Source: Methanomethylovorans hollandica DSM 15978 (GTDB lineage: Archaea > Halobacteriota > Methanosarcinia > Methanosarcinales > Methanosarcinaceae). Taken from it: DNA of 64,000 nt. The translations under genes and the position numbers were made by a program. This document shows, piece by piece, positions 1 to 64,000 of the stretch. The notes beneath the pieces are model-generated. The model was not told the DNA's origin and made no database searches. It was given only the letters and a program-made list of their open reading frames with translations. Positions within the stretch are counted from its first letter, which is position 1; every line of letters starts with the position of its first letter. The DNA is taken from NCBI RefSeq assembly GCF_000328665.1, contig NC_019977.1, positions 1,914,011 through 1,978,010 of the forward strand, read 5' to 3'.

Positions 1-47
1 AGTCGCTGGGAGTTGCACCGAGACTGAAGTTAGACGATGCTGTGTGA
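1..47 (+). CDS. rpoB: RNA polymerase subunit B, C-terminal tail (partial)
   Basis: Reading from base 3 gives SLGVAPRLKLDDAV and then TGA at 45-47. This is the usual C-terminus of the archaeal B (or B') subunit of RNA polymerase. It sits 12 bp ahead of rpoA1, as expected in the archaeal rpoH-rpoB-rpoA1-rpoA2 order. Only the last 14 codons are in the window, so a split or fused B subunit cannot be told apart. Confidence 0.8.
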   Translation, partial: SLGVAPRLKLDDAV

Positions 48-59
48 AGGTGATAGAAA

Positions 60-2702
60 ATGGATACACTACCCTCCATACCTAAAAGGATATCTGCAAT
101 ACAATTTGGCCTGATATCTCCAAGAGAGGTAAGGAAAATGAGCGTTACCAACATCATTACTGCAGATACCTATGATGATGATGGTTACCCTATAGATATG
201 GGACTAATGGACCTTAGACTGGGAGTTATAGATCCCGGACTTAAATGCAAGACCTGTTCAAGTAGGGCAGGAGAATGCCCTGGGCATTTTGGACATATAG
301 AGCTGGTTGCCCCAGTAGTACATGTGGGATTTAACAAGACAATCCGCAAAGCATTACGCTCTATATGCCGCAATTGCAGTGCCCTTTTGCTGGAACCGTC
401 TCAGAAAAAGAATTTCCTTACTCAGATCGATAAACTCCATGAAATGGGACATCTGCCGGACCCTGTGATTAATGACGTTTTTAAGGAGGCAAGGAAGACA
501 AAAGTCTGTCCACATTGTGGGACTGAGCAGTTAGAGATCAAGTTCGAAAAACCCACTGAATACATAGAGGATGGGCACAAGCTAACACCTACAGAGATAA
601 GGGACAGGTTCGAGAACATATCAGATGATGATGTGAAAGTGATCGGAATGGACCCTTCATGTGCCAGGCCGGAGTGGATGATCCTTACAGTATTACCCGT
701 GCCGCCTGTAACAGTCAGACCATCCATCACACTTGAGTCCGGCCAGCGCAGTGAAGATGACCTGACCCACAAACTTGTGGATATAATACGTATAAACCAG
801 CGTTTCCAGGAGAACAGGGATGCAGGAGCGCCACAACTTATCATAGAAGATCTGTGGGAACTGTTGCAGTACCATGTGACCACTTTCTTTGACAACGAAG
901 TATCAGGCGTTCCACCGGCAAGACACAGATCCGGAAGACCTCTGAAGACACTTACCCAGCGTCTCAAAGGAAAGGAAGGACGTTTCAGGGGAAGCCTGTC
1001 AGGTAAACGTGTAAACTTCTCTGCACGTACCGTAGTGTCACCTGACCCAAACCTTAGCATCAACGAAGTTGGAGTACCCGAAGCCATAGCTATTCAGATG
1101 ACCATTCCTGAAAGAGTCATCGAGAGAAATATAGAGCTTCTAAGAATGTATATCCTTAAGGGAAGCGATGTCCACCCCGGGGCAAACTATGTGATCCGCC
1201 CGGATGAGAGACGTATAAAGATAACGGAGAACAACAAGGAAGAGCTGGCCGAGAAAGTAGAGAAAGGATGGGTTGTTGAGAGACAACTGATGGATGGAGA
1301 TACCGTACTATTCAACAGGCAGCCATCTCTGCATAAGATGAGTATTATGGCCCATCAGGTGAAAGTCCTTCCTAACAAAACATTCAGGCTTAATCCTGCA
1401 GTGTGCCCCCCATACAACGCTGACTTTGATGGGGATGAGATGAACATGCACGTGCTACAAACTGAGGAATCAAGAGCTGAAGCAAGTATACTCATGCAGG
1501 TGCAGGAAAATATCCTTTCACCACGTTTCGGCGGACCTATCATTGGGGGCATCCACGATCATATATCGGGTATGTTCCTGCTTACAAGGAACGAGAACCG
1601 GATAACCAAGAACGAAGCTTTGGAGCTTCTTAGAAAGGCAGAGATAAGAGAATTACCAGAGCCTGCGGGATATAAGGAGACCGGAGAACCCTATTGGAAT
1701 GGGAAGCAAATATTCAGCCAGATACTTCCGAAAGGACTTAATGCAGAATTCCCTGCTGAAGTGTGTTTTAAATGTGATGTTTGTAAGAAGGAAGCCTGTG
1801 AATACAATGCATATGTTGTGATCCGCAATGGAGAGATGATACAAGGCACAATCGATGAAAGGGCGATAGGGGCTTTCAAAGGTATCATACTTGACAAGGT
1901 AGTAAAGACATACGGTACTACAGCTGGTGCTAAATTTATAGATGATTTTACCAGGCTTGCCATAAGAGGCGTAATGAAGACTGGCCTGAGCTTTGGTATC
2001 AGTGATGAGGATATTCCGGAAACTGCCAAGAAAAATATAAAGGAAGTTCTGACTAAAGCCGAGAGTGAAGTCCAAGACCTTATCGCAGCTTACGAGGCAA
2101 AAGAACTGGAACCTTTGCCAGGAAGGACCCTTGACGAAACCATTGAAATGAAGATCATGCAGACCCTGGGTAAGGCAAGGGACCAGACAGGTAACATTGC
2201 AGGTAATGAGCTTGGTCTGGAAAATTCTGCTGTGATAATGGCCAAGTCCGGAGCAAGAGGTTCCATGCTGAACCTCACACAGATGGCTGCCTGCGTTGGA
2301 CAGCAGGCAGTGCGTGGTGAACGTATCAGGAGAGGATATGCAGGAAGAACACTTCCTCACTTTGACAAAGGAGATCTGGGAGCCGATGCACATGGATTTG
2401 TCAAAGCCAGCTATAAAAGTGGATTATCTCCTACTGAATACTTCTTCCACTCCATAGGAGGACGTGAAGGTCTTGTGGACACTGCGGTACGTACATCCCA
2501 GTCAGGATATCTGCAAAGAAGACTGGTAAACGCTCTCCAAGACCTTGAAGTGCAATATGATGCTACTGTGAGAGAAACGAGGGGTGTTATAGTGCAGTTC
2601 AAGTACGGAGAAGATGGTATAGACTCAACTAAGAGCGACTACAGTAAGCCTGAAAACGTACATAAGATAGTAGAAGCAGTGACAGGAAAGAAGGTGAACT
2701 GA
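60..2702 (+). CDS. rpoA1: DNA-directed RNA polymerase subunit A'
   Basis: This is the largest-subunit N-terminal part of archaeal RNA polymerase (880 aa, normal length for A'). It carries zinc-binding cysteines near residues 62-77 ([17 protein letters not shown]) and further CxxC pairs near 103 and 149. The catalytic magnesium-binding motif NADFDGDEM lies near residue 453. The sequence ends at the normal A'/A'' split, and rpoA2 starts two bases after the stop, so the two halves are probably translationally coupled. The ATG at 60 follows a GAAGGTGATAG stretch that can act as ribosome binding site. Function: transcription of all genes, as part of the multi-subunit polymerase. Confidence 0.98.
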
Positions 2703-2704
2703 AA

Positions 2705-3847
2705 ATGGCTTTGATCGAATCTACGATAGATTCAATGCTTAGTAACCTTGACCTGCCTTTGAACATCCTCCAGACAATTAAAGAAGATGTAATTAAAGCA
2801 GGAGTCAACAAAAAGGAGCTTGAGGAGATCATCGAGAAGGTTAAGGAAAGTTACGAGTATGCAAAAGTAGAACCTTGCGAAGCTGTGGGAGTGGTATCAG
2901 CCCAGTCAATAGGAGAACCGGGCACTCAGATGACGATGCGTACTTTCCACTACGCCGGTGTGGCTGAGATCAACGTTACATTAGGACTTCCCCGTCTTAT
3001 AGAAATAGTTGATGCAAGAAAGGAACCAAGCACTCCAACAATGACAATATCCGTTCTGGAAGAATATGCACAGGACAGAGATAAGGTACGAAAACTCGCA
3101 TGGGAAATAGAGGCTACACACATAGATCAACTAGCAGATGTTACCACCGATCTGCTGAATATGCAGCTAATAATAGACCTTCATGAAAAGACCTTGAACC
3201 ATAGAAGCATAAGTGTAGATGAACTTATCGAAAAACTGAGTGATAAGTTGGATGTACAGGTAAGATTGTCCGAAAACATTGAGAACCAACTCATTGTGAA
3301 CCCAAAAGAGCCTTCGTACAGAGAACTCTTACAGATGGCAAAGAACATTAACAGTATCACCTTGAAGGGGATAGAAGGAGTCAAAAGAGTGGTGATACGC
3401 AAGGATAGTGACGAATATATGCTCTACACCGAAGGTTCCCAGCTGAAGAAAGTGTTGGAGGTGGAAGGTGTAGACATAAGTCGTACCTATACAAACAACA
3501 TTAGTGAGATATACGATGTATTCGGGATAGAGGCTGCAAGGAATGCTATTATCAAGGAAGCTACCAGTACGTTGGGAGAACAGGGTCTTACAGTGGATAT
3601 CAGACACATAATGCTGGTTTCTGATATCATGTGCTGTGATGGTGAAGTCAAGCAGATAGGCCGTCATGGTATTTCAGGTGAAAAGGCTAGTGTATTTGCA
3701 CGTGCTGCTTTTGAGGTAACTGTGAACCATCTGCTTGATGCAGGAATGCGCGGCGATATTGATGAGCTAAATGGTGTCACAGAGAACATTATAGTAGGAC
3801 AGCCTATTAAACTTGGAACTGGAGATGTACACCTGGTAGCTAAATAA
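2705..3847 (+). CDS. rpoA2: DNA-directed RNA polymerase subunit A''
   Basis: This is the C-terminal part of the largest polymerase subunit (380 aa), made as a separate polypeptide in archaea. The motif [20 protein letters not shown] near residues 65-85 belongs to the trigger-loop region shared with bacterial beta' and eukaryotic Rpb1. Its start lies 2 bp after the rpoA1 stop. With A' it forms the complete large subunit of the catalytic centre. There is no sign of truncation or insertion. Confidence 0.98.
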
Positions 3848-3889
3848 CGTTCCAAAATGGTTTATGTATTACAGAAGAGCAACCAGAAA

Positions 3890-3937
3890 GTAAATATAAG
3901 GATTCACTTATTAGGATACAGACCTTAGGTTTAAATT
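3890..3937 (+). promoter_or_regulatory. Candidate promoter upstream of rpl30e-str operon
   Basis: The roughly 100 bp gap after rpoA2 contains two AT-rich boxes, GTAAATATAAG at 3890-3900 and GGTTTAAATTG at 3928-3938. The second lies about 25 bp before the ATG at 3956 and would give a nearly leaderless transcript. This is inferred only from box-like sequence and spacing. Confidence 0.35.
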
Positions 3938-3955
3938 GCACAAGAGATGGTATAT

Positions 3956-4243
3956 ATGGCTATTAATATCGACAAAGCATTGATCAAGGCGATAAGGACA
4001 GGAAAGGTGGTGATCGGCTCTAAGAGCACCATCATCGCTGCTGTTAGTGGAAAAGCGAAAATAGTAGTTCTTGCTTCCAACTGCCCGACAGAAATAAGAG
4101 CACAGATCGAGTCTACAGATGTACCTGTACTAAATTATTCCGGTACGAACATGGAACTTGGTCCTGTTTGCGGAAAGCCTTTTGTGATCGCTGCCCTTGC
4201 GATCCTTGAAACGGGTGAATCCGATATTCTTGCAGCAGCTTGA
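3956..4243 (+). CDS. rpl30e: 50S ribosomal protein L30e
   Basis: The product of about 95 aa matches the archaeal/eukaryotic L30e family: an N-terminal segment ([17 protein letters not shown]), a central segment ending in LASNCP, and a C-terminal [18 protein letters not shown]30e is a large-subunit protein of the L7Ae/L30e RNA-binding fold and classically sits between rpoA2 and nusA in archaea, as here. An in-frame ATG exists three codons earlier (3947), but the family start aligns with MAINIDK at 3956. Confidence 0.93.
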
Positions 4244-4258
4244 AAGGAGTTGCTTGAC

Positions 4259-4684
4259 TTGAGCGAGATCAGGCTGTCAACAGAAGGAATAAGATACATC
4301 GCATTATTTGAAAGTGTAACAGGTGCAACTGTGAAAGATTGCATTGTTGAAGACGACCGTATAATATATGTGGTGAAAGCAGGTGACATGGGAGCAGCCA
4401 TTGGAAGAAATGGTGACCACATAAACCGTATAAAGAAAACTGTTGACAAGCAAGTTGAACTCGTTGAATATTCAGATGATCCGGTCATATTCATAAAGAA
4501 TGCTTTTGGCCCAGTAACTGTTAAGTCGGTGAACATTACCACAAGAAAAGATAAACGTGTGGCTTATGCAGATGTCTCTAACAAGGAAAAAGGACTGGCC
4601 ATCGGACGTGAAGGAAAGAACATCGGAAAAGTAAAAATGGTTGCACAAAGGCACCATGATATAGATGATGTTATACTCCAGTGA
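4259..4684 (+). CDS. nusA: Transcription elongation factor NusA-like KH protein
   Basis: This is the short archaeal NusA-like protein (about 141 aa), which has KH RNA-binding domains only and lacks the bacterial N- and C-terminal regions. Two GXXG-type KH loops are visible, AIGRNGDHINRIK and AIGREGKNIGKVK. The likely start is the TTG at 4259, because GGAG at 4246-4249 is then nine bases upstream; the alternative TTG at 4250 directly abuts that GGAG. Its place between L30e and S12 is the usual archaeal arrangement and suggests a role in transcription or rRNA maturation. Confidence 0.92.
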   Translation: MSEIRLSTEGIRYIALFESVTGATVKDCIVEDDRIIYVVKAGDMGAAIGRNGDHINRIKKTVDKQVELVEYSDDPVIFIKNAFGPVTVKSVNITTRKDKRVAYADVSNKEKGLAIGREGKNIGKVKMVAQRHHDIDDVILQ

Positions 4685-4744
4685 CTTATAACAGGATCAG
4701 GGTAAAGCACAACATTATTGTGATGAAATCTTGGAGGAAATATT

Positions 4745-5173
4745 ATGCCAAATGGAAAATATGCAGCTCATACTTTAAAGAGCATTCGTCAAAATGCAAG
4801 GTGGAAGGACACCCAGTATAACAGGCGTACTCTTGGTCTGAACGTAAAAGCTGACCCCCTTGGAGGAGCTCCACAGGGAAGAGGGATAGTACTTGAAAAG
4901 CTAGGAATAGAGGCAAAGCAGCCTAACTCTGCTATAAGGAAATGTGTGAGGATACAGCTGATCAAAAATGGTCGTCAGGTATCTGCATTCTGCCCCGGGG
5001 ACGGTGCTATCAACTTCATTGACGAACACGACGAAGTTACAGTAGAGAGAATTGGCGGACGCATGGGCGGTGCAATGGGAGATATCCCGGGTGTGCGTTT
5101 CAAGGTTATTGCAGTTAACAATGTGTCCCTGAACGAGATGGTCATTGGCCGCAAAGAGAAACCAAGGAGATGA
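4745..5173 (+). CDS. rps12: 30S ribosomal protein S12
   Basis: The 142 aa product is the decoding-centre protein uS12 in its archaeal form. The conserved loop [19 protein letters not shown] and the later segment [19 protein letters not shown], which contact the A-site codon-anticodon helix, are intact. A GGAGG precedes the ATG at a good distance. It is followed after 6 bp by rps7, as in most prokaryotes. Confidence 0.98.
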
Positions 5174-5179
5174 TCTTCA

Positions 5180-5740
5180 ATGTATAAATTATATGGAAAA
5201 TGGGACCTTGCAGAAGTAGAGGTAACAGATCTAGGAATAAAGAGATATGCTAATCTCGATCCTGTGATATTGCCACATTCAAGCGGCAGACACGCACGCC
5301 AGCAATTCAACAAATCTAATTTGCTTATAGTTGAACGTCTTGTAAACAGTATGATGAGAGGAAAGAAAAACACCGGCAAGAAACAAATTGCTATGCGTAC
5401 TGTTGAAGATGCTCTGGAAATAATCAATACAAAAACAAAAAAGAACCCCGTCCAGGTACTTATAGAGGCTATTGCCAACGCTGGTCCCAGGGAAGAAGTT
5501 GTCAGACTTAAATACGGAGGCATCTCTGTCCCTAAAGCTGTGGACACTGCACCTCAGAGGCGTGTTGACAGCGCTCTTAGATACATTTCAATGGGAGCAA
5601 GCCAGGCAGCATTCAAATCAAAGAAGTCTCTGGCAGAATGCCTTGCATCTGAACTGATAGCTGCAGCAAATCGTGATGCGAAGTGTTTCTCCATTAACAG
5701 GAAGGATGCTAAGGAAAGAGTTGCAAAGGCAGCACGTTAA
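5180..5740 (+). CDS. rps7: 30S ribosomal protein S7
   Basis: This 186 aa protein is the archaeal uS7, which nucleates assembly of the small-subunit head. Recognisable stretches are [20 protein letters not shown] near the N-terminus, [20 protein letters not shown] in the middle, and the C-terminal [15 protein letters not shown]. It lies in the rps12-rps7-fusA-tuf-rps10 string, and only a few bases separate it from rps12. Confidence 0.97.
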
Positions 5741-5781
5741 GCTGTTCATTGCTCACAATAATAGAATTACAGGGTAGTATT

Positions 5782-7974
5782 ATGGGAAGAAGAAAGAAAA
5801 TGGTGGAGCGCGTCACTGCGTTGATGGGCACGCCTGAAACGATACGCAACATAGGCATAGTTGCGCACATTGATCACGGTAAAACCACATTATCCGATAA
5901 CCTGCTGGGCGGAGCCGGAATGATATCCAAGGAGCTGGCAGGTAAGCAGCTCTTCATGGACTCTGACGAGGAAGAACAGGCAAGGGGAATTACCATCGAT
6001 GCATCCAATGTTTCAATGGTGCACGAATATGAAGGAAAGGAATACCTGATCAACCTTATAGACACACCTGGCCACGTGGACTTTGGTGGAGACGTTACAC
6101 GTGCCATGCGTGCAGTAGATGGAGCTGTAGTCGTAATTGATGCGGTAGAGGGTACAATGCCACAGACAGAGACTGTTCTGCGGCAGGCCCTAAGAGAGCA
6201 TGTTAAACCTGTGCTGTTCATAAATAAAGTAGATCGCCTTATAAATGAACTGCAGGTAGATTCTCAGGAAATGCAGGTAAGACTCGGGAAGCTTATAGAC
6301 CATGTTAACAAGCTCATCAAAGGAATGAACGAAGAGAGATATAAGGCAGGCTGGAAAGTAGATGCTGCTGCCGGTACTGTAGCTTTCGGTTCAGCACTTT
6401 ATAACTGGGCAATAAGTGTACCAATGATGAAAAAGACTGGTATCAGTTTCAATGATGTATACGACTACTGTAAGAAAGAGGATATGAAGGCACTTGCTGA
6501 CAAATGTCCTTTGCATGAGGTCGTAAACGACATGGTGGTCAGGTTCCTGCCAAATCCTCTGCAGGCGCAGAAGGGAAGAGTGGCAGCTATCTGGCACGGG
6601 GATAAAGAATTACCTATTGCGAAAGCTATGATGAGTGCTGATGCCTCTGCAGACCTTACATTCATGGTCACTGACATATCCATGGACCCACACGCAGGAG
6701 AAGTAGCCACTGGAAGACTTTTCAGTGGAAGTCTGACACGTGGAATGGAAGTATACGTATCCGGTGCTGCCAAGAAGAACAGGATACAGCAGGTAGGAAT
6801 TTTTATGGGCCCCGAGAGGCTTGAAGTCGAAAAGATCCCTGCTGGTAACATAGCTGCTGTAACTGGCCTTAAAGATGCCATCGTAGGTTCCACAGTAACC
6901 ACTCTGGAAAACATGACACCTTTTGAAAGCATAAAACATGGCAGTGAACCTGTGGTGACAGTTGCAGTCGAAGCAAAGCACATGAAAGATCTCCCCAAGC
7001 TTGTTGAAGTCCTTAGACAGGTAGCAAAGGAAGATCCAACACTCAGGATCACCCTTGATGAAGAAACCGGGGAGCACCTGATGGCTGGTATGGGCGAACT
7101 TCATCTTGAGGTTATCGCACACAGAATAGAGCGTGACAAAGGAGTGGAGATCACCACAACACCACCGCTGGTTGTATATCGTGAAACAATTCGTGGAAAT
7201 GCGGGCCCTGTTGAAGGAAAATCACCAAACAGACACAACCGGTTCTATGTAGAGATTGAACCCATTGAGCCAGAAGTGGTCGAACTTATCCGTAACGGCG
7301 ACATTTCAATGAATATGCCGGAACTGGAACGCCGTGAGAAACTTATGGCAGCTGGAATGAGCAAGGATCAGGCAAAAGGTATCGCAGACATATACGAATC
7401 TAATATCTATATAGATATGACAAAGGGTATCCAGTACCTTAATGAAACTATGGAGCTTATCCTTGAAGGATTCCAGGAAGTCATGAAAGCGGGACCATTA
7501 TCAAGGGAACCCTGTATGGGCATCAAGGTCAAATTAGTGGACGCAAAGTTGCACGAAGATGCTGTACACAGAGGACCTGCTCAGGTAATTCCTGCTTCAA
7601 GGCAGGCCATACAGGCAGCCATGCTTATGGCTGGAGATACACTCCTTGAGCCATATCAGAAAGTTTTCATCCAGGTACCACAGGACCAGATGGGTGGAGC
7701 AACAAAGGAAATCCAGGGTCGTCGTGGAATTATAATGGATATGCATACTGAAGGCGACACTACAGTTATTGAATCAAGGGCTCCTGTAGCTGCATTATTT
7801 GGTTTCGCTGGTGATATCAGGTCAGCGACCGAAGGACGTGCAATGTGGAGCACTGAATTCGCTGGCTTTGAGACACTGCCTACAAACCTGTTGGGCGAGG
7901 TAGTAGGAGCCATCAGACAAAGAAAAGGCCTGAAGAAGGACATACCACAGGCATCTGATTACCTTTCCATGTAA
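5782..7974 (+). CDS. fusA: Translation elongation factor EF-2
   Basis: The 730 aa GTPase drives ribosomal translocation. The G1 motif HIDHGKTT, G3 [12 protein letters not shown] and G4 NKVD are intact. Near the C-terminus the stretch [15 protein letters not shown] contains the histidine that archaea and eukaryotes convert to diphthamide. The start is the ATG at 5782 ([11 protein letters not shown], the family N-terminus); the in-frame codon at 5749 is upstream of the normal start. The gene directly follows rps7 and is followed by a strong hairpin before tuf. Confidence 0.98.
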
Positions 7975-8016
7975 GCTGAGGTACAAGGCTTATGCCTGTA
8001 CCTCCAGCTTTTCCTC
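7974..8016 (+). terminator. Stem-loop between fusA and tuf
   Basis: An imperfect hairpin starts right at the fusA stop. GCTGaGGTACAaGGC pairs across a TTAT loop with GCCTGTACCtcCAGC and is followed by TTTTCC. It could end or attenuate transcription inside the str operon. A box-like GGTTTAAACG at about 8021-8030 could serve as a new promoter for tuf. Confidence 0.6.
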
Positions 8017-8089
8017 GGAAAGGTTTAAACGTAGAAAAAACTATTAGGACAAATCATAATTAACCAATATCAAATAGGAGACGATTTAA

Positions 8090-9358
8090 ATGGCTGAGAA
8101 ACCACACATGAACTTAGCAGTCATCGGTCACATTGATCACGGCAAATCTACACTTGTCGGAAGATTGATGTTCGAAACCGGGGCAGTGCCTGCACACATG
8201 ATCGAGAAATACAAGCAGGAAGCAAGAGAAAAAGGAAAGGAATCATTCGCCTTTGCATGGGTTATGGACTCTCTGAAGGAAGAGAGAGAAAGAGGTATCA
8301 CCATCGATATCGCCCACAGAAGGTTCGACACTGACAAATATTATTTCACAGTCGTGGACTGTCCAGGCCACCGTGACTTCGTAAAGAACATGATCACAGG
8401 TGCCTCCCAGGCAGATGCAGCAATCCTTGTAGTCGCCGCACCGGACGGAGTCATGGCACAGACAAGGGAACACATATTTCTGTCCAGAACCCTTGGTATC
8501 AACCAGCTGATCATTGCCGTCAACAAAATGGACGCAGCAAAGTACAGCGAGGAAAGATACAATGAAGTAAAGGAACAGGTTTCACAGTTACTCGGCATGG
8601 TCGGTTTCAAGGCATCTGAGATCCCATTCATTCCAACCTCTGCTTTTGAAGGAGACAATATTAAGACATCTCCAAGTCCAAATACACCATGGTACAAAGG
8701 ACCAGGAATTCTTGAAGCCCTTAATGCCCTCAAGCTGCCAGAAAAGCCGGATAAACTTCCACTAAGGATCCCTGTACAGGATGCATACACCATCTCCGGT
8801 ATCGGAACTGTGCCAGTAGGCAGAGTAGAGACCGGCATAATGAAGAAAGGTGACAAAGTAGTATTCATGCCAACTGGAGCAGGTGGAGAAGTAAAGTCCA
8901 TCGAAATGCACCATGAGGAAATTGAACAGGCAACCCCGGGCGACAACATCGGCTGGAGCGTAAGAGGTGTAGGAAAGGCGGACGTGCGCAGAGGAGATGT
9001 ATGTGGACACAGTGCTAACCCACCAAGCGTGGCCGATGAGTTTACCGCACAGATCGTGGTACTCCAGCATCCATCTGCGATCACAGTAGGATATACACCT
9101 GTATTCCACTGCCACACCACACAGACCGCATGTACTCTTATGTCAATAGACAAGAAGCTTGACCCCAAATCCGGACAGGTCAAGGAAGAGAACCCCACCT
9201 TCATTAAGGCTGGAGATGCGGCAATTGTAACTGTTAAGCCAACAAAGCCAATGTGTATCGAGCCTGTAAAATCAATTCCACAGCTTGGAAGGTTCGCCAT
9301 TCGTGATATGGGAATGACCATTGCTGCCGGCATGTGCATGAGTGTCAAACAGAAATAA
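8090..9358 (+). CDS. tuf: Translation elongation factor EF-1alpha
   Basis: The 422 aa GTPase delivers aminoacyl-tRNA to the ribosome. G1 HIDHGKST, G3 DCPGHRDF and G4 NKMD are visible, followed by the two beta-barrel domains. The ATG at 8090 follows an AGGAG. It has its own upstream region of about 110 bp with a hairpin and a possible promoter, so it may be expressed both with fusA and independently. rps10 follows after 33 bp. Confidence 0.98.
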
Positions 9359-9703
<345 letters not shown>

Positions 9704-9712
9704 AAACAAAAA

Positions 9713-9752
9713 GTTACAGATCATATCTGTAACCCTCTTTTTTCTTTCTTTT
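9713..9752 (+). terminator. Terminator of the str operon
   Basis: GTTACAGAT at 9713-9721 pairs perfectly with ATCTGTAAC at 9725-9733 across a three-base loop. The tract CCTCTTTTTTCTTTCTTTT follows. It lies 10 bp after the rps10 stop and is the cleanest terminator-like structure in this part of the window. Confidence 0.8.
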
Positions 9753-10164
9753 ATTTCAGCAGGAACCTATTTACAGAGAATCTGCAGAAAGAAATAACAT
9801 TTTTAATCAGCCAGATAACAAAGTAGTTAATATGTAATCGGGATTAGATTTAATTTTAAAAAACTCTATTATTCGAAGCAGAAAAAATCCTGAAAAACTG
9901 GATTGCAAATAGATTAAAATAATAAAAAGTAGTTGAAAGCAATCATTTGCTAGAATTAGAGAGATAAATCATCAAATTATGCAAGCACAGGAAAAAATAG
10001 ATATCTATTATAATAAAAACAGGATACTTTCATTCCGAAAAGATATGACTTCTGTAAATATGAGTAAATCTCTTTACGAACTTTTTGTCTTGTCATGCCT
10101 TTATTAAATTCATTCTGATCTGGATCCAATATCCTGCAAATACCTGTGTGAGAAAGAGGAAAAA
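9753..10164 (+). other. Long AT-rich upstream region of the DEAD-box helicase gene
   Basis: About 410 bp without a convincing gene. The sequence is strongly A-rich with many short A/T runs, and a GAAAGAGGAA tract precedes the helicase start. Part of it may be a long 5' leader: the Methanococcoides burtonii deaD gene is reported to have a long AT-rich, cold-related leader. No tRNA, box C/D pattern or strong palindrome was recognised by eye. Confidence 0.4.
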
Positions 10165-11433
10165 ATGTCATTTGAAAACCTAAAGATTAAAAAAACGCTT
10201 CAAAGAGCGCTTGAAAGCGAAGGATATATCACTCCTACACCCATACAGGCACAAGCAATTCCACATTTATTGGAAAACAGGGATCTGATAGGTATTGCCC
10301 AGACAGGTACAGGCAAGACTGCTGCATTTGTATTACCTATACTTCAAAAACTGTCAGAGACAAACAAACCTTCCAAATCCCGAGCGCCACGAGTACTTGT
10401 ACTTGCACCTACGAGAGAGCTTGCTGCACAGATAGGAGACAGCTTTTCCACTTATGGGCAGTTCATAAGGTTCCGGTACACAGTTGTATTCGGTGGTGTA
10501 GGACAAGGACCCCAGGTGAAGGCTTTAGCACACGGTGTTGATGTTCTTATCGCTACTCCAGGAAGACTGCTTGATCTCCTGGACCAGGGACACGTAAAAT
10601 TGAACGAAGTGGAGTTCTTTGTGCTTGATGAAGCTGACAGGATGTTGGATATGGGTTTCATAAAAGATGTGTACAGAATAGTACCCTTACTTCCTGTAAA
10701 AAGACAATCTCTTTTCTTCTCTGCTACAATGTCTCCACAGATTGCAGAACTTGCCAGAAAACTTCTAACAAGCCCGGTACATGTGGAAGTATCCCCTCAG
10801 GCAACAACAGTAGAAAAAATAGACCAATTCGTCTTTTTCGTGGACCAGGAGAACAAAGACAACCTGTTGCTTGGCCTCCTGCAGCACAATCATTTAAGAT
10901 CTGTTTTAGTTTTTACCCGCACAAAACATCGTGCAAATAAAGTGGCTTTGATGCTTAACAAGAATAAAATCGAAGCCGATGCCATCCATGGTAATAAATC
11001 ACAAAACCAGCGTACTAAAGCCATGGACGATTTCAAGTCAGGGAATGTAAGAGTACTGGTGGCAACAGATATTGCTGCGCGGGGAATCGATATTGAGGAT
11101 ATATCTCATGTCATAAACTACGATCTTCCTAACGAACCAGAGAATTATGTACATCGCATCGGACGCACGGCAAGAGCAGGATCGGATGGTACAGCATACT
11201 CATTCTGTGCAGCAGACGAACGTGATTATCTGCGCAGCATCGAAAAACTCACACGGCAGGAAATAGAGGTTGCAGAACATCACTATCATTCGGAAACAGC
11301 AAGGAACGCTACTGGAGACGCAGCCAAACCAGCTCCAAGAACACAGCGTGGATCCGGACAGAAAACCAGACCACAAAAACAGAACAGACAACACCCAGTA
11401 TCAAGGAAACCGCGTCCTGCAAGAGGAAGCTAA
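10165..11433 (+). CDS. DEAD-box ATP-dependent RNA helicase
   Basis: The 422 aa protein unwinds RNA duplexes using ATP. Motifs in order: the Q motif near the N-terminus (TPTPIQAQAIP), Walker A AQTGTGKT near residue 50, PTRELA, DEAD near residue 155 (VLDEADRMLDMGF), SAT, then ATDIAARGIDIE and HRIGRTARAG in the second RecA domain. The last 45 or so residues form a basic, low-complexity tail rich in Gln, Arg and Pro, typical of non-specific RNA binding. Layout is like RhlE/DeaD; related methanogen helicases are cold-induced. A purine-rich GAAAGAGG precedes the ATG. Confidence 0.93.
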   Translation: MSFENLKIKKTLQRALESEGYITPTPIQAQAIPHLLENRDLIGIAQTGTGKTAAFVLPILQKLSETNKPSKSRAPRVLVLAPTRELAAQIGDSFSTYGQFIRFRYTVVFGGVGQGPQVKALAHGVDVLIATPGRLLDLLDQGHVKLNEVEFFVLDEADRMLDMGFIKDVYRIVPLLPVKRQSLFFSATMSPQIAELARKLLTSPVHVEVSPQATTVEKIDQFVFFVDQENKDNLLLGLLQHNHLRSVLVFTRTKHRANKVALMLNKNKIEADAIHGNKSQNQRTKAMDDFKSGNVRVLVATDIAARGIDIEDISHVINYDLPNEPENYVHRIGRTARAGSDGTAYSFCAADERDYLRSIEKLTRQEIEVAEHHYHSETARNATGDAAKPAPRTQRGSGQKTRPQKQNRQHPVSRKPRPARGS

Positions 11434-11498
11434 CCATCTGAAAATAACATCAACAGCACATTTATCAGTGATGAATACCTTACCGGTATTCACTCTTT

Positions 11499-11570
11499 GG
11501 ACCTGTAGTGTAGCGGATATCACTTAAGCCTCCGGAGCTTAGAACCCGGGTTCGAGTCCCGGCAGGTCCG
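11499..11570 (+). tRNA. tRNA-Arg (anticodon CCG)
   Basis: A full cloverleaf can be folded: acceptor GGACCTG/CAGGTCC with discriminator G, D arm GTG...CAC, anticodon stem TAAGC/GCTTA with loop CTCCGGA (anticodon CCG, reading CGG), and T arm CCGGG-TTCGAGT-CCCGG. The 3' CCA is not encoded. There is no intron. It lies alone downstream of the helicase gene. Confidence 0.93.
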
Positions 11571-11690
11571 CTAAAATAAATTGTTTTTATTATTTTTAAC
11601 GTCCTCAAAAAATAGTGAAAACTTGATTGACTACACCGACCTTATAAGACGGAAACCAAGCGAGCAGTGGCCATAGCCCTGTTATTAAAC

Positions 11691-11743
11691 TATATATATA
11701 CATATATATATACATGCGTGTGTGTGTTGCGTGCACATACATA
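11691..11743. repeat. Alternating pyrimidine-purine tract (AT/GT/GC)
   Basis: Bases 11691-11727 alternate strictly pyrimidine-purine (TA repeats passing into TGCGTGTGTG), and after one phase slip 11728-11743 alternate again. Such tracts can adopt left-handed Z-DNA or be prone to slippage. It lies between tRNA-Arg and the hydrolase gene, about 80 bp before the hydrolase start. A related but more broken AT/AC tract occurs at 28945-29015. Confidence 0.7.
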
Positions 11744-11823
11744 ACTTTTAAGAAAGCATTTACTTTTACCTGCATCAGTAAGAAATATAAATATTCAAAA
11801 TAGTTGATAAATGGGATATCCAA

Positions 11824-12780
11824 ATGAAAGATTACTTGAGGAAAAAAAATAAAATAAAAGGCAGAAACAAAAAAGCTGTTGTGAAGGACATCCAATTGCG
11901 CAGCATTGCAATTGGAATAGGTATTGTCCTGATCCTCACAGGGATCGTAGGGATATTATACAACATTCAGAATTCTGAAGATTGGTCTGTCTCCGACGAA
12001 GGCATATTGTCCTATGACCTTCCGGAGAGAACAGATTATTCAATCACTGATGTTAACACATCAGAAGATGGTGATGTACTAAAATATTTGACATTTAAAA
12101 GCGAGGATGAAATCATCGGGGGACTTATGCGTTTTCCTTCATACGGTGATAAAGTCCCTGGCATAGTAGTGCTCCCGGGGGCAGGAGTAACTAAGGAAGG
12201 ACAGCAGAGACTTGCATCCGACCTTGCAGATATGGGATATGCCACGATCACTATAGACCAGCGCAACATAGGAGTTGTGGACCCTGTAAAAGACCTCGCA
12301 CTGTTCAATGAAGGAAAAGAAAGCTCAGAATACCGCATGGTGTATGATGCACTCATGGCTGCAGAAGTATTAAGAGATCAGAAGGAAGTGGATCCTGAAA
12401 AGATAGCTATGCTCGGAATAAGTAATGGTGGGAGGTTTGCCATAATTGCAGCAGCCCTTGATCCTAAAATTAAAGGAGTTGTAGGTATCAGCACATCCGG
12501 GTATGGAACAGGCTCAATTGATAAAAACAATGTCGATGAAAACACGTTCACTTTTTACAGGTCCATAGATCCTGATAGCTACATAGCAACAATATCCCCC
12601 CGCAAAGTGATTATGTTTCATGCATCCGATGATACTGTAGTTCCCTACAGTATGGCCCAAGATACCTTTGAACTGGCCAGAGAACCAAAATCAATGTATA
12701 CGATCAATGGCAGCAGTCACGGATACGATATGTCTTCAAAAGAAGATTTAGAAAAGGAATTCTCAATAATCCTTGGTTAA
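11824..12780 (+). CDS. Membrane-anchored alpha/beta hydrolase
   Basis: The 318 aa protein has a lysine-rich N-terminus, then one membrane helix at about residues 28-48, then an alpha/beta-hydrolase domain that is probably extracellular. The nucleophile elbow is GISNGG near residue 200, the acid is in HASDDTVVPYS, and the histidine in SSHGYD. It resembles dienelactone-hydrolase or S9-peptidase-like esterases; the substrate cannot be read from sequence. The next gene (HAD hydrolase) follows on the same strand after a short gap. Confidence 0.85.
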   Translation: MKDYLRKKNKIKGRNKKAVVKDIQLRSIAIGIGIVLILTGIVGILYNIQNSEDWSVSDEGILSYDLPERTDYSITDVNTSEDGDVLKYLTFKSEDEIIGGLMRFPSYGDKVPGIVVLPGAGVTKEGQQRLASDLADMGYATITIDQRNIGVVDPVKDLALFNEGKESSEYRMVYDALMAAEVLRDQKEVDPEKIAMLGISNGGRFAIIAAALDPKIKGVVGISTSGYGTGSIDKNNVDENTFTFYRSIDPDSYIATISPRKVIMFHASDDTVVPYSMAQDTFELAREPKSMYTINGSSHGYDMSSKEDLEKEFSIILG

Positions 12781-12827
12781 TAAAAATAAACTATTATATG
12801 CAACCTGAAAAGAAAAAGGGGAAACTC

Positions 12828-13541
12828 ATGAAGCTTGAAACACAGGCTGTACCCAGTACCGAGAAACTAACCTGTATTATGTTCGATATGGACAATACAC
12901 TTTTTGATTTTGTGGAAGCAAAGATACGAGCCTGCCAGGAAATAGTGCAACACATTGGATGTGGAGATGCCCTGGAACTTTTCCAGTACTTCAGAAGACC
13001 GGGCCATGGCTTTGAAGACTGGAACAATATCCTGGATTACATTGCAGATAAAGGTGTATTTTCACGATCTGTGTATGATGAATGTTGCCAGATATATGAA
13101 ACTGAGAAATTAAAAGCTGTAGACCCATATCCTAACGCTGTTCATACTATAAGGGAACTTAAGGAGATGGGGCTTAAAATTGCGATCCTTACCGATGCAT
13201 ATAGCAATAATGCAAAAAAGAGGCTGGAGAAAACAGGATTTACCCAATGGCTGGATGCCCTCTTCTGCGCAGACATTACAGGTTCAAGCAAACCTTCACA
13301 TCAGACCTTTCTTTTTGCCTTGAATGCACTCGGCCTGCAACCATATGAAACTCTGTTTGTTGGTGACAGCCTGCACAGGGATATCGCACCTTCAAAGGCT
13401 TTAGGAATGCTCACTGCCTATGCAGCTTACGGAGACCGGAACGGCGACATGAACAAAAGATCTGAAGCTATATCTCCTGACTTTATATTGAACGATATAA
13501 GCGAAGTTCTGAACCTATTTGGACCTGGAAAAAGGGCATAA
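12828..13541 (+). CDS. HAD-superfamily phosphatase
   Basis: The protein of about 237 aa is a haloacid-dehalogenase-type phosphohydrolase. Motif I is FDMDNTLFD near the N-terminus, with the nucleophilic and acid aspartates. Motif II is in AILTDAYS, the motif III lysine in GSSKPSHQTF, and motif IV is FVGDSLHRDI. A helical cap lies between motifs I and II. The ATG at 12828 is preferred over 12798 because AAGGGGAAA sits just upstream. The geranylgeranyl-reductase-family gene starts 3 bp after the stop, so the two are probably co-transcribed. Confidence 0.87.
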   Translation: MKLETQAVPSTEKLTCIMFDMDNTLFDFVEAKIRACQEIVQHIGCGDALELFQYFRRPGHGFEDWNNILDYIADKGVFSRSVYDECCQIYETEKLKAVDPYPNAVHTIRELKEMGLKIAILTDAYSNNAKKRLEKTGFTQWLDALFCADITGSSKPSHQTFLFALNALGLQPYETLFVGDSLHRDIAPSKALGMLTAYAAYGDRNGDMNKRSEAISPDFILNDISEVLNLFGPGKRA

Positions 13542-13543
13542 CT

Positions 13544-14737
13544 ATGCAGTACGATGTCATTGTTGTGGGAGGTGGGCCAGTTGGTTCAACTGCAGCGCGC
13601 TATGCAGCCCAGGAAGGAGCAAAGGTGTTGCTCATCGAAGAGAACGCAGTTATAGGTTCTCCCGTGGGATGTACCGGCCTGCTCAGCACACGTGCAGTAA
13701 AAGAATGTGATGCAGAGCCTTCGGAAGAGTTTGTCCTTAATTCCGTCAGAGGAGCTTGTGTCCATCCGCCTTCTGAAATCCCATTACCCATAGATGGAGG
13801 CAGGACCAAAGCGTACGTAGTTTCACGAAAAATGTTTGACAGAAAACTTTTCAGGATGGCGATAGATACCGGAGTTGACGTAATGCTCAGGACACGTGCA
13901 GTAGGAATGCAGCGCAGCAACGATGTGCAAACCCTCAGCGTGCTTGAAAGAGGAAAACAAGAAAATATCCAGGCAAAGGTCATCATAGCTGCAGATGGGG
14001 TACGCAGTAATATGGCAAAGATGGCGGGTCTTGGCAATGTACAGAGGATCATGCCCGGCATACAGATAGAAGCTCCATACCGTTCTGATGATCCTGATTT
14101 TGTGGAACTTTTCGTTGGTTCCAGAGCGCCTGGTCTTTTTGCCTGGACCGTACCTGTGGATGAACATATTTCCAGAATAGGACTGGCAACTGATACCATC
14201 GATGGTCCTGAAACTTATGAATACCTGCAGTGGCTGCTTCAACATAATCCTCACATTAGGTCGAGATACGGAGGCGGGCAAACAGATATGGTATTCGGGG
14301 GTATACCTATTGGACCCTTACGCAGGACCTATGCTGATGGAATAATGATCGCTGGTGATGCTGCAGGCCAGGTTAAACCCACTTCTGGAGGTGGCATATA
14401 CACAGGTGCCGTATGTGCAAAAATTGCTGCAAAGGTAGCAGTATCCCTGGGTGACGATGCATCTGCGGGTAGTTTACAGCAATACGAGAAAAAATGGAAA
14501 GCTTCCATAGGCAAAGAACTCAGTATGGGAATGAGGATCCATGATTTCATAAAGGGACTCAGCGATAACGAGCTTGATGAACTGCTGGGTGCCATGAACA
14601 CGCCATTGATCCTGGATACGATCACAGAATACGGGGATATGGATCACCCTTCAGTACTCATCAGAAAAATGCTTGACCCAAGAAGGTCAGCTCACATGCT
14701 GAAGCTGTTCACAGCCTTTGCAAAGGCTGTGTTGTAA
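13544..14737 (+). CDS. Geranylgeranyl reductase family flavoprotein
   Basis: The 397 aa FAD-dependent protein begins with the dinucleotide-binding motif VVGGGPVGSTAA. It has the family features PVGCTGLLS near residue 40, IAADGVRSNMAK near 150 and the second FAD motif GIMIAGDAAGQVKPTSGGG near 265. The family saturates geranylgeranyl chains of archaeal membrane lipids (digeranylgeranylglycerophospholipid reductase), but methanogen genomes carry several paralogues, so the exact substrate is uncertain. It starts three bases after the HAD phosphatase gene. No transmembrane helix is obvious. Confidence 0.85.
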   Translation: MQYDVIVVGGGPVGSTAARYAAQEGAKVLLIEENAVIGSPVGCTGLLSTRAVKECDAEPSEEFVLNSVRGACVHPPSEIPLPIDGGRTKAYVVSRKMFDRKLFRMAIDTGVDVMLRTRAVGMQRSNDVQTLSVLERGKQENIQAKVIIAADGVRSNMAKMAGLGNVQRIMPGIQIEAPYRSDDPDFVELFVGSRAPGLFAWTVPVDEHISRIGLATDTIDGPETYEYLQWLLQHNPHIRSRYGGGQTDMVFGGIPIGPLRRTYADGIMIAGDAAGQVKPTSGGGIYTGAVCAKIAAKVAVSLGDDASAGSLQQYEKKWKASIGKELSMGMRIHDFIKGLSDNELDELLGAMNTPLILDTITEYGDMDHPSVLIRKMLDPRRSAHMLKLFTAFAKAVL

Positions 14738-14795
14738 GGTCGCAGGACATTTAATAATATAACAACAAATAACATGAGTATGAATAATATAAAAA

Positions 14796-15299
14796 TCATG
14801 ATACGTTTACTCCTTTTACGCTTTTTAGATTGAGCAGCTTTTCTACTACTTCTCCAGAGATCTTACTGTCAGTGATGATTGTAAGGCGTGGCTCACTCGT
14901 AAAATAAGGATCATCAGAAACAGCCTGCCTTATACTGATCCCATGATCTGAGATCACACCTGCGACATCTGCGATTATGCCCGAATGTGCTGCATCATCT
15001 GGAATTATGATTATTACCCCAAGACCAAGAGAAGGAGCTACATCCCGTAGAAGTGGCATTGAATGAACTTTCTCAAATATATTTTTCAAAAGAGGATCTT
15101 CAAGTATAGCCTCTGTAGTAGAGTCCACCACACGCCTGTCCACCCCTACCTCCCGGGCAAGCTGGGTATGGGGGATCTCTATCTTACCGGATGTAACCTT
15201 TCCATCTTGATTGACCTGAAAACCCCTCTCAAAAAGAAGCCTTATGACTTTCTGCTGTGCTGGGTGTTTTTCGAATTTTTGCATTATGGAGCTCCACAT
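14796..15299 (-). CDS. HTH-ACT domain regulator of amino-acid metabolism
   Basis: This 167 aa protein has an N-terminal helix-turn-helix (TQLAREVGVDRRVVDSTTEAI, in two parts around residues 46-66). A C-terminal ACT-type domain (GLGVIIIIPDDAAHSGIIADVAGVISDHGISIRQ region, then EPRLTIITDSKISGE) follows. It matches the archaeal COG2150-type ACT regulators, which sense small molecules such as amino acids. The start at 15299 is supported by a box TTTATAATTT about 25 bp upstream, which would give a leaderless mRNA. It is convergent with the flavoprotein gene and divergent from the Re-citrate synthase candidate, whose product leads to glutamate. Confidence 0.85.
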   Translation of the reverse strand: MWSSIMQKFEKHPAQQKVIRLLFERGFQVNQDGKVTSGKIEIPHTQLAREVGVDRRVVDSTTEAILEDPLLKNIFEKVHSMPLLRDVAPSLGLGVIIIIPDDAAHSGIIADVAGVISDHGISIRQAVSDDPYFTSEPRLTIITDSKISGEVVEKLLNLKSVKGVNVS

Positions 15300-15312
15300 G
15301 GTCTATAGATTG

Positions 15313-15333
15313 GCTTTTAAATTATAAATCCTT
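15313..15333 (-). promoter_or_regulatory. TATA box for the HTH-ACT gene
   Basis: On the minus strand GGATTTATAATTTAAAAG lies centred about 25 bp before the ATG at 15299. That is the standard archaeal distance from TATA box to transcription start, so the gene is probably leaderless; no ribosome binding site is visible in front of it. Confidence 0.6.
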
Positions 15334-15516
15334 AAGGTAGATAAACAAAGAAAACCTTTTAATCTGAACACACATGTAGAATAGCAGTATTTTGTACACA
15401 CCTGCCAGGATGATCTGGTGATCTATAGGATCATTTAGGATTATGCCTTTAAAAGCAGGCTGTGAACTTTTTATTTTGCCAGAATAGAGTTATGTTGACG
15501 CTGTTGGAGGAAATAT

Positions 15517-16818
15517 ATGAAGACATACCGGGACTATGATGACCTGCCTAAGATAGAACTTCCCTATGGGAAGGAGGTGTCGATCAGTGACAGTACTTTG
15601 AGGGACGGAGCCCAGATGCCGGGCATTGTTATGAGAAGCAAGCACAAAGTGCAGATATACGAATATCTGCATATGATCGGCATTGAAAAACTGGAAACCT
15701 TTGTCTATAATGAAAGGGATAGAAAGGCTATCAAGCTTATGCAGGACAAAGGGTATGAATTCCCGGAAATAACAGGATGGGCCCGTGCAAATCCTGCGGA
15801 TATCGACATGGTCCTTAATGTTGACGGAATAGAAGAAACAGGCATACTCATGTCCGTGTCGGACCCCCATATCTACGATAAGATGAAACTTCCTACCAGG
15901 GAAGCAGCTCAGGAAAAGTATCTCAATGCTTTACAATATGCAGTAGACCACGGATTGCGGACACGCGCTCATATAGAAGATATGACCCGTGCCGATAATT
16001 ATGATTTCGTTTTCCCCCTGGTAGAAAAGATACTTGAAATCGATCCAGACTGCACTATCCGGATCTGTGACACCATAGGATATGGCATCCCTTTTATGAA
16101 TGTGGATGAACCCTACGGAATACCCACTATTGTCAAATACCTGAAAAATGAACTCGGTGCAAAGAACATAGAAACTCACTGCCATGATGACTTCGGGCTT
16201 GCAGTTGCAAACTCTCTGGCAGGCTACTGGCACGGTGCCAACTGGTCTAATGTGACGTATCTGGGCATTGGCGAGAGAGCAGGTAATGCAGAAATGGAGA
16301 AACTTTTGGTATTCCTCAAAAGGCGCATCAAGGGTTTTGAGAAATATGACCTGAGCTGTCTTGTGGAATTTGCTAAATTTATGGAGAAGGAGATCGGCAT
16401 ACGGATACCCAGGAATAAATCCGTGGTGGGACAGAATGTATTTGCTCACGAGTCGGGCATCCATACGGCAGGCGTCATCAAGAATCCCTTCACATATGAA
16501 CCATATCCGCCCGAGATAGTTGGGGGCCAAAGGAACTTCCTCATAGGGGATTCTTCGGGAATTGAGGTGCTTAAGTTCAAAGTACAGGAAACACTAAAAG
16601 AAATGATGGATGTTCACATAGAGGTAGATAAGAACGATAAGCGTCTAAGGAATATACAGGCAGACATTCAGAGACTCTTCAATGAAGATGAGAGAGTTTC
16701 CTGCATTTCCGATGAGGAGATCCGCGCCTATGTCAAAAAATACTTTATGTTCAACCCCATAGTGGACCAGGAGCTGCATCGCAGAGAGGATGACGAAAGT
16801 CCGGATAACACAATCTGA
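15517..16818 (+). CDS. Candidate Re-citrate synthase (homocitrate/isopropylmalate synthase family)
   Basis: The 433 aa protein belongs to the HMGL-like acyl-CoA condensing family: SDSTLRDGAQMPGI near residue 27, the metal-site motif ETHCHDDFG near 225, and GIGERAGNAEME near 250. The stretches EETGILMSVSDPHIYDK, HIEDMTRADNYDF and RICDTIGYGIPF resemble, from memory, the Re-citrate synthase group described from Clostridium kluyveri rather than LeuA or AksA. Directly facing it lies an isocitrate dehydrogenase, and Methanosarcina is known to make 2-oxoglutarate oxidatively without a classical citrate synthase. The product would be citrate from oxaloacetate and acetyl-CoA. Homocitrate or isopropylmalate synthase remain alternatives. 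A GGAGG precedes the ATG. Confidence 0.75.
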   Translation: MKTYRDYDDLPKIELPYGKEVSISDSTLRDGAQMPGIVMRSKHKVQIYEYLHMIGIEKLETFVYNERDRKAIKLMQDKGYEFPEITGWARANPADIDMVLNVDGIEETGILMSVSDPHIYDKMKLPTREAAQEKYLNALQYAVDHGLRTRAHIEDMTRADNYDFVFPLVEKILEIDPDCTIRICDTIGYGIPFMNVDEPYGIPTIVKYLKNELGAKNIETHCHDDFGLAVANSLAGYWHGANWSNVTYLGIGERAGNAEMEKLLVFLKRRIKGFEKYDLSCLVEFAKFMEKEIGIRIPRNKSVVGQNVFAHESGIHTAGVIKNPFTYEPYPPEIVGGQRNFLIGDSSGIEVLKFKVQETLKEMMDVHIEVDKNDKRLRNIQADIQRLFNEDERVSCISDEEIRAYVKKYFMFNPIVDQELHRREDDESPDNTI

Positions 16819-16879
16819 AGCAAACAACAAGAAATTAAACCACGCATGTATGGCGAAGTGGACTGAATTGTAAAAAACA

Positions 16880-16930
16880 AGTGGTGCTAACTGTAAAAAG
16901 CAGTTATGTCCACCACTAATATTCTTTTTT
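16880..16930 (+). terminator. Terminator between Re-citrate synthase candidate and icd
   Basis: AGTGGTG at 16880-16886 pairs with CACCACT at 16911-16917, with an inner AACTG/CAGTT stem, followed by ATTCTTTTTTG. It lies between two convergent genes and may serve the plus-strand one; on the minus strand the tail is not T-rich. Confidence 0.65.
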
Positions 16931-16981
16931 GAAATCTTAACTAAAATGGGTTAAATGAGATTGTATAAAAAAGCGAAGCTG

Positions 16982-18010
16982 TTACTTCAGCTCCTCTGCA
17001 GTATATTTTGCGATCGTATTTGTCATTTCACTAAGCTTTGCATTGCCTCCCAGGTCATAGGTAACATACTTACCTTCAGATATGACACGCTCAGTAGCCC
17101 TGAATATAGCGTCTGACTGTGCGGATTCACCCAGATATCCGAGCATCCAGGCACCTGCAAGCACTGTTGCTACAGGATTCACTTTATCCAATCCAGCATA
17201 TTTGGGTGCAGAACCGTGAGCTGGCTCGAACATGGCGAAATTATCGCCTATATTGGCAGAATATATCAGGCCGATGCTTCCCACAAGAGCAGAACATTCC
17301 TCACTGAGCACATCCATGAACAGGTTCGTGGAAAGTAATACTTTGTTGTTGAATATCTGCGGGTTCTTAATCAGCTGCTGTGCGATATTGTCGATGTGGT
17401 ATTCCCACACTTCAATACCCGGATATTTCTGAGCTGTCTTGTTGACTTCTTCCAGGAACAGGCCACATGTGCGCCTGAGAATATTACTCTTGTGGATAGC
17501 CACAACGGTATCATAATTTCTTCTTTTGGCCTCCTCAAAAGCATATCTTGCAACCTTGCCGCTTGCTGTGCGAGTGATCTTCCTAATGGCTATGGCCACA
17601 TCATCGGTGAGACGTATCTCCTCGCCCACATACAGCCCTTCCGTACCTTCACGGACACACACAAAATCAACATCACCAAGAGGTCTGCTGGTGTTCGGGA
17701 AGGTCTTGATGGGGCGCACGTTGGCATAAAGATCATATTTCTGCCTGATAGAAACAGCCACGCTTCTAGGGGCTCCCACTATACCAGGGGTTGTTGTAGG
17801 ACCCTTGTAACATGCATTAGAATCGTCAAGTATATCCCAGGTCTCATCAGGGACAAGAGAATTTCCACCATGCTGCTCCCACCATGTGGCACCGGCATCA
17901 CAGGTTATGAACTCCACATCAGTTCCGGCAGCTTCCATTACCTTGAACATCGCATCCACAAGTTCGGGACCTACACCATCTCCTTTAATTACTGCTGCAG
18001 TCTTGCTCAC
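16982..18010 (-). CDS. icd: Isocitrate dehydrogenase, NADP-type signature
   Basis: The 342 aa protein is a beta-decarboxylating dehydrogenase that oxidises a 2-hydroxyacid such as isocitrate to 2-oxoglutarate. GDGVGPELVDA starts the fold, SIRQKYDLYANVRP carries substrate-binding arginines, and HKSNILRRT and the EPAHGSAPKYAG segment follow. In the last, Lys-Tyr after Pro corresponds to the pair that selects NADP in E. coli Icd; NAD-dependent relatives usually have Asp-Ile. The position equivalent to Asn115 of E. coli Icd appears to be Ala, so an isopropylmalate or homoisocitrate role is not excluded. The facing citrate-synthase candidate favours isocitrate. Confidence 0.78.
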   Translation of the reverse strand: MSKTAAVIKGDGVGPELVDAMFKVMEAAGTDVEFITCDAGATWWEQHGGNSLVPDETWDILDDSNACYKGPTTTPGIVGAPRSVAVSIRQKYDLYANVRPIKTFPNTSRPLGDVDFVCVREGTEGLYVGEEIRLTDDVAIAIRKITRTASGKVARYAFEEAKRRNYDTVVAIHKSNILRRTCGLFLEEVNKTAQKYPGIEVWEYHIDNIAQQLIKNPQIFNNKVLLSTNLFMDVLSEECSALVGSIGLIYSANIGDNFAMFEPAHGSAPKYAGLDKVNPVATVLAGAWMLGYLGESAQSDAIFRATERVISEGKYVTYDLGGNAKLSEMTNTIAKYTAEELK

Positions 18011-18105
18011 TATTAATCACCGACCATTCTAAAGGCATAAGTCACTTTTAAGCCTTCGCCATAAAACACGAAACTTTAATCCTCCTGTAACATATATATT
18101 CCAGT

Positions 18106-18948
18106 ATGATTGGCAATTTCCCCATAACAGACGAACACATGCATATAGATCCCAGAGGTAAAGGGCTTGAAGCTGTCAAGGAGTTCCAGCAGGCAGGAGG
18201 AACACATATATTCCTTGTGATGAAGCCATCATGGACACTAGGTGTCAAAGTCACCAAGCCTGAAGACCAGATAGCTGTTTTTGAAGAGACCATAGAAATA
18301 TCCAGGAAGATAAATGAAACCGGTGTAAAGTCTTTCCCAGTGCTTGGAGTGCATCCTGCCGAGATCACACATCTTCTCGAGTACATGGACCTGCAAACTG
18401 CAATGAAAACGATGAAAGGAGGACTGGACATAGCTGCCGGATATGTAGAAAAAGGGTTTGCGGTGGGCTTGAAAAGCGGGAGGCCACACTATCCAGTCAT
18501 ACCGGAAGTATGGAATGCTTCCAATGAAATAATGGAACACGCTTTCACCCTGGCAAAAGACCTGGATTGTGCCGTGCAGCTGCATACGGAAAGCGTCGGA
18601 GAGCCTGAACTGGAGGACATTGCCGCCCGGGCCAGGAAAACTGGAATCAGCCTTCACAAAGTGGTTAAGCATTATGCTCCCCCCCTGGTGAATGTCTGTG
18701 AACAGCTTGGCATATTTCCGGGAGTACTGGCAGGCAAGGGAGCCATAGAAGAGGCATTGGCACAGGGCACCAGGTTCATGATGGAAACGGATTACATAGA
18801 CGACCCGCAAAGGCCTGGGGCTGTGCTTGGGCCTAGGACCATACCTAAAAGGACATTAAAACTTGCCGAAGAGTACGGAGAGGAGCCCTTCTGGAAGATC
18901 CACAAGCAAAACCCCGAGCTTGTATATGATGTAGATATCGAGCTTTGA
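18106..18948 (+). CDS. TatD-like metal-dependent hydrolase (COG1099 type)
   Basis: The 280 aa protein has a TIM-barrel metallohydrolase pattern: ITDEHMHIDPRG at the N-terminus with the HxH metal ligands, a VLGVHPAEI strand, QLHTESVGE near residue 160, HYAPP, and the terminal acidic METDYIDD. This is the archaeal branch of TatD-related hydrolases. Members of the family include DNases and phosphoesterases, so the substrate is open. It is divergent from icd, with a TATA-like ACATATATATTC just upstream, and glycerate kinase is convergent with it. Confidence 0.82.
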   Translation: MIGNFPITDEHMHIDPRGKGLEAVKEFQQAGGTHIFLVMKPSWTLGVKVTKPEDQIAVFEETIEISRKINETGVKSFPVLGVHPAEITHLLEYMDLQTAMKTMKGGLDIAAGYVEKGFAVGLKSGRPHYPVIPEVWNASNEIMEHAFTLAKDLDCAVQLHTESVGEPELEDIAARARKTGISLHKVVKHYAPPLVNVCEQLGIFPGVLAGKGAIEEALAQGTRFMMETDYIDDPQRPGAVLGPRTIPKRTLKLAEEYGEEPFWKIHKQNPELVYDVDIEL

Positions 18949-18960
18949 TAATTGTTACAG

Positions 18961-20280
18961 TCACTCTGCAAGCAGAATGTAGATATCCATCACATTTGTG
19001 CCCGTCTCACCGATCTTATGCAGGTCATCAATACCGTCAAAGAAAGTGTATGAGTCATGTGAAGCCAACATAGTTCTCGCATCCATACCTTGCATTGATG
19101 CTTTTTCCACACTGTTTCCATCAGCAAATGCACCGGCTGCATCAGTGGGACCATCGATACCATCCGTACCGGCTGCAAGGAACAACACACCTTCGTGATC
19201 TTCCGTCTCTATTGCGAAGGATAAGGCCATTTCCTGACATCTGCCTCCCTTACCCCCATTCTTTAAGGTTACAGTGGTTTCCCCTCCTGCTACAATACAG
19301 GCAGGTCTTGGCATCGGTCTTGCATGCAACAGCTCACTCCTTGCTAAGGCAGCAAACACTTTTGCTATCTCTTTGGACTCACCTGAGATATAAGAGCTCA
19401 AAAGCAGCGTATTATACCCCATCTCGGAAGCCTTCTTTGCAGCAGCCTCCAGAGCGATACAATTGGTACCTACCAACTTGATATAACATAGGTCGAACAC
19501 AGGATCCCCTGCTTTGAGGGTTTCTTCAATTAATCCGTTCAGTCCGTCCTCGAGTAAACGGCTGATGGAAGGAAGAAGTGTGATGTGGTATCTTTCTACA
19601 ATATCATTGAAATCTTCGAATGTCGATGAATCGGGCACTGTAGGGCCAGAAGCAACTACATCAAGAGGATCGCCCACTACATCTGAAAGCACGAGGCTGA
19701 TAGATTGTGCAGGAAAAGCCATTCTTGCAAGGCCTCCGCCCTTTACCATGGACAGGTGTTTTCTTACAGTATTGATCTCTTTTATCGTTGCCCCAGAGGT
19801 AAGCATAGTTTCATGGAGCTTAACAAACTCCTTGAAAGATACATCCTTGCGCGGAAGGGCTAAAAGAGAAGAACCGCCACCAGAGATGAGGAAAATAACG
19901 AGATCATCTTTTTCAGTCCTGGATAAGATTTCCTTTACCATCTGCCCTGCTTTGAGGCTGTTCTCATCCGGAAGAGGATGTGCTGCCTCATATACCTCGA
20001 TACGTTCGAGTTTACTCCCAAGCCCGTATTTAGTGATCAACATACCTTTAAGAGGTAGATCATGAAGAATTTCTTCAAGAGCTTTTGACATGGGCACTGA
20101 GGCTTTTCCAAAAGCTATTACATATATGTTTTGGAAGTTGTCCAGATCATATGAACGGGTCCCCACCCGTAATGTGTTCTTATCTCTTGCCAATGCCCTT
20201 TTGACAGCAACAGAAGGCTCCACAGCCTCTATAGCACTTTTAAGGATTTCAGCTGCATCTTTTTTTAGACCATTGCGCAT
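18961..20280 (-). CDS. gck: Glycerate 2-kinase
   Basis: This 439 aa protein is of the MOFRL/DUF4147 glycerate kinase family, which makes 2-phosphoglycerate from D-glycerate and ATP. Visible features: IAFGKASVPMSKALEEIL in the N-terminal domain, FLISGGGSSLLALPRKDVS near residue 135, LVLSDVVGDPLDVVASGPTV near 210, and the MOFRL end GTDGIDGPTDAAGAFADG. Length is normal. In archaea the enzyme links glycerate or serine breakdown to glycolysis or gluconeogenesis. A TATA-like ATATAAAAAG lies about 50 bp upstream. It stands alone between a convergent hydrolase and the HxlR gene. Confidence 0.9.
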   Translation of the reverse strand: MRNGLKKDAAEILKSAIEAVEPSVAVKRALARDKNTLRVGTRSYDLDNFQNIYVIAFGKASVPMSKALEEILHDLPLKGMLITKYGLGSKLERIEVYEAAHPLPDENSLKAGQMVKEILSRTEKDDLVIFLISGGGSSLLALPRKDVSFKEFVKLHETMLTSGATIKEINTVRKHLSMVKGGGLARMAFPAQSISLVLSDVVGDPLDVVASGPTVPDSSTFEDFNDIVERYHITLLPSISRLLEDGLNGLIEETLKAGDPVFDLCYIKLVGTNCIALEAAAKKASEMGYNTLLLSSYISGESKEIAKVFAALARSELLHARPMPRPACIVAGGETTVTLKNGGKGGRCQEMALSFAIETEDHEGVLFLAAGTDGIDGPTDAAGAFADGNSVEKASMQGMDARTMLASHDSYTFFDGIDDLHKIGETGTNVMDIYILLAE

Positions 20281-20533
20281 AACTATTCACTCAAGAAATT
20301 GTATACTTGTTCATTATCTACCAGCTTTTTATATGATTTCCTCTAGTCCGACCTTAAACCTGCACTTATGCACAATAAATATGTATTAACATGAACAACT
20401 GCAAGCTATAAGCCATAATATCACTACTACAGGAAACTGTGGCAGAACAACACTTGCTCCATCTACTTAAATCTTCTCAATTTATCCAGCTATATAGTTT
20501 TCAAAGAGCAGGAATAAACCGGATATAAGATAC

Positions 20534-20899
20534 CTAAAGATCACAAAGCCTGCACACAGAGCTTTCACATACCTCATTGCTGAACTTCCATTTCAGACCC
20601 CATGCCTTAATATCCCTTATTATTGATATAAAATCTTCTCCGCTGGTGGTAAGAGAATACTCACAGCGAACCGGAAGTACGGAATCATCGATGACCTTTT
20701 GTATCAACCCCTCTTCTTCCAGTTCTTTTAACCTGGCAGAAAGGGTCTTTGGGGTGATGTCCTTCAACTTGCGCTTAAGTTCGTTGAAACCTTTTTCACC
20801 TTTTTCACCTTTATGAAGTTCAAATAAGATGTAGAGAGACCATTTTTTGCCAATGATATCCACTGTTTTATAAACGGTACAATCCTTCATAGTATCCAT
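20534..20899 (-). CDS. HxlR-family transcriptional regulator
   Basis: The winged-helix protein of about 121 aa has the HxlR hallmark segments CTVYKTVDIIGKKWSLYILF, GFNELKRKLKDITPKTLSARLKELEEEGLI and the wing. Cysteines at the N-terminus (DCTVY) and C-terminus (CESSVCRLC) could sense redox state, as in some HxlR members. The ATG at 20899 (MDTMKD) is preferred to the upstream hydrophobic extension, since a TATA-like TTTATATACT would otherwise fall in the coding region. It is divergent from the cupin-CGGC-ferredoxin-FwdC-like operon and probably controls it. Confidence 0.85.
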   Translation of the reverse strand: MDTMKDCTVYKTVDIIGKKWSLYILFELHKGEKGEKGFNELKRKLKDITPKTLSARLKELEEEGLIQKVIDDSVLPVRCEYSLTTSGEDFISIIRDIKAWGLKWKFSNEVCESSVCRLCDL

Positions 20900-20959
20900 A
20901 TAGAAACTATAAAGTATATAAACCAATATCCTATTTATACTAAATATCATAAAGATACT
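20891..20959. promoter_or_regulatory. Symmetric AGTAT half-sites between the HxlR gene and the cupin operon
   Basis: Four AGTAT-type hexamers occur: AGTATC at 20891, AGTATA at 20913, and in opposite orientation TATACT at 20936 and GATACT at 20954. The outer pair extends to an inverted repeat TAGTATC/GATACTA. They overlap the candidate TATA boxes of both divergent genes. An HxlR operator is inferred from position only. Confidence 0.45.
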
Positions 20960-21015
20960 AAACAGAATGGGAAAAGCCGATCAACCTACCTACTTATTTC
21001 AAAGAGTGATACATC

Positions 21016-21348
21016 ATGCAGTTTCTAAACAAAACCCCTTCGGGGGAAGTACTTACAACATCCGGGCTGGTAAACTACCAGGAAGAAGCAGTCGTCAGCC
21101 GCACTCTCTCACAAACAAAAAATGGTACTGTAACTGTTTTTGCTTTCGACGAAGGACAGGGATTGAGTGAGCATACTGCCCCCTTTGACGCACTTGTATT
21201 CCTGCTGGAAGGAGAAGCCCAGGTAAACATACAGGAAAAAGAACACATGATCAAAGCAGGGGAAATGATCATAATGCCCGCAAACCAGCCACACAGCCTG
21301 ATGGCTTTAAAAAAGTTCAAAATGCTGTTGGTTATGTTGCGCTCTTGA
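21016..21348 (+). CDS. Cupin-domain protein
   Basis: This 110 aa single-domain cupin contains FDEGQGLSEHTAPFDALVFLLEG-type motif 1 (split here: GQGLSEHTAPFDA, then VFLLEGEAQV) and a motif 2 around MIIMPANQPHSLMA. The usual first-motif histidine pair is reduced to one His plus acidic and polar residues, and one His remains in motif 2. It is the first gene of the operon divergent from the HxlR regulator, and the CGGC gene follows closely. Small cupins of this kind often bind a metal or small ligand; no reaction can be assigned. Confidence 0.85.
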   Translation: MQFLNKTPSGEVLTTSGLVNYQEEAVVSRTLSQTKNGTVTVFAFDEGQGLSEHTAPFDALVFLLEGEAQVNIQEKEHMIKAGEMIIMPANQPHSLMALKKFKMLLVMLRS

Positions 21349-21356
21349 GGTACAGC

Positions 21357-21695
21357 ATGACAGATGATCAGTCCAAAAGAATCGCAGTAATAAGATGTGA
21401 CATCGTTTCAGAAGCTTGTCCTGGTGTCGGTTGTTTCATGGCATTTAATAATAGAAAGGAATATTTCAAGGAATACGGAAGTAACACTGAAATGGTGGCT
21501 TTCTTCACCTGCGGAGGATGTTCCGGACGCAGAATACATCGTCTTTTAAAGTCCCTTGGAAAGTTTAAAGTCGATGTAGTGCACCTCAGCTCATGTATGC
21601 AGATGGATAACTATCCAAAGTGTCCTCATATAGAGGAAATAAAACGGACAGTAAGGAATGCAGGCATGGAACTGGTGGAAGGTACGCATCATTAA
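21357..21695 (+). CDS. CGGC-domain protein
   Basis: The protein of about 112 aa begins MTDDQSKRIAVIRCDIVSEACPG and carries the family-naming motif FFTCGGCSGRR near residue 48, plus VVHLSSCMQMDNYPKCPH further on. The many cysteines in a Rossmann-like frame suggest metal or cluster binding or a thiol redox role; the family has no established biochemistry that I know. The ATG at 21357 has GAGG upstream, whereas the in-frame TTG at 21345 overlaps the cupin end. It is the second gene of the operon. Confidence 0.83.
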   Translation: MTDDQSKRIAVIRCDIVSEACPGVGCFMAFNNRKEYFKEYGSNTEMVAFFTCGGCSGRRIHRLLKSLGKFKVDVVHLSSCMQMDNYPKCPHIEEIKRTVRNAGMELVEGTHH

Positions 21696-21711
21696 GGAGC
21701 AATGAGTATCC

Positions 21712-22080
21712 ATGGTAATAAGGACTATAGTGAAAATAGATGAAGAGAAATGTAACGGCTGTGGAAAATGTATATCACCCTGTGCGGAAGGTGCAATACA
21801 GCTTATAAACGGCAAAGCAAGAGTGGTAGCAGAGGAACTCTGTGATGGCATGGGCTTTTGTATAGGCGTATGCCCACAAGGAGCTATCTCTGTGGAACAA
21901 AGGCAGACCATTGAATTCAACAGAGAAAAAGCAGAATCACAACCTCGCAGTACGGATATATCCATAAAATGTTTTAAATGCGAAAAAGGAGAGAATGAAA
22001 GATACCTCATACCCATGCGTTATCAGATGGAAAGTATCTGGGTATGTACACGCTGCCTGCCATCATTGATCCATGGATGA
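21712..22080 (+). CDS. Ferredoxin with one complete and one incomplete cluster motif plus CxxC pair
   Basis: The 122 aa protein has a canonical [4Fe-4S] motif CNGCGKCISPC near residues 14-24. A second motif CDGMGFCIGVCP follows near 45-56, in which the expected second cysteine is Met. The C-terminal 35 residues contain CFKC and CTRC, spaced like a zinc-ribbon or rubredoxin knuckle. Related ferredoxins with CDGLGAC-type second motifs are common in anaerobes. It is the third gene of the operon, and its last 8 bases overlap the start of the next gene. It is likely the electron carrier of this cluster. Confidence 0.87.
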   Translation: MVIRTIVKIDEEKCNGCGKCISPCAEGAIQLINGKARVVAEELCDGMGFCIGVCPQGAISVEQRQTIEFNREKAESQPRSTDISIKCFKCEKGENERYLIPMRYQMESIWVCTRCLPSLIHG

Positions 22081-23053
22081 TAACATGCTTAAGATGAAGA
22101 TCCTTAAACCCGTAGACAGCCTTTGTGATTATACATTCAATTTCTGCTGGAACGACAGCAAACTGCAGCCCGAGGATGTGATACCGTTCCAGGAAGGGAC
22201 ATCCATCACATATAGGGATCTTGTGGCTGCACTGAAAGCAGGTAAAGACTTGTATATAGATGGAAATGTAGGTAAAAGGCTCGCTTACAGTATGGGTACT
22301 GATCTAAAACATCTTGGGGGCACGGGAAAGATAGAAACGGCAGGAAACATATTCATTGAAGGCGATGTAGAGCCTGAAGCCGGAATGGGGATGGTATCCG
22401 GCAGCCTCTATGTTAGAGGCGACATCGCAGAACCCTGGGGAAACATATTGGAAGTAACTTCCGATGTCACAGGCTACAGGAAATTCCGTTCCATAACCGA
22501 TATACTCTCTAATGGTCCTGGCCAGGATACACTAAAGAAAAATTCACTGACTGAAAATACCCTGATATTGAATGATGGCATCCTGAGAGGAACCATAGGG
22601 GCAAGATGTAACTGGGAGGGAACCATCATCGTAGAAGGAAATGTCTATAACGGTACTGGCGTGCTGATGCAAAAGGGGACTGTAATTGTCAAAGGAGATG
22701 CAGGAATGAACACAGGTTCGCATCTTGATGGCGGGACCGTTGTTGTTCATGGCAGTGTTGGCGAATTCTCAGGTGCCTATATGAAAGATGGTAGACTGGC
22801 CTTTATAAATGCAAAGGGTTATGTGGGTGCAGGCATGACAAGAGGAGCCGTATATTCAAAGAAAAAAGCCAGTACAAGTCCTCCGGCAGCCAAGGCAAAG
22901 CTTGAAAAAGATGACATAGAATTTATCCGCAAGATCATGGAAACCGGCCGTGTTGAATCCATGCTCTACAACAAATACGAAGCTGAAAAAGAAAAAGAAA
23001 AGTTTGTAAAAGTGCATATGAGAGACGGATCCATAGTTATGAGGAAGATCTGA
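22073..23053 (+). CDS. FwdC/GltB-type beta-helix (GXGXG) protein
   Basis: The 326 aa protein consists mostly of a right-handed beta-helix repeat rich in glycine: GNIFIEGDVEPEAGMGMVSG, GTIGARCNWEGTIIVEG, GTVIVKGDAGMNTGSHLDGG and GTVVVHGSVGEFSGAYMKDG. This is the fold of formylmethanofuran dehydrogenase subunit C and of the C-terminal domain of glutamate synthase. Here it stands alone with a ferredoxin rather than with FwdA/B/D. A charged C-terminal extension of about 65 residues with an EKEKEKF segment is added. It may be a scaffold for a redox partner; no catalytic motif is seen. Confidence 0.83.
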   Translation: MDDNMLKMKILKPVDSLCDYTFNFCWNDSKLQPEDVIPFQEGTSITYRDLVAALKAGKDLYIDGNVGKRLAYSMGTDLKHLGGTGKIETAGNIFIEGDVEPEAGMGMVSGSLYVRGDIAEPWGNILEVTSDVTGYRKFRSITDILSNGPGQDTLKKNSLTENTLILNDGILRGTIGARCNWEGTIIVEGNVYNGTGVLMQKGTVIVKGDAGMNTGSHLDGGTVVVHGSVGEFSGAYMKDGRLAFINAKGYVGAGMTRGAVYSKKKASTSPPAAKAKLEKDDIEFIRKIMETGRVESMLYNKYEAEKEKEKFVKVHMRDGSIVMRKI

Positions 23054-23060
23054 CCACGTA

Positions 23061-23546
23061 TCATGCTTTAGGGAAGGTTGCCCAGAAAACACTTCCTTTA
23101 CTTTTGGGATTTTCAGTTACATCCACCTGCCCGCCATGAAGTTCCACTATTTTTTTGGCTATTGCAAGACCCAGACCTGATCCTTTTATTGCACCTTTCT
23201 CTACCCTCCCGAAAAGTTCGAAGATGGCTTCCTTGAGCAAGTTATTGTAGTTATGCACATATGTGCTATAAAATGCCAAAAGAACTACTATAACAAAAAG
23301 GTGAACTATCCACAACCAATATAGGTGCATGGTCCGCAAAAGAGAGATGTGAGCAGGTGCTTCAGCAGGTCCTAAAGAAGACATAGTTAAAATCGGGTCG
23401 TAACCTTGCATCTGATCACATATCTCGTTTCCTGCAACTAAATGCAGAAAAGCCAGTGAAAATATCAAAAAAACGAATACCATCCGAAGTATACTTCTTT
23501 TTTTCAATATTTGCCCTCTGGAATGAGGAGGGAATAATATATACAA
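23061..23546 (-). pseudogene. Internally deleted sensor histidine kinase remnant
   Basis: The 161-codon frame starts with two membrane helices (RMVFVFLIFSLAFLHLVAG and YWLWIVHLFVIVVLLAFYST) flanking a short outside segment. It then runs straight into the last part of a histidine kinase ATPase domain: FGRVEKGAIKGSGLGLAIAK, IVELHGGQVDV. The phospho-accepting histidine box, N box and most of the ATPase domain are missing, so the frame looks like an in-frame deletion product and cannot be an active kinase. It is convergent with the FwdC-like gene. Confidence 0.75.
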
Positions 23547-23673
23547 CTGAGATATATACTTTCGTTGAAATGAAATTGCTGCCGGTCAAATGATAGTAAC
23601 AAAAACATAAATAACTATTAAGAACAAAGAGAAACAGAAAAAGAATAACCTATGGAGCAGGAGGTTATAAACT

Positions 23674-24147
23674 ATGGAAAAAGCTACTTTTGCAGCAGGT
23701 TGTTTTTGGGGAGTAGAGGCAAACTTCAGAAAGGTAAACGGAGTAACAGCAACGGCTGTCGGCTACACTGGTGGCCATGTTCAAGATCCGACATATAAAG
23801 ACGTATGTACCGGAAAGACCGGCCACGCTGAAGCAGTTGACATTCTTTTTGATCCTGAAGTAGTAAGTTATGCACAGTTACTTGAAGTGTTCTGGAAGAT
23901 CCACGATCCAACCACACTAAACCGTCAGGGACCGGATGTTGGCACCCAATACAGATCAGCTATCTTTTACCACAACGAAGAACAAAGATCCATAGCCATT
24001 GGATCAAAGGAAGCAGCACAAAAAACAGGCAAGTTCAAAATGCCTATAGCCACTGAAATTGTGCCTGCATCAACATTCTACAGGGCAGAGGAATATCATC
24101 AGCAATACTTTGAGAAGGGAGGCATAGGGGGATGTATGATCCACTAG
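23674..24147 (+). CDS. msrA: Peptide methionine sulfoxide reductase MsrA
   Basis: This 157 aa enzyme reduces methionine-S-sulfoxide in proteins. The catalytic motif [10 protein letters not shown] is at the N-terminus (Cys near residue 10). [51 protein letters not shown] and YHQQYFEK are the family landmarks, all present. An AGGAGGT precedes the ATG. It is convergent with pyk, leaving two bases between the stops. It is of interest beside the methionine-rich oxidoreductase encoded 1.6 kb away. Confidence 0.96.
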
Positions 24148-24149
24148 GA

Positions 24150-25586
24150 TCATTCCAGCTGGATAAATTTAAGCAGGTTCGTACCTCCCTTTTTCCCATG
24201 ACCGACAGTTTGTCCCTGAGTCATGATCACCAGTTTCCCGGGAGCATAAATACCATATTGCTTGAGCTTTTCAAAAGCCGTATCTTCCCAATCAGTTACC
24301 TTCCCTTCTACGAATATGGGATGAACCCCGTACTGGAAGGCCAGTCTGTTGCAAGTATTAGGATACCTGCTGAAACCTATTATCCATGTATCTGGCCTGA
24401 AACGGGAGATGCGTCTGCAGGTTTCCCCCGATGCAGTGGGAATAAGTACATATTTAATAGGTAATTGTTGTAAAGCCTCGTTTATCTGCAGGGCGATGAT
24501 ATCATCGATCTGTAACTGCATTTTGCTCATGGCCTTCTTCATGAGATAGATACCCGTTTTGGATGTGCTGCGCCACTTTTCTGTCTGCCTCGCTATCTTG
24601 GTCATTATTTCCACAGTGTTCAAAGGATATTTGCCTACGGCAGTCTCAGCTGACAACATCACAGCATCTGTTCCGTCTATAATAGCATTGGCAACATCCG
24701 TTGCCTCAGCGCGGGTCGGACGTATGTTAGAGGTCATGGATTCCAGCATCTGCGTAGCAGTTATCACTGGGATGCTGAGAAGGTTTGCCTTGTGAATGAT
24801 CTTCTTCTGAACTACAGGAACATCCTCTATAGGGATCTCTACACCCAAATCACCTCTGGCAATCATAATTGCATCTGCTTCAAGGAGAATACCATTGATG
24901 TTCTCGACAGCCTTCTCCCTTTCAATCTTTGCTACCAGAAAAACCTGCTTGTCTTTGGAGGCAGCATATTCCCTCACCTTTCTTATATCGTCCGCAGATT
25001 CTATGAACGATATACTGAAACAGTCAAGCCCTTCATCCAGGGCAAAATCGATCATTTGCAGATCTTTTTCAGTTACAGGTTCCAGGAATACGTTAGAACC
25101 CGGGAGATTAACACCTTTATGGGATGTCAGCTCTCCGCCCACAATAACTTTACATTTCACATTATTTCCGGATACTTCAAAACATTCCAGTTGCAGGAAA
25201 CCATCATTTATATAGATCAGGCTACCCGGGGAAATGCTTTCCGTGAGTTTTGGATAGTCAATCGGTATGAAAGATTCGTCATAAGCTTCTTTCGATGTCG
25301 TGAGCACAACTGTTTCCCCCTGCTGGAGAAGAAGGGGTTCCTTTGCAAGTTTCCCAACCCTTATCTTAGGACCTGGCAGGTCCACAAGGATGGCAACTAT
25401 TTTATCCATTTCACTGGTAATTTTCCGTATCCTGTGAATGATTTCCCTGTGATGGCAAAGCTCACCATGTGAAAAATTCAGGCGAGCTACATTCATACCT
25501 CTAAGTATGAGAGCTCTGAGAACTTCTTCCGAAGAAGAAGATGGTCCTATAGTACATACTATCTTAGTCTTATGATCAGCAAGCAT
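24150..25586 (-). CDS. pyk: Pyruvate kinase
   Basis: The 478 aa enzyme makes pyruvate and ATP from phosphoenolpyruvate and ADP. The N-terminal KIVCTIGPSS, then NFSHGE, the active-site lysine region LVAKIEREKAV, MIARGDLGVEIP and TRAEATDVANAIIDGTDAVMLS are all intact, followed by the alpha/beta C-terminal domain ending GGTNLLKFIQL. ATG codons at 25589 and 25586 are adjacent; either gives the normal N-terminus. It is divergent from the large FAD/Fe-S oxidoreductase gene. Confidence 0.96.
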   Translation of the reverse strand: MLADHKTKIVCTIGPSSSSEEVLRALILRGMNVARLNFSHGELCHHREIIHRIRKITSEMDKIVAILVDLPGPKIRVGKLAKEPLLLQQGETVVLTTSKEAYDESFIPIDYPKLTESISPGSLIYINDGFLQLECFEVSGNNVKCKVIVGGELTSHKGVNLPGSNVFLEPVTEKDLQMIDFALDEGLDCFSISFIESADDIRKVREYAASKDKQVFLVAKIEREKAVENINGILLEADAIMIARGDLGVEIPIEDVPVVQKKIIHKANLLSIPVITATQMLESMTSNIRPTRAEATDVANAIIDGTDAVMLSAETAVGKYPLNTVEIMTKIARQTEKWRSTSKTGIYLMKKAMSKMQLQIDDIIALQINEALQQLPIKYVLIPTASGETCRRISRFRPDTWIIGFSRYPNTCNRLAFQYGVHPIFVEGKVTDWEDTAFEKLKQYGIYAPGKLVIMTQGQTVGHGKKGGTNLLKFIQLE

Positions 25587-25769
25587 CATGGATACACACC
25601 AATTATTTGTTAACCATTGTCATTGATGCTTTTTATCATTACCGCATACTGTTTCTAATGCGGTACTTCTGTTCAGCGTATATTTTTAACAGTACTTGAA
25701 TTCATTTAAATACTGCTGCCATGTAATATCAGTACTGTAGATATTCATCACATCACACGGGGTAAAAAT

Positions 25770-28700
25770 ATGGTAAAAGCAGTATACGAACTGAACGAAT
25801 TACAGAAAAAAGAGCTTGCCTCCATTTTTGGGGAAGGGGTCAATTTCAAAAGAAAAGAGAGGCACTTTTACACACATGATGTTGGATCTTTGCCGCCTGT
25901 GGTAAAGACATTCCTGGGAAATACACAACCTGCGGCCATAGTCAAGATCAGGGACGAGGAACAGGCTGTAAAACTCATGGAATTTGCCCTCAAATATGAA
26001 ATAGCTATTGTGCCGCGTGCAGGTGCATCCTCAGGCTACGGCGGTGTAATACCCACTAATGGAGGCATCATTGCAGATGTCACTCCCATGCGCAAGATCA
26101 TAAGCATCGATAAAGAGAACATGAAGGTAACAGTGGGTGCAGGCATAGTATGGGAAAAACTGGAATCCAAGCTGAATAAGCAGGGACTTGCAGCACAAGC
26201 TGTACCTTCCAGCGCAATGTCGGCCACAGTGGGAGGATGGCTTGCGCAGAACGGCCTGGGATACGGCAGCTATGAGTATGGCTGGTCACAGGATACCATG
26301 GAAAGCGCCAGGGTAGTGCTTCCCAATGGGGAAATAAAAGACTTCCAAGGCGACGAGCTGCAGAAGATCGTGGGCACCATGGGTACCATAGGCATCATCA
26401 CACAGGTCACTCTAAAAGTAAGAGAATTTGAGAAGACAGCAGCTATATCTGCAAAGTTCCCGGATGCAGCTAGCATGCAGAAAGCTATCACACTTATCAG
26501 AGAGCGTAATGTACCTCTGTGGTCGGTATCGTTCATCAACCCAGAATGGGCACAGATGAAGAACAGGGCACCTCCAAAAACACATTACGGAGAACCGGTG
26601 GAAGAACACAGGCCAGAACTGCCTAATGCCTACATCTGTAACTTCGCCTATCCTGGATCCAGGGACGTTAATGCTCTCAAAGATATAATTATGGAGGCAG
26701 GTGGAGAAATATTGCCTGATGAGATAGCTAAGCATGAGACAGAAGAATGGTTCAGGTCCATGAAGGTCAAAAGACTGGGTCCGTCGTTCATTCCCGCAGA
26801 AGTGATAGTGCCTGTGTCCAGCATTGGAAAGGTTTTTGACGAAATCAATAAAAAGATAGGTATTACAGTGCTTGTGGAAGGTATGGTTGCCAAGGGGGAC
26901 GAGGCTGTACTGCTGTGTTTCATGCCGCACTCAGAACTTTCCTTTAAGTTCAACATGGCATTTCCACTCGCTATCAGTATAGTGAAGATCGCAGAAGCAA
27001 ACGGAGGACGCATCTACACATCTGGGCTGTACTTTGCAAAAAATGCTGACAAAGTTTTTGGAGATAAACTGACCAAGATCCAGGAACTTAAAAAGCAGGT
27101 TGATCCAAAGGACATAATGAACCCTGAAACACTAACCGGAAAATCCCTGATGAAAACAGGGCTTTCCATGGCAAAGAGCTTTGAGCCCCTGGCCCGTTTC
27201 GTAGGCAACCGGTCAGGAGTCGGTACACATGAGTTCACTGACCAGAAAGGCATACCTGGCGAGGTGTTATCACATGCCTACACCTGTGCCCAGTGTGGTT
27301 ATTGTGTGCCAGAGTGTGACCAGTATTACGGAAGGGGCTGGGAATCTCAGTCCCCTAGAGGAAAGTGGTTCTTCCTGAAAGAATATATCGCAGGCAGGGT
27401 GGAGCTGGATCAGGAGCAGGTGGATACCTTCCTGGCCTGTACCACTTGTGAGATGTGTGACCATAATTGCCAGCTTGACCTGCCTATAGAGCGTTCCTGG
27501 ATGACACTCAGGGAGAACTTTGTCCAGAAGAAGAAGATGATGACCATCCCGCCATTTGAGATCATGGCACAGAGCCTTGAAAAGGAAAGGAATATCTGGG
27601 CCAATTACAGAAAAGATAGGGATGGCTGGCTGCCCAACGATATCCGTGCCAAGATAAAGGATAAGGCAGAGGTAGCCTATTTTGCAGGATGTACGGCATC
27701 CTTTGTGGAAAAAGATGTAGCTATGGGTGCTGTACGCCTTCTTGACGAAGCGGGTATAGAGTTCACATACCTGGGAGACAAGGAAGCATGCTGCGGCATA
27801 CCTATGCTCGTGGCGGGGAAATGGGACGTCTTCGAGAAGATCATGAAGATGAACACAGCGAACATGCAGAAAAAGGGAGTGAAGACCGTTGTCACTTCGT
27901 GTCCTGCCTGTCTGCTGATGTGGAAAACCCTCTACCCTCAGTGGGCTGAGAAGCTGGGTATGCGATATGACATTGAAGCAAAACATTATTCAGAAGTGCT
28001 GGTGGACAAGCTGGATGTGCTAAAGCCGAAGTTCAAGGTCCCGCTGAACAAGGTTGTCGCGTGGCACGATTCATGTCACATAGGCAGGGCTGGCTCGGGT
28101 GTGTATGAACCACCCCGTGAACTGCTCAAGGCTATACCCGGTGTGCAGTTCAGGGAAATGGAGCATAACAGAGAGAAAGCACTCTGCTGTGGTTCTGTGG
28201 TAACACTTATAGATGAACCTAAAGTGGCCAGTAAGATAGGAAACGTGCGTCTGCAGGAGGCTATTGCCCAGGATGCAGACATCATGGCAGCTCTCTGCCC
28301 ATGCTGCATGGTGCAGTTCAGAATAGCTGCAAGGGATAACAATGTGAACCTGGAGATCCAGGACCTCGGTGCACTTGCAGCCCGCAGCCTGGGATATGAT
28401 ATTCCTGATACCACGAATGCTGCCCTTACTGCCTGGGCAACATTCGACAAGATGATAGACCTCATGTTGCCTGAGAACATGACCGAGATGATGGTCGAAC
28501 TGCTGCCTGATATGATAGAAGCGATGCCTTCATACATGCAGGCAATGATGAAGACAGTCAAATATGTACCAGGCATGGATGCGCTCATGAAGCCCATGAT
28601 GCCGATGATGATGCCTTTGCTCATGCCATCCCTTATGCCGAAGGTCATGCCAAAAATGCTGAAGGCAGTGGAAAAAAGGGTGCCAATGCCGGATTACATG

Positions 28701-28817
28701 CTGGAGCAGATGCCTGACCTCATGCCTGCTGCAATGGCAAACCTGATGCCGAACATGCTTCCGCAGATTGCACCGCTGCTGACACCAAAGATGATAGAGT
28801 ACATCAAGACGCACTGA
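25770..28817 (+). CDS. FAD/Fe-S oxidoreductase, D-lactate-dehydrogenase/HdrD-type fusion with Met-Pro tail
   Basis: The 1015 aa protein joins four parts. An FAD-binding type-4 domain occupies about residues 45-215 (PRAGASSGYGGVIPTNGG) and the matching FAD-oxidase C-terminal domain about 220-460. A ferredoxin-like pair of [4Fe-4S] motifs lies at about 505 (CAQCGYCVPEC) and 556 (CTTCEMCDHNC). Two cysteine-rich CCG domains lie at about 640-720 (EACCGIPM, SCPAC) and 765-860 (ALCCGS, CPCC), as in GlcF, GlpC and HdrD. It resembles GlcD-GlcF and D-lactate dehydrogenases; the substrate is not determined. The final ~121 residues hold about 29 methionines in MPxLMP-like units and match no domain I know. 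Confidence 0.87.
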   Translation: MVKAVYELNELQKKELASIFGEGVNFKRKERHFYTHDVGSLPPVVKTFLGNTQPAAIVKIRDEEQAVKLMEFALKYEIAIVPRAGASSGYGGVIPTNGGIIADVTPMRKIISIDKENMKVTVGAGIVWEKLESKLNKQGLAAQAVPSSAMSATVGGWLAQNGLGYGSYEYGWSQDTMESARVVLPNGEIKDFQGDELQKIVGTMGTIGIITQVTLKVREFEKTAAISAKFPDAASMQKAITLIRERNVPLWSVSFINPEWAQMKNRAPPKTHYGEPVEEHRPELPNAYICNFAYPGSRDVNALKDIIMEAGGEILPDEIAKHETEEWFRSMKVKRLGPSFIPAEVIVPVSSIGKVFDEINKKIGITVLVEGMVAKGDEAVLLCFMPHSELSFKFNMAFPLAISIVKIAEANGGRIYTSGLYFAKNADKVFGDKLTKIQELKKQVDPKDIMNPETLTGKSLMKTGLSMAKSFEPLARFVGNRSGVGTHEFTDQKGIPGEVLSHAYTCAQCGYCVPECDQYYGRGWESQSPRGKWFFLKEYIAGRVELDQEQVDTFLACTTCEMCDHNCQLDLPIERSWMTLRENFVQKKKMMTIPPFEIMAQSLEKERNIWANYRKDRDGWLPNDIRAKIKDKAEVAYFAGCTASFVEKDVAMGAVRLLDEAGIEFTYLGDKEACCGIPMLVAGKWDVFEKIMKMNTANMQKKGVKTVVTSCPACLLMWKTLYPQWAEKLGMRYDIEAKHYSEVLVDKLDVLKPKFKVPLNKVVAWHDSCHIGRAGSGVYEPPRELLKAIPGVQFREMEHNREKALCCGSVVTLIDEPKVASKIGNVRLQEAIAQDADIMAALCPCCMVQFRIAARDNNVNLEIQDLGALAARSLGYDIPDTTNAALTAWATFDKMIDLMLPENMTEMMVELLPDMIEAMPSYMQAMMKTVKYVPGMDALMKPMMPMMMPLLMPSLMPKVMPKMLKAVEKRVPMPDYMLEQMPDLMPAAMANLMPNMLPQIAPLLTPKMIEYIKTH

Positions 28818-29180
28818 GAAATGTAATTTTGCAAATTGAATTTAAAAATGGGATATGTAGAATGAACTTGAACAGGCTTTAATTAAAAAGCTTGTTCTCT
28901 GTTTTGTAGATCTACTCTCCCACATATTTATAATGTTATATAGCATATAAATATATACATATATATACATATTTACACATACATGTATATATGAACATAC
29001 ACGTAGACACATATACAATAAATCTTACTCCATCTATATATACAAATACCTAAACATCTGGAAGAGTTACATTTTATGTAATCGGTTAACATTCAGCTCA
29101 AAGTTAAGCAATTAAACGCTAACTTATAAATAGCCTCAACCTAATATTTGAATAATTAGATTTTATAAGGAGTGAAGAAT
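28818..29180. other. AT-rich intergenic region with broken AT/AC alternating tract
   Basis: About 360 bp without a gene. Bases 28945-29015 are rich in short TA/CA alternations (ATATACATATATATACAT, ACATACATGTATATATG). AAAAAGCTTG and a T-rich stretch near 28885-28905 may end the upstream transcript. A TATA-like CTTATAAATAG at 29122-29132 could drive the small DUF1328 gene. No RNA gene was recognised. Confidence 0.5.
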
Positions 29181-29333
29181 ATGGACCTAATAGGTTTAGC
29201 TGTTCTATTCCTGATACTTGCTGTTGTTGCATATGTATTAGGAGCACGTGGGGTTGCAGGAATGTCGATGCAGGTGGCAAAGTGGCTTGTGATCATCTTT
29301 GTAATACTGGCAATAGTGACTTTCTTACTGTGA
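29181..29333 (+). CDS. DUF1328 (YtjA-like) small membrane protein
   Basis: The 50 aa protein consists of two hydrophobic helices with a short glycine-containing turn: [19 protein letters not shown], then a polar AKWL and [13 protein letters not shown]. This is the layout of the DUF1328 family (E. coli YtjA), whose function is unknown. An AAGGAGTGAAGA ribosome binding site and a TATA-like box upstream, and a hairpin downstream, support a real single-gene unit. Confidence 0.8.
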
Positions 29334-29363
29334 CAGATACCATAGAAGAGATACCATAAAGAG

Positions 29364-29404
29364 GAGCATATGTGCAAAATTTCTTTGCTCCACATATTTT
29401 TTTG
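29364..29404 (+). terminator. Terminator of the DUF1328 gene
   Basis: ATATGTG with an inner CAAA pairs with TTTG and CACATAT (a CTC bulge between them), followed immediately by seven T. Positions are about 29370-29403. It lies 31 bp after the small-gene stop and 35 bp before uvrA. Confidence 0.6.
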
Positions 29405-29438
29405 AGATTAAACACATCATAAAGAGACAAATCAGACC

Positions 29439-32294
29439 ATGTCTTTGAACAATATAATCATTCGAGGAGCTAAAGAGCATAATCTGAAGAACATAGACCT
29501 GATACTGCCAAGGGACAAGCTCATAGTTATTACGGGGCTTAGTGGTTCAGGTAAATCTTCTCTGGCTTTTGATACTATCTATGCCGAGGGGCAGCGCAGG
29601 TATGTCGAATCATTGTCAGCCTACGCCCGCCAATTCCTGGGGCTCATGGAAAAACCCGATGTCGAATATATAGAAGGTTTATCTCCGGCCATCTCTATCG
29701 AGCAGAAGACCACAAGCAAGAACCCCAGGTCCACGGTGGGTACTGTTACCGAGATATATGATTACCTGAGGCTTCTGTACGCTCGGATAGGCATTCGCCA
29801 CTGCCCCGATTGTGGAAGAATAATAGAACCCCAGAGCGTGGACCAGATCGTGGACAGTATAATGCACATCAAAGAAGGCTCAAAGGTCCATATAATGGCC
29901 CCTTTGGTAAGAGAGAGAAAAGGAGAATACAAGAAGCTTCTGGCTGATCTGCTGGCAGATGGTTATTCAAGGGTACGTATTGATGGGGAAATACACTCGC
30001 TTGAAGAAGCAAAGGATATTGAGCTTGGCAGATATAACAAACATAATATAGATATCGTTGTTGACAGGCTTGTTATAAAAGAAGGTATCCGGGAAAGACT
30101 TGCCGAAGATGTGGAAACATCACTTGAAAAAAGCGGAGGAAACGTGACAGTGCAGGTACTCGAAGGTGAAGAACTGGTCTTCAGCGAGAAAATGTCGTGC
30201 CCGGAATGTGGAACGGGTTTTGAGGACCTGGAACCTGCAGCATTTTCATTCAACAGCCCTCAGGGGGCCTGCCCGCAATGTCATGGGCTAGGCACATCTA
30301 TAGAATTTGATCCTGATCTTATTGTACCAGACAAAGCTCTGAGCCTGCGTGAGGGCGCAGTGGAACACTGGAGCACTGCCGATGGCTATTATATGCAGTC
30401 TCTGGAATCCTTAGCAAAGCATATAGGATTTTCCATGGATACACCTTACGAACAGTTGTCTGAAAAGGTAAAGCATGTGATAATGTACGGCACGAACGAG
30501 CACATACCCTATCTTCATGTAGGCCGCACCGGAGGTGTATGGCAGCACACTGGCAGGTTCAAGGGAGTTATTGCCAATATATCTAAGATATATGAGAACA
30601 CCGAATCCGAAAACACTAAAGAAAAGATGACAAAGTACATCAGTACCAAACAATGCCTGGTGTGTAATGGGAAAAGACTGAAGCCTGCGAGCCTTGCGGT
30701 AACTATCGATGGTAAAAGTATAATCGATATAACGGATATGTCTGTTGAGGACACTCTGTACTTATTCCAGAATGTGGAAACAAAGCTCAATGAGAGGGAC
30801 TACACAATTGCCCGCCAGGTATTGAAGGAGATAAAGTCAAGACTGGGATTCCTAATGGATGTGGGATTGAACTACCTCACACTGAGCAGGTCATCAGCCA
30901 CATTATCAGGAGGCGAATTCCAGCGTATTCGCCTAGCCACACAGATCGGGTCCAGCCTGATGGGAGTGTTATACATTCTGGACGAGCCCAGCATAGGACT
31001 GCACCAGAGAGATAACCTGAGGCTTATCAGTACACTGAAACAACTGAGGGATATTGGTAACACGGTCCTGGTGGTAGAGCATGATGAAGAAACTATAGAA
31101 AGCGCGGACCATGTAGTGGATATGGGACCTGGAGCCGGCATCCACGGAGGCTATATAGTTGCAGAAGGCACTCCGCAGCAGATAAGGGAAAATAAGGACT
31201 CTCTTACGGGAAAATACATGAGCGGAGAACTTAGCATAAATGTCCCGGAAAAAAGGCGGAAACCTATAGGTAAGATCACTCTCTACGGTGCCAGTGAGAA
31301 CAATCTTAAGGACCTGGATGTGGAATTCCCTCTTGGGGTAATGGTATGTGTCACTGGCGTATCAGGTTCCGGAAAAAGTAGTCTTATAAATGAGACTCTT
31401 AACAAAGTGCTGGCAAAGGAACTCAACAGGGCCAGGGAAAGATCAGGCAGATTCAGATCGATCAGCGGACTGGAACAGGTCGACAAGGTAATAACCATCG
31501 ATCAATCCCCTATTGGCAGAACCCCACGATCCAACCCTGCTACCTATACGAATCTTTTCACACCCATAAGGGAACTGTTCGCACAGACTAAACTTGCAAA
31601 AGCAAGGGGATACCAGGCAGGCAGGTTCAGTTTCAACATACGGGGAGGCAGATGTGAAGCATGTTCCGGTGATGGTACCATCACCATAGAGATGAATTTC
31701 CTGCCCGACGTATACGTACCCTGCGAAGTGTGTCATGGTAAGCGCTACAACCGGGAGACCCTGGAAGTCACCTATAAGGACCGTAACATAGCAGATGTGC
31801 TGGATATGACAGTAGAAGAGGCATTGGAGTTCTTTGAGAACGTTCCGGGTATCCAGCGCAAACTTCAGACCATATATGATGTGGGTTTGGGATATATAAA
31901 AGTAGGGCAGTCGTCCACAACATTATCCGGTGGCGAAGCGCAGCGTGTAAAGCTTGCTACTGAACTTAGCAGACGCTCCACAGGTAAAACTGTGTATATT
32001 CTGGACGAGCCTACAACAGGACTGCATTTCCATGACATTAAGAAGCTGCTGGAAGTCCTGCAGCAACTGGTGGACAACGGGAATACGGTTATAGTCATCG
32101 AACATAACCTGGATGTTATCAAGACCGCAGACTGGATCATCGACCTTGGACCCGAAGGCGGGGAAAAAGGCGGACTAGTGATAGTCCAGGGCACACCCGA
32201 GGAAGTCGCACAAAATGAAGTGTCCTATACGGCTGAATTTCTCAGACGTGTTCTGAACAAAAAGAAATTAGCTAAAGGTCCAGAAATTAATTGA
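29439..32294 (+). CDS. uvrA: Excinuclease ABC subunit A
   Basis: The 951 aa damage-recognition ATPase of nucleotide excision repair has two ABC modules: Walker [15 protein letters not shown] near residue 31 and [10 protein letters not shown] near 645, each with an LSGGE signature ([22 protein letters not shown]). Zinc-finger cysteines are CPECG...CPQC and CEACSGDG...CEVC. Length and domain order are normal for bacterial UvrA. Archaea with UvrABC acquired it from bacteria; uvrB and uvrC are not in this window. Confidence 0.97.
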
Positions 32295-32330
32295 GGATTT
32301 GTCAAAGAGAAGAATTTCATCTCTTCTCTT

Positions 32331-33668
32331 TCACTTTCTCTTCAGCTTCTTAACAACAGCTTCAACTTGTTCAACTGCAGTTCCTATGTATTTATCCGGA
32401 TCTACAAGGTTGTTAATATCCTCTTCATTGAGGTAATTCGCAACATCAGGTTTTGACAGCAATACTTCCTTAAAGTGCTTGCCGGTCTCATGAGCCTCCA
32501 TGGCACTTGAGCGTACGATCTCGTGAGCTTCCTGGCGGCCCACACCCCGTTTTGCAAGCTCTATCATTACAGCCTCTCCCATATTCAGGCCTCTTAGCAG
32601 GTCAAGGTTACGGCGGATATTTTCCGGATAGAACCTGAGATTCTCGATAACACCTATGCACAGCTTGATAATATGGTCCGTGAGCACACATGCTTCAGGG
32701 AACACGATCCTTTCACATGAAGAGTTGGTAAGATCACGTTCGTCCCACAGAGTGTTGTTCAGAAGTTCAGGCTCCACCATGGCACGTACTATCCTTGCAA
32801 GACCACATATCTGCTCGGACTTAATGGGGTTGCGTTTGTGAGGCATTGTGGAAGACCCTACCTGCTTCTTCTTGAAGCTTTCCTCAACCTCAGCAATCTC
32901 TGTCCTCTGCAGAGAACGTATCTCCACACCTACCTTATCAATGGTGGTCACAGTATTAGCCATCCACATGACAAATTCGGCATGCCTGTCACGCTGTATG
33001 ATCTGGTTGGACACATCAACAGAACCTATATCCAGATAATACATCACACGTTTCTGTATCTCTATTCCATCCTTTCCAAAAGCAGCCTGTGTGCCTACCG
33101 CACCTGTCATCTGCCCTACCAGCAGGCGGGGCTTGAGTTGCTCCAGACGTTCGATATGACGTGCAACTTCAGAAGCCCAGATCGCAAATCTCAGACCATA
33201 TGTGGTCGGTACACCGATCTGTCCGTGTGTCCTTGCTGCACATACAGTGTGCTTGTGATCTTCGGACTGCGCAAGTAACACATCCATTAGCCTGTGCATT
33301 TTATCTTCCAGGATATGCACAGCTTCCTTAAGCTGCAGACCTGTAGCTGTATCAAGAATGTCATTGGAAGTGGCACCAAAGTGCACCCATTTTCCGGCAT
33401 CTTCAGTGCATTTTTCAGAAATGCCGATCACTACAGCCATCATATCATGGTGTATCTCATCCTCTATCTCTTTCACACGGTCCAGTTCCACAAGATCTGT
33501 ACTTTTTGAGATGATCTCTGCAGCTTTCTGGGGGATAAGCCCGATATCCGCTTCAGCCTTGGCGAGTGCAGCTTCAACCATCATTAGTTTGTTAAGGCGG
33601 TTAGCTTCGCTCCAGACAAACTTCATCTCTTCTGTACCATAACGGTACTCAATTGGGTGAATTGCCAT
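32331..33668 (-). CDS. purB: Adenylosuccinate lyase
   Basis: The 445 aa enzyme of the fumarase/aspartase superfamily cleaves SAICAR to AICAR and adenylosuccinate to AMP. The signature loop GSSTMPHKRNPIKSE is intact, as are ARTHGQIGVPTTYG and HFGATSNDILDT with catalytic histidines. AGGAG lies ten bases before the ATG. It is convergent with uvrA; the gap holds TTCATCTCTTCTCTTTCAC-type pyrimidine tracts. Other purine genes (purD) are elsewhere in the window, so there is no local purine operon. Confidence 0.96.
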   Translation of the reverse strand: MAIHPIEYRYGTEEMKFVWSEANRLNKLMMVEAALAKAEADIGLIPQKAAEIISKSTDLVELDRVKEIEDEIHHDMMAVVIGISEKCTEDAGKWVHFGATSNDILDTATGLQLKEAVHILEDKMHRLMDVLLAQSEDHKHTVCAARTHGQIGVPTTYGLRFAIWASEVARHIERLEQLKPRLLVGQMTGAVGTQAAFGKDGIEIQKRVMYYLDIGSVDVSNQIIQRDRHAEFVMWMANTVTTIDKVGVEIRSLQRTEIAEVEESFKKKQVGSSTMPHKRNPIKSEQICGLARIVRAMVEPELLNNTLWDERDLTNSSCERIVFPEACVLTDHIIKLCIGVIENLRFYPENIRRNLDLLRGLNMGEAVMIELAKRGVGRQEAHEIVRSSAMEAHETGKHFKEVLLSKPDVANYLNEEDINNLVDPDKYIGTAVEQVEAVVKKLKRK

Positions 33669-33811
33669 TTATAGAATCTCCTGAAGTTGTTTATTAAGTC
33701 TCTCTGACGTATAGTAAGTCTTAATCAATAAATATGCTTTGAGTGGAGAACATTACGCAATAAATAACTGCCTAAAAAGAAAAAGGTAAAGGATAGTAAT
33801 CCCGGATACCA

Positions 33812-36800
33812 TCAATTCCCTGGATTGAAAGAAGGAACCTGAACCGATTGAAGCTCAGCCCCTATGCTTTCATTTTGTTGCTGCGTATTGTTATCCAATT
33901 CAGGATACCATCTTTCAGGAAGTTGGTAGTCCAGAGATTCACTGTACGTAGACGGTACGAAAAATTTCGTTCCACGGTCCTTCAGAGATGGTTCAAAGCC
34001 CGGATCAATGGATTCCAGTGTCTCTTTACATATCTCGGCCTCAGATGACTTACCGATACTATACAGAGCGAATCGCTTGTTGTAAAGAACGGACCGGGAG
34101 CTGGGATCGATAGCAAGGGCACTATCATAGCAGGATATAGATGTTTCTACCTGGCCTATTAAATTGTATATGAAACCCTTATTATACCAGGCAGTGACAC
34201 ATGTGGGATCCAGTTCAAGAGTTTTGTCATAATAGTAAATTGAACCCTTGTAGCTGCTGACGAGATATGAGATGGTGCCTTTATGGTACATAGCGGATAC
34301 AGATGTTGGATCGATCGCAAGCACCTGATCAAATCCTGCCAGTGCTTGCTGATAGTCTCCCCTAAGATAGAAGGAAAAAGCTTTTGTTCCCATTACAAGT
34401 GTATCCGATGGGTCCAGCTCGAGCAATTGGTCATAGCAAGCTACTGCATCATCATATCTGCCCATCCTGTCAAGTGCCAATCCTTTATGGTATATGGCAT
34501 CCTTACTATCAGGTTGTTCTGCAATGATCTTATCATAACTACCAATTGCTCTGTCAAATTGTCCAAGCTTCTCGTAAGCAACGCTCTGTTTATAAAGTAT
34601 ATCGACATTACCACGATCTAATTCAAGCGCTTGATCATAAGACGATGCAGCATCAGGATATTTTTCAAGAGCATAGTATGCATCACCGCGATCAGAGAAA
34701 GCCTGAGAATTCTCCGGGTCAATAGATATGACAGTATTTGCATACTGGAGAGCTTGATCATAAGAACCTGTACTAAAAAGCACACGCCCTTTCTGCAGCA
34801 TAGCAGAAGTGTTGTTAGGCTCAAGAGCAAGCACATTATCAAAGCAAATCTGTGCCCTGTCTGAATCACCAGTGCTCAGAGAAACAACTCCGAGAGAATA
34901 CCATGCTGGAGAGTATCCGGGGTCAAAAGCGATAGCACTTTCATAGCATTCAATCGCCCATAGATCCATCCCAGCTTCCACCAGGGCTGAACCTTTATCA
35001 CACAAAACTTTAACAGATGTCGGATCAAGCATAAGGGCTTTGTCGAAGCAAACCAGGGACTCATTATAATTACCGATATTCTGATAAGAAATACCTTTTG
35101 CACTCCATGCATCAACAGAATCCACAGTGAAAATATCCAGTTGTGGAACATCATTGTTGATCGATTTTTTCACAGACCCGGAAGTCTCATTATTGCTCAG
35201 AGGAGTAGGGACTATACCCTTAAAGATCTGGAACATCGTAGCTTTGTCGGTCTGCACCATTTTCATGGATTCTGCGGTATCGTCTGCATTTATAAGATTT
35301 GTATCTATCATTATACGTAAATTGGCTTCCTGGTACCCGGGATCTAATGCGAGTGTTTGCTCATACGCTACAATGGCCTCTTCGTATTTTCCAAGTTTGT
35401 CGAGGACCATACCTTTACGATACCATATGTCTGCAGATTCTGAATGTAGCTCCAGCAATTTGTTGTAAGCGGTAAGAGCTTCTGTGTAGCGTTCAACTTT
35501 TTCCAGGTTAGAAGCCTTTGCATATAGAGCAGCTGAAAAACCAGGATCCTCTTTTAGGGCTTTATCATAACTTTTTATGGCATCTGCAAAAAGTCCAAGC
35601 TTGTCAAGGTCCATGCCTCTCTCGAACCATACTCTTGCACAGGATTCTGCATTAAGAGCTTTACTGTAGCTATCAACTGCTCCATCATATTTTTGAAGCA
35701 TATCAAAAGCTTTTGCACGATTGTACCATACTATAGCGGAGTTGGGTTCAAGTTCCGTTACCCGGTCGTATGAGGATATTGCATCCTCATACTTGCCCAG
35801 ATTATAAAAAGCTGTACCTTTATCATACCAGATATGTGCCGACTCTGTGGAAAACGTGGGAGATTTGTTATAACACTCCATTGCATTGACTTCATCTATA
35901 AAAAGATACGATGACATATCTGTTATAGATACACCACTAAAACCATCCGAATTTAATTGTAATGCACGATCATAACACTCTATAGCCTCAGAATAGCGAC
36001 CCAGAGAATCCAGAGTTCTTCCTTTCTTATTCCACGCTGTGGCATTTTGAGGATCAAGCACAAGCAGCTGATCATAGCAGTTGATGGCATCAGTGTATTG
36101 TCCGAGACTATCATAGCTCTGCGCTTGTAGTAACCAGGCATTTATATTGTAAGGATCCTCGGACAGAAGGAGGTTATACGCTTCGATGGATGAAGCATGA
36201 TCACCAAGATTAGTAGCTGCCCTTGCTTTCCCGTAAAGGGCCTCAGCGTTGAGAGGTTCAAGCTTCAGAATATTATTATAATCAGCAAGCGCGTTTTCGT
36301 ATTCTCCAATAGCTTCATAAGCTGCTGCCCTTGCAAACCACATTTTAGGATCATCCGGCAACATGGTAAGAGCTACGTCAAAAGATGCAATTGAATCATT
36401 GTATCTTCCCACCTGCAAATAAGAATAACCGGTATCATACATGGAATTTGCATATGTAGAGAAAAGATCCAGTATGTGGTCATAACAAACCATAGCCTCT
36501 TCATGCCTGCCCAAACCATCGAGAGATCTGCCCTTATGATAGACCAATTGAATATATTCGCTGTCGAAAGCCATACCGTTGAGATCTGTTAAAAATGTAG
36601 CGTTGGAAGAGTTGGAAGAAGAAACGTTAGATTGATCTGAAGATTGATTATAGTACTGTGCATCGAACTTTTTAAGAGATGCTTCATATATATTAAGGGA
36701 TTCCTGATATCTACCTAAATTCTCCAGCATGACACCTTTTTTGTAAAGGAATTCACTGGAATTGGATTTATTCAAAATAGCGTCATATGAATTAAGTGCT

Positions 36801-37048
36801 GACTGAGGATCACCCATGAGGTACTGTGTTTCAGCCTTATTTTCAAGAATTTCGATTGACTGGGGATCTATTTCCAAGGCCTGCTCAAAGAACTCCAGAG
36901 CTTCTGTGTATGAAGCGTTGCGACTCATCTCAAGACCCTGGTCATTGAGAGACCTGGCGTCATAAGCAATACCATAAGCGCACTGAGTAGATATTAAAGC
37001 TAACATCACTAATGCGCAAACTGAAAGGAATAACCTGTTTAATGCCAT
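33812..37048 (-). CDS. Exported giant TPR-repeat protein
   Basis: This 1078 aa protein starts with a signal-peptide-like helix (about residues 4-26, LFLSVCALVMLALISTQCAY). Almost all the rest is tetratricopeptide repeats of 34 residues, roughly 27-29 units, recognisable by W-x-x-K-G, Y-x-x-A and LDP patterns such as AWYNKGFIYNLIGQ and SYDKALKEDP. Several linkers break the array. Low-complexity Asn/Ser segments occur at about residues 135-150, and the C-terminal 50 residues are rich in Gln and Pro. It is probably a cell-surface scaffold; no enzymatic domain is visible. Confidence 0.9.
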   Translation of the reverse strand: MALNRLFLSVCALVMLALISTQCAYGIAYDARSLNDQGLEMSRNASYTEALEFFEQALEIDPQSIEILENKAETQYLMGDPQSALNSYDAILNKSNSSEFLYKKGVMLENLGRYQESLNIYEASLKKFDAQYYNQSSDQSNVSSSNSSNATFLTDLNGMAFDSEYIQLVYHKGRSLDGLGRHEEAMVCYDHILDLFSTYANSMYDTGYSYLQVGRYNDSIASFDVALTMLPDDPKMWFARAAAYEAIGEYENALADYNNILKLEPLNAEALYGKARAATNLGDHASSIEAYNLLLSEDPYNINAWLLQAQSYDSLGQYTDAINCYDQLLVLDPQNATAWNKKGRTLDSLGRYSEAIECYDRALQLNSDGFSGVSITDMSSYLFIDEVNAMECYNKSPTFSTESAHIWYDKGTAFYNLGKYEDAISSYDRVTELEPNSAIVWYNRAKAFDMLQKYDGAVDSYSKALNAESCARVWFERGMDLDKLGLFADAIKSYDKALKEDPGFSAALYAKASNLEKVERYTEALTAYNKLLELHSESADIWYRKGMVLDKLGKYEEAIVAYEQTLALDPGYQEANLRIMIDTNLINADDTAESMKMVQTDKATMFQIFKGIVPTPLSNNETSGSVKKSINNDVPQLDIFTVDSVDAWSAKGISYQNIGNYNESLVCFDKALMLDPTSVKVLCDKGSALVEAGMDLWAIECYESAIAFDPGYSPAWYSLGVVSLSTGDSDRAQICFDNVLALEPNNTSAMLQKGRVLFSTGSYDQALQYANTVISIDPENSQAFSDRGDAYYALEKYPDAASSYDQALELDRGNVDILYKQSVAYEKLGQFDRAIGSYDKIIAEQPDSKDAIYHKGLALDRMGRYDDAVACYDQLLELDPSDTLVMGTKAFSFYLRGDYQQALAGFDQVLAIDPTSVSAMYHKGTISYLVSSYKGSIYYYDKTLELDPTCVTAWYNKGFIYNLIGQVETSISCYDSALAIDPSSRSVLYNKRFALYSIGKSSEAEICKETLESIDPGFEPSLKDRGTKFFVPSTYSESLDYQLPERWYPELDNNTQQQNESIGAELQSVQVPSFNPGN

Positions 37049-37538
37049 CTGAATACCTGTCAGGAACTTCTAGTGATTATACTTTATTGTCTTATATTAG
37101 ATAAGATTTTTGTTCTTCTTGAAGCGAACAAAATATGGACTGTTCCATATCCAAATTAATCTGCATCTATTATGTAATGGTATATATAATATAAATAAAG
37201 TATCTAGTTTTAATAATATAAATATGGATATGTTTATCAGAAAACTACCCATTCGGATGTAAGTTTTTGAAAAACCTCATTGCTTCAGAATTATAGTTGA
37301 AAACCATTTGTTTGAAACTTATGGTATTGATTGCACGATCTCTTGAATGTGATTTTAGTATTCATAAGTTACAAACCATGAGTGTTTAACTATAGTATAC
37401 ATAATAAACAAATAATTAATTAAAATATTAATAATGTTAAAATGCTCTTAATTTATTAGCACTTTTTATCTTCACTATTTTTATTTATATTCATTTCTTA
37501 ATAGAAATCATTTCTAATGCAAAGACGCAAGGATTAGA
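37049..37538. other. AT-rich intergenic region with inverted repeat
   Basis: About 490 bp, very AT-rich, with no convincing gene. The TPR-gene promoter probably lies near 37150-37230, where TATATAATATAAATA-like boxes occur. An inverted repeat GTTTGAAACTTATG (37310-37323) and CATAAGTTACAAAC (37363-37376) has 13 of 14 matching positions and encloses 39 bases. Its role is unknown. Confidence 0.5.
37436..37466 (-). terminator. Candidate terminator of azlCD
   Basis: On the minus strand AAGTGCT pairs with AGCATTT (one G-U pair) across an 11-base AT-rich loop, followed by TTTAAC. It lies about 75 bp after the azlD stop. The stem is short, so this is tentative. Confidence 0.4.
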
Positions 37539-37892
37539 TTATGAAAAGAAAAGCTCAAAGATGTCATACTGTATCAACAACATATAAAGGCCGGTACCGA
37601 TGAAGATACTGAGCATTGCATTTCTTTTCCATACATGCAGAACAGTGACGACTGCTATTGCAAAGATTTCAGGGCTTCCATAAGGAGACTGAAACCATTG
37701 TACATCCTTCAGGCAATAGAAAACAAGCAGTAAAAGGATCATAGGAGGTAGATTCCTCTCGATCATAGACATTGAACCGGGAGGCTCCTTTGAATTGAAA
37801 AGTATAAAAGGCAATATCCTTGTAATAAATGTTGCAATAGCCACAACTGTTATGACAGCAAGCAGATACAACGTTTCGTTGGTCATGGCCAC
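37539..37892 (-). CDS. azlD: Branched-chain amino acid transport protein AzlD
   Basis: The 117 aa membrane protein has four hydrophobic helices (for example LLAVITVVAIATFITRILPFI and NLPPMILLLLVFYCL). ITRILPFILF and the RNLPPMILLLLVFYCLKD region are typical of AzlD, the small partner of AzlC. Together they form an exporter or exchanger of branched-chain or other amino acids. The start overlaps the azlC end by ten bases, so translation is coupled. Confidence 0.9.
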   Translation of the reverse strand: MAMTNETLYLLAVITVVAIATFITRILPFILFNSKEPPGSMSMIERNLPPMILLLLVFYCLKDVQWFQSPYGSPEIFAIAVVTVLHVWKRNAMLSIFIGTGLYMLLIQYDIFELFFS

Positions 37893-38620
37893 CCCTTCTG
37901 ATCTTTATCTGCCGCAGACATAGAGAAACTTTTGGCCTGGACTATTTTTTCATGTACGATCAGAATAATTGTCCCTATAAGAATTGAAAACAAAAGCATG
38001 TTTTCGGAACTGAATAGAACAAGAGAGATACCACCTGCCAAAACAGCAACAATAAAGGGAAAACGTGTACTTGAATGGTAGTACTGTTCAATTGTCAATA
38101 CCATGAACAGTGCAGTAAGTACAAAAGACATGCCCTCCAGATCAAGATCAATTACTGATCCCAGCACTGCTCCAAGCATTGACCCGGTAATCCAATAAAA
38201 GTGGTTCAGTACAGCTATGAAAAAATAAAACTTGTTTTTCGGAACGTTTCCCGGAAGCTCTGTGGTAGTAAGGAGGGCATATGTTTCATCAGTAAGTGCA
38301 AATATAAGATAAGTTTTGATCTTTCCTGCAGCAGAAAATTTTTCAAGCATGGAAAGACCATAAAATGAATGCCTGAGATTGATAAGTAGAGTAATGATCA
38401 GGAACTCTGTGAGCCCTGCACCTGCTGACAGCAGTGCCACTGCTATGAACTGCACAGATCCTGCATAGACGAAGATACTCATCAAAAGAGCATATGACCA
38501 GTGATAGCCTGCTCCTGAAATCAAGAAACCAAAAGCAACTCCCAGAGGAATATAACCAAGAAGTACAGGAAAAGTGATCTTGAATGCATTTAAGAAGAGT
38601 GTTTTATTTTCAGGTTCCAT
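37883..38620 (-). CDS. azlC: Branched-chain amino acid permease AzlC
   Basis: The protein of about 245 aa has six or more membrane helices. The family stretch PVLLGYIPLGVAFGFLISGAG is near the N-terminus, followed by SIFVYAGSVQFIAVALLSAGA and LINLRHSFYGLS. It is the large subunit of the AzlCD transporter. The ATG at 38620 is preferred to a TTG four codons earlier; an AT box about 30 bp upstream would allow a leaderless transcript. Confidence 0.92.
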   Translation of the reverse strand: MEPENKTLFLNAFKITFPVLLGYIPLGVAFGFLISGAGYHWSYALLMSIFVYAGSVQFIAVALLSAGAGLTEFLIITLLINLRHSFYGLSMLEKFSAAGKIKTYLIFALTDETYALLTTTELPGNVPKNKFYFFIAVLNHFYWITGSMLGAVLGSVIDLDLEGMSFVLTALFMVLTIEQYYHSSTRFPFIVAVLAGGISLVLFSSENMLLFSILIGTIILIVHEKIVQAKSFSMSAADKDQKGWP

Positions 38621-38679
38621 GCTAACAAACAATATTCGAATTCTTAATTAGTATTTAACATTGTCCCGTCTGAATAATA

Positions 38680-38698
38680 AATAAAAAAAAAAGATGTA
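38680..38698 (-). terminator. Poly-T terminator after RuBisCO
   Basis: On the minus strand CATC is followed by a long run of T and then ATTTATTATT, about 45 bp after the RuBisCO stop. Archaeal polymerases can terminate on such U-rich tracts without a hairpin. Confidence 0.5.
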
Positions 38699-38738
38699 GT
38701 TCGCCAAAATGTATACCCTTGCAGTTGCATCGATAACA

Positions 38739-40178
38739 TCACATGGCATCTTTCTGTGCCTTTGTGAAGTGATCTATCGCCTGCGCCAGTTCGCTGTGTT
38801 CCCGGGCATACTCGGCAATATCCATCTTGTTGAGATAGGCATCACATGCCTGAACCAATGCCTTTGCTCCATCCTTAGTTCCTCCTGGATGGGCATGTAC
38901 TCCAGAGCCCATGGTTGTGATAAAATCCACATTTCCCATTACATCAATGAAAGGCTTCAATCTGATAGGATTAAGTCCGCCCGAAACAATGGGACAGCAT
39001 TTTTTGACGCCTCTCCAGCTATCTTCTTCCAGGATGACATGATGGGCCGAATCTTCAGACACAAGATGCATGGCATCCTTATCATTTTCAGGTATCTTGG
39101 TCCAGGTTTGTTCAAAGAAATGGCCTTTAGACCTCATATACAGGATACCATGTGCAGCAACGACGTCCTCTTCGGGTGTACCTTTCATTTTACCAACACC
39201 TGCTGTACCTGTGTGTATACCTGAAACACCGGCAAGACGTGCAAATTTAGATAAGACAAGTACAGAGAATCCGATCGGATTCTCGGGCCTTGTAAAAGCT
39301 CCATGGGCTGCCCTGTGGAAATGGATGAACACACCCGGGTATCGCCTTCTGAGTGTCTGGACAGCCATCCAGCCTGCAGTTATACCATCGATAAGGAATG
39401 CATAGCTGCCGGGCTCAAAACCTGCATTCACGATCATTTCACACCTTTCGATCATGGTGTCAAAGTCGGCAGCTGAAACATTGAAAGAATGTACCTTGTT
39501 TCTGCCGGTTTCCTTAACTGCCTTGTCCATAGCCTCTTTTACGTGTTTTACCATTTTATCATAAGGACAGAAATCCTGGTTTGCCTGAGGCTCATCGTTC
39601 TTGACAAAATCTCCTCCTCCTGCCCAGAAATCATAACACACCTCTGCGTACTCTGCAGAAGTAAGCCCCATCTTTGGTTTTACGATGGTACCGAGGATAG
39701 GCCGGTCATATACACCAAGATATTTACGCATGTCATCCAGAGTATAGCTTGGACCATCATACTGTTCGAGCATCGATGATGGGAACCATACATCCAGTAA
39801 CTTCAAAGCTTTTATCTCTTTTATACCCAGGATATTGCCGACTATGTATGTCAGGATGTTCTGAATATTGCCCCCTCTGTCAAAAAGTCTCCATGGATAG
39901 GCTATCCACACAAGATTTTGTTCAAGGTCCAGCTTATAGACCAGTGCGTTCATGGTCTTTGAAAAAGGGGTTTCAGTGTTGACCTTAAAATTTGTTCCGG
40001 TAGATGATTCGGCAGCAGTTTCAGCAGCTGCCTGAAGTATGTTCAATTTCCCCTCCGGGACCAGATGGAACACACTAAGCAGGTATTCTCCGTTATAAGG
40101 ATCTGGAAGCTGCAAATTCACGTAAGATTGCTGTTTAGGATTAAGCGACGCTACAAGATCTGCATATATTGGATTCAT
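38739..40178 (-). CDS. rbcL: Ribulose-1,5-bisphosphate carboxylase, form II/III
   Basis: The protein of about 479 aa has the complete RuBisCO active site: GTIVKPKMGL with the catalytic lysine, GGGDFVKNDE with the lysine that is carbamylated, the HFHRA histidine strand, loop 6 TAGVGKMKG, and TMGSGVHAHPGG for phosphate binding. Overall sequence and the extra segment SKGHFFEQTW...EEDSWRGVKK, matching the assembly domain described for Methanococcoides burtonii, place it in the archaeal form II/III group. In archaea it converts ribulose-1,5-bisphosphate from the AMP pathway to 3-phosphoglycerate; the other AMP-pathway genes are not in this window. MNPIYADL at 40178 aligns with the family start. 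Confidence 0.93.
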   Translation of the reverse strand: MNPIYADLVASLNPKQQSYVNLQLPDPYNGEYLLSVFHLVPEGKLNILQAAAETAAESSTGTNFKVNTETPFSKTMNALVYKLDLEQNLVWIAYPWRLFDRGGNIQNILTYIVGNILGIKEIKALKLLDVWFPSSMLEQYDGPSYTLDDMRKYLGVYDRPILGTIVKPKMGLTSAEYAEVCYDFWAGGGDFVKNDEPQANQDFCPYDKMVKHVKEAMDKAVKETGRNKVHSFNVSAADFDTMIERCEMIVNAGFEPGSYAFLIDGITAGWMAVQTLRRRYPGVFIHFHRAAHGAFTRPENPIGFSVLVLSKFARLAGVSGIHTGTAGVGKMKGTPEEDVVAAHGILYMRSKGHFFEQTWTKIPENDKDAMHLVSEDSAHHVILEEDSWRGVKKCCPIVSGGLNPIRLKPFIDVMGNVDFITTMGSGVHAHPGGTKDGAKALVQACDAYLNKMDIAEYAREHSELAQAIDHFTKAQKDAM

Positions 40179-40183
40179 ATTAA

Positions 40184-40195
40184 TAACAATTGTTA
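40184..40195. promoter_or_regulatory. Palindrome at the RuBisCO start
   Basis: TAACAATTGTTA is a perfect 12 bp palindrome located between two possible ATG starts of the RuBisCO gene (40199 and 40178). It could be an operator or chance in AT-rich DNA. No ribosome binding site is evident for either ATG. Confidence 0.3.
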
Positions 40196-40310
40196 ACATG
40201 CTATTTGAGTTTTTGGAGCCTAATCAAACAATACACAAAAACATATGTAAGTTGCTTTAAAGGAAAAAAAGTTTACAAGAATATTATAAGACGTTACTTG
40301 ACACAATCCT

Positions 40311-41177
40311 TCATGAAGAGATCAATATGATCGCAATGAGGGCAAGAAGCACACCAATCCACTGCCTTAAAGACATCTTTTCTTTCAGTATGAACCATGC
40401 AAGTAATACAGTGCCTGCAGGATATAGAGATGAAGTGATAGATGCTATATCCAGCCTGCCTGCCTGCGAAGCCAGTGCAAAGAAAGTGTTACCTCCTGTG
40501 TCAAAAATACCGGCCAGTATTATAACGGGCAATATTTTTTTTGAAGGGGTCGACAAAGAGCCTTTGAAAACTATGAATGCAAGGATCATCGCAACAGCTG
40601 CGGCCCTGGCGGCAGCCAGCGGCCAGAACACTGCCGATTCACTGACATGATCAATGCATATAAAAAACATGCCAAAGCCTATTCCTGCAATTAACGGGAG
40701 CCTGAGATCATTGAGCTGCATTTTCCCTATGTCATTATTTCCGCCTGCAATTAACCAAACTGCTGCCAGTGCAAACATAAATCCTGCCATTTGATACATA
40801 GCAGGCAGTCCTTCATAGAATGCACCATAGAAGACCGGCACAGAAGCAGCTACAACTGCAGAAATTGGAGCAATGAACCCCATTTTACCCTGAGATAGAC
40901 CATGATAAAGCGCCAGGAGAGCTATACCTATAAAAATTCCAGCAACTGCTCCCCAGATCATTCCAATAGATGATGGTACTTGTTCTCCCATTAGGTAAGC
41001 AGAAGCAGCAAGAAGGAAAACTCCAACTGTCTGGACTATCAGGACAACACTAAAGACATTTGCCTTTTTCGAGGCAAAGCCCCCGCTGAAATCTCCTGCA
41101 CCCCAAGATGCAGCTGCAAGGAGACCAAAAAGGACCACAAGAAACTCAGCAGGTATCATCTTTACTCTCTTCTCCAT
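40311..41177 (-). CDS. DMT-family (EamA) membrane transporter
   Basis: The 288 aa protein has ten hydrophobic helices in two repeated EamA halves. The first contains ASWGAGDFSGGFASKKAN and the second PLIAGIGFGMFFICIDH and SSLYPAGTVLLAWFILKE. The layout is that of drug/metabolite exporters; the substrate is unknown. An alternative start at 41159 (MIPAEF) has GGAG upstream. It lies 133 bp upstream of RuBisCO on the same strand. Confidence 0.88.
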   Translation of the reverse strand: MEKRVKMIPAEFLVVLFGLLAAASWGAGDFSGGFASKKANVFSVVLIVQTVGVFLLAASAYLMGEQVPSSIGMIWGAVAGIFIGIALLALYHGLSQGKMGFIAPISAVVAASVPVFYGAFYEGLPAMYQMAGFMFALAAVWLIAGGNNDIGKMQLNDLRLPLIAGIGFGMFFICIDHVSESAVFWPLAAARAAAVAMILAFIVFKGSLSTPSKKILPVIILAGIFDTGGNTFFALASQAGRLDIASITSSLYPAGTVLLAWFILKEKMSLRQWIGVLLALIAIILISS

Positions 41178-41267
41178 ACAGTATAATTAATTAGAGTTAC
41201 TCTGATAGTGCCTCAATTTATCAAAAGTTTCCTCTGCAGCTATAATATATGGGCATATGCTGTTGAT

Positions 41268-41582
41268 CTATTTAAACTCAATATTTATATCGCCTATATT
41301 TTTAGCAAGGGACTTTGAAATATATCCTGCTTCCAGTTTGCACACATGCAGAACTCCGATAGGGACAAGACAGGTATCACAACATGGTGCATGACTTGCT
41401 TTTTCAAGTACATAGTTATCTTTTATTCCATGTATTCCCTCAAGGGGAACTTCCATATGTGCTATGTTCTTGACAACATTGCAAGGAGTCTCAATTTCTA
41501 TCAAGACTTTATTCCCATCGATCTTTCCGCTGACTTCATGGACATAGCCACATATTCTAGAATTTATTGTCACATCTGTCAT
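41268..41582 (-). CDS. Conserved methanogen cysteine-containing protein
   Basis: This 104 aa soluble protein begins MTDVTINSRICGYVHEVSG and contains ETPCNVVKN, a central APCCDTCLVPIGVLHVCKLEAG and a short C-terminal strand. Similar small proteins occur in Methanosarcina (DUF6951-like, from memory). Cysteines arranged as CCxxC plus HVC could bind a metal or cluster. No function is known to me. It is a single gene with its own gaps on both sides. Confidence 0.7.
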   Translation of the reverse strand: MTDVTINSRICGYVHEVSGKIDGNKVLIEIETPCNVVKNIAHMEVPLEGIHGIKDNYVLEKASHAPCCDTCLVPIGVLHVCKLEAGYISKSLAKNIGDINIEFK

Positions 41583-41734
41583 TTAATAGCTCCTACATCA
41601 ATTACCGAAGAAAACTCCCCAGAATATATAGTAAAAGAATTGCTAAAATAAAGGTTCTCCGGTGATTTTGATACCTACAAAAAAGATAACAATTTATTTG
41701 GAACTGGTGACAGAAACCTCATGAAGGATCATGG

Positions 41735-41992
41735 TCACATATTCTTTCCTCTGTATATAGAACCGTCCTTTGCTATCTTAGCAAGTATACCTAATTGAAT
41801 TATTTCAAATATTATATCAAGAAAAGAATTAACAAGATCACCTGTAACAGGAACCTGGGCTATGGTCATATCTGTACCTATATTCGCCAGAGAAAGGAGG
41901 ATAAAGCCCAGAAACAGATTCCTCATTTTCTTTTCCTGAGTTAACATTTTTAACAAACCGATTTTATTCATATTAACACCCATAATGATCAT
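41735..41992 (-). CDS. Hypothetical small membrane protein
   Basis: A frame of up to 85 aa. It may start at MGVNMNK or MNKIGLL, since GGGTG precedes the latter. There are two hydrophobic segments, LFLGFILLSLANIGTDM and VNSFLDIIFEIIQLGILAKI, with a polar C-terminus. I do not recognise a family, and the reality of the gene rests only on frame length and composition. Confidence 0.45.
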   Translation of the reverse strand: MIIMGVNMNKIGLLKMLTQEKKMRNLFLGFILLSLANIGTDMTIAQVPVTGDLVNSFLDIIFEIIQLGILAKIAKDGSIYRGKNM

Positions 41993-42055
41993 GCATAGAC
42001 AGAAATCAATTATCAGATCCAGTAGAACAAGATATTACCGAATACCTGATAAAGA

Positions 42056-43225
42056 TCACACCCCATAAGTGATAATCCCTTCTTCTTCGTGGAACAGCCT
42101 GGAACTCCATAATCCATAATAATTACTGACCTCATCCATGATGTATTTAGTAATTAATAAAGAATCTTCTTCCAGTTTCCAGGAATCCCACTGCCTTTCC
42201 ACAAGGATCTCTTCTGAATCACATTCGGTTCCATTTTCATGCTCTCTTTGATCATTTATTATAATAGAATTTGTGCAGTTGAATATTTGCACCATGATCT
42301 TCACTTTACCAATATAGTCGATCTTGGAATAGAAAGTTGATGAGAACCTGATAGTATGCAATATGTTACAAGCAAGCAACTCGTCATCAAATCTTTTTCT
42401 GTGATCGTCCTGAAAGAAACTTCTGCAGTTTTTCATGGAGTGGACCACCCCATTCCTGTGGACCTCAACTTTATTGTTCACATTACGGATTTTATCTTCA
42501 TCGCCCCATTTAATACCGGATTTTGTGGGTCTGATAGAATATGTAAGATAATCGCCACAATCGCTCTTTTTACTGGAATATAATTCCATAAGCTTAAGAC
42601 CGAATTCAGAAGAAGGATCGAACATCTGCCCATCGATCTTAAGCGGAGCTACGACCACATGAGATTCAATTCCATGTAATTGCACCTCATGAGGAAGCTT
42701 TTTCTGACTGGAATAGATAGCTTCCTCAATATATCTTTCAAGCTTGCTCATCCCGAAAAAGCGCGACTGATACAACCACTCTACTTCATTTTCATCCATG
42801 GGGGTAGCTGAGAAATTATACCGCTTGTAGTATCGCTTATCCTGATTATTGTAATAGGGTTTACTTTGTCCTTCCGGAATATGGACCACTAGTATGATCC
42901 TGTCTTTGCCAGGGATGGGGACCTTTTTTATCTGAACGCTGACCCTGGGTATTATATTCCCCAGAATGATCTGTTCCAGCCTTTCCTTATTAATATCGCT
43001 TTCTATTCCATTGATAGACTGAGGATGTCCTCCTTTTCCGGTTTCCGCTACTCCGTAAACCAGATAGCCACCTTTGGTATTAGAAAATGCCGTAACCTGT
43101 TTTATAATACTGTAATCGTTGAGCTCCTGCTTATAATCAAGGATCATCGATTCCTCTATCTGTTCCTCGGATAATTCCTGAATATCATCAAAAGTAACAT
43201 CCTCAAGTGGCTTATCGAATAGCAT
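42056..43225 (-). CDS. Schlafen/AlbA_2-domain protein
   Basis: The 389 aa protein starts with an AlbA_2 (Schlafen, divergent AAA_4) domain at about residues 25-160: ESMILDYKQELNDY, QVTAFSNTKGGYLVYGV, NGIE, IPRVSVQIKKVP and DKRYYKRYNFSATPM. This fold binds nucleic acid and in some members cuts RNA or acts in phage defence or regulation. The following 230 residues match no family I know. It is divergent from, and about 110 bp away from, an insertion sequence. Confidence 0.75.
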   Translation of the reverse strand: MLFDKPLEDVTFDDIQELSEEQIEESMILDYKQELNDYSIIKQVTAFSNTKGGYLVYGVAETGKGGHPQSINGIESDINKERLEQIILGNIIPRVSVQIKKVPIPGKDRIILVVHIPEGQSKPYYNNQDKRYYKRYNFSATPMDENEVEWLYQSRFFGMSKLERYIEEAIYSSQKKLPHEVQLHGIESHVVVAPLKIDGQMFDPSSEFGLKLMELYSSKKSDCGDYLTYSIRPTKSGIKWGDEDKIRNVNNKVEVHRNGVVHSMKNCRSFFQDDHRKRFDDELLACNILHTIRFSSTFYSKIDYIGKVKIMVQIFNCTNSIIINDQREHENGTECDSEEILVERQWDSWKLEEDSLLITKYIMDEVSNYYGLWSSRLFHEEEGIITYGV

Positions 43226-43445
43226 ATAGTATCAATACATTCCGAAGTTGAATTAGGTTAAAATTTAGCTGTCAACCAGATAAATTTATGGGTCAGGAGA
43301 ATGTCCGTACCTTCATTGAAGTTGTTATTTTGAGAATCTCAAATTAGGATTTTGATTTAAAAACCTATTCCTTTTTTCGTTGATACTGCTATTCTCTTTT
43401 TTTTTGGTCAGTGGTAGCTATAAATATAAAAAATTTTGCTTCTTT

Positions 43446-43817
43446 ATGGATAAAAAATCTATCGAGTATAGAGGAGTCCTCTTCGAGGACTCCATAGAAA
43501 ACTATCTTTACAGAGAAACTGCCTCTATTTGCCAATTTCTTCATTTTCTCTGTATAGAAGACATTTCACAATACGTTGAACGTACTGTGTATACCAACAA
43601 ACGTTGGCATTTTAAATATAACGTTTCCTCAATGATAAAGCTCTTTATTGTAAAGTGCTTCAGGAATCTCTCTTATGAAAAAACAGTATCCAGTTTAACA
43701 GAAGAAGAAGCTATTATGCTATCGTTCTGTGATAAAAATGGGCAAATAAGACTTCCTTCAGCTGGAACCCTCCATCATTTTGTAAAATATAGACTTGGAG
43801 AAGATGGGGATCAATGA
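43446..43817 (+). pseudogene. IS transposase, N-terminal part
   Basis: About 123 codons beginning MDKKSIEYRG. It contains the SSMIKLFIVKCFRNLSYEKT and LPSAGTLHHFVKYRLGEDG stretches seen in the N-terminal domain of DDE transposases of this type. It ends at TGA 43815-43817 inside the overlap with the C-terminal frame. A single-base shift, or +1 frameshifting at AGATGGGG, would join it to the next frame into about 370 aa. Confidence 0.65.
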
Positions 43818-44556
43818 ACTAATAATAATGGTAGGCGAAAAGATTCTTAAAAGCTCAAAGTTAAAAGACGCCAAGATAGATTCAACACCTCTTGAAGCTT
43901 CACGATATGACAAATATGCGGATTATAATCCGCATTATAAATGTAAAATGGACAAAGCTCACATTACAATGATTGGAACTTATCCGGTATTTATGACATA
44001 TACTAATGGCCTTAGTTCTGATTCTACGGAACTTATCAAACACATACACGCATTAAAGAAAATGGAAGCTAATATTGAATTTTATGCTGCGGATGGAGCT
44101 TATGACTCATTCCAAAACAATGCAGATATATGGTATCATCTGAATGCAAAACCAATTATTTCCTACTCTTGTGATGCAGTATTGCACAAAGAAGGTGAAG
44201 TAGAGAGGATTGATCATTGGGTGAACAAAATGTGGAAACTTGGTGGAGAAGTTCATACCAAAATAGAAAATAAGCTGAAGTTTCTGTATGAAAATGGAAG
44301 ACAAGAACAAGTTGGGATGTACCTAAGAAATCAAAACATCCTCGATGAATTATTTTGGGAGTTATACAAGAAAAGAGTAGAATGCGAAAAAGTACATGGC
44401 CACATGAAAGATACGATGAACTTCGATGTCAGAAGAATAAGAGTAGAGAGCAGAGCTCTCTACTCTCTGCTGAATTTCGTTTCCTATCAACTATTAGTGC
44501 TTACTGAATTGCAAAATAAAGTTAAACTCAGGAATTCGTTTGGGAGGCTATTCTAA
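43795..44556 (+). pseudogene. IS transposase, C-terminal catalytic part
   Basis: The 253 aa frame carries the catalytic core: first Asp in KDAKIDSTPLEASRYDKYAD, second Asp in FYAADGAYDS, and a late acidic region near VECEKVHGHMKDTMNFDVR. It overlaps the N-terminal frame by 23 bases in a different frame. Catalytic residues look intact, so the element may still move if frameshifting occurs; otherwise it is a recently broken copy. Confidence 0.7.
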
Positions 44557-44693
44557 AAAAGTACATCAAATTAGAATAGAAATATAAGGAGCTAATTTGA
44601 TGGCCTCTATTTTTCTATCCTGAAACCAGCATAAAATATAATACAAGTTACACCATTCTGACACTAGACAGATATCCAGGATGCAAAAGGACC

Positions 44694-45164
44694 ATGCCAG
44701 GTGGAAAAACACACGAGACAATAAACATTACAGTGCTGGCAGCTATACTAGCAGGCATTTTTTATCTTACAATATGGCAGGAAACTGCAATACTCTCGAG
44801 ATATATGGATGCTTATACTGTAATTACTTTTTCTTGTTCCTACCTCTTCTCAACATTCTTCTTGAGTCCCGATCTTGATACAAAAAGCAGGCCCTCTAAA
44901 AGATGGAAGATGCTCAGGATACTCTGGTGGCCCTACAGGACCATATTCAAACACAGAGGATTTTCCCACAGCATGATTCTTGGACCTATTACCATCCTGC
45001 TGAACTTTGTATTGATATTGTACTTATTGACCCTGCTTTCAGGTGTCAGACTACACAGTATCCCTCAAGAGCTACTTATTCCTGCCACTGTGGGTATGAT
45101 CCTGTCAATAGAGGTCCATATAATATCTGATCGTTTCTTCTCGATGGTAAAGAGTATTTTCTAA
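44694..45164 (+). CDS. DUF2227-like metal-binding membrane protein
   Basis: The 156 aa protein has an N-terminal PGGKTHETINI with a conserved His, three or four membrane helices, SPDLDTKSRPSKRW between helices, and FKHRGFSHSMILGP. Conserved His and Asp residues in these loops resemble YdjM/DUF2227 membrane proteins, predicted to bind a metal. No reaction is known. It lies just downstream of the insertion sequence. Confidence 0.78.
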   Translation: MPGGKTHETINITVLAAILAGIFYLTIWQETAILSRYMDAYTVITFSCSYLFSTFFLSPDLDTKSRPSKRWKMLRILWWPYRTIFKHRGFSHSMILGPITILLNFVLILYLLTLLSGVRLHSIPQELLIPATVGMILSIEVHIISDRFFSMVKSIF

Positions 45165-45279
45165 GACCTATATATCAAAATCAGATATTCCACTTGTTTT
45201 CATTGATCAAGATTTTAAAACTATTATAATTATCTATAAATAAGAATAGAACGATTGTTAAGAAAGCTTCTTAATAAAG

Positions 45280-46077
45280 GTGTGTGATCAGATAAAAAAG
45301 TCATTGCTTGACGTATTGTTCATGTCGGACAAGAGAAAGGCAGTACTCTTGTTGTTGCAGAATGGGCCAAAAGAAATGAAAAGTTTGCTAAAAGCGCTGG
45401 ATACTAAGAGACCGGCTCTGCTGCCTCAGATTAAAATGCTTGAAGATATACACCTGATCGTTCATTATAATGGCATTTACGAATTGACTACTCTTGGAAA
45501 GATCGTAGTTGATAAAATGATACCTTTGTTAGACACATTAGATGTCTTTGATGGTGACATCGATTACTGGAGAGATCGGGACCTAAGGTTCATACCCTCA
45601 TCCCTTTTGTACAGACTCCGCGAAATAAAGGGCTGTAAAGTGATCGAACCCAATTTAGTGAACATATATGAAATAAATAAAGACTTCATTGAAACATGTG
45701 CAATCTCAAAAGATCTGCTATTTATCCTGACCTTTGCACATCCGATCTTCACTACAATTATCTCCCAATTCATTGCTAACAATTCACACGTAAAAATTAT
45801 AATCAACATGGACCTGTTACAAAAGTTCAAAGCAAATGAGCAGAAAGAAGTTAATGGATACATTATCAATGAAAAGATAGAATTTTATCTATACCCAAAA
45901 GACATTTCTCTGGGCACATTTGCTCAGAACGATCATTGCTCTGTATTAAGAACGCTGTCGAAGGATAGGACATATGACTACACTCAACTGTTTTGTAAAG
46001 GCCCCGATGCACTTAAATGGGGAAGGGAATTATTTGATTTCTACTTGAATGAGTCTATACCGATAACAGAAATTTAG
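45280..46077 (+). CDS. Winged-HTH regulator with FilR1 (DUF1724) domain
   Basis: The 265 aa protein starts at a GTG. It has an ArsR-like winged helix at residues 5-80 (MSDKRKAVLLLLQNGPKEMKSL, ALLPQIKMLEDIHLI) and then the FilR1/DUF1724 domain to the end (LLFILTFAHPIFTTIISQFI, LLQKFKANEQKEVNGYI). This family includes the Methanosarcina Msr regulators of methanol methyltransferase genes and FilR1 of Methanosaeta. A role in methanogenesis or cell morphology is possible, but its target is not evident from the neighbours. Confidence 0.85.
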   Translation: MCDQIKKSLLDVLFMSDKRKAVLLLLQNGPKEMKSLLKALDTKRPALLPQIKMLEDIHLIVHYNGIYELTTLGKIVVDKMIPLLDTLDVFDGDIDYWRDRDLRFIPSSLLYRLREIKGCKVIEPNLVNIYEINKDFIETCAISKDLLFILTFAHPIFTTIISQFIANNSHVKIIINMDLLQKFKANEQKEVNGYIINEKIEFYLYPKDISLGTFAQNDHCSVLRTLSKDRTYDYTQLFCKGPDALKWGRELFDFYLNESIPITEI

Positions 46078-46171
46078 GCCGCCCCAGATTATATTTTTTG
46101 TAAACAAGAGTATTATAAGCACATTATAAAGTAAAAAGCGACCTTATATCATTTCACTTAATGGGAAAGTA

Positions 46172-46199
46172 GTTACAGGCAGGAATTCTGCCTGTTAAC
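46172..46199. terminator. Stem-loop between convergent regulator and lipoprotein genes
   Basis: GTTACAGGCAG pairs with CTGCCTGTTAAC across GAATT (one bulge). It lies between the regulator stop and the lipoprotein stop. Neither side has a long T run, so it may be an RNA-stabilising or bidirectional structure. Confidence 0.5.
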
Positions 46200-46205
46200 C
46201 ATTCA

Positions 46206-46649
46206 TCAGATAATAGTTACTGTCTGATTCAGGGTCTGGTTCAGAGTTTTGTTTAGAGCCTGATCCACATTCTCCCCCACAGCCCCTATACTCATGTTCA
46301 GTACCTGTGCAACTGTCTGATTAAGACCTTCCCCTACGGCTACCTTTGTCTGGTTTATAGACTGGTTCACAGCACTTCCCACTGCCTCTTTTGTTTCATT
46401 GACAGCCATACTCACGGTCTGATTAATAGCCTGTCCAGCAGCGTCTTTGGTCTGATTGACAGCCTTTTCTATAGTCTGGTTTATATTTTGCCCAACTGCC
46501 TCCTTGGTCTGGTTCACTTTCTCCCCTATAGTCTGTTCCACGGTCTTGTCCGTACATCCGGAAACTACCGCCAGCCCCAAGACCATCAATCCTATCAATA
46601 AGAAATTAAGCATTGTCTGCAAAGTTATCACCTGTTTATTTATACTCAT
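46206..46649 (-). CDS. Sequon-repeat lipoprotein
   Basis: The 147 aa protein has a hydrophobic signal (residues 13-30) and a lipobox VVSGC with Cys32. The mature part is a degenerate repeat of about 19 residues, of the type VNQTKEAVGQNINQTIEKA, given here as one unit. It contains twelve N-x-S/T sequons (mostly NQT) in about 110 residues and no other cysteine. The alternating hydrophobic and Asn/Gln/Thr pattern suggests long amphipathic helix or coil, heavily N-glycosylated if the sequons are used. It probably sits on the outer membrane face beneath the S-layer. Confidence 0.78.
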   Translation of the reverse strand: MSINKQVITLQTMLNFLLIGLMVLGLAVVSGCTDKTVEQTIGEKVNQTKEAVGQNINQTIEKAVNQTKDAAGQAINQTVSMAVNETKEAVGSAVNQSINQTKVAVGEGLNQTVAQVLNMSIGAVGENVDQALNKTLNQTLNQTVTII

Positions 46650-46830
46650 AGCCTGGAAAATGAAACTATTGGTTCATCCTGTATATGTGAGTTAAAAATT
46701 TAGTATTAATGGACTTCTACAGCTAAAAGCCATCTGTATAAGTGTTATAAATAGATCTCATTCTAATATATATTCTAATATCCATACAAATAGCACTCAT
46801 GACAACTTTTTCAACATCTGAAACCTGAGA

Positions 46831-48339
46831 TCATCGCCCTGCATTATGATAGTCCCCATTCTTGGGAGAATGATTTACCGGAAGTGTTTTTCCCCTGACA
46901 AGAGATGTGAATATGCCTACAATACAGAAGATCGTGAACAGGCTAAATGCATACTGCAGGCTTGCAATGAACTGAGTATGATATTCAGGTGTTATCTCCA
47001 CCGGGCCTGTAACAACTGCAAAGATCATCATAGCAATACCCATTGAAAACATCTGTCCCAGTAGCCTCATGGTTCCGTTCATACCTGATGCCACACCATA
47101 GAACCTCTTATCTACCGAACTCATGATAACATTCGTGTTCGGAGATGAGAAAAGCCCGAATCCGATACCAAGCACCATGAGAATCCCGATCATGTACCAG
47201 ACAGGTGTCGTTTCTGAAAGAAAGGTCAGGAAAAAGAGACCTATTGTCGTAAGGGTCATTCCTGCAGATGCAATGAGACGGGGCTCGATGCTGTCTGACA
47301 ATTTCCCGGCAAGAGGAGAGACCATAGCCTGAAAAACCGGCTGAGCTATCAGTATAAATCCTGCATGTTCAGGCGTAAAACCTTTGGTGTACTGCAGATC
47401 AAGACTCAGGAGAAAGGTCACTGCATAGGTTGCGCTGTAATTGATGAACGCGGAAAGATTAGAAAGTGCAAAAACACGATTCTTTGTCAGAAGACTGATA
47501 TCAAGGACCGGGGAAGGTATGCGCATCTCATACCGGATAAAGATAATAGTTCCGATAATTCCCACTGCTATAAGAGAAGCCCCTTTTATGTCCGGAAGTA
47601 CAGAAAAGCCATACATAAGTGAAACTATTGCCATACCGTAGACCATAGACCCTTTCAGGTCGAATTTATCTCCCCTGCATTCCGCCCAATCACCTTTAAG
47701 TTTCCAGAGGATGAGAAGGATTGCCGCAAGCCCTATTGGAGCATTTACGAAAAAGATACTTCTCCATCCTAGATGCTGCGTCATTATGCCACCAAGGAAA
47801 GGACCGGTGGAGAGTCCGATGTACACTGCAGTAATGTAGATACCCAGGGCCTTTCCACGTTCACCCGGCGGATAGACGGAGGTGATCATAGCGATCCCGG
47901 TCCCGAAGATCATGGCGCTTCCCAAACCCTGGACAACCCTGATCGTTATCAGCATCGCTGTGGAATCAACCATGGTCATAGTCAGGGATGCAAGGCTGAA
48001 GATCGTTATGCCATATAGGAAAACCTTTTTCCTTCCATATATATCGGCGATCTTTCCGAAGGGAACAAGGAACACTGCTGAAGAGAGAAGATATGCAGTT
48101 GCAACCCAGGAAAGAAAGATAGCATTCATGCGAAATTCCGCTGCGAGTGTAGGCAACGCAATATTTACTGCCGAGCCATCAAATGGCGTGATGAATCCCG
48201 CAAGTACCGCGATCATAAGGATAATCTGTTTTTCAGTTTTAAGTGCAGGAGCATCAGGAGTTTCACGGGTTCCCTTAACTTGAGAAGAGGAAACTGCATT
48301 TTCAGCAGACGAAACATAACCATTTGTTTTTTTCACCAT
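46831..48339 (-). CDS. MFS drug exporter, DHA2 (EmrB/QacA) type
   Basis: The protein of about 502 aa has 14 predicted membrane helices. Motif A-like GKIADIYGRKKVF follows helix 2, the N-terminal motif FITPFDGSAVNIALPTLAAE is typical of the DHA2 group, and LGWRSIFFVNAPIGL is the family motif after helix 5. It exports small hydrophobic compounds by proton antiport. The ATG at 48339 is preferred to a TTG six codons earlier, since GTGAT precedes it. It lies downstream of the ABC exporter operon on the same strand but is separated by about 160 bp. Confidence 0.92.
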   Translation of the reverse strand: MVKKTNGYVSSAENAVSSSQVKGTRETPDAPALKTEKQIILMIAVLAGFITPFDGSAVNIALPTLAAEFRMNAIFLSWVATAYLLSSAVFLVPFGKIADIYGRKKVFLYGITIFSLASLTMTMVDSTAMLITIRVVQGLGSAMIFGTGIAMITSVYPPGERGKALGIYITAVYIGLSTGPFLGGIMTQHLGWRSIFFVNAPIGLAAILLILWKLKGDWAECRGDKFDLKGSMVYGMAIVSLMYGFSVLPDIKGASLIAVGIIGTIIFIRYEMRIPSPVLDISLLTKNRVFALSNLSAFINYSATYAVTFLLSLDLQYTKGFTPEHAGFILIAQPVFQAMVSPLAGKLSDSIEPRLIASAGMTLTTIGLFFLTFLSETTPVWYMIGILMVLGIGFGLFSSPNTNVIMSSVDKRFYGVASGMNGTMRLLGQMFSMGIAMMIFAVVTGPVEITPEYHTQFIASLQYAFSLFTIFCIVGIFTSLVRGKTLPVNHSPKNGDYHNAGR

Positions 48340-48502
48340 TCTATCACTGATCAGCAATGTTATAAAACACTGAAAGCAAGCAGTAAATTGCAGGCATTGC
48401 TACTTATATTTTGAGTAAGCTGACCACTATCTCATTGGCCTTTGCTCCCAAAATAGACAGAATGAGATCGCTTGTTTCTCTGTTAACTTGGAATAATATC
48501 GT

Positions 48503-49492
48503 TCATCTGATCCACCCGAAAAATCTCTGGAACAAACCCGACTCCTTTACCTCTACCGGAGCCTGGAGGGCATCTGAATACTCTATGTCACCCTCTGGTG
48601 TTTCATACCTAACAACAATATCTATCCCATACACTTTGGGCACAGCTTCGCTGTCAGCCTTAATTTTGACCTTTGCGACAGCTGTACTTCCGGGAGACAT
48701 ACCGGAAACGAATGCCACACTATCTGTGGTGCTTAGCGGGTCAGATGGATTGACCATGACCTTAACATTCTTTGCCTCTTCCTCACCTGTATTCCTGATA
48801 TTTAAAATGATGATCTCCTCACCACCGGGATAAAGAGTGCCCGTAGTATTTATTATTTCAAAATCGGCCTGATCTTTTACTATGATCTTCAATGTCTGGT
48901 TCTGCACCATCATCCCATACCAGCGGTTCACATCGTACGTCTGGGCAGTGGCATCCGGGTCCATGACCTGTACATTCTTCTGATAATCATAAGAAAGGTT
49001 GAGGTAAAGGTTGTATTCCCCTGCCTTTGCCTTTTTATCGATCTTTATATCGAACCTGGCAGGTGAAACAGCATTTTGTCCGCTTCTTATAGAACCGATC
49101 TTCTGGCTAACGGATCTTATCTCTATGGGACTTTCCGGACCTGCTGAAAGAGAAGCGACTATACCTGTAGCATCTACCACGGCACTTTCCAGCTTCATTT
49201 CAGTCTGAGCGCCAAATATCTCATCGGCATCATCCGGAGTTCTGTCGTTCTTGAACCCTAACAGTTTACCATTGTTCATCAGGTCAATGTTCAAAGTAAT
49301 CATCTGACCTCTATCGAATTCATTGCTGCCGATGATAGTGGCACTGATATCGGGACTGCCGTCTACGTTGTAGTAATTTTCTCCGAGATCGAAGCTTTGG
49401 GATACACTATAGGCTGTCAGGGTATCATAAGCTCCTGCAACGCCTGAGATCATAAAGAGCAATAAAGAAACTAATGCTATCATTTTCCTCAT
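48503..49492 (-). CDS. Secreted COG1361/CARDB-like protein of the exporter operon
   Basis: The protein of about 329 aa has a signal peptide (MIALVSLLLFMISGVAGAYD) and beta-sandwich repeats of the S-layer/COG1361 or NEW3 type (LYPGGEEIIILNIRNTGEEEAKNVKV). It ends in an amphipathic GLFQRFFGWIR rather than a membrane helix. It begins one base after the ABC permease stop; the AGGAGG ribosome binding site lies inside the permease end, so it is coupled. Fourth gene of the TetR operon: probably an extracytoplasmic partner of the exporter. Confidence 0.82.
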   Translation of the reverse strand: MRKMIALVSLLLFMISGVAGAYDTLTAYSVSQSFDLGENYYNVDGSPDISATIIGSNEFDRGQMITLNIDLMNNGKLLGFKNDRTPDDADEIFGAQTEMKLESAVVDATGIVASLSAGPESPIEIRSVSQKIGSIRSGQNAVSPARFDIKIDKKAKAGEYNLYLNLSYDYQKNVQVMDPDATAQTYDVNRWYGMMVQNQTLKIIVKDQADFEIINTTGTLYPGGEEIIILNIRNTGEEEAKNVKVMVNPSDPLSTTDSVAFVSGMSPGSTAVAKVKIKADSEAVPKVYGIDIVVRYETPEGDIEYSDALQAPVEVKESGLFQRFFGWIR

Positions 49493-49493
49493 T

Positions 49494-50600
49494 TTATGCT
49501 TCCCTCCTGAAAAGATGGACACCTGCTGTAAAAGTAATAAGTGCGAAGAGTGAGAGTATTATCAGATCTGTGGATATAGCGCTCAGACCCTGACCCTTGA
49601 TCATGATCGTACGCATGGCATCGTTCGCATAGGTCAAAGGCAACAGGTAAGCGATATAGCGCATCCAGTCCGGAACTGAACTCAATGGGAAAAACACACC
49701 GGTAACGAACATGGATGGAAGCGTGACTATCATGTTCAGCTGGAAAAAAGATTCCATATCATTCACTCTTGTTGACATTACAATCCCCATACCTACTCCA
49801 CCGAGAGTGAAGATAACAAGCACCAGAGCAACAAGCAACCAGCTTCCATTCATATGGAATCCCACAAGGAAATACGCTGCCAGTATAAGGATAACAGACC
49901 TGATCAGCTGCAATATAAGCTGGTATATCGTTTTTCCGAGGATCACCGCTCGTCTGCTGACAGGGGTCATCAGGATACGGACAATGGTACCGTCTTCTTT
50001 TTCTCCCGCAATGGCAGAACCTGTGGTCGCTACAGAACCCATAAAAATGGTGAGGGCTATAACTGCTGGAGTCAGAAAGTCCAGATATTCAAGATCCCCG
50101 TAGATATTTGGGATTTCCAGAGAAACCGAGCCTCTTTCCGAGAACAGTTGCTTCATATAGTTCACAATAATGCCGGTTGTGGTAGTGTCCGAGGAATCGG
50201 TAAGAAGGGTCAGGGTCACACTTTCATTCTTCGCCAGTTTTTGGCTGTAATCCGGCGGGATCATCAGGACAGCTTTATACGATCCGGCATCGATCTTACT
50301 CTCTGCTTTTGACTGCGACATGTCTCTCGTGTAGGTTATGGAGAACATGGGCTCTCCACCGTATTTGCCGGCATAGCTGCCGATCTGGTGCACAAGGGAA
50401 TTTGAGGCTGTGCCTGTGTCGTCATTAACGATCAGAATGGGAGCATTCTTTACAGTGCCACCCATCCCATAGCCGAAAAAGATGATCATAATAATGGGGA
50501 ATAGGAACAAAGGAACCATGAGAGCCTTTTTTCGGGAAAGCTGTCTGAACTCCTTTATTGTTATTATCCAGGAGTGCTTGAGCTCGGTTATGATATTCAT
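49494..50600 (-). CDS. ABC-2 type exporter permease
   Basis: The 368 aa protein has one N-terminal helix (LFLFPIIMIIFFGYGMGG), a large extracytoplasmic domain of about 140 residues, then five helices with the ABC-2 signature region GEKEDGTIVRILMTPVSRRAVILGK. This is the YhbR/YhhJ-like layout. The ATG lies directly after the stop of the ATPase gene. It forms the membrane part of an efflux system under TetR control. Confidence 0.93.
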   Translation of the reverse strand: MNIITELKHSWIITIKEFRQLSRKKALMVPLFLFPIIMIIFFGYGMGGTVKNAPILIVNDDTGTASNSLVHQIGSYAGKYGGEPMFSITYTRDMSQSKAESKIDAGSYKAVLMIPPDYSQKLAKNESVTLTLLTDSSDTTTTGIIVNYMKQLFSERGSVSLEIPNIYGDLEYLDFLTPAVIALTIFMGSVATTGSAIAGEKEDGTIVRILMTPVSRRAVILGKTIYQLILQLIRSVILILAAYFLVGFHMNGSWLLVALVLVIFTLGGVGMGIVMSTRVNDMESFFQLNMIVTLPSMFVTGVFFPLSSVPDWMRYIAYLLPLTYANDAMRTIMIKGQGLSAISTDLIILSLFALITFTAGVHLFRREA

Positions 50601-51350
50601 TTAATCACGCACCTCTTCTCCTGTCAGGTGTATGAACACTTCTTCAAGATTTGTGCTTCCTGACCTTTCCTTTAAATTTTCCGGCGTGTCCAGAGCTACC
50701 ATTTTACCTAAGTTTATTACGGCAACCCTGTCACACAGATTATCAGCTTCTTCCATGTAGTGGGTTGTAAATACCAGCGTTTTTCCTTCCCCGTTGAACT
50801 TTCTAGCAAGTTTCCAGATGGCCTGCCTGGTCTGCGGATCAAGACCCGTGGAAGGCTCATCCCAGAATATGATCTGAGGGTCGTGCAGCACTGCGCATAT
50901 CACTGAAAGGCGCTGCTTCATACCGCCTGAGAAGCTGCCGGCAAAGCGGTCTGCATGGGACTCAAGACCTACAAGCTGCAGGTAGTAATCGATACGTTCC
51001 TCCATTATTTTTTTAGGAACACTATAGAGCTTTCCCATAAGTTCTAGATTCTCCCTGGCCGTAAGGTCGGGATAAAGGCTAAGCTTCTGAGGAACTATGC
51101 CTATGATAGGCCTTATCTTGTCATCCGCTTTGTTAACGTCAAACCCCGCAACTTTTATACTGCCGCTGGTGGGCTTTATTAAAGTGGTGAGCATGGAAAA
51201 GATGGTGGATTTGCCAGCTCCGTTAGGTCCGATCATGCCGAATATGTCTCCCTTCAGTACATCGAAACTCACATCATTGACCGCAGTTATTTTCCTTCCT
51301 CTGGAATGAAAGACCTTGACAAGATCCCTTACCTCAATAATTGTTTCCAT
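50601..51350 (-). CDS. ABC exporter ATP-binding protein
   Basis: The 249 aa ATPase has Walker A GPNGAGKST near residue 42, Q-loop IVPQKLSLYPDL, signature FSGGMKQRLS, Walker B IIFWDEPSTGLD and H-loop TTHYMEEAD. This is the DrrA/CcmA-like class that pairs with ABC-2 permeases. Its ATG directly follows the tetR stop (TGAATG), and its own stop abuts the permease ATG, showing tight coupling. Confidence 0.95.
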   Translation of the reverse strand: METIIEVRDLVKVFHSRGRKITAVNDVSFDVLKGDIFGMIGPNGAGKSTIFSMLTTLIKPTSGSIKVAGFDVNKADDKIRPIIGIVPQKLSLYPDLTARENLELMGKLYSVPKKIMEERIDYYLQLVGLESHADRFAGSFSGGMKQRLSVICAVLHDPQIIFWDEPSTGLDPQTRQAIWKLARKFNGEGKTLVFTTHYMEEADNLCDRVAVINLGKMVALDTPENLKERSGSTNLEEVFIHLTGEEVRD

Positions 51351-51965
51351 TCACTCACCAGGCTTCGCGTCCTTTTCAATTAGAATGCCGTTGGCAAATA
51401 TATCTATAAAGCCTTCGAATTCTGCTTCCATGTCACAAAGAAACTTTTCACCAAGTATTCCGTTCAATAGATAGATATGAGCGAAATGACTTATATGGGT
51501 CAATGCCGCTGATCGGGGGTCTACATTGCGCATTTTTCCATCTTTTCTTTGAAACTCAAAGTATTCACTGAGATGCGCTACATTCATTTGATAGACAGAA
51601 AATAGAATTTCGGCAACTTCCGATCGCCTTTTCCCTTCTTCCAGCAACATGAACATAAACAGACGGTATTTGCCATTCAGTTCTTTTTCCTTCATGGAAT
51701 GTGCAATGCTCTGGACTAAAGCATGAAGGCTCGTCATCATATCTGCATCCTTTTTTATAATGAATAAAGGATCAAGTGCTGAAAATGAAGCCCTGTTCTT
51801 GATAAGGACCTCTATCAACAGATTCTCTTTTGACTGAAATTTTCTAAATAAAGTCACTTCTGCAACATTTGCCTCTTTTGCGATCCTGCGGGTAGTTGCA
51901 CCCGTATATCCCTCGCTTGCAAATACCTTCAAAGCAGCATTCAAGATCCTTTGTTCTGCATTCAT
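51351..51965 (-). CDS. TetR-family repressor
   Basis: The 204 aa protein has the TetR DNA-binding domain at the N-terminus (ILNAALKVFASEGYTGATTRRIAKEANVAEVTLFRKFQSKENL, here in parts: ALKVFASEGYTGATTRRIA and AEVTLFRKFQSKE), and a helical ligand domain. It is the first gene of the operon with the ABC exporter. A perfect operator-like palindrome sits eight bases upstream of its start, so it probably represses itself and the exporter until a ligand binds. Confidence 0.93.
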   Translation of the reverse strand: MNAEQRILNAALKVFASEGYTGATTRRIAKEANVAEVTLFRKFQSKENLLIEVLIKNRASFSALDPLFIIKKDADMMTSLHALVQSIAHSMKEKELNGKYRLFMFMLLEEGKRRSEVAEILFSVYQMNVAHLSEYFEFQRKDGKMRNVDPRSAALTHISHFAHIYLLNGILGEKFLCDMEAEFEGFIDIFANGILIEKDAKPGE

Positions 51966-51972
51966 TGAGTAA

Positions 51973-51988
51973 GTAAGTGATTACTTAC
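51973..51988. promoter_or_regulatory. TetR operator palindrome
   Basis: GTAAGTGATTACTTAC is an inverted repeat of two GTAAGT arms with a four-base centre. It lies between the tetR ATG (51965) and an AT-rich box on the minus strand (TTTTAATTATATG, just beyond 51988), where a bound repressor would block transcription start. Confidence 0.75.
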
Positions 51989-52033
51989 ATATAATTAAAA
52001 GCTTTGAAATGCTTCTAAAGTTAAGAGGAATGA

Positions 52034-52219
52034 AGCCAGACGTATGTCCGGGAAAAAATTGCCAGATTTGGAAAAACATCTTCTAATGCCACAAGTGAAA
52101 AACTTAATGTTTCTTTGACCACAGCTGATCAGATAAAAAAATGGTCATATCTTAGAGATGCTGGCTTATTAGCGGACGAAGAATTACTGATGCATGAGCA
52201 GAAGATACTGGATATGTAA
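52034..52219 (+). pseudogene. SHOCT-domain gene remnant
   Basis: After a TGA at 52031-52033 an open frame runs 61 codons without a good start codon. It ends with DQIKKWSYLRDAGLLADEEL and LMHEQKILDM before TAA at 52217-52219. This matches the short C-terminal (SHOCT) oligomerisation domain found at the end of membrane and PH-like proteins. The N-terminal part is missing, so it looks like the 3' end of a deleted gene. It lies 36 bp from tRNA-Leu. Confidence 0.6.
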
Positions 52220-52254
52220 AGATGCACACGAAATGTTTTAAAAAAGATATCCGA

Positions 52255-52339
52255 TGCGGGGGATGGGATTCGAACCCACGAACTCCTACGAGACTAGACT
52301 CTGAATCTAGCGCCTTTGACCGGGCTGGGCAACCCCCGC
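52255..52339 (-). tRNA. tRNA-Leu (anticodon CAG)
   Basis: On the minus strand the acceptor GCGGGGG pairs with CCCCCGC and is followed by discriminator A. The anticodon stem CTAGA/TCTAG encloses TTCAGAG (anticodon CAG). A long class II variable arm (TCTCGTAGGAG region) and a GTTCGAATC-type T loop identify leucine. The CCA end is not encoded. There is no intron. Confidence 0.92.
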
Positions 52340-52428
52340 ATTGAGGCTACCGTATACTTGCATTAATGGTATATATGCTTTTCAGTTGCAGCCCATCAAA
52401 AGGAAAAGGGCTGCAAACATTCAACACA

Positions 52429-53334
52429 TCAGCCGATCAGCTTCATAAGCAGGGCTTTCTGTGCATGTAGACGGTTCTCTGCCTGATCATACACCACAGA
52501 ATGTGGACCGTCCATTACCTCCGCAGAGATCTCCTGCCCTCTATGAGCAGGCATGCAGTGCATAACAATAGCATCGCTCTTTGCAAGGCCCAGTAATTCA
52601 GCATTGATCTGGTAATCCTTAAGATCTTTCAGGCGCTTCTCGACCTGATCCTCATCACCCATGGAAACCCACACATCGGTGTATAATACATCAGCACCCT
52701 TTGCAGCCTCAAATGGGTCATCCGTAATGGTGATATCGCCCCCAAGCTCCCGGGCCTGCTTAACGATCTTCTCATCAGGCTCATAGCCAGGAGGACAGGC
52801 CACTACCATCTGCATACCCACTATCGCACAACCCAGAATAGCTGAATTGCACACATTGTTACCATCACCTACCCACACATATTTCAATCCATCAAAATGG
52901 TTTTTATATTCCCTGATGGTAAGCAGATCAGAAAGTATCTGGCACGGATGTTCCACATCTGAAAGAGCGTTGATCACTGGCACAGAAGAATGTGCAGCTA
53001 TCTCAAGGATAGTACTATGCTTGTTAACCCTTGCAGTGATGCAATGTACATACCGGGAAAGAACAACAGCAGTATCAGCTATGGACTCTCCTCTTCCGAC
53101 CTGTATATCCCTGGAAGAGAGAAATATAGACTGTCCCCCCAGATCAGCCATGGAGACCTCAAAAGAAACCCTGGTACGAGTAGATGACTTCTCGAACAGC
53201 ATGGCCAGACTTCTGTTCTTCAGCAGGTCTGTGAGTTTGCCGCGGGCACGCTTTTCTTTAAGATCTTCTGCCATGTCAAGCAATTCAATGACCTCATCGT
53301 GAGTGAGGTCTGCGAAGGAAATGAGATGCCTCAT
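52429..53334 (-). CDS. argF: Ornithine carbamoyltransferase
   Basis: The 301 aa enzyme makes citrulline from ornithine and carbamoyl phosphate. The carbamoyl-phosphate site STRTRVSFE is near residue 52, HPCQ near 130, and the ornithine-binding HCMPAHRG near 260. Normal length. purD lies 31 bp upstream on the same strand; the two may be co-transcribed, although their pathways differ. Confidence 0.97.
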
Positions 53335-53365
53335 ATAATCAACTCATGTTCATTAGCTATGGGTA

Positions 53366-54673
53366 TCATATTTTACCCCTTATCTTTTTCATATGATCGA
53401 TACGTTTCTGGATCAGTGCAGAGGTACCTATATCCCTTCTGGAATGCAAGTCCCCTATGATATTATCAAGTGCTTCCTGAGCTTTCTTCTCTGCTTTGGC
53501 AATGGAGTCTGCAATTCCTACAACCGCTATTGCACGGGAGCCTGTAGTGTAGATATTATTGTTCTCTTCGTACACGCTTGCATAGAACACCAGTGCATCA
53601 CCTACATCCCCGACAGATACCTCCTTATCCTTTGAAGGATTGTCGGGATACCCGGCAGGTACTGCGTACTTGCATACAGTTGCCTTTTTACTGAACTTAA
53701 CTTCCAGTCTGTCAAGAGTTCCACCCACCACAGCAGACATAACATCCACAATATCTGTTTCCAGAAGAGGCAGCACGTTCATAGCCTCCGGGTCACCGAA
53801 CCTGGCATTGAACTCTATTACACGAGGGCCGTTCTTTGTGATCATGAACTGGCCATAAAGCACACCTTTGTACTTCACACCTGTCTCTGTATAAAGTTCC
53901 TTAACAGTCTGCAGCATGATCCGCTTTGCCTGCTCTACATCGTCTGCAATCAGGAAGGGCAGGACCTCGCTGGCATCTGTGTAAGCACCCATCCCGCCTG
54001 TATTGGGTCCCAAATCATTCTCAAAAGCTCGCTTGTGGTCCTGCACTGCAGGCGAGAAAGCCAGATGCTCGCCATCAACAAATGCCTGTAATGTGAACTC
54101 TTCTCCTACAAGGTTCTCCTCTACTACCACACTTCCGGATTCAAGAAGCTGCGCAGCATATTCCTGGGCATCTTTCACGGTTGGAAGCTGATCGCCCATG
54201 ACCTTAACACCTTTGCCGCCGGTAAGACCTGCTGGTTTTATAGCAACATTCCCAAGCTTTGCAATGAAATCGAACATCGGCTCTTTCTCAGTAAATACCT
54301 CGAATATAGGACAGCCCTCTATCCCATGCTTTCTCATGAAATTCCGGGCCCATGCTTTATCAAACTCGATCTGAGCCACTGCCTTCCTGGGGCCAACAAC
54401 ACCGATGCCGACATCTTCCAAAGCGTCTGCAAGCCCGGCTGCAAGAGGAGCTTCAGGCCCGATAAAGGCAAGATCAACGTTATTTGCAGTTGCATAAGCA
54501 ACAATTTTTTTCACATCGGTTTCTTTTTCCAGAAGAAAATCCTGACAAAGCCTGGCAATACCAGGGTTCTTCTTCGCCATCACACCGAAGATGACAGGAT
54601 CTTTTCTGCTCTGAGCAATAGATGCTGCTATTGCATGTTCCCTTCCCCCGCCGCCAACAACTAGAACATTCAT
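53366..54673 (-). CDS. purD: Phosphoribosylamine-glycine ligase
   Basis: The 435 aa ATP-grasp enzyme carries out the second step of purine synthesis. [12 protein letters not shown] at the N-terminus, [12 protein letters not shown] near residue 145, [26 protein letters not shown] and [15 protein letters not shown] are family landmarks, all intact. It lies upstream of argF on the same strand. Confidence 0.97.
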
Positions 54674-54872
54674 TTGTAAAACCTCGTCAAATAAAGTTTT
54701 TTATTTAAATATTGAAGTGATATTCTTTAATCATTTTCTGATAATCGCATTTAACACAGCTGACATCCATTTATCAGGAGGTCATATATAACCATGGCAA
54801 AGATAAATAACACTAAATACTAAGGACTCTTTCTCATATTCAGATAAATAATTTACTTTTTTATCCTACATC

Positions 54873-55412
54873 TCATTGTATAAGGTCACTGGCACCTACA
54901 AGAGGAATAAGTTTTACACCCAGTGCTGCAAGGCTTTGCTGAGCTCCTTCCTCACGATCTACCACAGTGATGACAGCATCCACAAAACCTCCTGCTTCCC
55001 TGATAGCGGCTATGGCATCCTTTACTGATCCACCGCTGGTTGTTACATCTTCGATCAAGATCACACGGGAACCTTTACTGAGATCACCTATAAAACGACC
55101 TCCAGTCCCATATCCTTTCTCTTCCTTACGGACGATTAAAAGTGGAATACCTGATGTAAGTGAAACTGCTGTTGCAAGAGGGACACCACCCAAAGCTACA
55201 CCACCAACCATGTCCACGTCTTCATTACCTATCAGAGCAGCCGCCTGTTCTGCTATAACCGTTAGAGTAGCTGGATCGGTGCTGGCTTTTTTAATATCGA
55301 CATAGTATTTGCTCTTCTTGCCTGAAGCAAGCGTAAAGTCACCAAATTTCACTGCCCCGCAATTTTTCAAGGCAGATATAAGGATAGATTTTCTATCATT
55401 TTCTATATCCAT
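54873..55412 (-). CDS. pyrE: Orotate phosphoribosyltransferase
   Basis: The protein of about 179 aa joins orotate to PRPP to form OMP in pyrimidine synthesis. The N-terminal FGDFTLASGKKSKYYVDIKK and the PRPP loop VILIEDVTTSGGS are intact, and the flexible-loop KEEKGYGTGG lies between. Several starts are close together; the ATG at 55412 has GGTGAT just upstream. It is downstream of carS on the same strand with a gap of about 35 bp. Confidence 0.95.
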   Translation of the reverse strand: MDIENDRKSILISALKNCGAVKFGDFTLASGKKSKYYVDIKKASTDPATLTVIAEQAAALIGNEDVDMVGGVALGGVPLATAVSLTSGIPLLIVRKEEKGYGTGGRFIGDLSKGSRVILIEDVTTSGGSVKDAIAAIREAGGFVDAVITVVDREEGAQQSLAALGVKLIPLVGASDLIQ

Positions 55413-55448
55413 AAGCATCACCCATGATCAATAGATGTATAGTAAAGT

Positions 55449-55997
55449 TTACCAGGGCTCTTTCTTTACCCCTACAATGTAACCGACAATATTTGTTGTA
55501 AGATGAAGCAACGGAGTTATGATCAACACAACTGCCATTATATTCCAGGTAAAATTGATAGTGAACCATCCTGGAGAGGACAAGTATGTGAATACCCACG
55601 CACCCAGTACAAAATCAAGCTGGTCTACAAGTGGTAATGAAGCCCCTCTTTTCATTCCAAGCCTGCGCTTGAAGAAACTCTTGAACATATCCCCAAAAAG
55701 GGAGCCAACAGCAAGGGACAGAAGGATCACCATAATTGTAGATCCACTGCCTGAGAATGAAGGCAAGGAGATATGCAGCAACTCTGATACAGGATTCAGA
55801 AGGAACATCTGAAGCAAACCCAAGAGCACACCGCATGCTATACCTGCGAACAGACCTCTGAATGTCTTGCCATCCCCCAGAATGCGCCTGCCATCCTTCA
55901 GTACTCTTCCCCCATCAATGGGGCGCCCGCCGCCAAAGACCGCGGCCATGGAATTAGGAATATAGGCAGGCAACATCAGCCAGACAGCTATGATCAC
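55449..55997 (-). CDS. carS: CDP-archaeol synthase
   Basis: The 182 aa membrane protein activates unsaturated archaetidic acid with CTP during archaeal lipid synthesis. LMLPAYIPNSMAAVFGGGRPID opens the family signature (shortened here), and RRILGDGKTFRGLFAG, SLFGDMFKSFFKRRLG and LPLVDQLDFVLGAW follow. Five hydrophobic helices are visible. The start appears to be GTG at 55997; no ATG lies upstream in frame. Confidence 0.93.
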   Translation of the reverse strand: MIIAVWLMLPAYIPNSMAAVFGGGRPIDGGRVLKDGRRILGDGKTFRGLFAGIACGVLLGLLQMFLLNPVSELLHISLPSFSGSGSTIMVILLSLAVGSLFGDMFKSFFKRRLGMKRGASLPLVDQLDFVLGAWVFTYLSSPGWFTINFTWNIMAVVLIITPLLHLTTNIVGYIVGVKKEPW

Positions 55998-56219
55998 TGT
56001 TTCTATCGTATTAACAACCCTTTTCAGTTTTATGGTTTCTCAGATATAGGCGCCATCGGTATTTAAGATACCGAAATTGTGGCATCGCATGTTATAATTT
56101 AATACAGTCATAAAATCAAACAACTACAATAAAATGCTACTGCACTACAACGCCTTATAGGTATCATATATTCTATATATAGGATGAGCATACATGAACT
56201 TTCACATGAGAGATCAGCA

Positions 56220-57260
56220 ATGACAGAAAAAGAGAGCCTATTGACAAGTAAGAATACAATCTTTGCCGCTGTAGTATCATTTATCCTGCTTGCACTGGTG
56301 ATAATTGCAGGTATGGTGACACCTCTTCTTGCCAAGATTCTAAGTGGCACAGAAATCATGCTAGGTTCTGAGTACTTTAACCCCAGGACTGCCCTTCCTA
56401 CTGTATTGCTGATCATGATGCTTACGATATGTTTACTAGTCAGTTCCGTCAAACCCCGCAAAGTCCTGGCAGCAACTGCTGCACTTCTGCTGCTCCTGAT
56501 AGCCGTCTTTGTCGTGTCCCCATTCTCAAATGCAGCAGTTGATGTGGCTATGGCTCTAATAATACCGGCTTTCATAGCCACAGGTTATAAGATCTGGCTT
56601 ACGGCCAGGGATAAGAAAGGATACGGAAAATACAGGGGACTTTCTGCTCATCTGATCCATCTGGGAATACTATGTATCCTCCTTGGCGTAGTGCTTAGCT
56701 CCAATATTAAAGTGGAGGATTCAGCAGTATATCAGACAGGTAAAATGGGTGACCGGAATATACAGGACTACAGCCTCAAGATCACTTCAATGGCATCAAG
56801 GCTGGAAGGAGAACCTTATCAGGAGCGCCAGGCTTCTTCCTACATCACAAGGATAGATTTTGACATATATGACCAGAGCAGATACGCCAGAAGTGGCAGT
56901 GTGGAATATATCACTGACTTCAAATGGGGTCAGACCTACACTACAACATACATCCATAGAGGACTTACTGAGGAATTGTTCATAGCCCCCAGGGCCCTTG
57001 ATGAAAAGACCGGGGAAGTGGATATGTATGTACGTATCGTTCCTTTCATAAACCTTCTCTGGGGAGGCATTTATATGATGGCGCTGGGTATCATTGCGTT
57101 ACTTATCGTGGAAAATCGCAGCCCTCACCAGAGCATCACAATGTTACAGCCTTCCGGAAGAGAAATGGACATGGCTTTCTTTGAAAAACGATACGAAAAA
57201 ATAATGGAGCATGAGCTCAGGAAACTGCGGTCCGGAAAAAGCGGGGGAGGAAGCAAATGA
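56220..57260 (+). CDS. ccmF2: Cytochrome c biogenesis CcmF, C-terminal half
   Basis: The protein of about 346 aa has N-terminal helices, the segment GLSAHLIHLGILCILLGVVL with a histidine typical of the C-terminal part of CcmF, a periplasmic-facing beta-rich loop of about 120 residues, and a last helix before NRSPH. It is the C-terminal module of the split archaeal haem lyase. A TATA-like CTATATATAGG at 56172-56182 favours the ATG at 56220 over 56184. The stop overlaps the start of the N-terminal half, so the order is reversed relative to the undivided gene. Confidence 0.78.
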   Translation: MTEKESLLTSKNTIFAAVVSFILLALVIIAGMVTPLLAKILSGTEIMLGSEYFNPRTALPTVLLIMMLTICLLVSSVKPRKVLAATAALLLLLIAVFVVSPFSNAAVDVAMALIIPAFIATGYKIWLTARDKKGYGKYRGLSAHLIHLGILCILLGVVLSSNIKVEDSAVYQTGKMGDRNIQDYSLKITSMASRLEGEPYQERQASSYITRIDFDIYDQSRYARSGSVEYITDFKWGQTYTTTYIHRGLTEELFIAPRALDEKTGEVDMYVRIVPFINLLWGGIYMMALGIIALLIVENRSPHQSITMLQPSGREMDMAFFEKRYEKIMEHELRKLRSGKSGGGSK

Positions 57261-58315
57261 ATCTTGGGATGGTCCTGGTCTGGCTGTCTCTTGCGACAGC
57301 TATAGGTGCTGTGCTTTCAGGGTACATGGGACATCGGAAGAGCAACATCTCTGTTGGTACACTTTCACGTAAGCTGGAAATAGCATGCCTGGTGCTTGCA
57401 GGGTCCTCGATGCTGTTGCTGATGTACCACCTATACACCGTCAACGCCTCGTATTCATACGTTTTCGAGCATTCCAGCGCTGATCTTGAGTGGTATTACA
57501 GGCTATCGGCTTTGTGGGCAGGCCAGGAAGGGTCCATGCTACTGTGGGCTGTTTCCATAATGGCAATGCTTGTGATAGTAGAGCACACCCATAGAATAAG
57601 ACTTTCAGAGACCGCATTGATGCAGATCACACGCCTCATATCATTGTCTGTCGTCTGCGTGTTCCTGGGACTGCTGGTACTAAAAAACCCGTTCTCAGCA
57701 CATCATGTGCTTTCCGATGGCAGCTTTGGGATCACTAACTGGAACCCGTTCGTACAGATGTACGATGTGCCCTATGGCCAGGGCATGAATCCCCTGCTGC
57801 GTAACCCCTGGATGGCAGTACACCCACCAGTGCTTTTCTTCGGATATGCCGCTTTCACAATACCTTTTGCGGCTGCAATAGGCAACTTGCTGACACATGA
57901 TAAAAGATGGGAAGCCATCGCCACGAACTGGATGAGGATCTCCTGGCTGTTCCTCACATTGGGCATAGGGCTTGGCGGTTTCTGGGCCTATGAAGTCCTC
58001 GGATGGGGCGCATGGTTCTGGAGCTGGGACCCGGTAGAAACTTCATCACTGCTGCCCTGGATCACCGCAACGGCCTATCTGCATGCACAATTGCGTTACA
58101 GAAAAGGAGAATACGGGTTTATTGCGCCTCTGCTTGCAGTGACATCTTTCATACTGGTGGTATTTGCGACCTTTGTCACCAGAAGCGGCATGTGGGCCTC
58201 TGTACATTCCTGGCAAGACTTCACTGCCGAAAGTGGCATAATAGCAGTATTTTTAAGTGTACTGGTATTATCAAGTATGTTCCTGCTTGCAAAGAGATAT
58301 TTTGAAGATGAGTGA
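57257..58315 (+). CDS. ccmF1: Cytochrome c biogenesis CcmF, N-terminal half (WWD domain)
   Basis: The 352 aa protein has about eight helices and all landmarks of the haem-handling part of CcmF: SALWAGQEGSMLLWA, NPFVQMYDVPYGQGMNPLLR, HPPVLFFGYAAFTIPFA with a haem-ligand histidine, the WWD motif WGAWFWSWDPVETSSLLPW, and ATFVTRSGMWASVHSW. It starts within the last four bases of the C-terminal half. Together they ligate haem to cytochromes c such as the multihaem cytochrome of Methanosarcina; other ccm genes are not in this window. Confidence 0.88.
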   Translation: MNLGMVLVWLSLATAIGAVLSGYMGHRKSNISVGTLSRKLEIACLVLAGSSMLLLMYHLYTVNASYSYVFEHSSADLEWYYRLSALWAGQEGSMLLWAVSIMAMLVIVEHTHRIRLSETALMQITRLISLSVVCVFLGLLVLKNPFSAHHVLSDGSFGITNWNPFVQMYDVPYGQGMNPLLRNPWMAVHPPVLFFGYAAFTIPFAAAIGNLLTHDKRWEAIATNWMRISWLFLTLGIGLGGFWAYEVLGWGAWFWSWDPVETSSLLPWITATAYLHAQLRYRKGEYGFIAPLLAVTSFILVVFATFVTRSGMWASVHSWQDFTAESGIIAVFLSVLVLSSMFLLAKRYFEDE

Positions 58316-58356
58316 AGAACTTTAAGAATTGGATTTATTGGCTCAAAGGGCAATTA

Positions 58357-58608
58357 TTACCCTTCACTGAAAGGCTTTGCCCTCAGCTCCCCATCCTCCA
58401 GAACCAGTTGTTCGATCTTTCTTTCAGCCTTTGAAAGTTTCTGGCTGCAGACACGGGCAAACTTCATGCCCTGCTCAAATGTTTCAAGGCTTTCATCGAG
58501 GGTGAGATTGCCCTTTTCAAGTTTTTCCACCAGCCCTTCCAGCTTTTCAAGAGCAGTTTCAAAACTTAAACTTTCACCTATACTTTCTTCATTAGGACTT
58601 GCATCCAT
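58357..58608 (-). CDS. xseB: Exodeoxyribonuclease VII small subunit
   Basis: The protein of about 83 aa contains the XseB helical hairpin LSFETALEKLEGLVEKLEKG, NLTLDESLETFEQGMKFARVC. A strong GTAGGAGG lies just before the ATG at 58608, which makes longer in-frame starts inside xseA unlikely. It follows xseA after about ten bases. It forms the multi-copy regulatory subunit of ExoVII. Confidence 0.93.
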   Translation of the reverse strand: MDASPNEESIGESLSFETALEKLEGLVEKLEKGNLTLDESLETFEQGMKFARVCSQKLSKAERKIEQLVLEDGELRAKPFSEG

Positions 58609-58618
58609 CTTTTTCCTC

Positions 58619-59839
58619 CTACCTGCCATGTTCGACCTCAACCTTTTCAATAACATCACAAATTATAGTACCATCAGTGACCCTTAGATCAAGCCTGGAG
58701 CCTGCTTGTACGGCACCGATACTCTTGACAACGACCTCACGGGACATTGCTATGCAGTATCCTCTTTCCAGAGTATTGAGCGGATTCACCGCATTCATAC
58801 GGCCTGCCAGCACCTTAAGCAGCATTTCTCTGGACCCAAGATAATATTTCACATCCTTTTCCATAGCTGTAACCAGCTCATCAATTCTTTGATAACGCTG
58901 ATCGATCATTTCCCGAAGCTTGTCCGGTTCCAGAGAATCATACATATGATCAAGCCTGGAGTTAAGGTCTGCAATCTTACGAGTTGCAGCATACTCAAGC
59001 CTCTGGAGCATAGAATCCATGAACCTTTTAAGTTCCACTCTGTCAGGGACTACAAGTTCTGCCGCAGCAGACGGTGTAGGCGCCCGCAGGTCAGCGGTAA
59101 AATCGGCAATTGTATAATCGGTTTCGTGGCCCACAGCGGAAACCACAGGTATCCTTGAGTTGAAAATGGCCCTTGCGACGATCTCCTCATTGAAGGGCCA
59201 CAGATCCTCCAATGAACCACCGCCTCTGCCAACTATTATAACATCAACATCTGCTCTGTTTAGAAGCTCAATAGAGTCAGCAATGCTTTGTGCAGCTGCA
59301 TCCCCCTGCACAAGGCATGGTGCCAGCAGCACATGCACCGGATATCTCCGGCCCAGCACATTGATGATGTCATGGACTGCAGCACCTGTTGGAGAAGTAG
59401 AGATACCGACCCTTTTGGGAAACCTGGGTATAGGTCTTTTGCGGCTCTGCTCAAAAAGACCTTCATCTTCCAGTTTCTTTTTTAGCTGCTCAAATATCCT
59501 GAACATTTCTCCTATACCATCCGGGCGCATGTCCAGGACCTTCAGCTGATATTGTCCCCTGACGGTATACACATCCACAGAACCATACAATATAACTGCC
59601 ATGGAATCCTCAGGATCGAACTTAAGAGTCCGATTGGTCTGCCTGAAACTGACACAGCTTATCTGGCTCCCCTTATCCTTCAGTGTAAAATAATAATGGC
59701 CTGAGCTGTGTTTTTTGAGATTGGAGATCTCACCCCGCACCCACACTTCCCGCAGTCTGGGATCATTGACAAGTAGAGACCTTATGGTTTCATTGAGCAT
59801 TGAAACACTAAATATACCCATTGGATTCTCAGACATCAT
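58619..59839 (-). CDS. xseA: Exodeoxyribonuclease VII large subunit
   Basis: The 406 aa nuclease has an N-terminal OB-fold (VWVRGEISNLKKHSSGHYYF, TLKDKGSQISCVSFR), the catalytic domain with ISTSPTGAAVHDII and VGRGGGSLEDLWPFNEE, and a C-terminal helical region that binds XseB. It degrades single-stranded DNA in both directions. ExoVII is bacterial in origin, so its presence in an archaeon points to old transfer. An AT box about 25 bp upstream of 59839 suggests a leaderless mRNA. Confidence 0.95.
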   Translation of the reverse strand: MMSENPMGIFSVSMLNETIRSLLVNDPRLREVWVRGEISNLKKHSSGHYYFTLKDKGSQISCVSFRQTNRTLKFDPEDSMAVILYGSVDVYTVRGQYQLKVLDMRPDGIGEMFRIFEQLKKKLEDEGLFEQSRKRPIPRFPKRVGISTSPTGAAVHDIINVLGRRYPVHVLLAPCLVQGDAAAQSIADSIELLNRADVDVIIVGRGGGSLEDLWPFNEEIVARAIFNSRIPVVSAVGHETDYTIADFTADLRAPTPSAAAELVVPDRVELKRFMDSMLQRLEYAATRKIADLNSRLDHMYDSLEPDKLREMIDQRYQRIDELVTAMEKDVKYYLGSREMLLKVLAGRMNAVNPLNTLERGYCIAMSREVVVKSIGAVQAGSRLDLRVTDGTIICDVIEKVEVEHGR

Positions 59840-59990
59840 AGATGAGGAGTAATTAACTACTATTTATGTTAATGCAAGGATGGTGAAAGTGTTTTATAAT
59901 AATACCAACGTTTAAATAAGTTCATTCTAATTTAGAAATGTCAAATTTGAGGGATAGAGAGATATTTCTTACGTTTTACAGCTTTTCTGA

Positions 59991-60983
<993 letters not shown>

Positions 60984-61095
60984 ACCTGTTTCATCTTTTT
61001 TTTATCCTTTTTTGATCAGGATGGCAGTGCACCATCCTTTGGACCCACATGCATTTTGAGGGAAATGCGGTGGGAAAAATGGAATAAGTGAAAAC

Positions 61096-62187
61096 ATGGA
61101 CGAGAATAAATTTCACATAATGATAGGCACAAAGGGACAGCTTATAAAAATGGCGCCCATTATGCTGGAAATGGACAGAAGAGGAATAAAGTATAATTTC
61201 ATTAATGCTGCTCAACACACAAAAATACTTTATGACATTATTGGTGTGTTTGGCCTGAAACAGCCTGATATCGTACTTAACAAGAATAGCAAAGATGTGG
61301 CAAATGTGCTGGATATGGCCGTATGGCTATCAAAAGTGACACTCAATTCCTTTTCACAGGACGGGCTGCCAAAAAAGAACGATATCTGCCTGATCCATGG
61401 AGATCCGATCCCTGCTTCTTTCGGGGCCCTGCTGACTAAATTGCACCGGGCTAAGATCGCACACATTGAATCGGGAGAAAGGACCCATAATATGTTTAAT
61501 CCTTTTCCTGAAGAACTGTCCAGAAGAATGATAGACCGGATGGCTGACTACCTTTTCACCTCTTCTGAAGAATCTTATAACAACGTCATCAAACAGGGAG
61601 TGAAAGGGGAGATAATAAATCTGGGATATAATACTGTGATCGATGCGATACGTTTTGCCATCACTAACCCCCATAAGGTCACCTTCAGACCCGAACCCGG
61701 ATATGTGCTTGTAAACGTACATAGGGTAGAGAACCTTTATTCAAAAGAAAGACTGGATATCATCATATCCACAATCGAAAAGATCGCTGAGAATGAAAGG
61801 GTGCTTATGATCATGCACGAGCCTTTAAAGAACAGGCTTCAGAAAGTGAATATGCTTGACAGACTTAAAGGATATGAGAACCTCCGGATGATACCGCTCC
61901 AGGATTATGTGACCAACATTGATCTGATAAAGAACAGTAAATATATAGTGAACGATGGAGGCGCACCACAGCTGGAGTCCTACTTTCTCAGCAGGCCCTG
62001 TCTGCTGATGAGAGGATTCATGGAACAGAGCGGTTACCCTAATGTCTGTCTTTCAAGATATGAAACCAGCATTATAGATGACTTCCTTAATAATTATAGT
62101 AATTATGAATTCGATGTGGACATCAATGCTCTTAAGAGTCCTTCTAAAGAAATAGTCGATATCTTGACAGAGAAAATGACCTTTTAA
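61096..62187 (+). CDS. UDP-GlcNAc 2-epimerase (WecB) family protein, divergent
   Basis: The 363 aa protein has the GT-B-like epimerase layout: IGTKGQLIKMAPIML at the N-terminus where typical members have GTRPExIK, IHGDPIPASFGALL, AHIESGERTHNMFNPFPEEL, RMADYLFTSSEESYNN, and VNVHRVENLY. The catalytic acidic and histidine positions seem kept, but the first loop differs (Lys-Gly-Gln for Arg-Pro-Glu), so the sugar nucleotide may not be UDP-GlcNAc. Last four bases overlap the convergent flippase gene. Confidence 0.83.
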   Translation: MDENKFHIMIGTKGQLIKMAPIMLEMDRRGIKYNFINAAQHTKILYDIIGVFGLKQPDIVLNKNSKDVANVLDMAVWLSKVTLNSFSQDGLPKKNDICLIHGDPIPASFGALLTKLHRAKIAHIESGERTHNMFNPFPEELSRRMIDRMADYLFTSSEESYNNVIKQGVKGEIINLGYNTVIDAIRFAITNPHKVTFRPEPGYVLVNVHRVENLYSKERLDIIISTIEKIAENERVLMIMHEPLKNRLQKVNMLDRLKGYENLRMIPLQDYVTNIDLIKNSKYIVNDGGAPQLESYFLSRPCLLMRGFMEQSGYPNVCLSRYETSIIDDFLNNYSNYEFDVDINALKSPSKEIVDILTEKMTF

Positions 62188-63431
62188 TGAGCATATTGTC
62201 TGTAAACGTATAAGGACGATACAACAAGCCCTAGCAAGCAAGCTGTACATGTGGCCATGGCCGCACCATCCACGCCGTATGAAGGAATAAGCGATCGGTT
62301 GAGAAATATATCAAGTACAAGTACAAACAAACTGATGAGCATTGAAATACGTGGTTTTCCAATGCCATTGATCACAGTAGTGAACAGAGAGAACAAACCA
62401 AAGAAACCCATGCCTATGGTAAGTACTCCCAATGCAGTAGAACCTGCTGAATACTGGTCCGAAAACAGGAAACTTAACACCTGTTCCGAAAAAAGGACTA
62501 TAAAAGAAGTAGAAGGAACAAGTACGAACATGGAATACTTCACTGATTTTATGATCTGCCGGATCATTTGGGATCTGTCATTGTGTACTGACATGCTTGA
62601 GATCGCGGGGAACAGAGCTCCATATATGCCTGCAATGATGAAAAAAGGCACTTTTGAGATGGTAGATACTGCAGAATAGATACCTGCATCCATGTCTGTC
62701 AGATAGGCCTTGACAAAGAAAAGATCAAAGTTCAGAATCAGGTTAGTAGCTGCTGAATAGAACACAATGGGAGTTGCAAAATTCAGTATGGTCCGTGCAG
62801 AGACCATACTGTGCCCATTGCTCGATGCCTGTAGCCGATCATCAGCAGAATGGACAAGATGGAGAGAAAGAAACATAATGGCCACTGATGATAGTATAAA
62901 ACCGCTTATTGCACCATAAAGTGCATAGGAAGTTAATGCAAAACCTAGTATGAACAGTACCTTAAAAACTGAATATAGGATTAACATTAATGATTGTTTG
63001 CCATATTCCTTTAACCCGTTGAAATAACCAATATACAGGGCTTGTAATGCATAAGCTGGAACAATGAAAGAAGAGAGCTTCAGATAGGGAGCCATGCCCG
63101 GATCGTTCAACATGGTCGCGAGCTGGTCGGCAAAGGAATAATAGGCAATGAACATGATCAGACTGAACGTCAATTGCATATTTTGTGCAGTGCGCTTAAC
63201 ATGTAATTCATTACCATCACCTTGAGCCACGTATTTAGAAACGGCCTGTGGTATACCCGTTGAAAGGATAAGATTGACCATTGTCATAAGTGAAATGACA
63301 ACTGCATATAGGCCATAATCCTCTGGACCTAAGAGTCTGCCTAATCCAATATGTGTTGCATAGCCCGAAAGGACAAAAGAGATCTGAGCTGCTATTAAAA
63401 AGATAGTTCCGTGTCTTAAACTATGTTTCAT
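62184..63431 (-). CDS. Polysaccharide/oligosaccharide flippase (Wzx/MATE-like)
   Basis: The protein of about 415 aa has roughly twelve membrane helices. LLGPEDYGLYAVVISLMTMV near the N-terminus and GIPQAVSKYVAQG are typical of polysaccharide biosynthesis flippases of the MVF superfamily. It moves lipid-linked sugars across the membrane. The ATG at 63431 (MKHSLRHG) has AAAGGT upstream and is preferred to 63455. Confidence 0.9.
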   Translation of the reverse strand: MKHSLRHGTIFLIAAQISFVLSGYATHIGLGRLLGPEDYGLYAVVISLMTMVNLILSTGIPQAVSKYVAQGDGNELHVKRTAQNMQLTFSLIMFIAYYSFADQLATMLNDPGMAPYLKLSSFIVPAYALQALYIGYFNGLKEYGKQSLMLILYSVFKVLFILGFALTSYALYGAISGFILSSVAIMFLSLHLVHSADDRLQASSNGHSMVSARTILNFATPIVFYSAATNLILNFDLFFVKAYLTDMDAGIYSAVSTISKVPFFIIAGIYGALFPAISSMSVHNDRSQMIRQIIKSVKYSMFVLVPSTSFIVLFSEQVLSFLFSDQYSAGSTALGVLTIGMGFFGLFSLFTTVINGIGKPRISMLISLFVLVLDIFLNRSLIPSYGVDGAAMATCTACLLGLVVSSLYVYRQYAH

Positions 63432-63455
63432 TTTTACCTTTGAACATATATGCAT

Positions 63456-63839
63456 TCTATTATCTGAAAAAAATGATCTTAATGGTGTTTGACCTATGTG
63501 CGAATGTTGCTATATTTTATGAAACTTGCCTGCTTTTTTCACTGCAAAGTATTGATATGAGGATACAGTAGATGATACAATAGATATAAGACCTGTAGGG
63601 AATGCCCAGCTCGAGAAAATAAGCTCAGCTTTCTTCTTCCTCCTGAGCTCATTAAGGCCCGTATCCCGCTACATGAGGACATAGAACAGATGAGATCAGA
63701 CCCTTCTTCACATACTTCTGTCCTATTTCCAATATCCATCGGGTCCGGTAGTCATCTTTTTTCCGTGGAAAAGATGATTTTATTACAAAGACACTCATGA
63801 GAGAATTTTATAATGCCGGTGTATCTGGATAAATTGCAA
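63456..63839. other. Intergenic region with stem-loop
   Basis: About 380 bp between the flippase start and the glycosyltransferase end, both on the minus strand. A hairpin TCATCTTTT (63752-63760) / AAAAGATGA (63769-63777) with an 8-base loop is followed on the plus strand by TTTTATT; on the minus strand it lies 60 bp after the glycosyltransferase stop. A short open frame at 63539-63739 has odd composition and is not called as a gene. Confidence 0.5.
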
Positions 63840-64000
63840 TTATTCCATTTCTATTTTCTTTAAACGGTACAGTATTTCCTCCTCCCTTATCCGCTGATAC
63901 TTCAGCGTGTCAGCGATCAGACCGAATACGAGTATCTGTAAACCGGTAAGACATAACATCGTTGTAAGTATGGCGTAGGAGATGTTTGGGACTACAGCCC
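63840..64000 (-). CDS. Membrane glycosyltransferase, C-terminal end (partial)
   Basis: Reading the minus strand from the window end gives a frame whose last part is LTGLQILVFGLIADTLKYQR followed by IREEEILYRLKKIEME and the TAA. A C-terminal membrane helix ending GLIAD and then a basic tail are typical of family 2 glycosyltransferases of the dolichyl-phosphate mannose synthase type in archaea. Only about 50 codons lie in the window. It fits the polysaccharide locus. Confidence 0.65.
   Translation of the reverse strand, partial: AVVPNISYAILTTMLCLTGLQILVFGLIADTLKYQRIREEEILYRLKKIEME

Follow-up and report, generated by a model that had tools for sequence, protein, structure and literature searches.

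We have identified in Methanomethylovorans hollandica DSM 15978 a protein, here called X, that is very probably a Re-type citrate synthase. X would make citrate on the Re face, a further aconitase would isomerise it, and an isocitrate dehydrogenase (IDH) encoded convergently with X would yield 2-oxoglutarate for glutamate, a route to which we give a probability of about 0.83. X is predicted to work beside a classical (Si-type) citrate synthase in M. hollandica and to be the only candidate in many relatives. It appears to add a new branch, an archaeal one, to a known kind of enzyme, a reading strongly supported by context. The evidence consists of sequence, tree, signature, distribution and locus history, from which we infer catalysis, Re stereochemistry, metal and cofactor.

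Background

Re-citrate synthase (EC 2.3.3.3) is known from Syntrophus aciditrophicus and Clostridium kluyveri. It shares its superfamily with homocitrate synthases, in which the far carboxylate of 2-oxoglutarate is held by an Arg that is followed, two residues on, by a Ser or Thr. The S. aciditrophicus Re-citrate synthase is treated as a known enzyme in the available part of PMC12016533. A full-text literature search, with subscription papers mostly outside it, returned no archaeal gene to which Re-citrate synthase activity had been assigned, the exception being one sentence on homologs in Methanothermobacter in the accessible portion of PMC3087415.

Several archaea have published gaps at this step. 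According to the sections available of the respective papers, the citrate synthase gene of M. mahii contains an amber codon and was classed as a pseudogene, with pyrrolysine suggested for that codon (PMC3017947); most TCA genes are described as missing from M. paludicola (PMC3146512); and ANME-1 and ANME-2c would need a reversed ATP-citrate lyase, with no complete route in ANME-3 (Chadwick 2022, PMC9012536).

Methods

Coordinates are numbered over the whole window, a stretch of 64,000 nt of M. hollandica DSM 15978, whose genome comprises 2,714,013 bases in two contigs. The tree was built from 84 rows, comprising 17 of 33 X sequences, 12 of 30 from the Chloroflexota class and 12 of 30 from Syntrophales, together with LeuA, CimA, AksA and selected named loci, and without the Re-citrate synthase sequences of C. 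kluyveri, Dehalococcoides and Heliomicrobium/Thermoanaerobacter. The label NifV is our own and was given to cyanobacterial and clostridial/actinobacterial rows, a nifV annotation having been seen for the cyanobacterial ones. Residues were compared with those of homocitrate synthases by alignment to 6ktq.

Results

The locus and its genomic setting

The locus comprises the following features:
14796..15299, minus strand: TrpY-family transcription regulator, divergent from X (167 aa; NCBIfam TrpY_fam, 235.9 bits against a cut-off of 180)
15300..15516: intergenic region common to the regulator and X, with one TGTACA at 15393
15517..16818, plus strand: X, predicted Re-type citrate synthase, a DRE-TIM acyltransferase without the LeuA dimer domain (ATG start, 433 aa; from open reading frame, profiles, orthologs and tree)
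16819..16981: intergenic gap of 163 bases separating the convergent X and IDH genes
16982..18010, minus strand: isocitrate dehydrogenase, multimeric, of predicted NADP type, convergent with X (GTG start, 342 aa; from open reading frame, orthologs and residues)

The open reading frames, together with matches of X to PF00682 (HMGL-like, 7e-40) and PF22617 (homocitrate synthase post-HMGL domain, 6e-14), confirm the first-pass annotation of a homocitrate-synthase-family frame convergent with an isocitrate dehydrogenase and divergent from a regulator. The DRE-TIM fold of X is indicated by the PF00682 match and by aligned metal-binding HxH and RDG motifs. X scored below every NCBIfam cut-off, the best model being LEU1_arch at 265 bits against 485. 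Orthologs with 64-97% identity occur in 52 of 60 relatives, well apart from the paralogs at 33-41%, and X is thus not a chance open reading frame.

A whole-genome inventory of DRE-TIM synthases returned LeuA (a 513-aa frame), CimA (503 aa), AksA (398 aa) and X, the names LeuA and CimA for the two long synthases being our assignment from tree positions. A further frame of 597 aa gave a weak partial match in this inventory and, from its length, is presumably pyruvate-carboxylase-like. The genome has three beta-decarboxylating dehydrogenases, namely LeuB, an AksF-type enzyme (LEU3_arch, 459 bits, above the cut-off) and the window IDH, and its aconitase family consists of an aconitase of AcnA size and two subunits of LeuC type. 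Because leucine, isoleucine and coenzyme B are already served by LeuA, CimA, AksA, LeuB and the AksF-type enzyme, X and the IDH are left as the remainder. The first-pass annotation had taken it that Methanosarcina has no known classical citrate synthase; this premise fails for M. hollandica, as the genome encodes a Si-citrate synthase (PF00285, G000:C2:1118627-1119691, E 8e-129) just downstream of a 943-aa AcnA aconitase. The Methanosarcina acetivorans control genome also matches PF00285.

Phylogeny and active-site signature of X

X, the Chloroflexota group and the Syntrophales group formed a single clade in the 84-row tree (bootstrap 100, SH-aLRT 99), which stands apart from LeuA, CimA, AksA and NifV. 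The join of Chloroflexota and Syntrophales was flagged by the program as long branches meeting; with the Chloroflexota rows removed, X and Syntrophales still grouped at 99.7. Placement of X inside the LeuA or AksA clades, named at first pass as the outcome that would count against a Re-citrate synthase, was rejected by the AU test (p 0.0006 for X with LeuA, p 0.0022 for X with AksA), as was a union of X with NifV (p 0.0141). The X group by itself is supported at 92/72 and could therefore be paraphyletic. Proteins of Bathyarchaeota/Brockarchaeota appeared as neighbours of X in the first tree and lost this position once bacterial rows were added.

The Syntrophales clade includes a 634-aa protein of genome G649, which we take to be Syntrophus aciditrophicus and its protein to be the characterised Re-citrate synthase; the grouping of X with a characterised enzyme depends on this identification. 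The mass of the 634-aa protein, estimated from its length, is about 72 kDa, and the S. aciditrophicus Re-citrate synthase that Kim reportedly described in 2013 is said to have a subunit mass in agreement with this value.

X keeps the Arg of the homocitrate-synthase motif RxSxED and has His two residues on, giving RxHxED. This residue, His152, was present in 93 of 93 X, Chloroflexota and Syntrophales rows versus 4 of 85 other rows, and is one of thirteen columns that are common to the three groups and rare elsewhere. The His in RxHxED would shorten the pocket of X to fit oxaloacetate. Solved structures found were those of homocitrate, isopropylmalate and citramalate synthases and of more distant lyases and aldolases, with no entry named Re-citrate synthase. 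Among 30 plasmid records listed, the best X-like genes were 28-37% identical, and the annotated matches were mostly citramalate, isopropylmalate or homocitrate synthases.

Distribution of X and the classical synthase

Among 60 relatives, several of them incomplete so that single absences are weak evidence, and with split Si-citrate synthase genes (on contigs or in pieces) counted as present, X was found in 52, the classical synthase in 30 and an ortholog of the IDH in 47. X occurred without the Si-type gene in 25 genomes, beside a broken one in 2 (an in-frame TAG in G013, a 49-residue remnant in G036) and together with the Si-type gene in 25; 5 genomes had only the Si-type and 3 had neither. 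These last three are all less than 90% complete and have no IDH, and one of them (G049) shows a weak PF00285 match. All 47 carriers of the IDH ortholog have X or the Si-type synthase. The absence of the Si-type gene throughout g2, g4 and f4, and in f3 but for the weak match of G049, is stronger evidence than single absences.

In a phylum-wide sample of 295 genomes of at least 90% completeness, whose counts are non-independent through kinship, X was found in 84 and PF00285 in 185. Every sampled member of the order carried X (61/61), 53 of them with some PF00285 match and 8 with none. Outside the order, a strong PF00285 match was seen in 0 of the 23 X-bearing genomes and a weak one in 8 (E 8e-22 to 7e-37). 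All six sampled genomes of genus g9 have X, whereas their Si-citrate synthase gene is full in two, stopped by a TAG in a third and reduced to a remnant in the other three; X is likewise present in 8/8 genomes of genus g3, seven of which have no PF00285. The TAG-stopped gene belongs to G013, which we take to be M. mahii, and has in addition a Cys for the Arg in GFGHRVYK. This substitution lowers the likelihood of the published rescue by pyrrolysine (PMC3017947) and leaves X as the natural substitute. Tree, active-site signature and a distribution complementary to that of the Si-type enzyme thus uphold the first-pass proposal of a Re-citrate synthase candidate.

The partner isocitrate dehydrogenase

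The IDH-like protein scored below the NCBIfam cut-offs (LEU3_arch 317 against 410, AksF2_Meth 317 against 540, IDH PRK08997 307 against 510). Its predicted NADP type was first suggested by a Lys-Tyr pair, which is indeed present (APKYAG...KVNP). We assume that the NADP determinants of E. coli IDH are Lys344, Tyr345, Val351, Tyr391 and Arg395; four of these five positions are matched (the Lys-Tyr pair, the Val of KVNP and the Tyr of VTYD), and the fifth, Arg395, is Gly. The window IDH probably uses NADP. The genome's own LeuB has the same Lys-Tyr pair, which therefore speaks for the cofactor and not for the substrate.

For the substrate loop of IDHs we assume S-x-N-V-x-x-R. The window IDH reads SVAV here, with Ala for Asn in 12/12 aligned orthologs, and this counts against an isocitrate role, since known IDHs have Asn. 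The loop is present in the distant IDH partners (c1) of G173, G076, G068 and G245; c1 proteins of f15 and f28 are 41-43% identical to the window IDH and have a canonical RSVNV..R loop. The counterpart loops are SVLL or SVIL in AksF-type enzymes and GILL or GVLL in LeuB.

Replacement of the neighbour and operons with hydro-lyases

In G007 (genus g3) the IDH next to X is in pieces, and a nearby 741-aa protein is a monomeric NADP-IDH (TIGR00178, 1291 bits against 950; PF03971). Across 23 loci, drawn from 8/8 g3 and 15/18 g5 genomes of the phylum-wide sample, a monomeric NADP-IDH stands at X in 17, an intact multimeric IDH in 4 (one of these being G215, presumably M. burtonii), neither in 2 (L299, L166) and both intact in 0. 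At L287, L289 and L164 the monomeric gene has the N-terminal piece of the old IDH on one side and the C-terminal piece on the other, all on the same strand. A monomeric isocitrate dehydrogenase having taken over in place, the function of the old neighbour would be that of an isocitrate dehydrogenase. This replacement, and the position of the partner as a third dehydrogenase beside LeuB and the AksF-type enzyme, bear out its first-pass identification. G007 also has AcnB (TIGR00117, 1394 bits against 1287), and neither AcnA nor PF00285 was found in it; with AcnB and the monomeric IDH present and PF00285 absent, X is the only candidate citrate maker there.

Eight of 33 wide loci have a LeuC-like (c2) and LeuD-like (c3) pair plus an IDH (c1) next to X, in the overlapping order X-c1-c2-c3 at L141 and as X-c2-c3-c1 on one strand at L134. 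X thus pairs with three kinds of IDH, namely the window type, the monomeric type and the distant c1. The c3 loop is GKYKYDELD (GKYKFDTLD in f15) as against GKYLRT in AksE-type and GRYL in LeuD-type proteins, and we take YLRT to be a homoaconitase mark. The c2 and c3 proteins scanned scored as the LeuCD/HacAB subfamily, with no equivalog passed. In 20 genomes, tallied partly from sizes and best matches, the aconitase family has one more member in addition to LeuC and to AksD in those that have it; this protein is AcnA-size in 6, AcnB in G007, an aconitase of about 650-690 aa in 3 and LeuC-type in 10.

The divergent regulator

The first-pass annotation described an HTH-ACT amino-acid regulator. 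The divergent regulator is real and belongs to the TrpY family, but its ACT match is below the Pfam cut-off (21.7 against 27). A TrpY-like gene lies upstream of and divergent from X in 24/24 examined g3, g5 and g9 loci (two of them cut at the stretch edge) but in 0/3 examined g8 and g12 loci. A search for a shared TrpY operator found none, the TGTACA at 15393 in the gap of this window recurring in 0 of 14 other gaps compared.

Discussion

We propose that X, an enzyme of DRE-TIM type unrelated to Si-citrate synthase, would form citrate from acetyl-CoA and oxaloacetate by condensation on the Re face. The citrate would be isomerised by a further aconitase, which would be AcnA here and AcnB, the aconitase of about 650 aa or a LeuCD-type pair in relatives. 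The convergent IDH would then give 2-oxoglutarate, probably with NADP, for glutamate, and the suggestion of a glutamate-precursor locus is supported to this extent.

The alternative that survives best, although improbable, is that the genome has in X a second homocitrate synthase, serving coenzyme B or, as NifV, nitrogenase, with a homoisocitrate dehydrogenase as its neighbour. Such a role would suit the PF22617 domain of X, its retention of the carboxylate-binding Arg of AksA, and the equal AksF2_Meth and LEU3_arch scores of the IDH, both below cut-off. However, AksA and an AksF-type dehydrogenase are already present in the genome besides X, the AU test rejects union with AksA and with NifV, and in g3 and g5 the partner was swapped for a monomeric isocitrate dehydrogenase with an equivalog match. 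Moreover, of 12 X-bearing genomes outside the order that were tested for MCR alpha, 8 gave no match. DRE-TIM inventories of four such genomes (G097, G064, G173 and G076) are without AksA, three of the four being without MCR as well. The fourth, G076, has MCR and an X operon, and as no AksA was found in it, X might serve coenzyme B synthesis there. As a general role of X, coenzyme B synthesis was rejected on the separate AksA and on the 8 tested genomes in which MCR was not found, with G076 exempt.

Still less probable is that the partner of acetyl-CoA (or another acyl-CoA) in the X reaction is some other 2-oxo acid of an unknown pathway, the nearness of the IDH being incidental. Both X and the Si-type synthase are kept in 25 of 60 genomes, and among the bacterial homologs, examined over short flanks, no IDH or aconitase adjoins in 74/74; the sole match in the 75 loci came from L368, a contig of archaeal origin binned with Syntrophales. 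Against this stand the pairing of X with three different IDH lineages and its distribution complementary to that of the Si-type enzyme. That X belongs to the leucine or isoleucine pathway as a paralog of LeuA or citramalate synthase, as its nearest NCBIfam models, isopropylmalate synthase subfamilies, might suggest, is very unlikely indeed, since LeuA and CimA are both present and have a longer C-terminal part absent in X, the union with LeuA is rejected, and the Arg-x-His-x-Glu-Asp of X differs from the LeuA and CimA counterparts.

Returning to a Re-citrate synthase, we consider it somewhat better than an even chance that archaea carry a third complete Leu-type paralog set, made up of X, a distinct LeuC/LeuD-type pair that would act as a two-subunit aconitase and has its own loop in the small subunit (GKYKYDELD), and an IDH. 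Such a set would represent an ancient way of making 2-oxoglutarate through Re-citrate, found in Methanosarcinia, in Methanocella and in several lineages for which no MCR was found; AcnA with the Si-type synthase, AcnB and the monomeric IDH would have been grafted onto it later, by replacement. As a counterpoint, the genome of M. paludicola (G075) encodes X together with an ortholog of the IDH and a third LeuCD-type pair (68%), and yet the organism reportedly needs L-glutamate in the part of PMC3146512 available, which is a point against the glutamate route proposed for X.

X is present in G013, in G075 and in L207, a named Ca. Methanogasteraceae. The last-named we take to be ANME-2c; none of the genomes searched was recognised as ANME-3. 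Family f3, whose member G041 is the tree neighbour of L207, has X in 5/6 genomes, with PF00285 missing in 5/6 and weak in G049. X would fill the published gaps for M. mahii, M. paludicola and ANME-2c (Ca. Methanogasteraceae). An archaeal Re-citrate synthase, if true, would mean that annotation reads such genes as homocitrate or isopropylmalate synthases, and would explain 2-oxoglutarate synthesis in relatives without the usual citrate synthase.

Among known systems, the S. aciditrophicus Re-citrate synthase has in common with X the DRE-TIM type, RxHxED, the PEITGW and ETGI stretches and a single clade. The two are about 32-34% identical, the S. aciditrophicus protein having 634 aa with an extra C-terminal part whereas X has 433 aa, and X adjoins an IDH, unlike the bacterial Re-type homologs examined. 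AksA and NifV share the fold and the metal-binding HxH with X, and AksA also the Arg of RxSxED, but they form separate clades whose union with X the AU test rejects, lack a His at the second residue past the Arg position, and are represented in the genome by a separate AksA. The Si-citrate synthase (PF00285) has the same predicted reaction and pathway position but is of an unrelated family, stands beside AcnA here, and has been lost from, or is missing in, many of the relatives that carry X. The Re-type enzymes of Heliomicrobium, Thermoanaerobacter and Dehalococcoides belong to the same superfamily, with the same predicted reaction as X, and are described in the available part of PMC12016533 as forming a clade of their own, with about 28% identity to the Syntrophus type.

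Classical citrate synthase in the same genome and its decay in relatives

Outside the window, the genome of M. hollandica DSM 15978 (G000) carries the following locus:

G000:C2:1115285-1119691 (L155, L156), AcnA-size aconitase and classical Si-citrate synthase

The synthase directly follows the aconitase and is found besides the predicted Re-type citrate synthase (X), so that G000 has both citrate synthase types. In the genus of the relative G013, which is probably M. mahii, only remnants of the classical enzyme persist in three of six genomes; the G013 copy (L160) contains an in-frame TAG, and Cys replaces Arg in its GFGHRVYK motif. Weak matches to the classical family PF00285 (1e-19 to 1e-37) in families f6, f10, f20 and f28 are perhaps ATP-citrate-lyase-like proteins.

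Copies of X and the neighboring isocitrate dehydrogenase

In the relative G022, a partial second X copy (L166:10066-10686, residues 226-432) lies ~2 kb downstream of full X, and an isocitrate dehydrogenase (IDH) gene was not found in the L166 stretch examined. A Methanosarcinaceae-like X-IDH contig within a Syntrophales genome (L368, G680:C191, 3349 bases; identity 75% and 83%) is probably bin contamination. DRE-TIM proteins of Bathyarchaeota/Brockarchaeota (L214-L217) match an X relative at 36-40% and form a separate branch, and the His of the HxED motif is also present in them.

At L287, L289 and L164, the older multimeric IDH gene beside X is split, with a monomeric IDH gene between its N- and C-terminal pieces. 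The Lys-Tyr pair of the window's IDH also occurs in G000's own LeuB (L168:1091-2215) and therefore cannot separate IDH from LeuB.

A third class of LeuC/LeuD-type hydro-lyase

A third class is seen at these loci:

L138:3280-5045, LeuC/LeuD-type hydro-lyase
L141:9028-10790, LeuC/LeuD-type hydro-lyase
L184:1488-3251, LeuC/LeuD-type hydro-lyase

This class is a possible two-subunit aconitase; its small-subunit loop, GKYKYDELD, differs from the LeuD and AksE types.

Follow-up and report, generated by a model that had tools for sequence, protein, structure and literature searches.

The 1015-residue FAD/4Fe-4S/CCG oxidoreductase of Methanomethylovorans hollandica DSM 15978 ends in a methionine- and proline-rich domain of about 130 residues, shared by Archaea and numerous bacterial phyla; 13 of its Met are near-invariant, and it includes an unusual predicted Met-Pro tetrad helix. 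The Met/Pro domain sets apart a single-copy family of redox enzymes in anaerobes, including methanogens and ANME archaea. Its putative role is amphipathic docking where electrons leave the enzyme, most likely at a membrane with its methanophenazine or menaquinone pool, and we give this reading a probability of roughly 0.4. If true, it would illustrate a way for CCG flavoenzymes to enter respiratory chains with no membrane subunit. Coordinates are those of the window, the whole 64-kb stretch of DNA that was analysed (Table 1).

Table 1. Parts of the oxidoreductase gene in window coordinates, with the evidence for each.
Feature	Position	Strand	Evidence
Full ORF, 1015-aa FAD/4Fe-4S/CCG oxidoreductase with C-terminal Met/Pro domain	25770..28817	+	Orthologues align over residues 1-1015
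FAD_binding_4, residues 54-191	25929..26342	+	Pfam PF01565, E=2e-35; predicted fold resembles LDHD and alkyl-DHAP synthase
FAD-oxidase_C-like substrate domain, residues 222-453	26433..27128	+	PF02913, 18.3 bits, under the curated cut-off of 21.2
Two cubane [4Fe-4S] sites (Fer4_17/Fer4_8)	27276..27482	+	PF13534; C506, C509, C512, C516 and C557, C560, C563, C567
Double CCG module, residues 634-880	27669..28409	+	PF02754, two stretches; aligned by residue with EtfD and HdrB
C-terminal Met/Pro helical domain, residues 882-1015 (predicted)	28413..28814	+	29 Met, 18 Pro; alignments; six helices in AlphaFold2
Long helix A, residues 936-970 (predicted)	28575..28679	+	AlphaFold2 and register statistics; Pro 945, 949, 953, 957, 961
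Long helix B, residues 975-1014 (predicted)	28692..28811	+	AlphaFold2 and register statistics; Pro 982, 986, 994, 998, 1002, 1006

The original prediction had drawn attention to a Met-rich tail on this protein, and the count confirmed it. There are 29 Met and 18 Pro in the last 125 residues (891-1015), in stretches such as LMPSLMPKVMPKML (residues 951-964). Against a background of 3.4% Met in the 44 ORFs of the window, the binomial probability of 29 Met in 125 residues is about 1e-16, and the runner-up among stretches of this length in the window contains 11. The start proposed for the tail (28441) was one base late; its codons begin at 28440. On the complementary strand, a 94-aa His-rich open frame (28530-28814) is a shadow of the ATG-CC repeats and not a gene.

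The tail is conserved to its end. Every full-length orthologue among 60 relatives (49-96% identity) aligned through query residue 1013-1015, and in most of them the identity of the tail was at least that of the FAD domain. Orthologues of 81-96% identity share the reading frame, with a dN/dS of 0.02-0.08 in the tail, which is by these comparisons under strong purifying selection. A recent frameshift, raised at the outset as a possible origin, is contradicted by the shared frame, the dN/dS values and the 69 homologues that end in the tail. Low-complexity drift or a frameshift product without function could be read into the repetitive-looking sequence and the open antisense frame; purifying selection and cross-phylum conservation with invariant residues refute it and leave it a negligible probability.

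Profile searches with the tail alone, which had been suggested as a check, found it across phyla. The source genome (two contigs, 2.71 Mb in all) has one copy, 66/393 genomes of the phylum carry the tail, and exactly one copy was found in each of 18 bacterial and archaeal genomes searched; in a sample of Chloroflexi 10/301 genomes were positive, one of these with two copies. The plasmid collection gave no match. A scan of species-representative genomes returned 251 relatives, and our distribution and locus counts rest on the best 80 of these 251. Whole proteins of about 1015 aa ending in the tail are encoded at 69 of these best 80 loci. The archaeal carriers among them included Methanosarcinales and ANME archaea. 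The bacterial carriers, whose full-length homologues have 46-56% identity to the query, included Chloroflexota (Anaerolineae, Thermoflexales), Actinomycetota, Bacillota, Spirochaetota, Planctomycetota, Aminicenantota/Aminicenantes, Zixiibacteriota, KSB1, Coatesbacteria, a Deltaproteobacterium, Zymogenaceae and a Kuenenia-labelled MAG. In all full-length copies seen, the tail formed the C terminus of this FAD_binding_4/Fer4/double-CCG oxidoreductase only. The domain is passed on together with a single subfamily of FAD/4Fe-4S/CCG oxidoreductases, in Archaea and Bacteria alike. One genome (G016) has a 434-aa ORF, transposase-like by eye (L026:133-1437), that splits the orthologue near residue 750-762; both halves remain. 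A decayed tail-coding remnant adjoining an intact NapH-like gene (G025:C6:22207-22539, L191) shows that a Methanosarcina-type genome has recently lost the gene.

Homologues that end right after the CCG domain comprise HdrD-like and GlcF-like proteins, two-gene GlcD/GlcF pairs and fusions of 897-934 aa, the last with 35-37% identity to the query. A maximum-likelihood tree of the core, with the tail left out, placed 39/39 tail-bearers opposite four tail-less fusions across a branch with values of 100/99; the tail-less side itself is joined by long branches. By this phylogeny the tail-less homologues are separate paralogues, and not, as the original prediction had allowed for, the same oxidoreductase without its tail. 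Some archaeal sequences were nested among bacterial ones in the core tree, and the gene has therefore moved between the domains of life. In one archaeon (G068, L186:3977-7047) the gene is split, a FAD and Fer4 ORF overlapping a CCG and tail ORF, with an ArsR gene ahead of them in the operon. This split leaves the tail with CCG and thus ties the Met/Pro domain to the CCG half. A short ORF at L133 resembled another such split but has masked N-runs upstream, and was left out of the split-gene count.

MA4631 is reportedly a D-lactate dehydrogenase of M. acetivorans with experimental links to this activity. A Methanosarcina genome of 5.75 Mb, which we take to be M. acetivorans, carries the orthologue at 5.444 Mb and a two-gene tail-less GlcD/GlcF pair at 5.713-5.715 Mb, where MA4631 is presumably located by its gene number. 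Identity of the oxidoreductase with MA4631 was rejected on map position; MA4631 appears to belong to the tail-less two-gene pair, a separate paralogue.

The domains preceding the tail had been described as those of an ordinary GlcD-GlcF/HdrD fusion. This is partly right: PF01565, PF13534 and PF02754 all score above the Pfam cut-offs. The protein nevertheless has its own branch in the core tree and lies far under the NCBIfam equivalog cut-offs for glcD (93.2 against 567.9 bits) and GlcF (56.4 against 333 bits), as well as those for HdrB (39.8 against 345 bits) and TfrB (137 against 385 bits). Its predicted FAD module shares a fold with LDHD, GlcDF and alkyl-DHAP synthase; the structural match to LDHD spans about 480 columns, and alkyl-DHAP synthase is nearest in sequence to the N-terminal half. 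Residues 386-395 read PHxExxFxFN across the family, and by eye the second His of the H-x-GDGN-x-H metal/substrate motif of the C-terminal FAD-oxidase domain appears to be absent.

The eight cubane cysteines were invariant in 36/36 sequences, as were the CCG cysteines C641/C674/C675/C711/C714 and C769/C806/C807/C843/C846, and two complete Hdr-type CX~35CCX~35CXXC (CCG) cluster motifs are present. Within the CCG module's second CPCC motif lies a further invariant cysteine, C845 (28302-28304). HdrD, HdrBC and HdrDE likewise combine two cubane sites with a pair of complete CCG motifs; unlike these, the query is fused to a VAO-type FAD module and bears the Met/Pro domain. The HdrB family was present everywhere among the relatives surveyed, which made its distribution uninformative. 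No gene for an HdrE membrane cytochrome was found beside the query gene, whose window neighbours are pyk and uvrA, or at related loci. Downstream of the oxidoreductase gene, the intergenic DNA includes an AT-rich (ta)n/(ca)n-like stretch (28930-29020).

SdhE-type CCG membrane anchors, as in 8-methylmenaquinol:fumarate reductase, are a precedent for peripheral anchoring, their CCG module probably reaching the quinone pool without transmembrane helices. The query shows weak CCG similarity to them (13 bits against a cut-off of 500 for NF042965), and the NF042965 model, unlike the query, is without a Met/Pro domain. Among solved structures EtfD (PDB 9ojn, E=9e-37) came nearest to the Fe-S/CCG part (residues 551-873), with HdrB also close. 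EtfD, which carries five transmembrane helices and heme b, is disordered at its C terminus, and its Thr539 and His583 make both CCG clusters non-catalytic (PMC13083937). Where EtfD reads CT and CPHC, the query reads CC and CPAC and so keeps both CCG cysteine sets whole. With Cys and Ala at the places of Thr539 and His583 and both five-cysteine sets intact, the CCG module is therefore Hdr-like and not EtfD-like by sequence, and disulfide chemistry at its clusters is possible. The two proteins also differ at their ends: EtfD has an N-terminal transmembrane region, whereas the query begins with FAD_binding_4 and has a KD19 maximum of 1.42 over the whole protein, and in place of a disordered C terminus the query has a predicted folded domain.

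Calling this region a tail had implied a floppy extension, whereas AlphaFold2 predicted a compact helical domain. The helices (882-898, 901-910, 912-918, 921-932, 936-970 and 975-1014) were the same in the full protein and in the domain modelled alone, which reached a pLDDT of 88.9 and a pTM of 0.77; within the full-length model (pTM 0.85) the region had a pLDDT of 81-91. In these models a conserved, entirely helical domain spans residues ~882-1015, with four short helices followed by two long ones. Both long helices follow a tetrad of a variable polar residue, a hydrophobic residue, Met/Leu/Phe and Pro, i.e. x-φ-[M/L/F]-P. In helix A the four mod-4 classes were 82% Pro, 97% M/L/F, 99% M/L/V/I and a variable class rich in Lys and Asp, and the Pro register of the window sequence was significant by permutation (p=0.003 for helix A, 1.5e-4 for helix B). 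The Pro-rich tetrad stretches are predicted to be helical. Family mean hydrophobicity peaked at 90-100 degrees per residue, as in an amphipathic helix, and in the predicted fold the exposed face of the long-helix pair is polar and variable while the opposite face consists of conserved Met and Leu. The KD19 maximum of the tail (1.1) is below that of a classic transmembrane helix. With no spanning helix in the tail, a peripheral role therefore fits and a spanning one does not.

The view that the tail resembles no known domain was borne out. Searches of the tail against Pfam, NCBIfam, PHROGs and PDB sequences gave chance-level matches only, and Foldseek of the tail model against the PDB and viral models returned nothing with E below 5. 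PDB-sequence matches to Alpha-MPP and SF3B1 (E 0.02-1) were rejected as composition matches. Neither a Met/Pro tail nor an HdrD/FAD fusion was found in the literature searched. Thus the domain, conserved between Archaea and Bacteria, is without a model in Pfam or NCBIfam and without a fold match in the PDB.

What the methionines do can be judged from their replacements. At 27/29 Met positions the family has hydrophobic residues only, the variation being almost entirely among Met, Leu, Ile, Val and Phe, with Leu, Phe, Ile or Val in place of Met at many positions (e.g. 907, 944, 947, 948 and 952). At least 90% invariance was seen for 13 Met in the tail, as against 3/31 in the body of the protein. 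Because the swaps are nearly confined to this hydrophobic set, a hydrophobic role is favoured over copper binding or oxidation buffering. The pattern favours, from the alignment, a hydrophobic surface or groove in which some positions want Met in particular. The earlier suggestion that a Met bristle binds membranes or hydrophobic peptides thus agrees with the substitutions and with the amphipathic helices. Its comparison with the SRP54 M domain did not hold beyond analogy: both have Met-rich amphipathic helices, but 45 tail sequences gave no Pfam match to SRP_SPB, and Foldseek gave no match with E below 1 in the PDB.

Copper binding and oxidation buffering had been offered alongside; the rival reading weighed here also takes in other soft metals and repair of the buffering methionines by MsrA. 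The high Met content and an msrA gene 1.6 kb upstream speak for these ideas, which we consider very unlikely since Met is so often replaced and the family alignment of the tail has no conserved Cys or His. The distance given for msrA (23674-24147) is correct from the gene start; from the tail it is 4.3 kb, and the adjacency does not extend beyond the genus, msrA being nearby in 4/80 loci (best 80 of 251 relatives), all Methanomethylovorans. We therefore rejected msrA as a functional neighbour.

Among the loci compared, no neighbour gene was conserved across all lineages. At 17 Methanosarcina/Methanococcoides-type loci a gene for a NapH-like membrane 4Fe-4S protein lies upstream on the same strand, usually at 74-414 nt; a winged-helix regulator accompanies it there (e.g. 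L100:6271-7233). Nearly all Methanosarcinaceae have the NapH-like gene, several of them without having the Met/Pro domain, and it adjoins the oxidoreductase neither in Methanomethylovorans nor in Bacteria; in the source genome it stands elsewhere (G000:C2:1122668). Its co-occurrence was rejected as a link, being adjacent in two genera and also present without the domain.

Under the docking reading, FAD would oxidise (or reduce) a putative organic substrate, and the two cubane clusters would relay electrons from FAD to the CCG clusters of Hdr type. Positioned beside this electron-exit module, the Met/Pro domain would place the CCG clusters against the membrane by its flexible amphipathic hydrophobic surface, and the clusters could there exchange electrons with the methanophenazine/menaquinone pool. 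A membrane Fe-S protein, such as the NapH-like neighbour in Methanosarcina and Methanococcoides, may be an alternative partner. The domain would thus stand in for the separate membrane subunit that HdrDE uses, or for the part of EtfD that spans the membrane. We favour docking because the tail is conserved, amphipathic and tetrad-built, with the tail-bearers on one side of the tree; because the split gene ties the domain to a CCG half whose motifs are complete and invariant; and because of the NapH-like gene upstream at 17 loci. It is weakened by the moderate hydrophobicity of the tail and the charge of its long helices, by a NapH-like gene that also occurs without the domain and is non-adjacent in Methanomethylovorans and Bacteria, and by the many invariant Met where Leu would suffice for a greasy face. 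Tail-less fusion paralogues have no adjoining membrane gene, so a soluble enzyme of such build is evidently workable. The stronger claim, of a new and ancient fold in which a hairpin of (x-φ-M-P)-tetrad helices with four residues per turn docks an Hdr-type CCG flavoenzyme to membrane or quinone without a transmembrane subunit, is one we regard as doubtful, though possible.

The domain might instead cover the CCG clusters with a flexible, Met-lined groove and there bind, without membrane contact, one specific soluble partner or else a hydrophobic thiol, disulfide or carrier. The binding of signal peptides by the Met-rich SRP54 M domain offers a model by analogy, and the excess of invariant Met over the body goes beyond a simple greasy face. 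Complete CCG motifs, unlike those of EtfD, would permit disulfide chemistry; the domain accompanies the CCG half in the split gene, and the tail-less fusion paralogues, too, are without membrane partners. Such a groove is nonetheless rather unlikely in our estimation, given that the Pfam, PDB-sequence and Foldseek searches matched neither the SRP54 M domain nor any groove domain and that no partner gene is co-conserved across lineages. We hold it unlikely that the long helices serve a structural purpose, packing on CCG/Fer4 or a second subunit to shield oxygen-sensitive clusters and hold a dimer, since HdrD, GlcF and the tail-less fusions manage the same clusters without the domain. The confident compact prediction, both for the isolated domain and within the whole protein (pLDDT 81-91, pTM 0.85 for the latter), would suit this idea, as would one conserved and one variable face, as in a packed interface, and the sporadic redox and stress neighbours, namely superoxide reductase and peroxiredoxin in genome G098 and WrbA at locus L134.

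In four deep lineages, namely Aminicenantes, two Anaerolineae and one archaeon, the gene immediately upstream, in the same orientation, encodes an ArsR-family HTH protein (L113:6985-7314, L114:6908-7267, L119:72-401 and L186:3645-3971), and in all four proteins a Cys immediately precedes a PxR motif. These genes suggest shared redox or metal control. At another locus (L189:205-4212), TusA-, DsrE-, IscS-, IscU-, peroxiredoxin- and superoxide-reductase-like genes, assigned by eye, lie ahead of the oxidoreductase gene, and IscU-like and cysteine-desulfurase-like neighbours were seen at L132 and L120.
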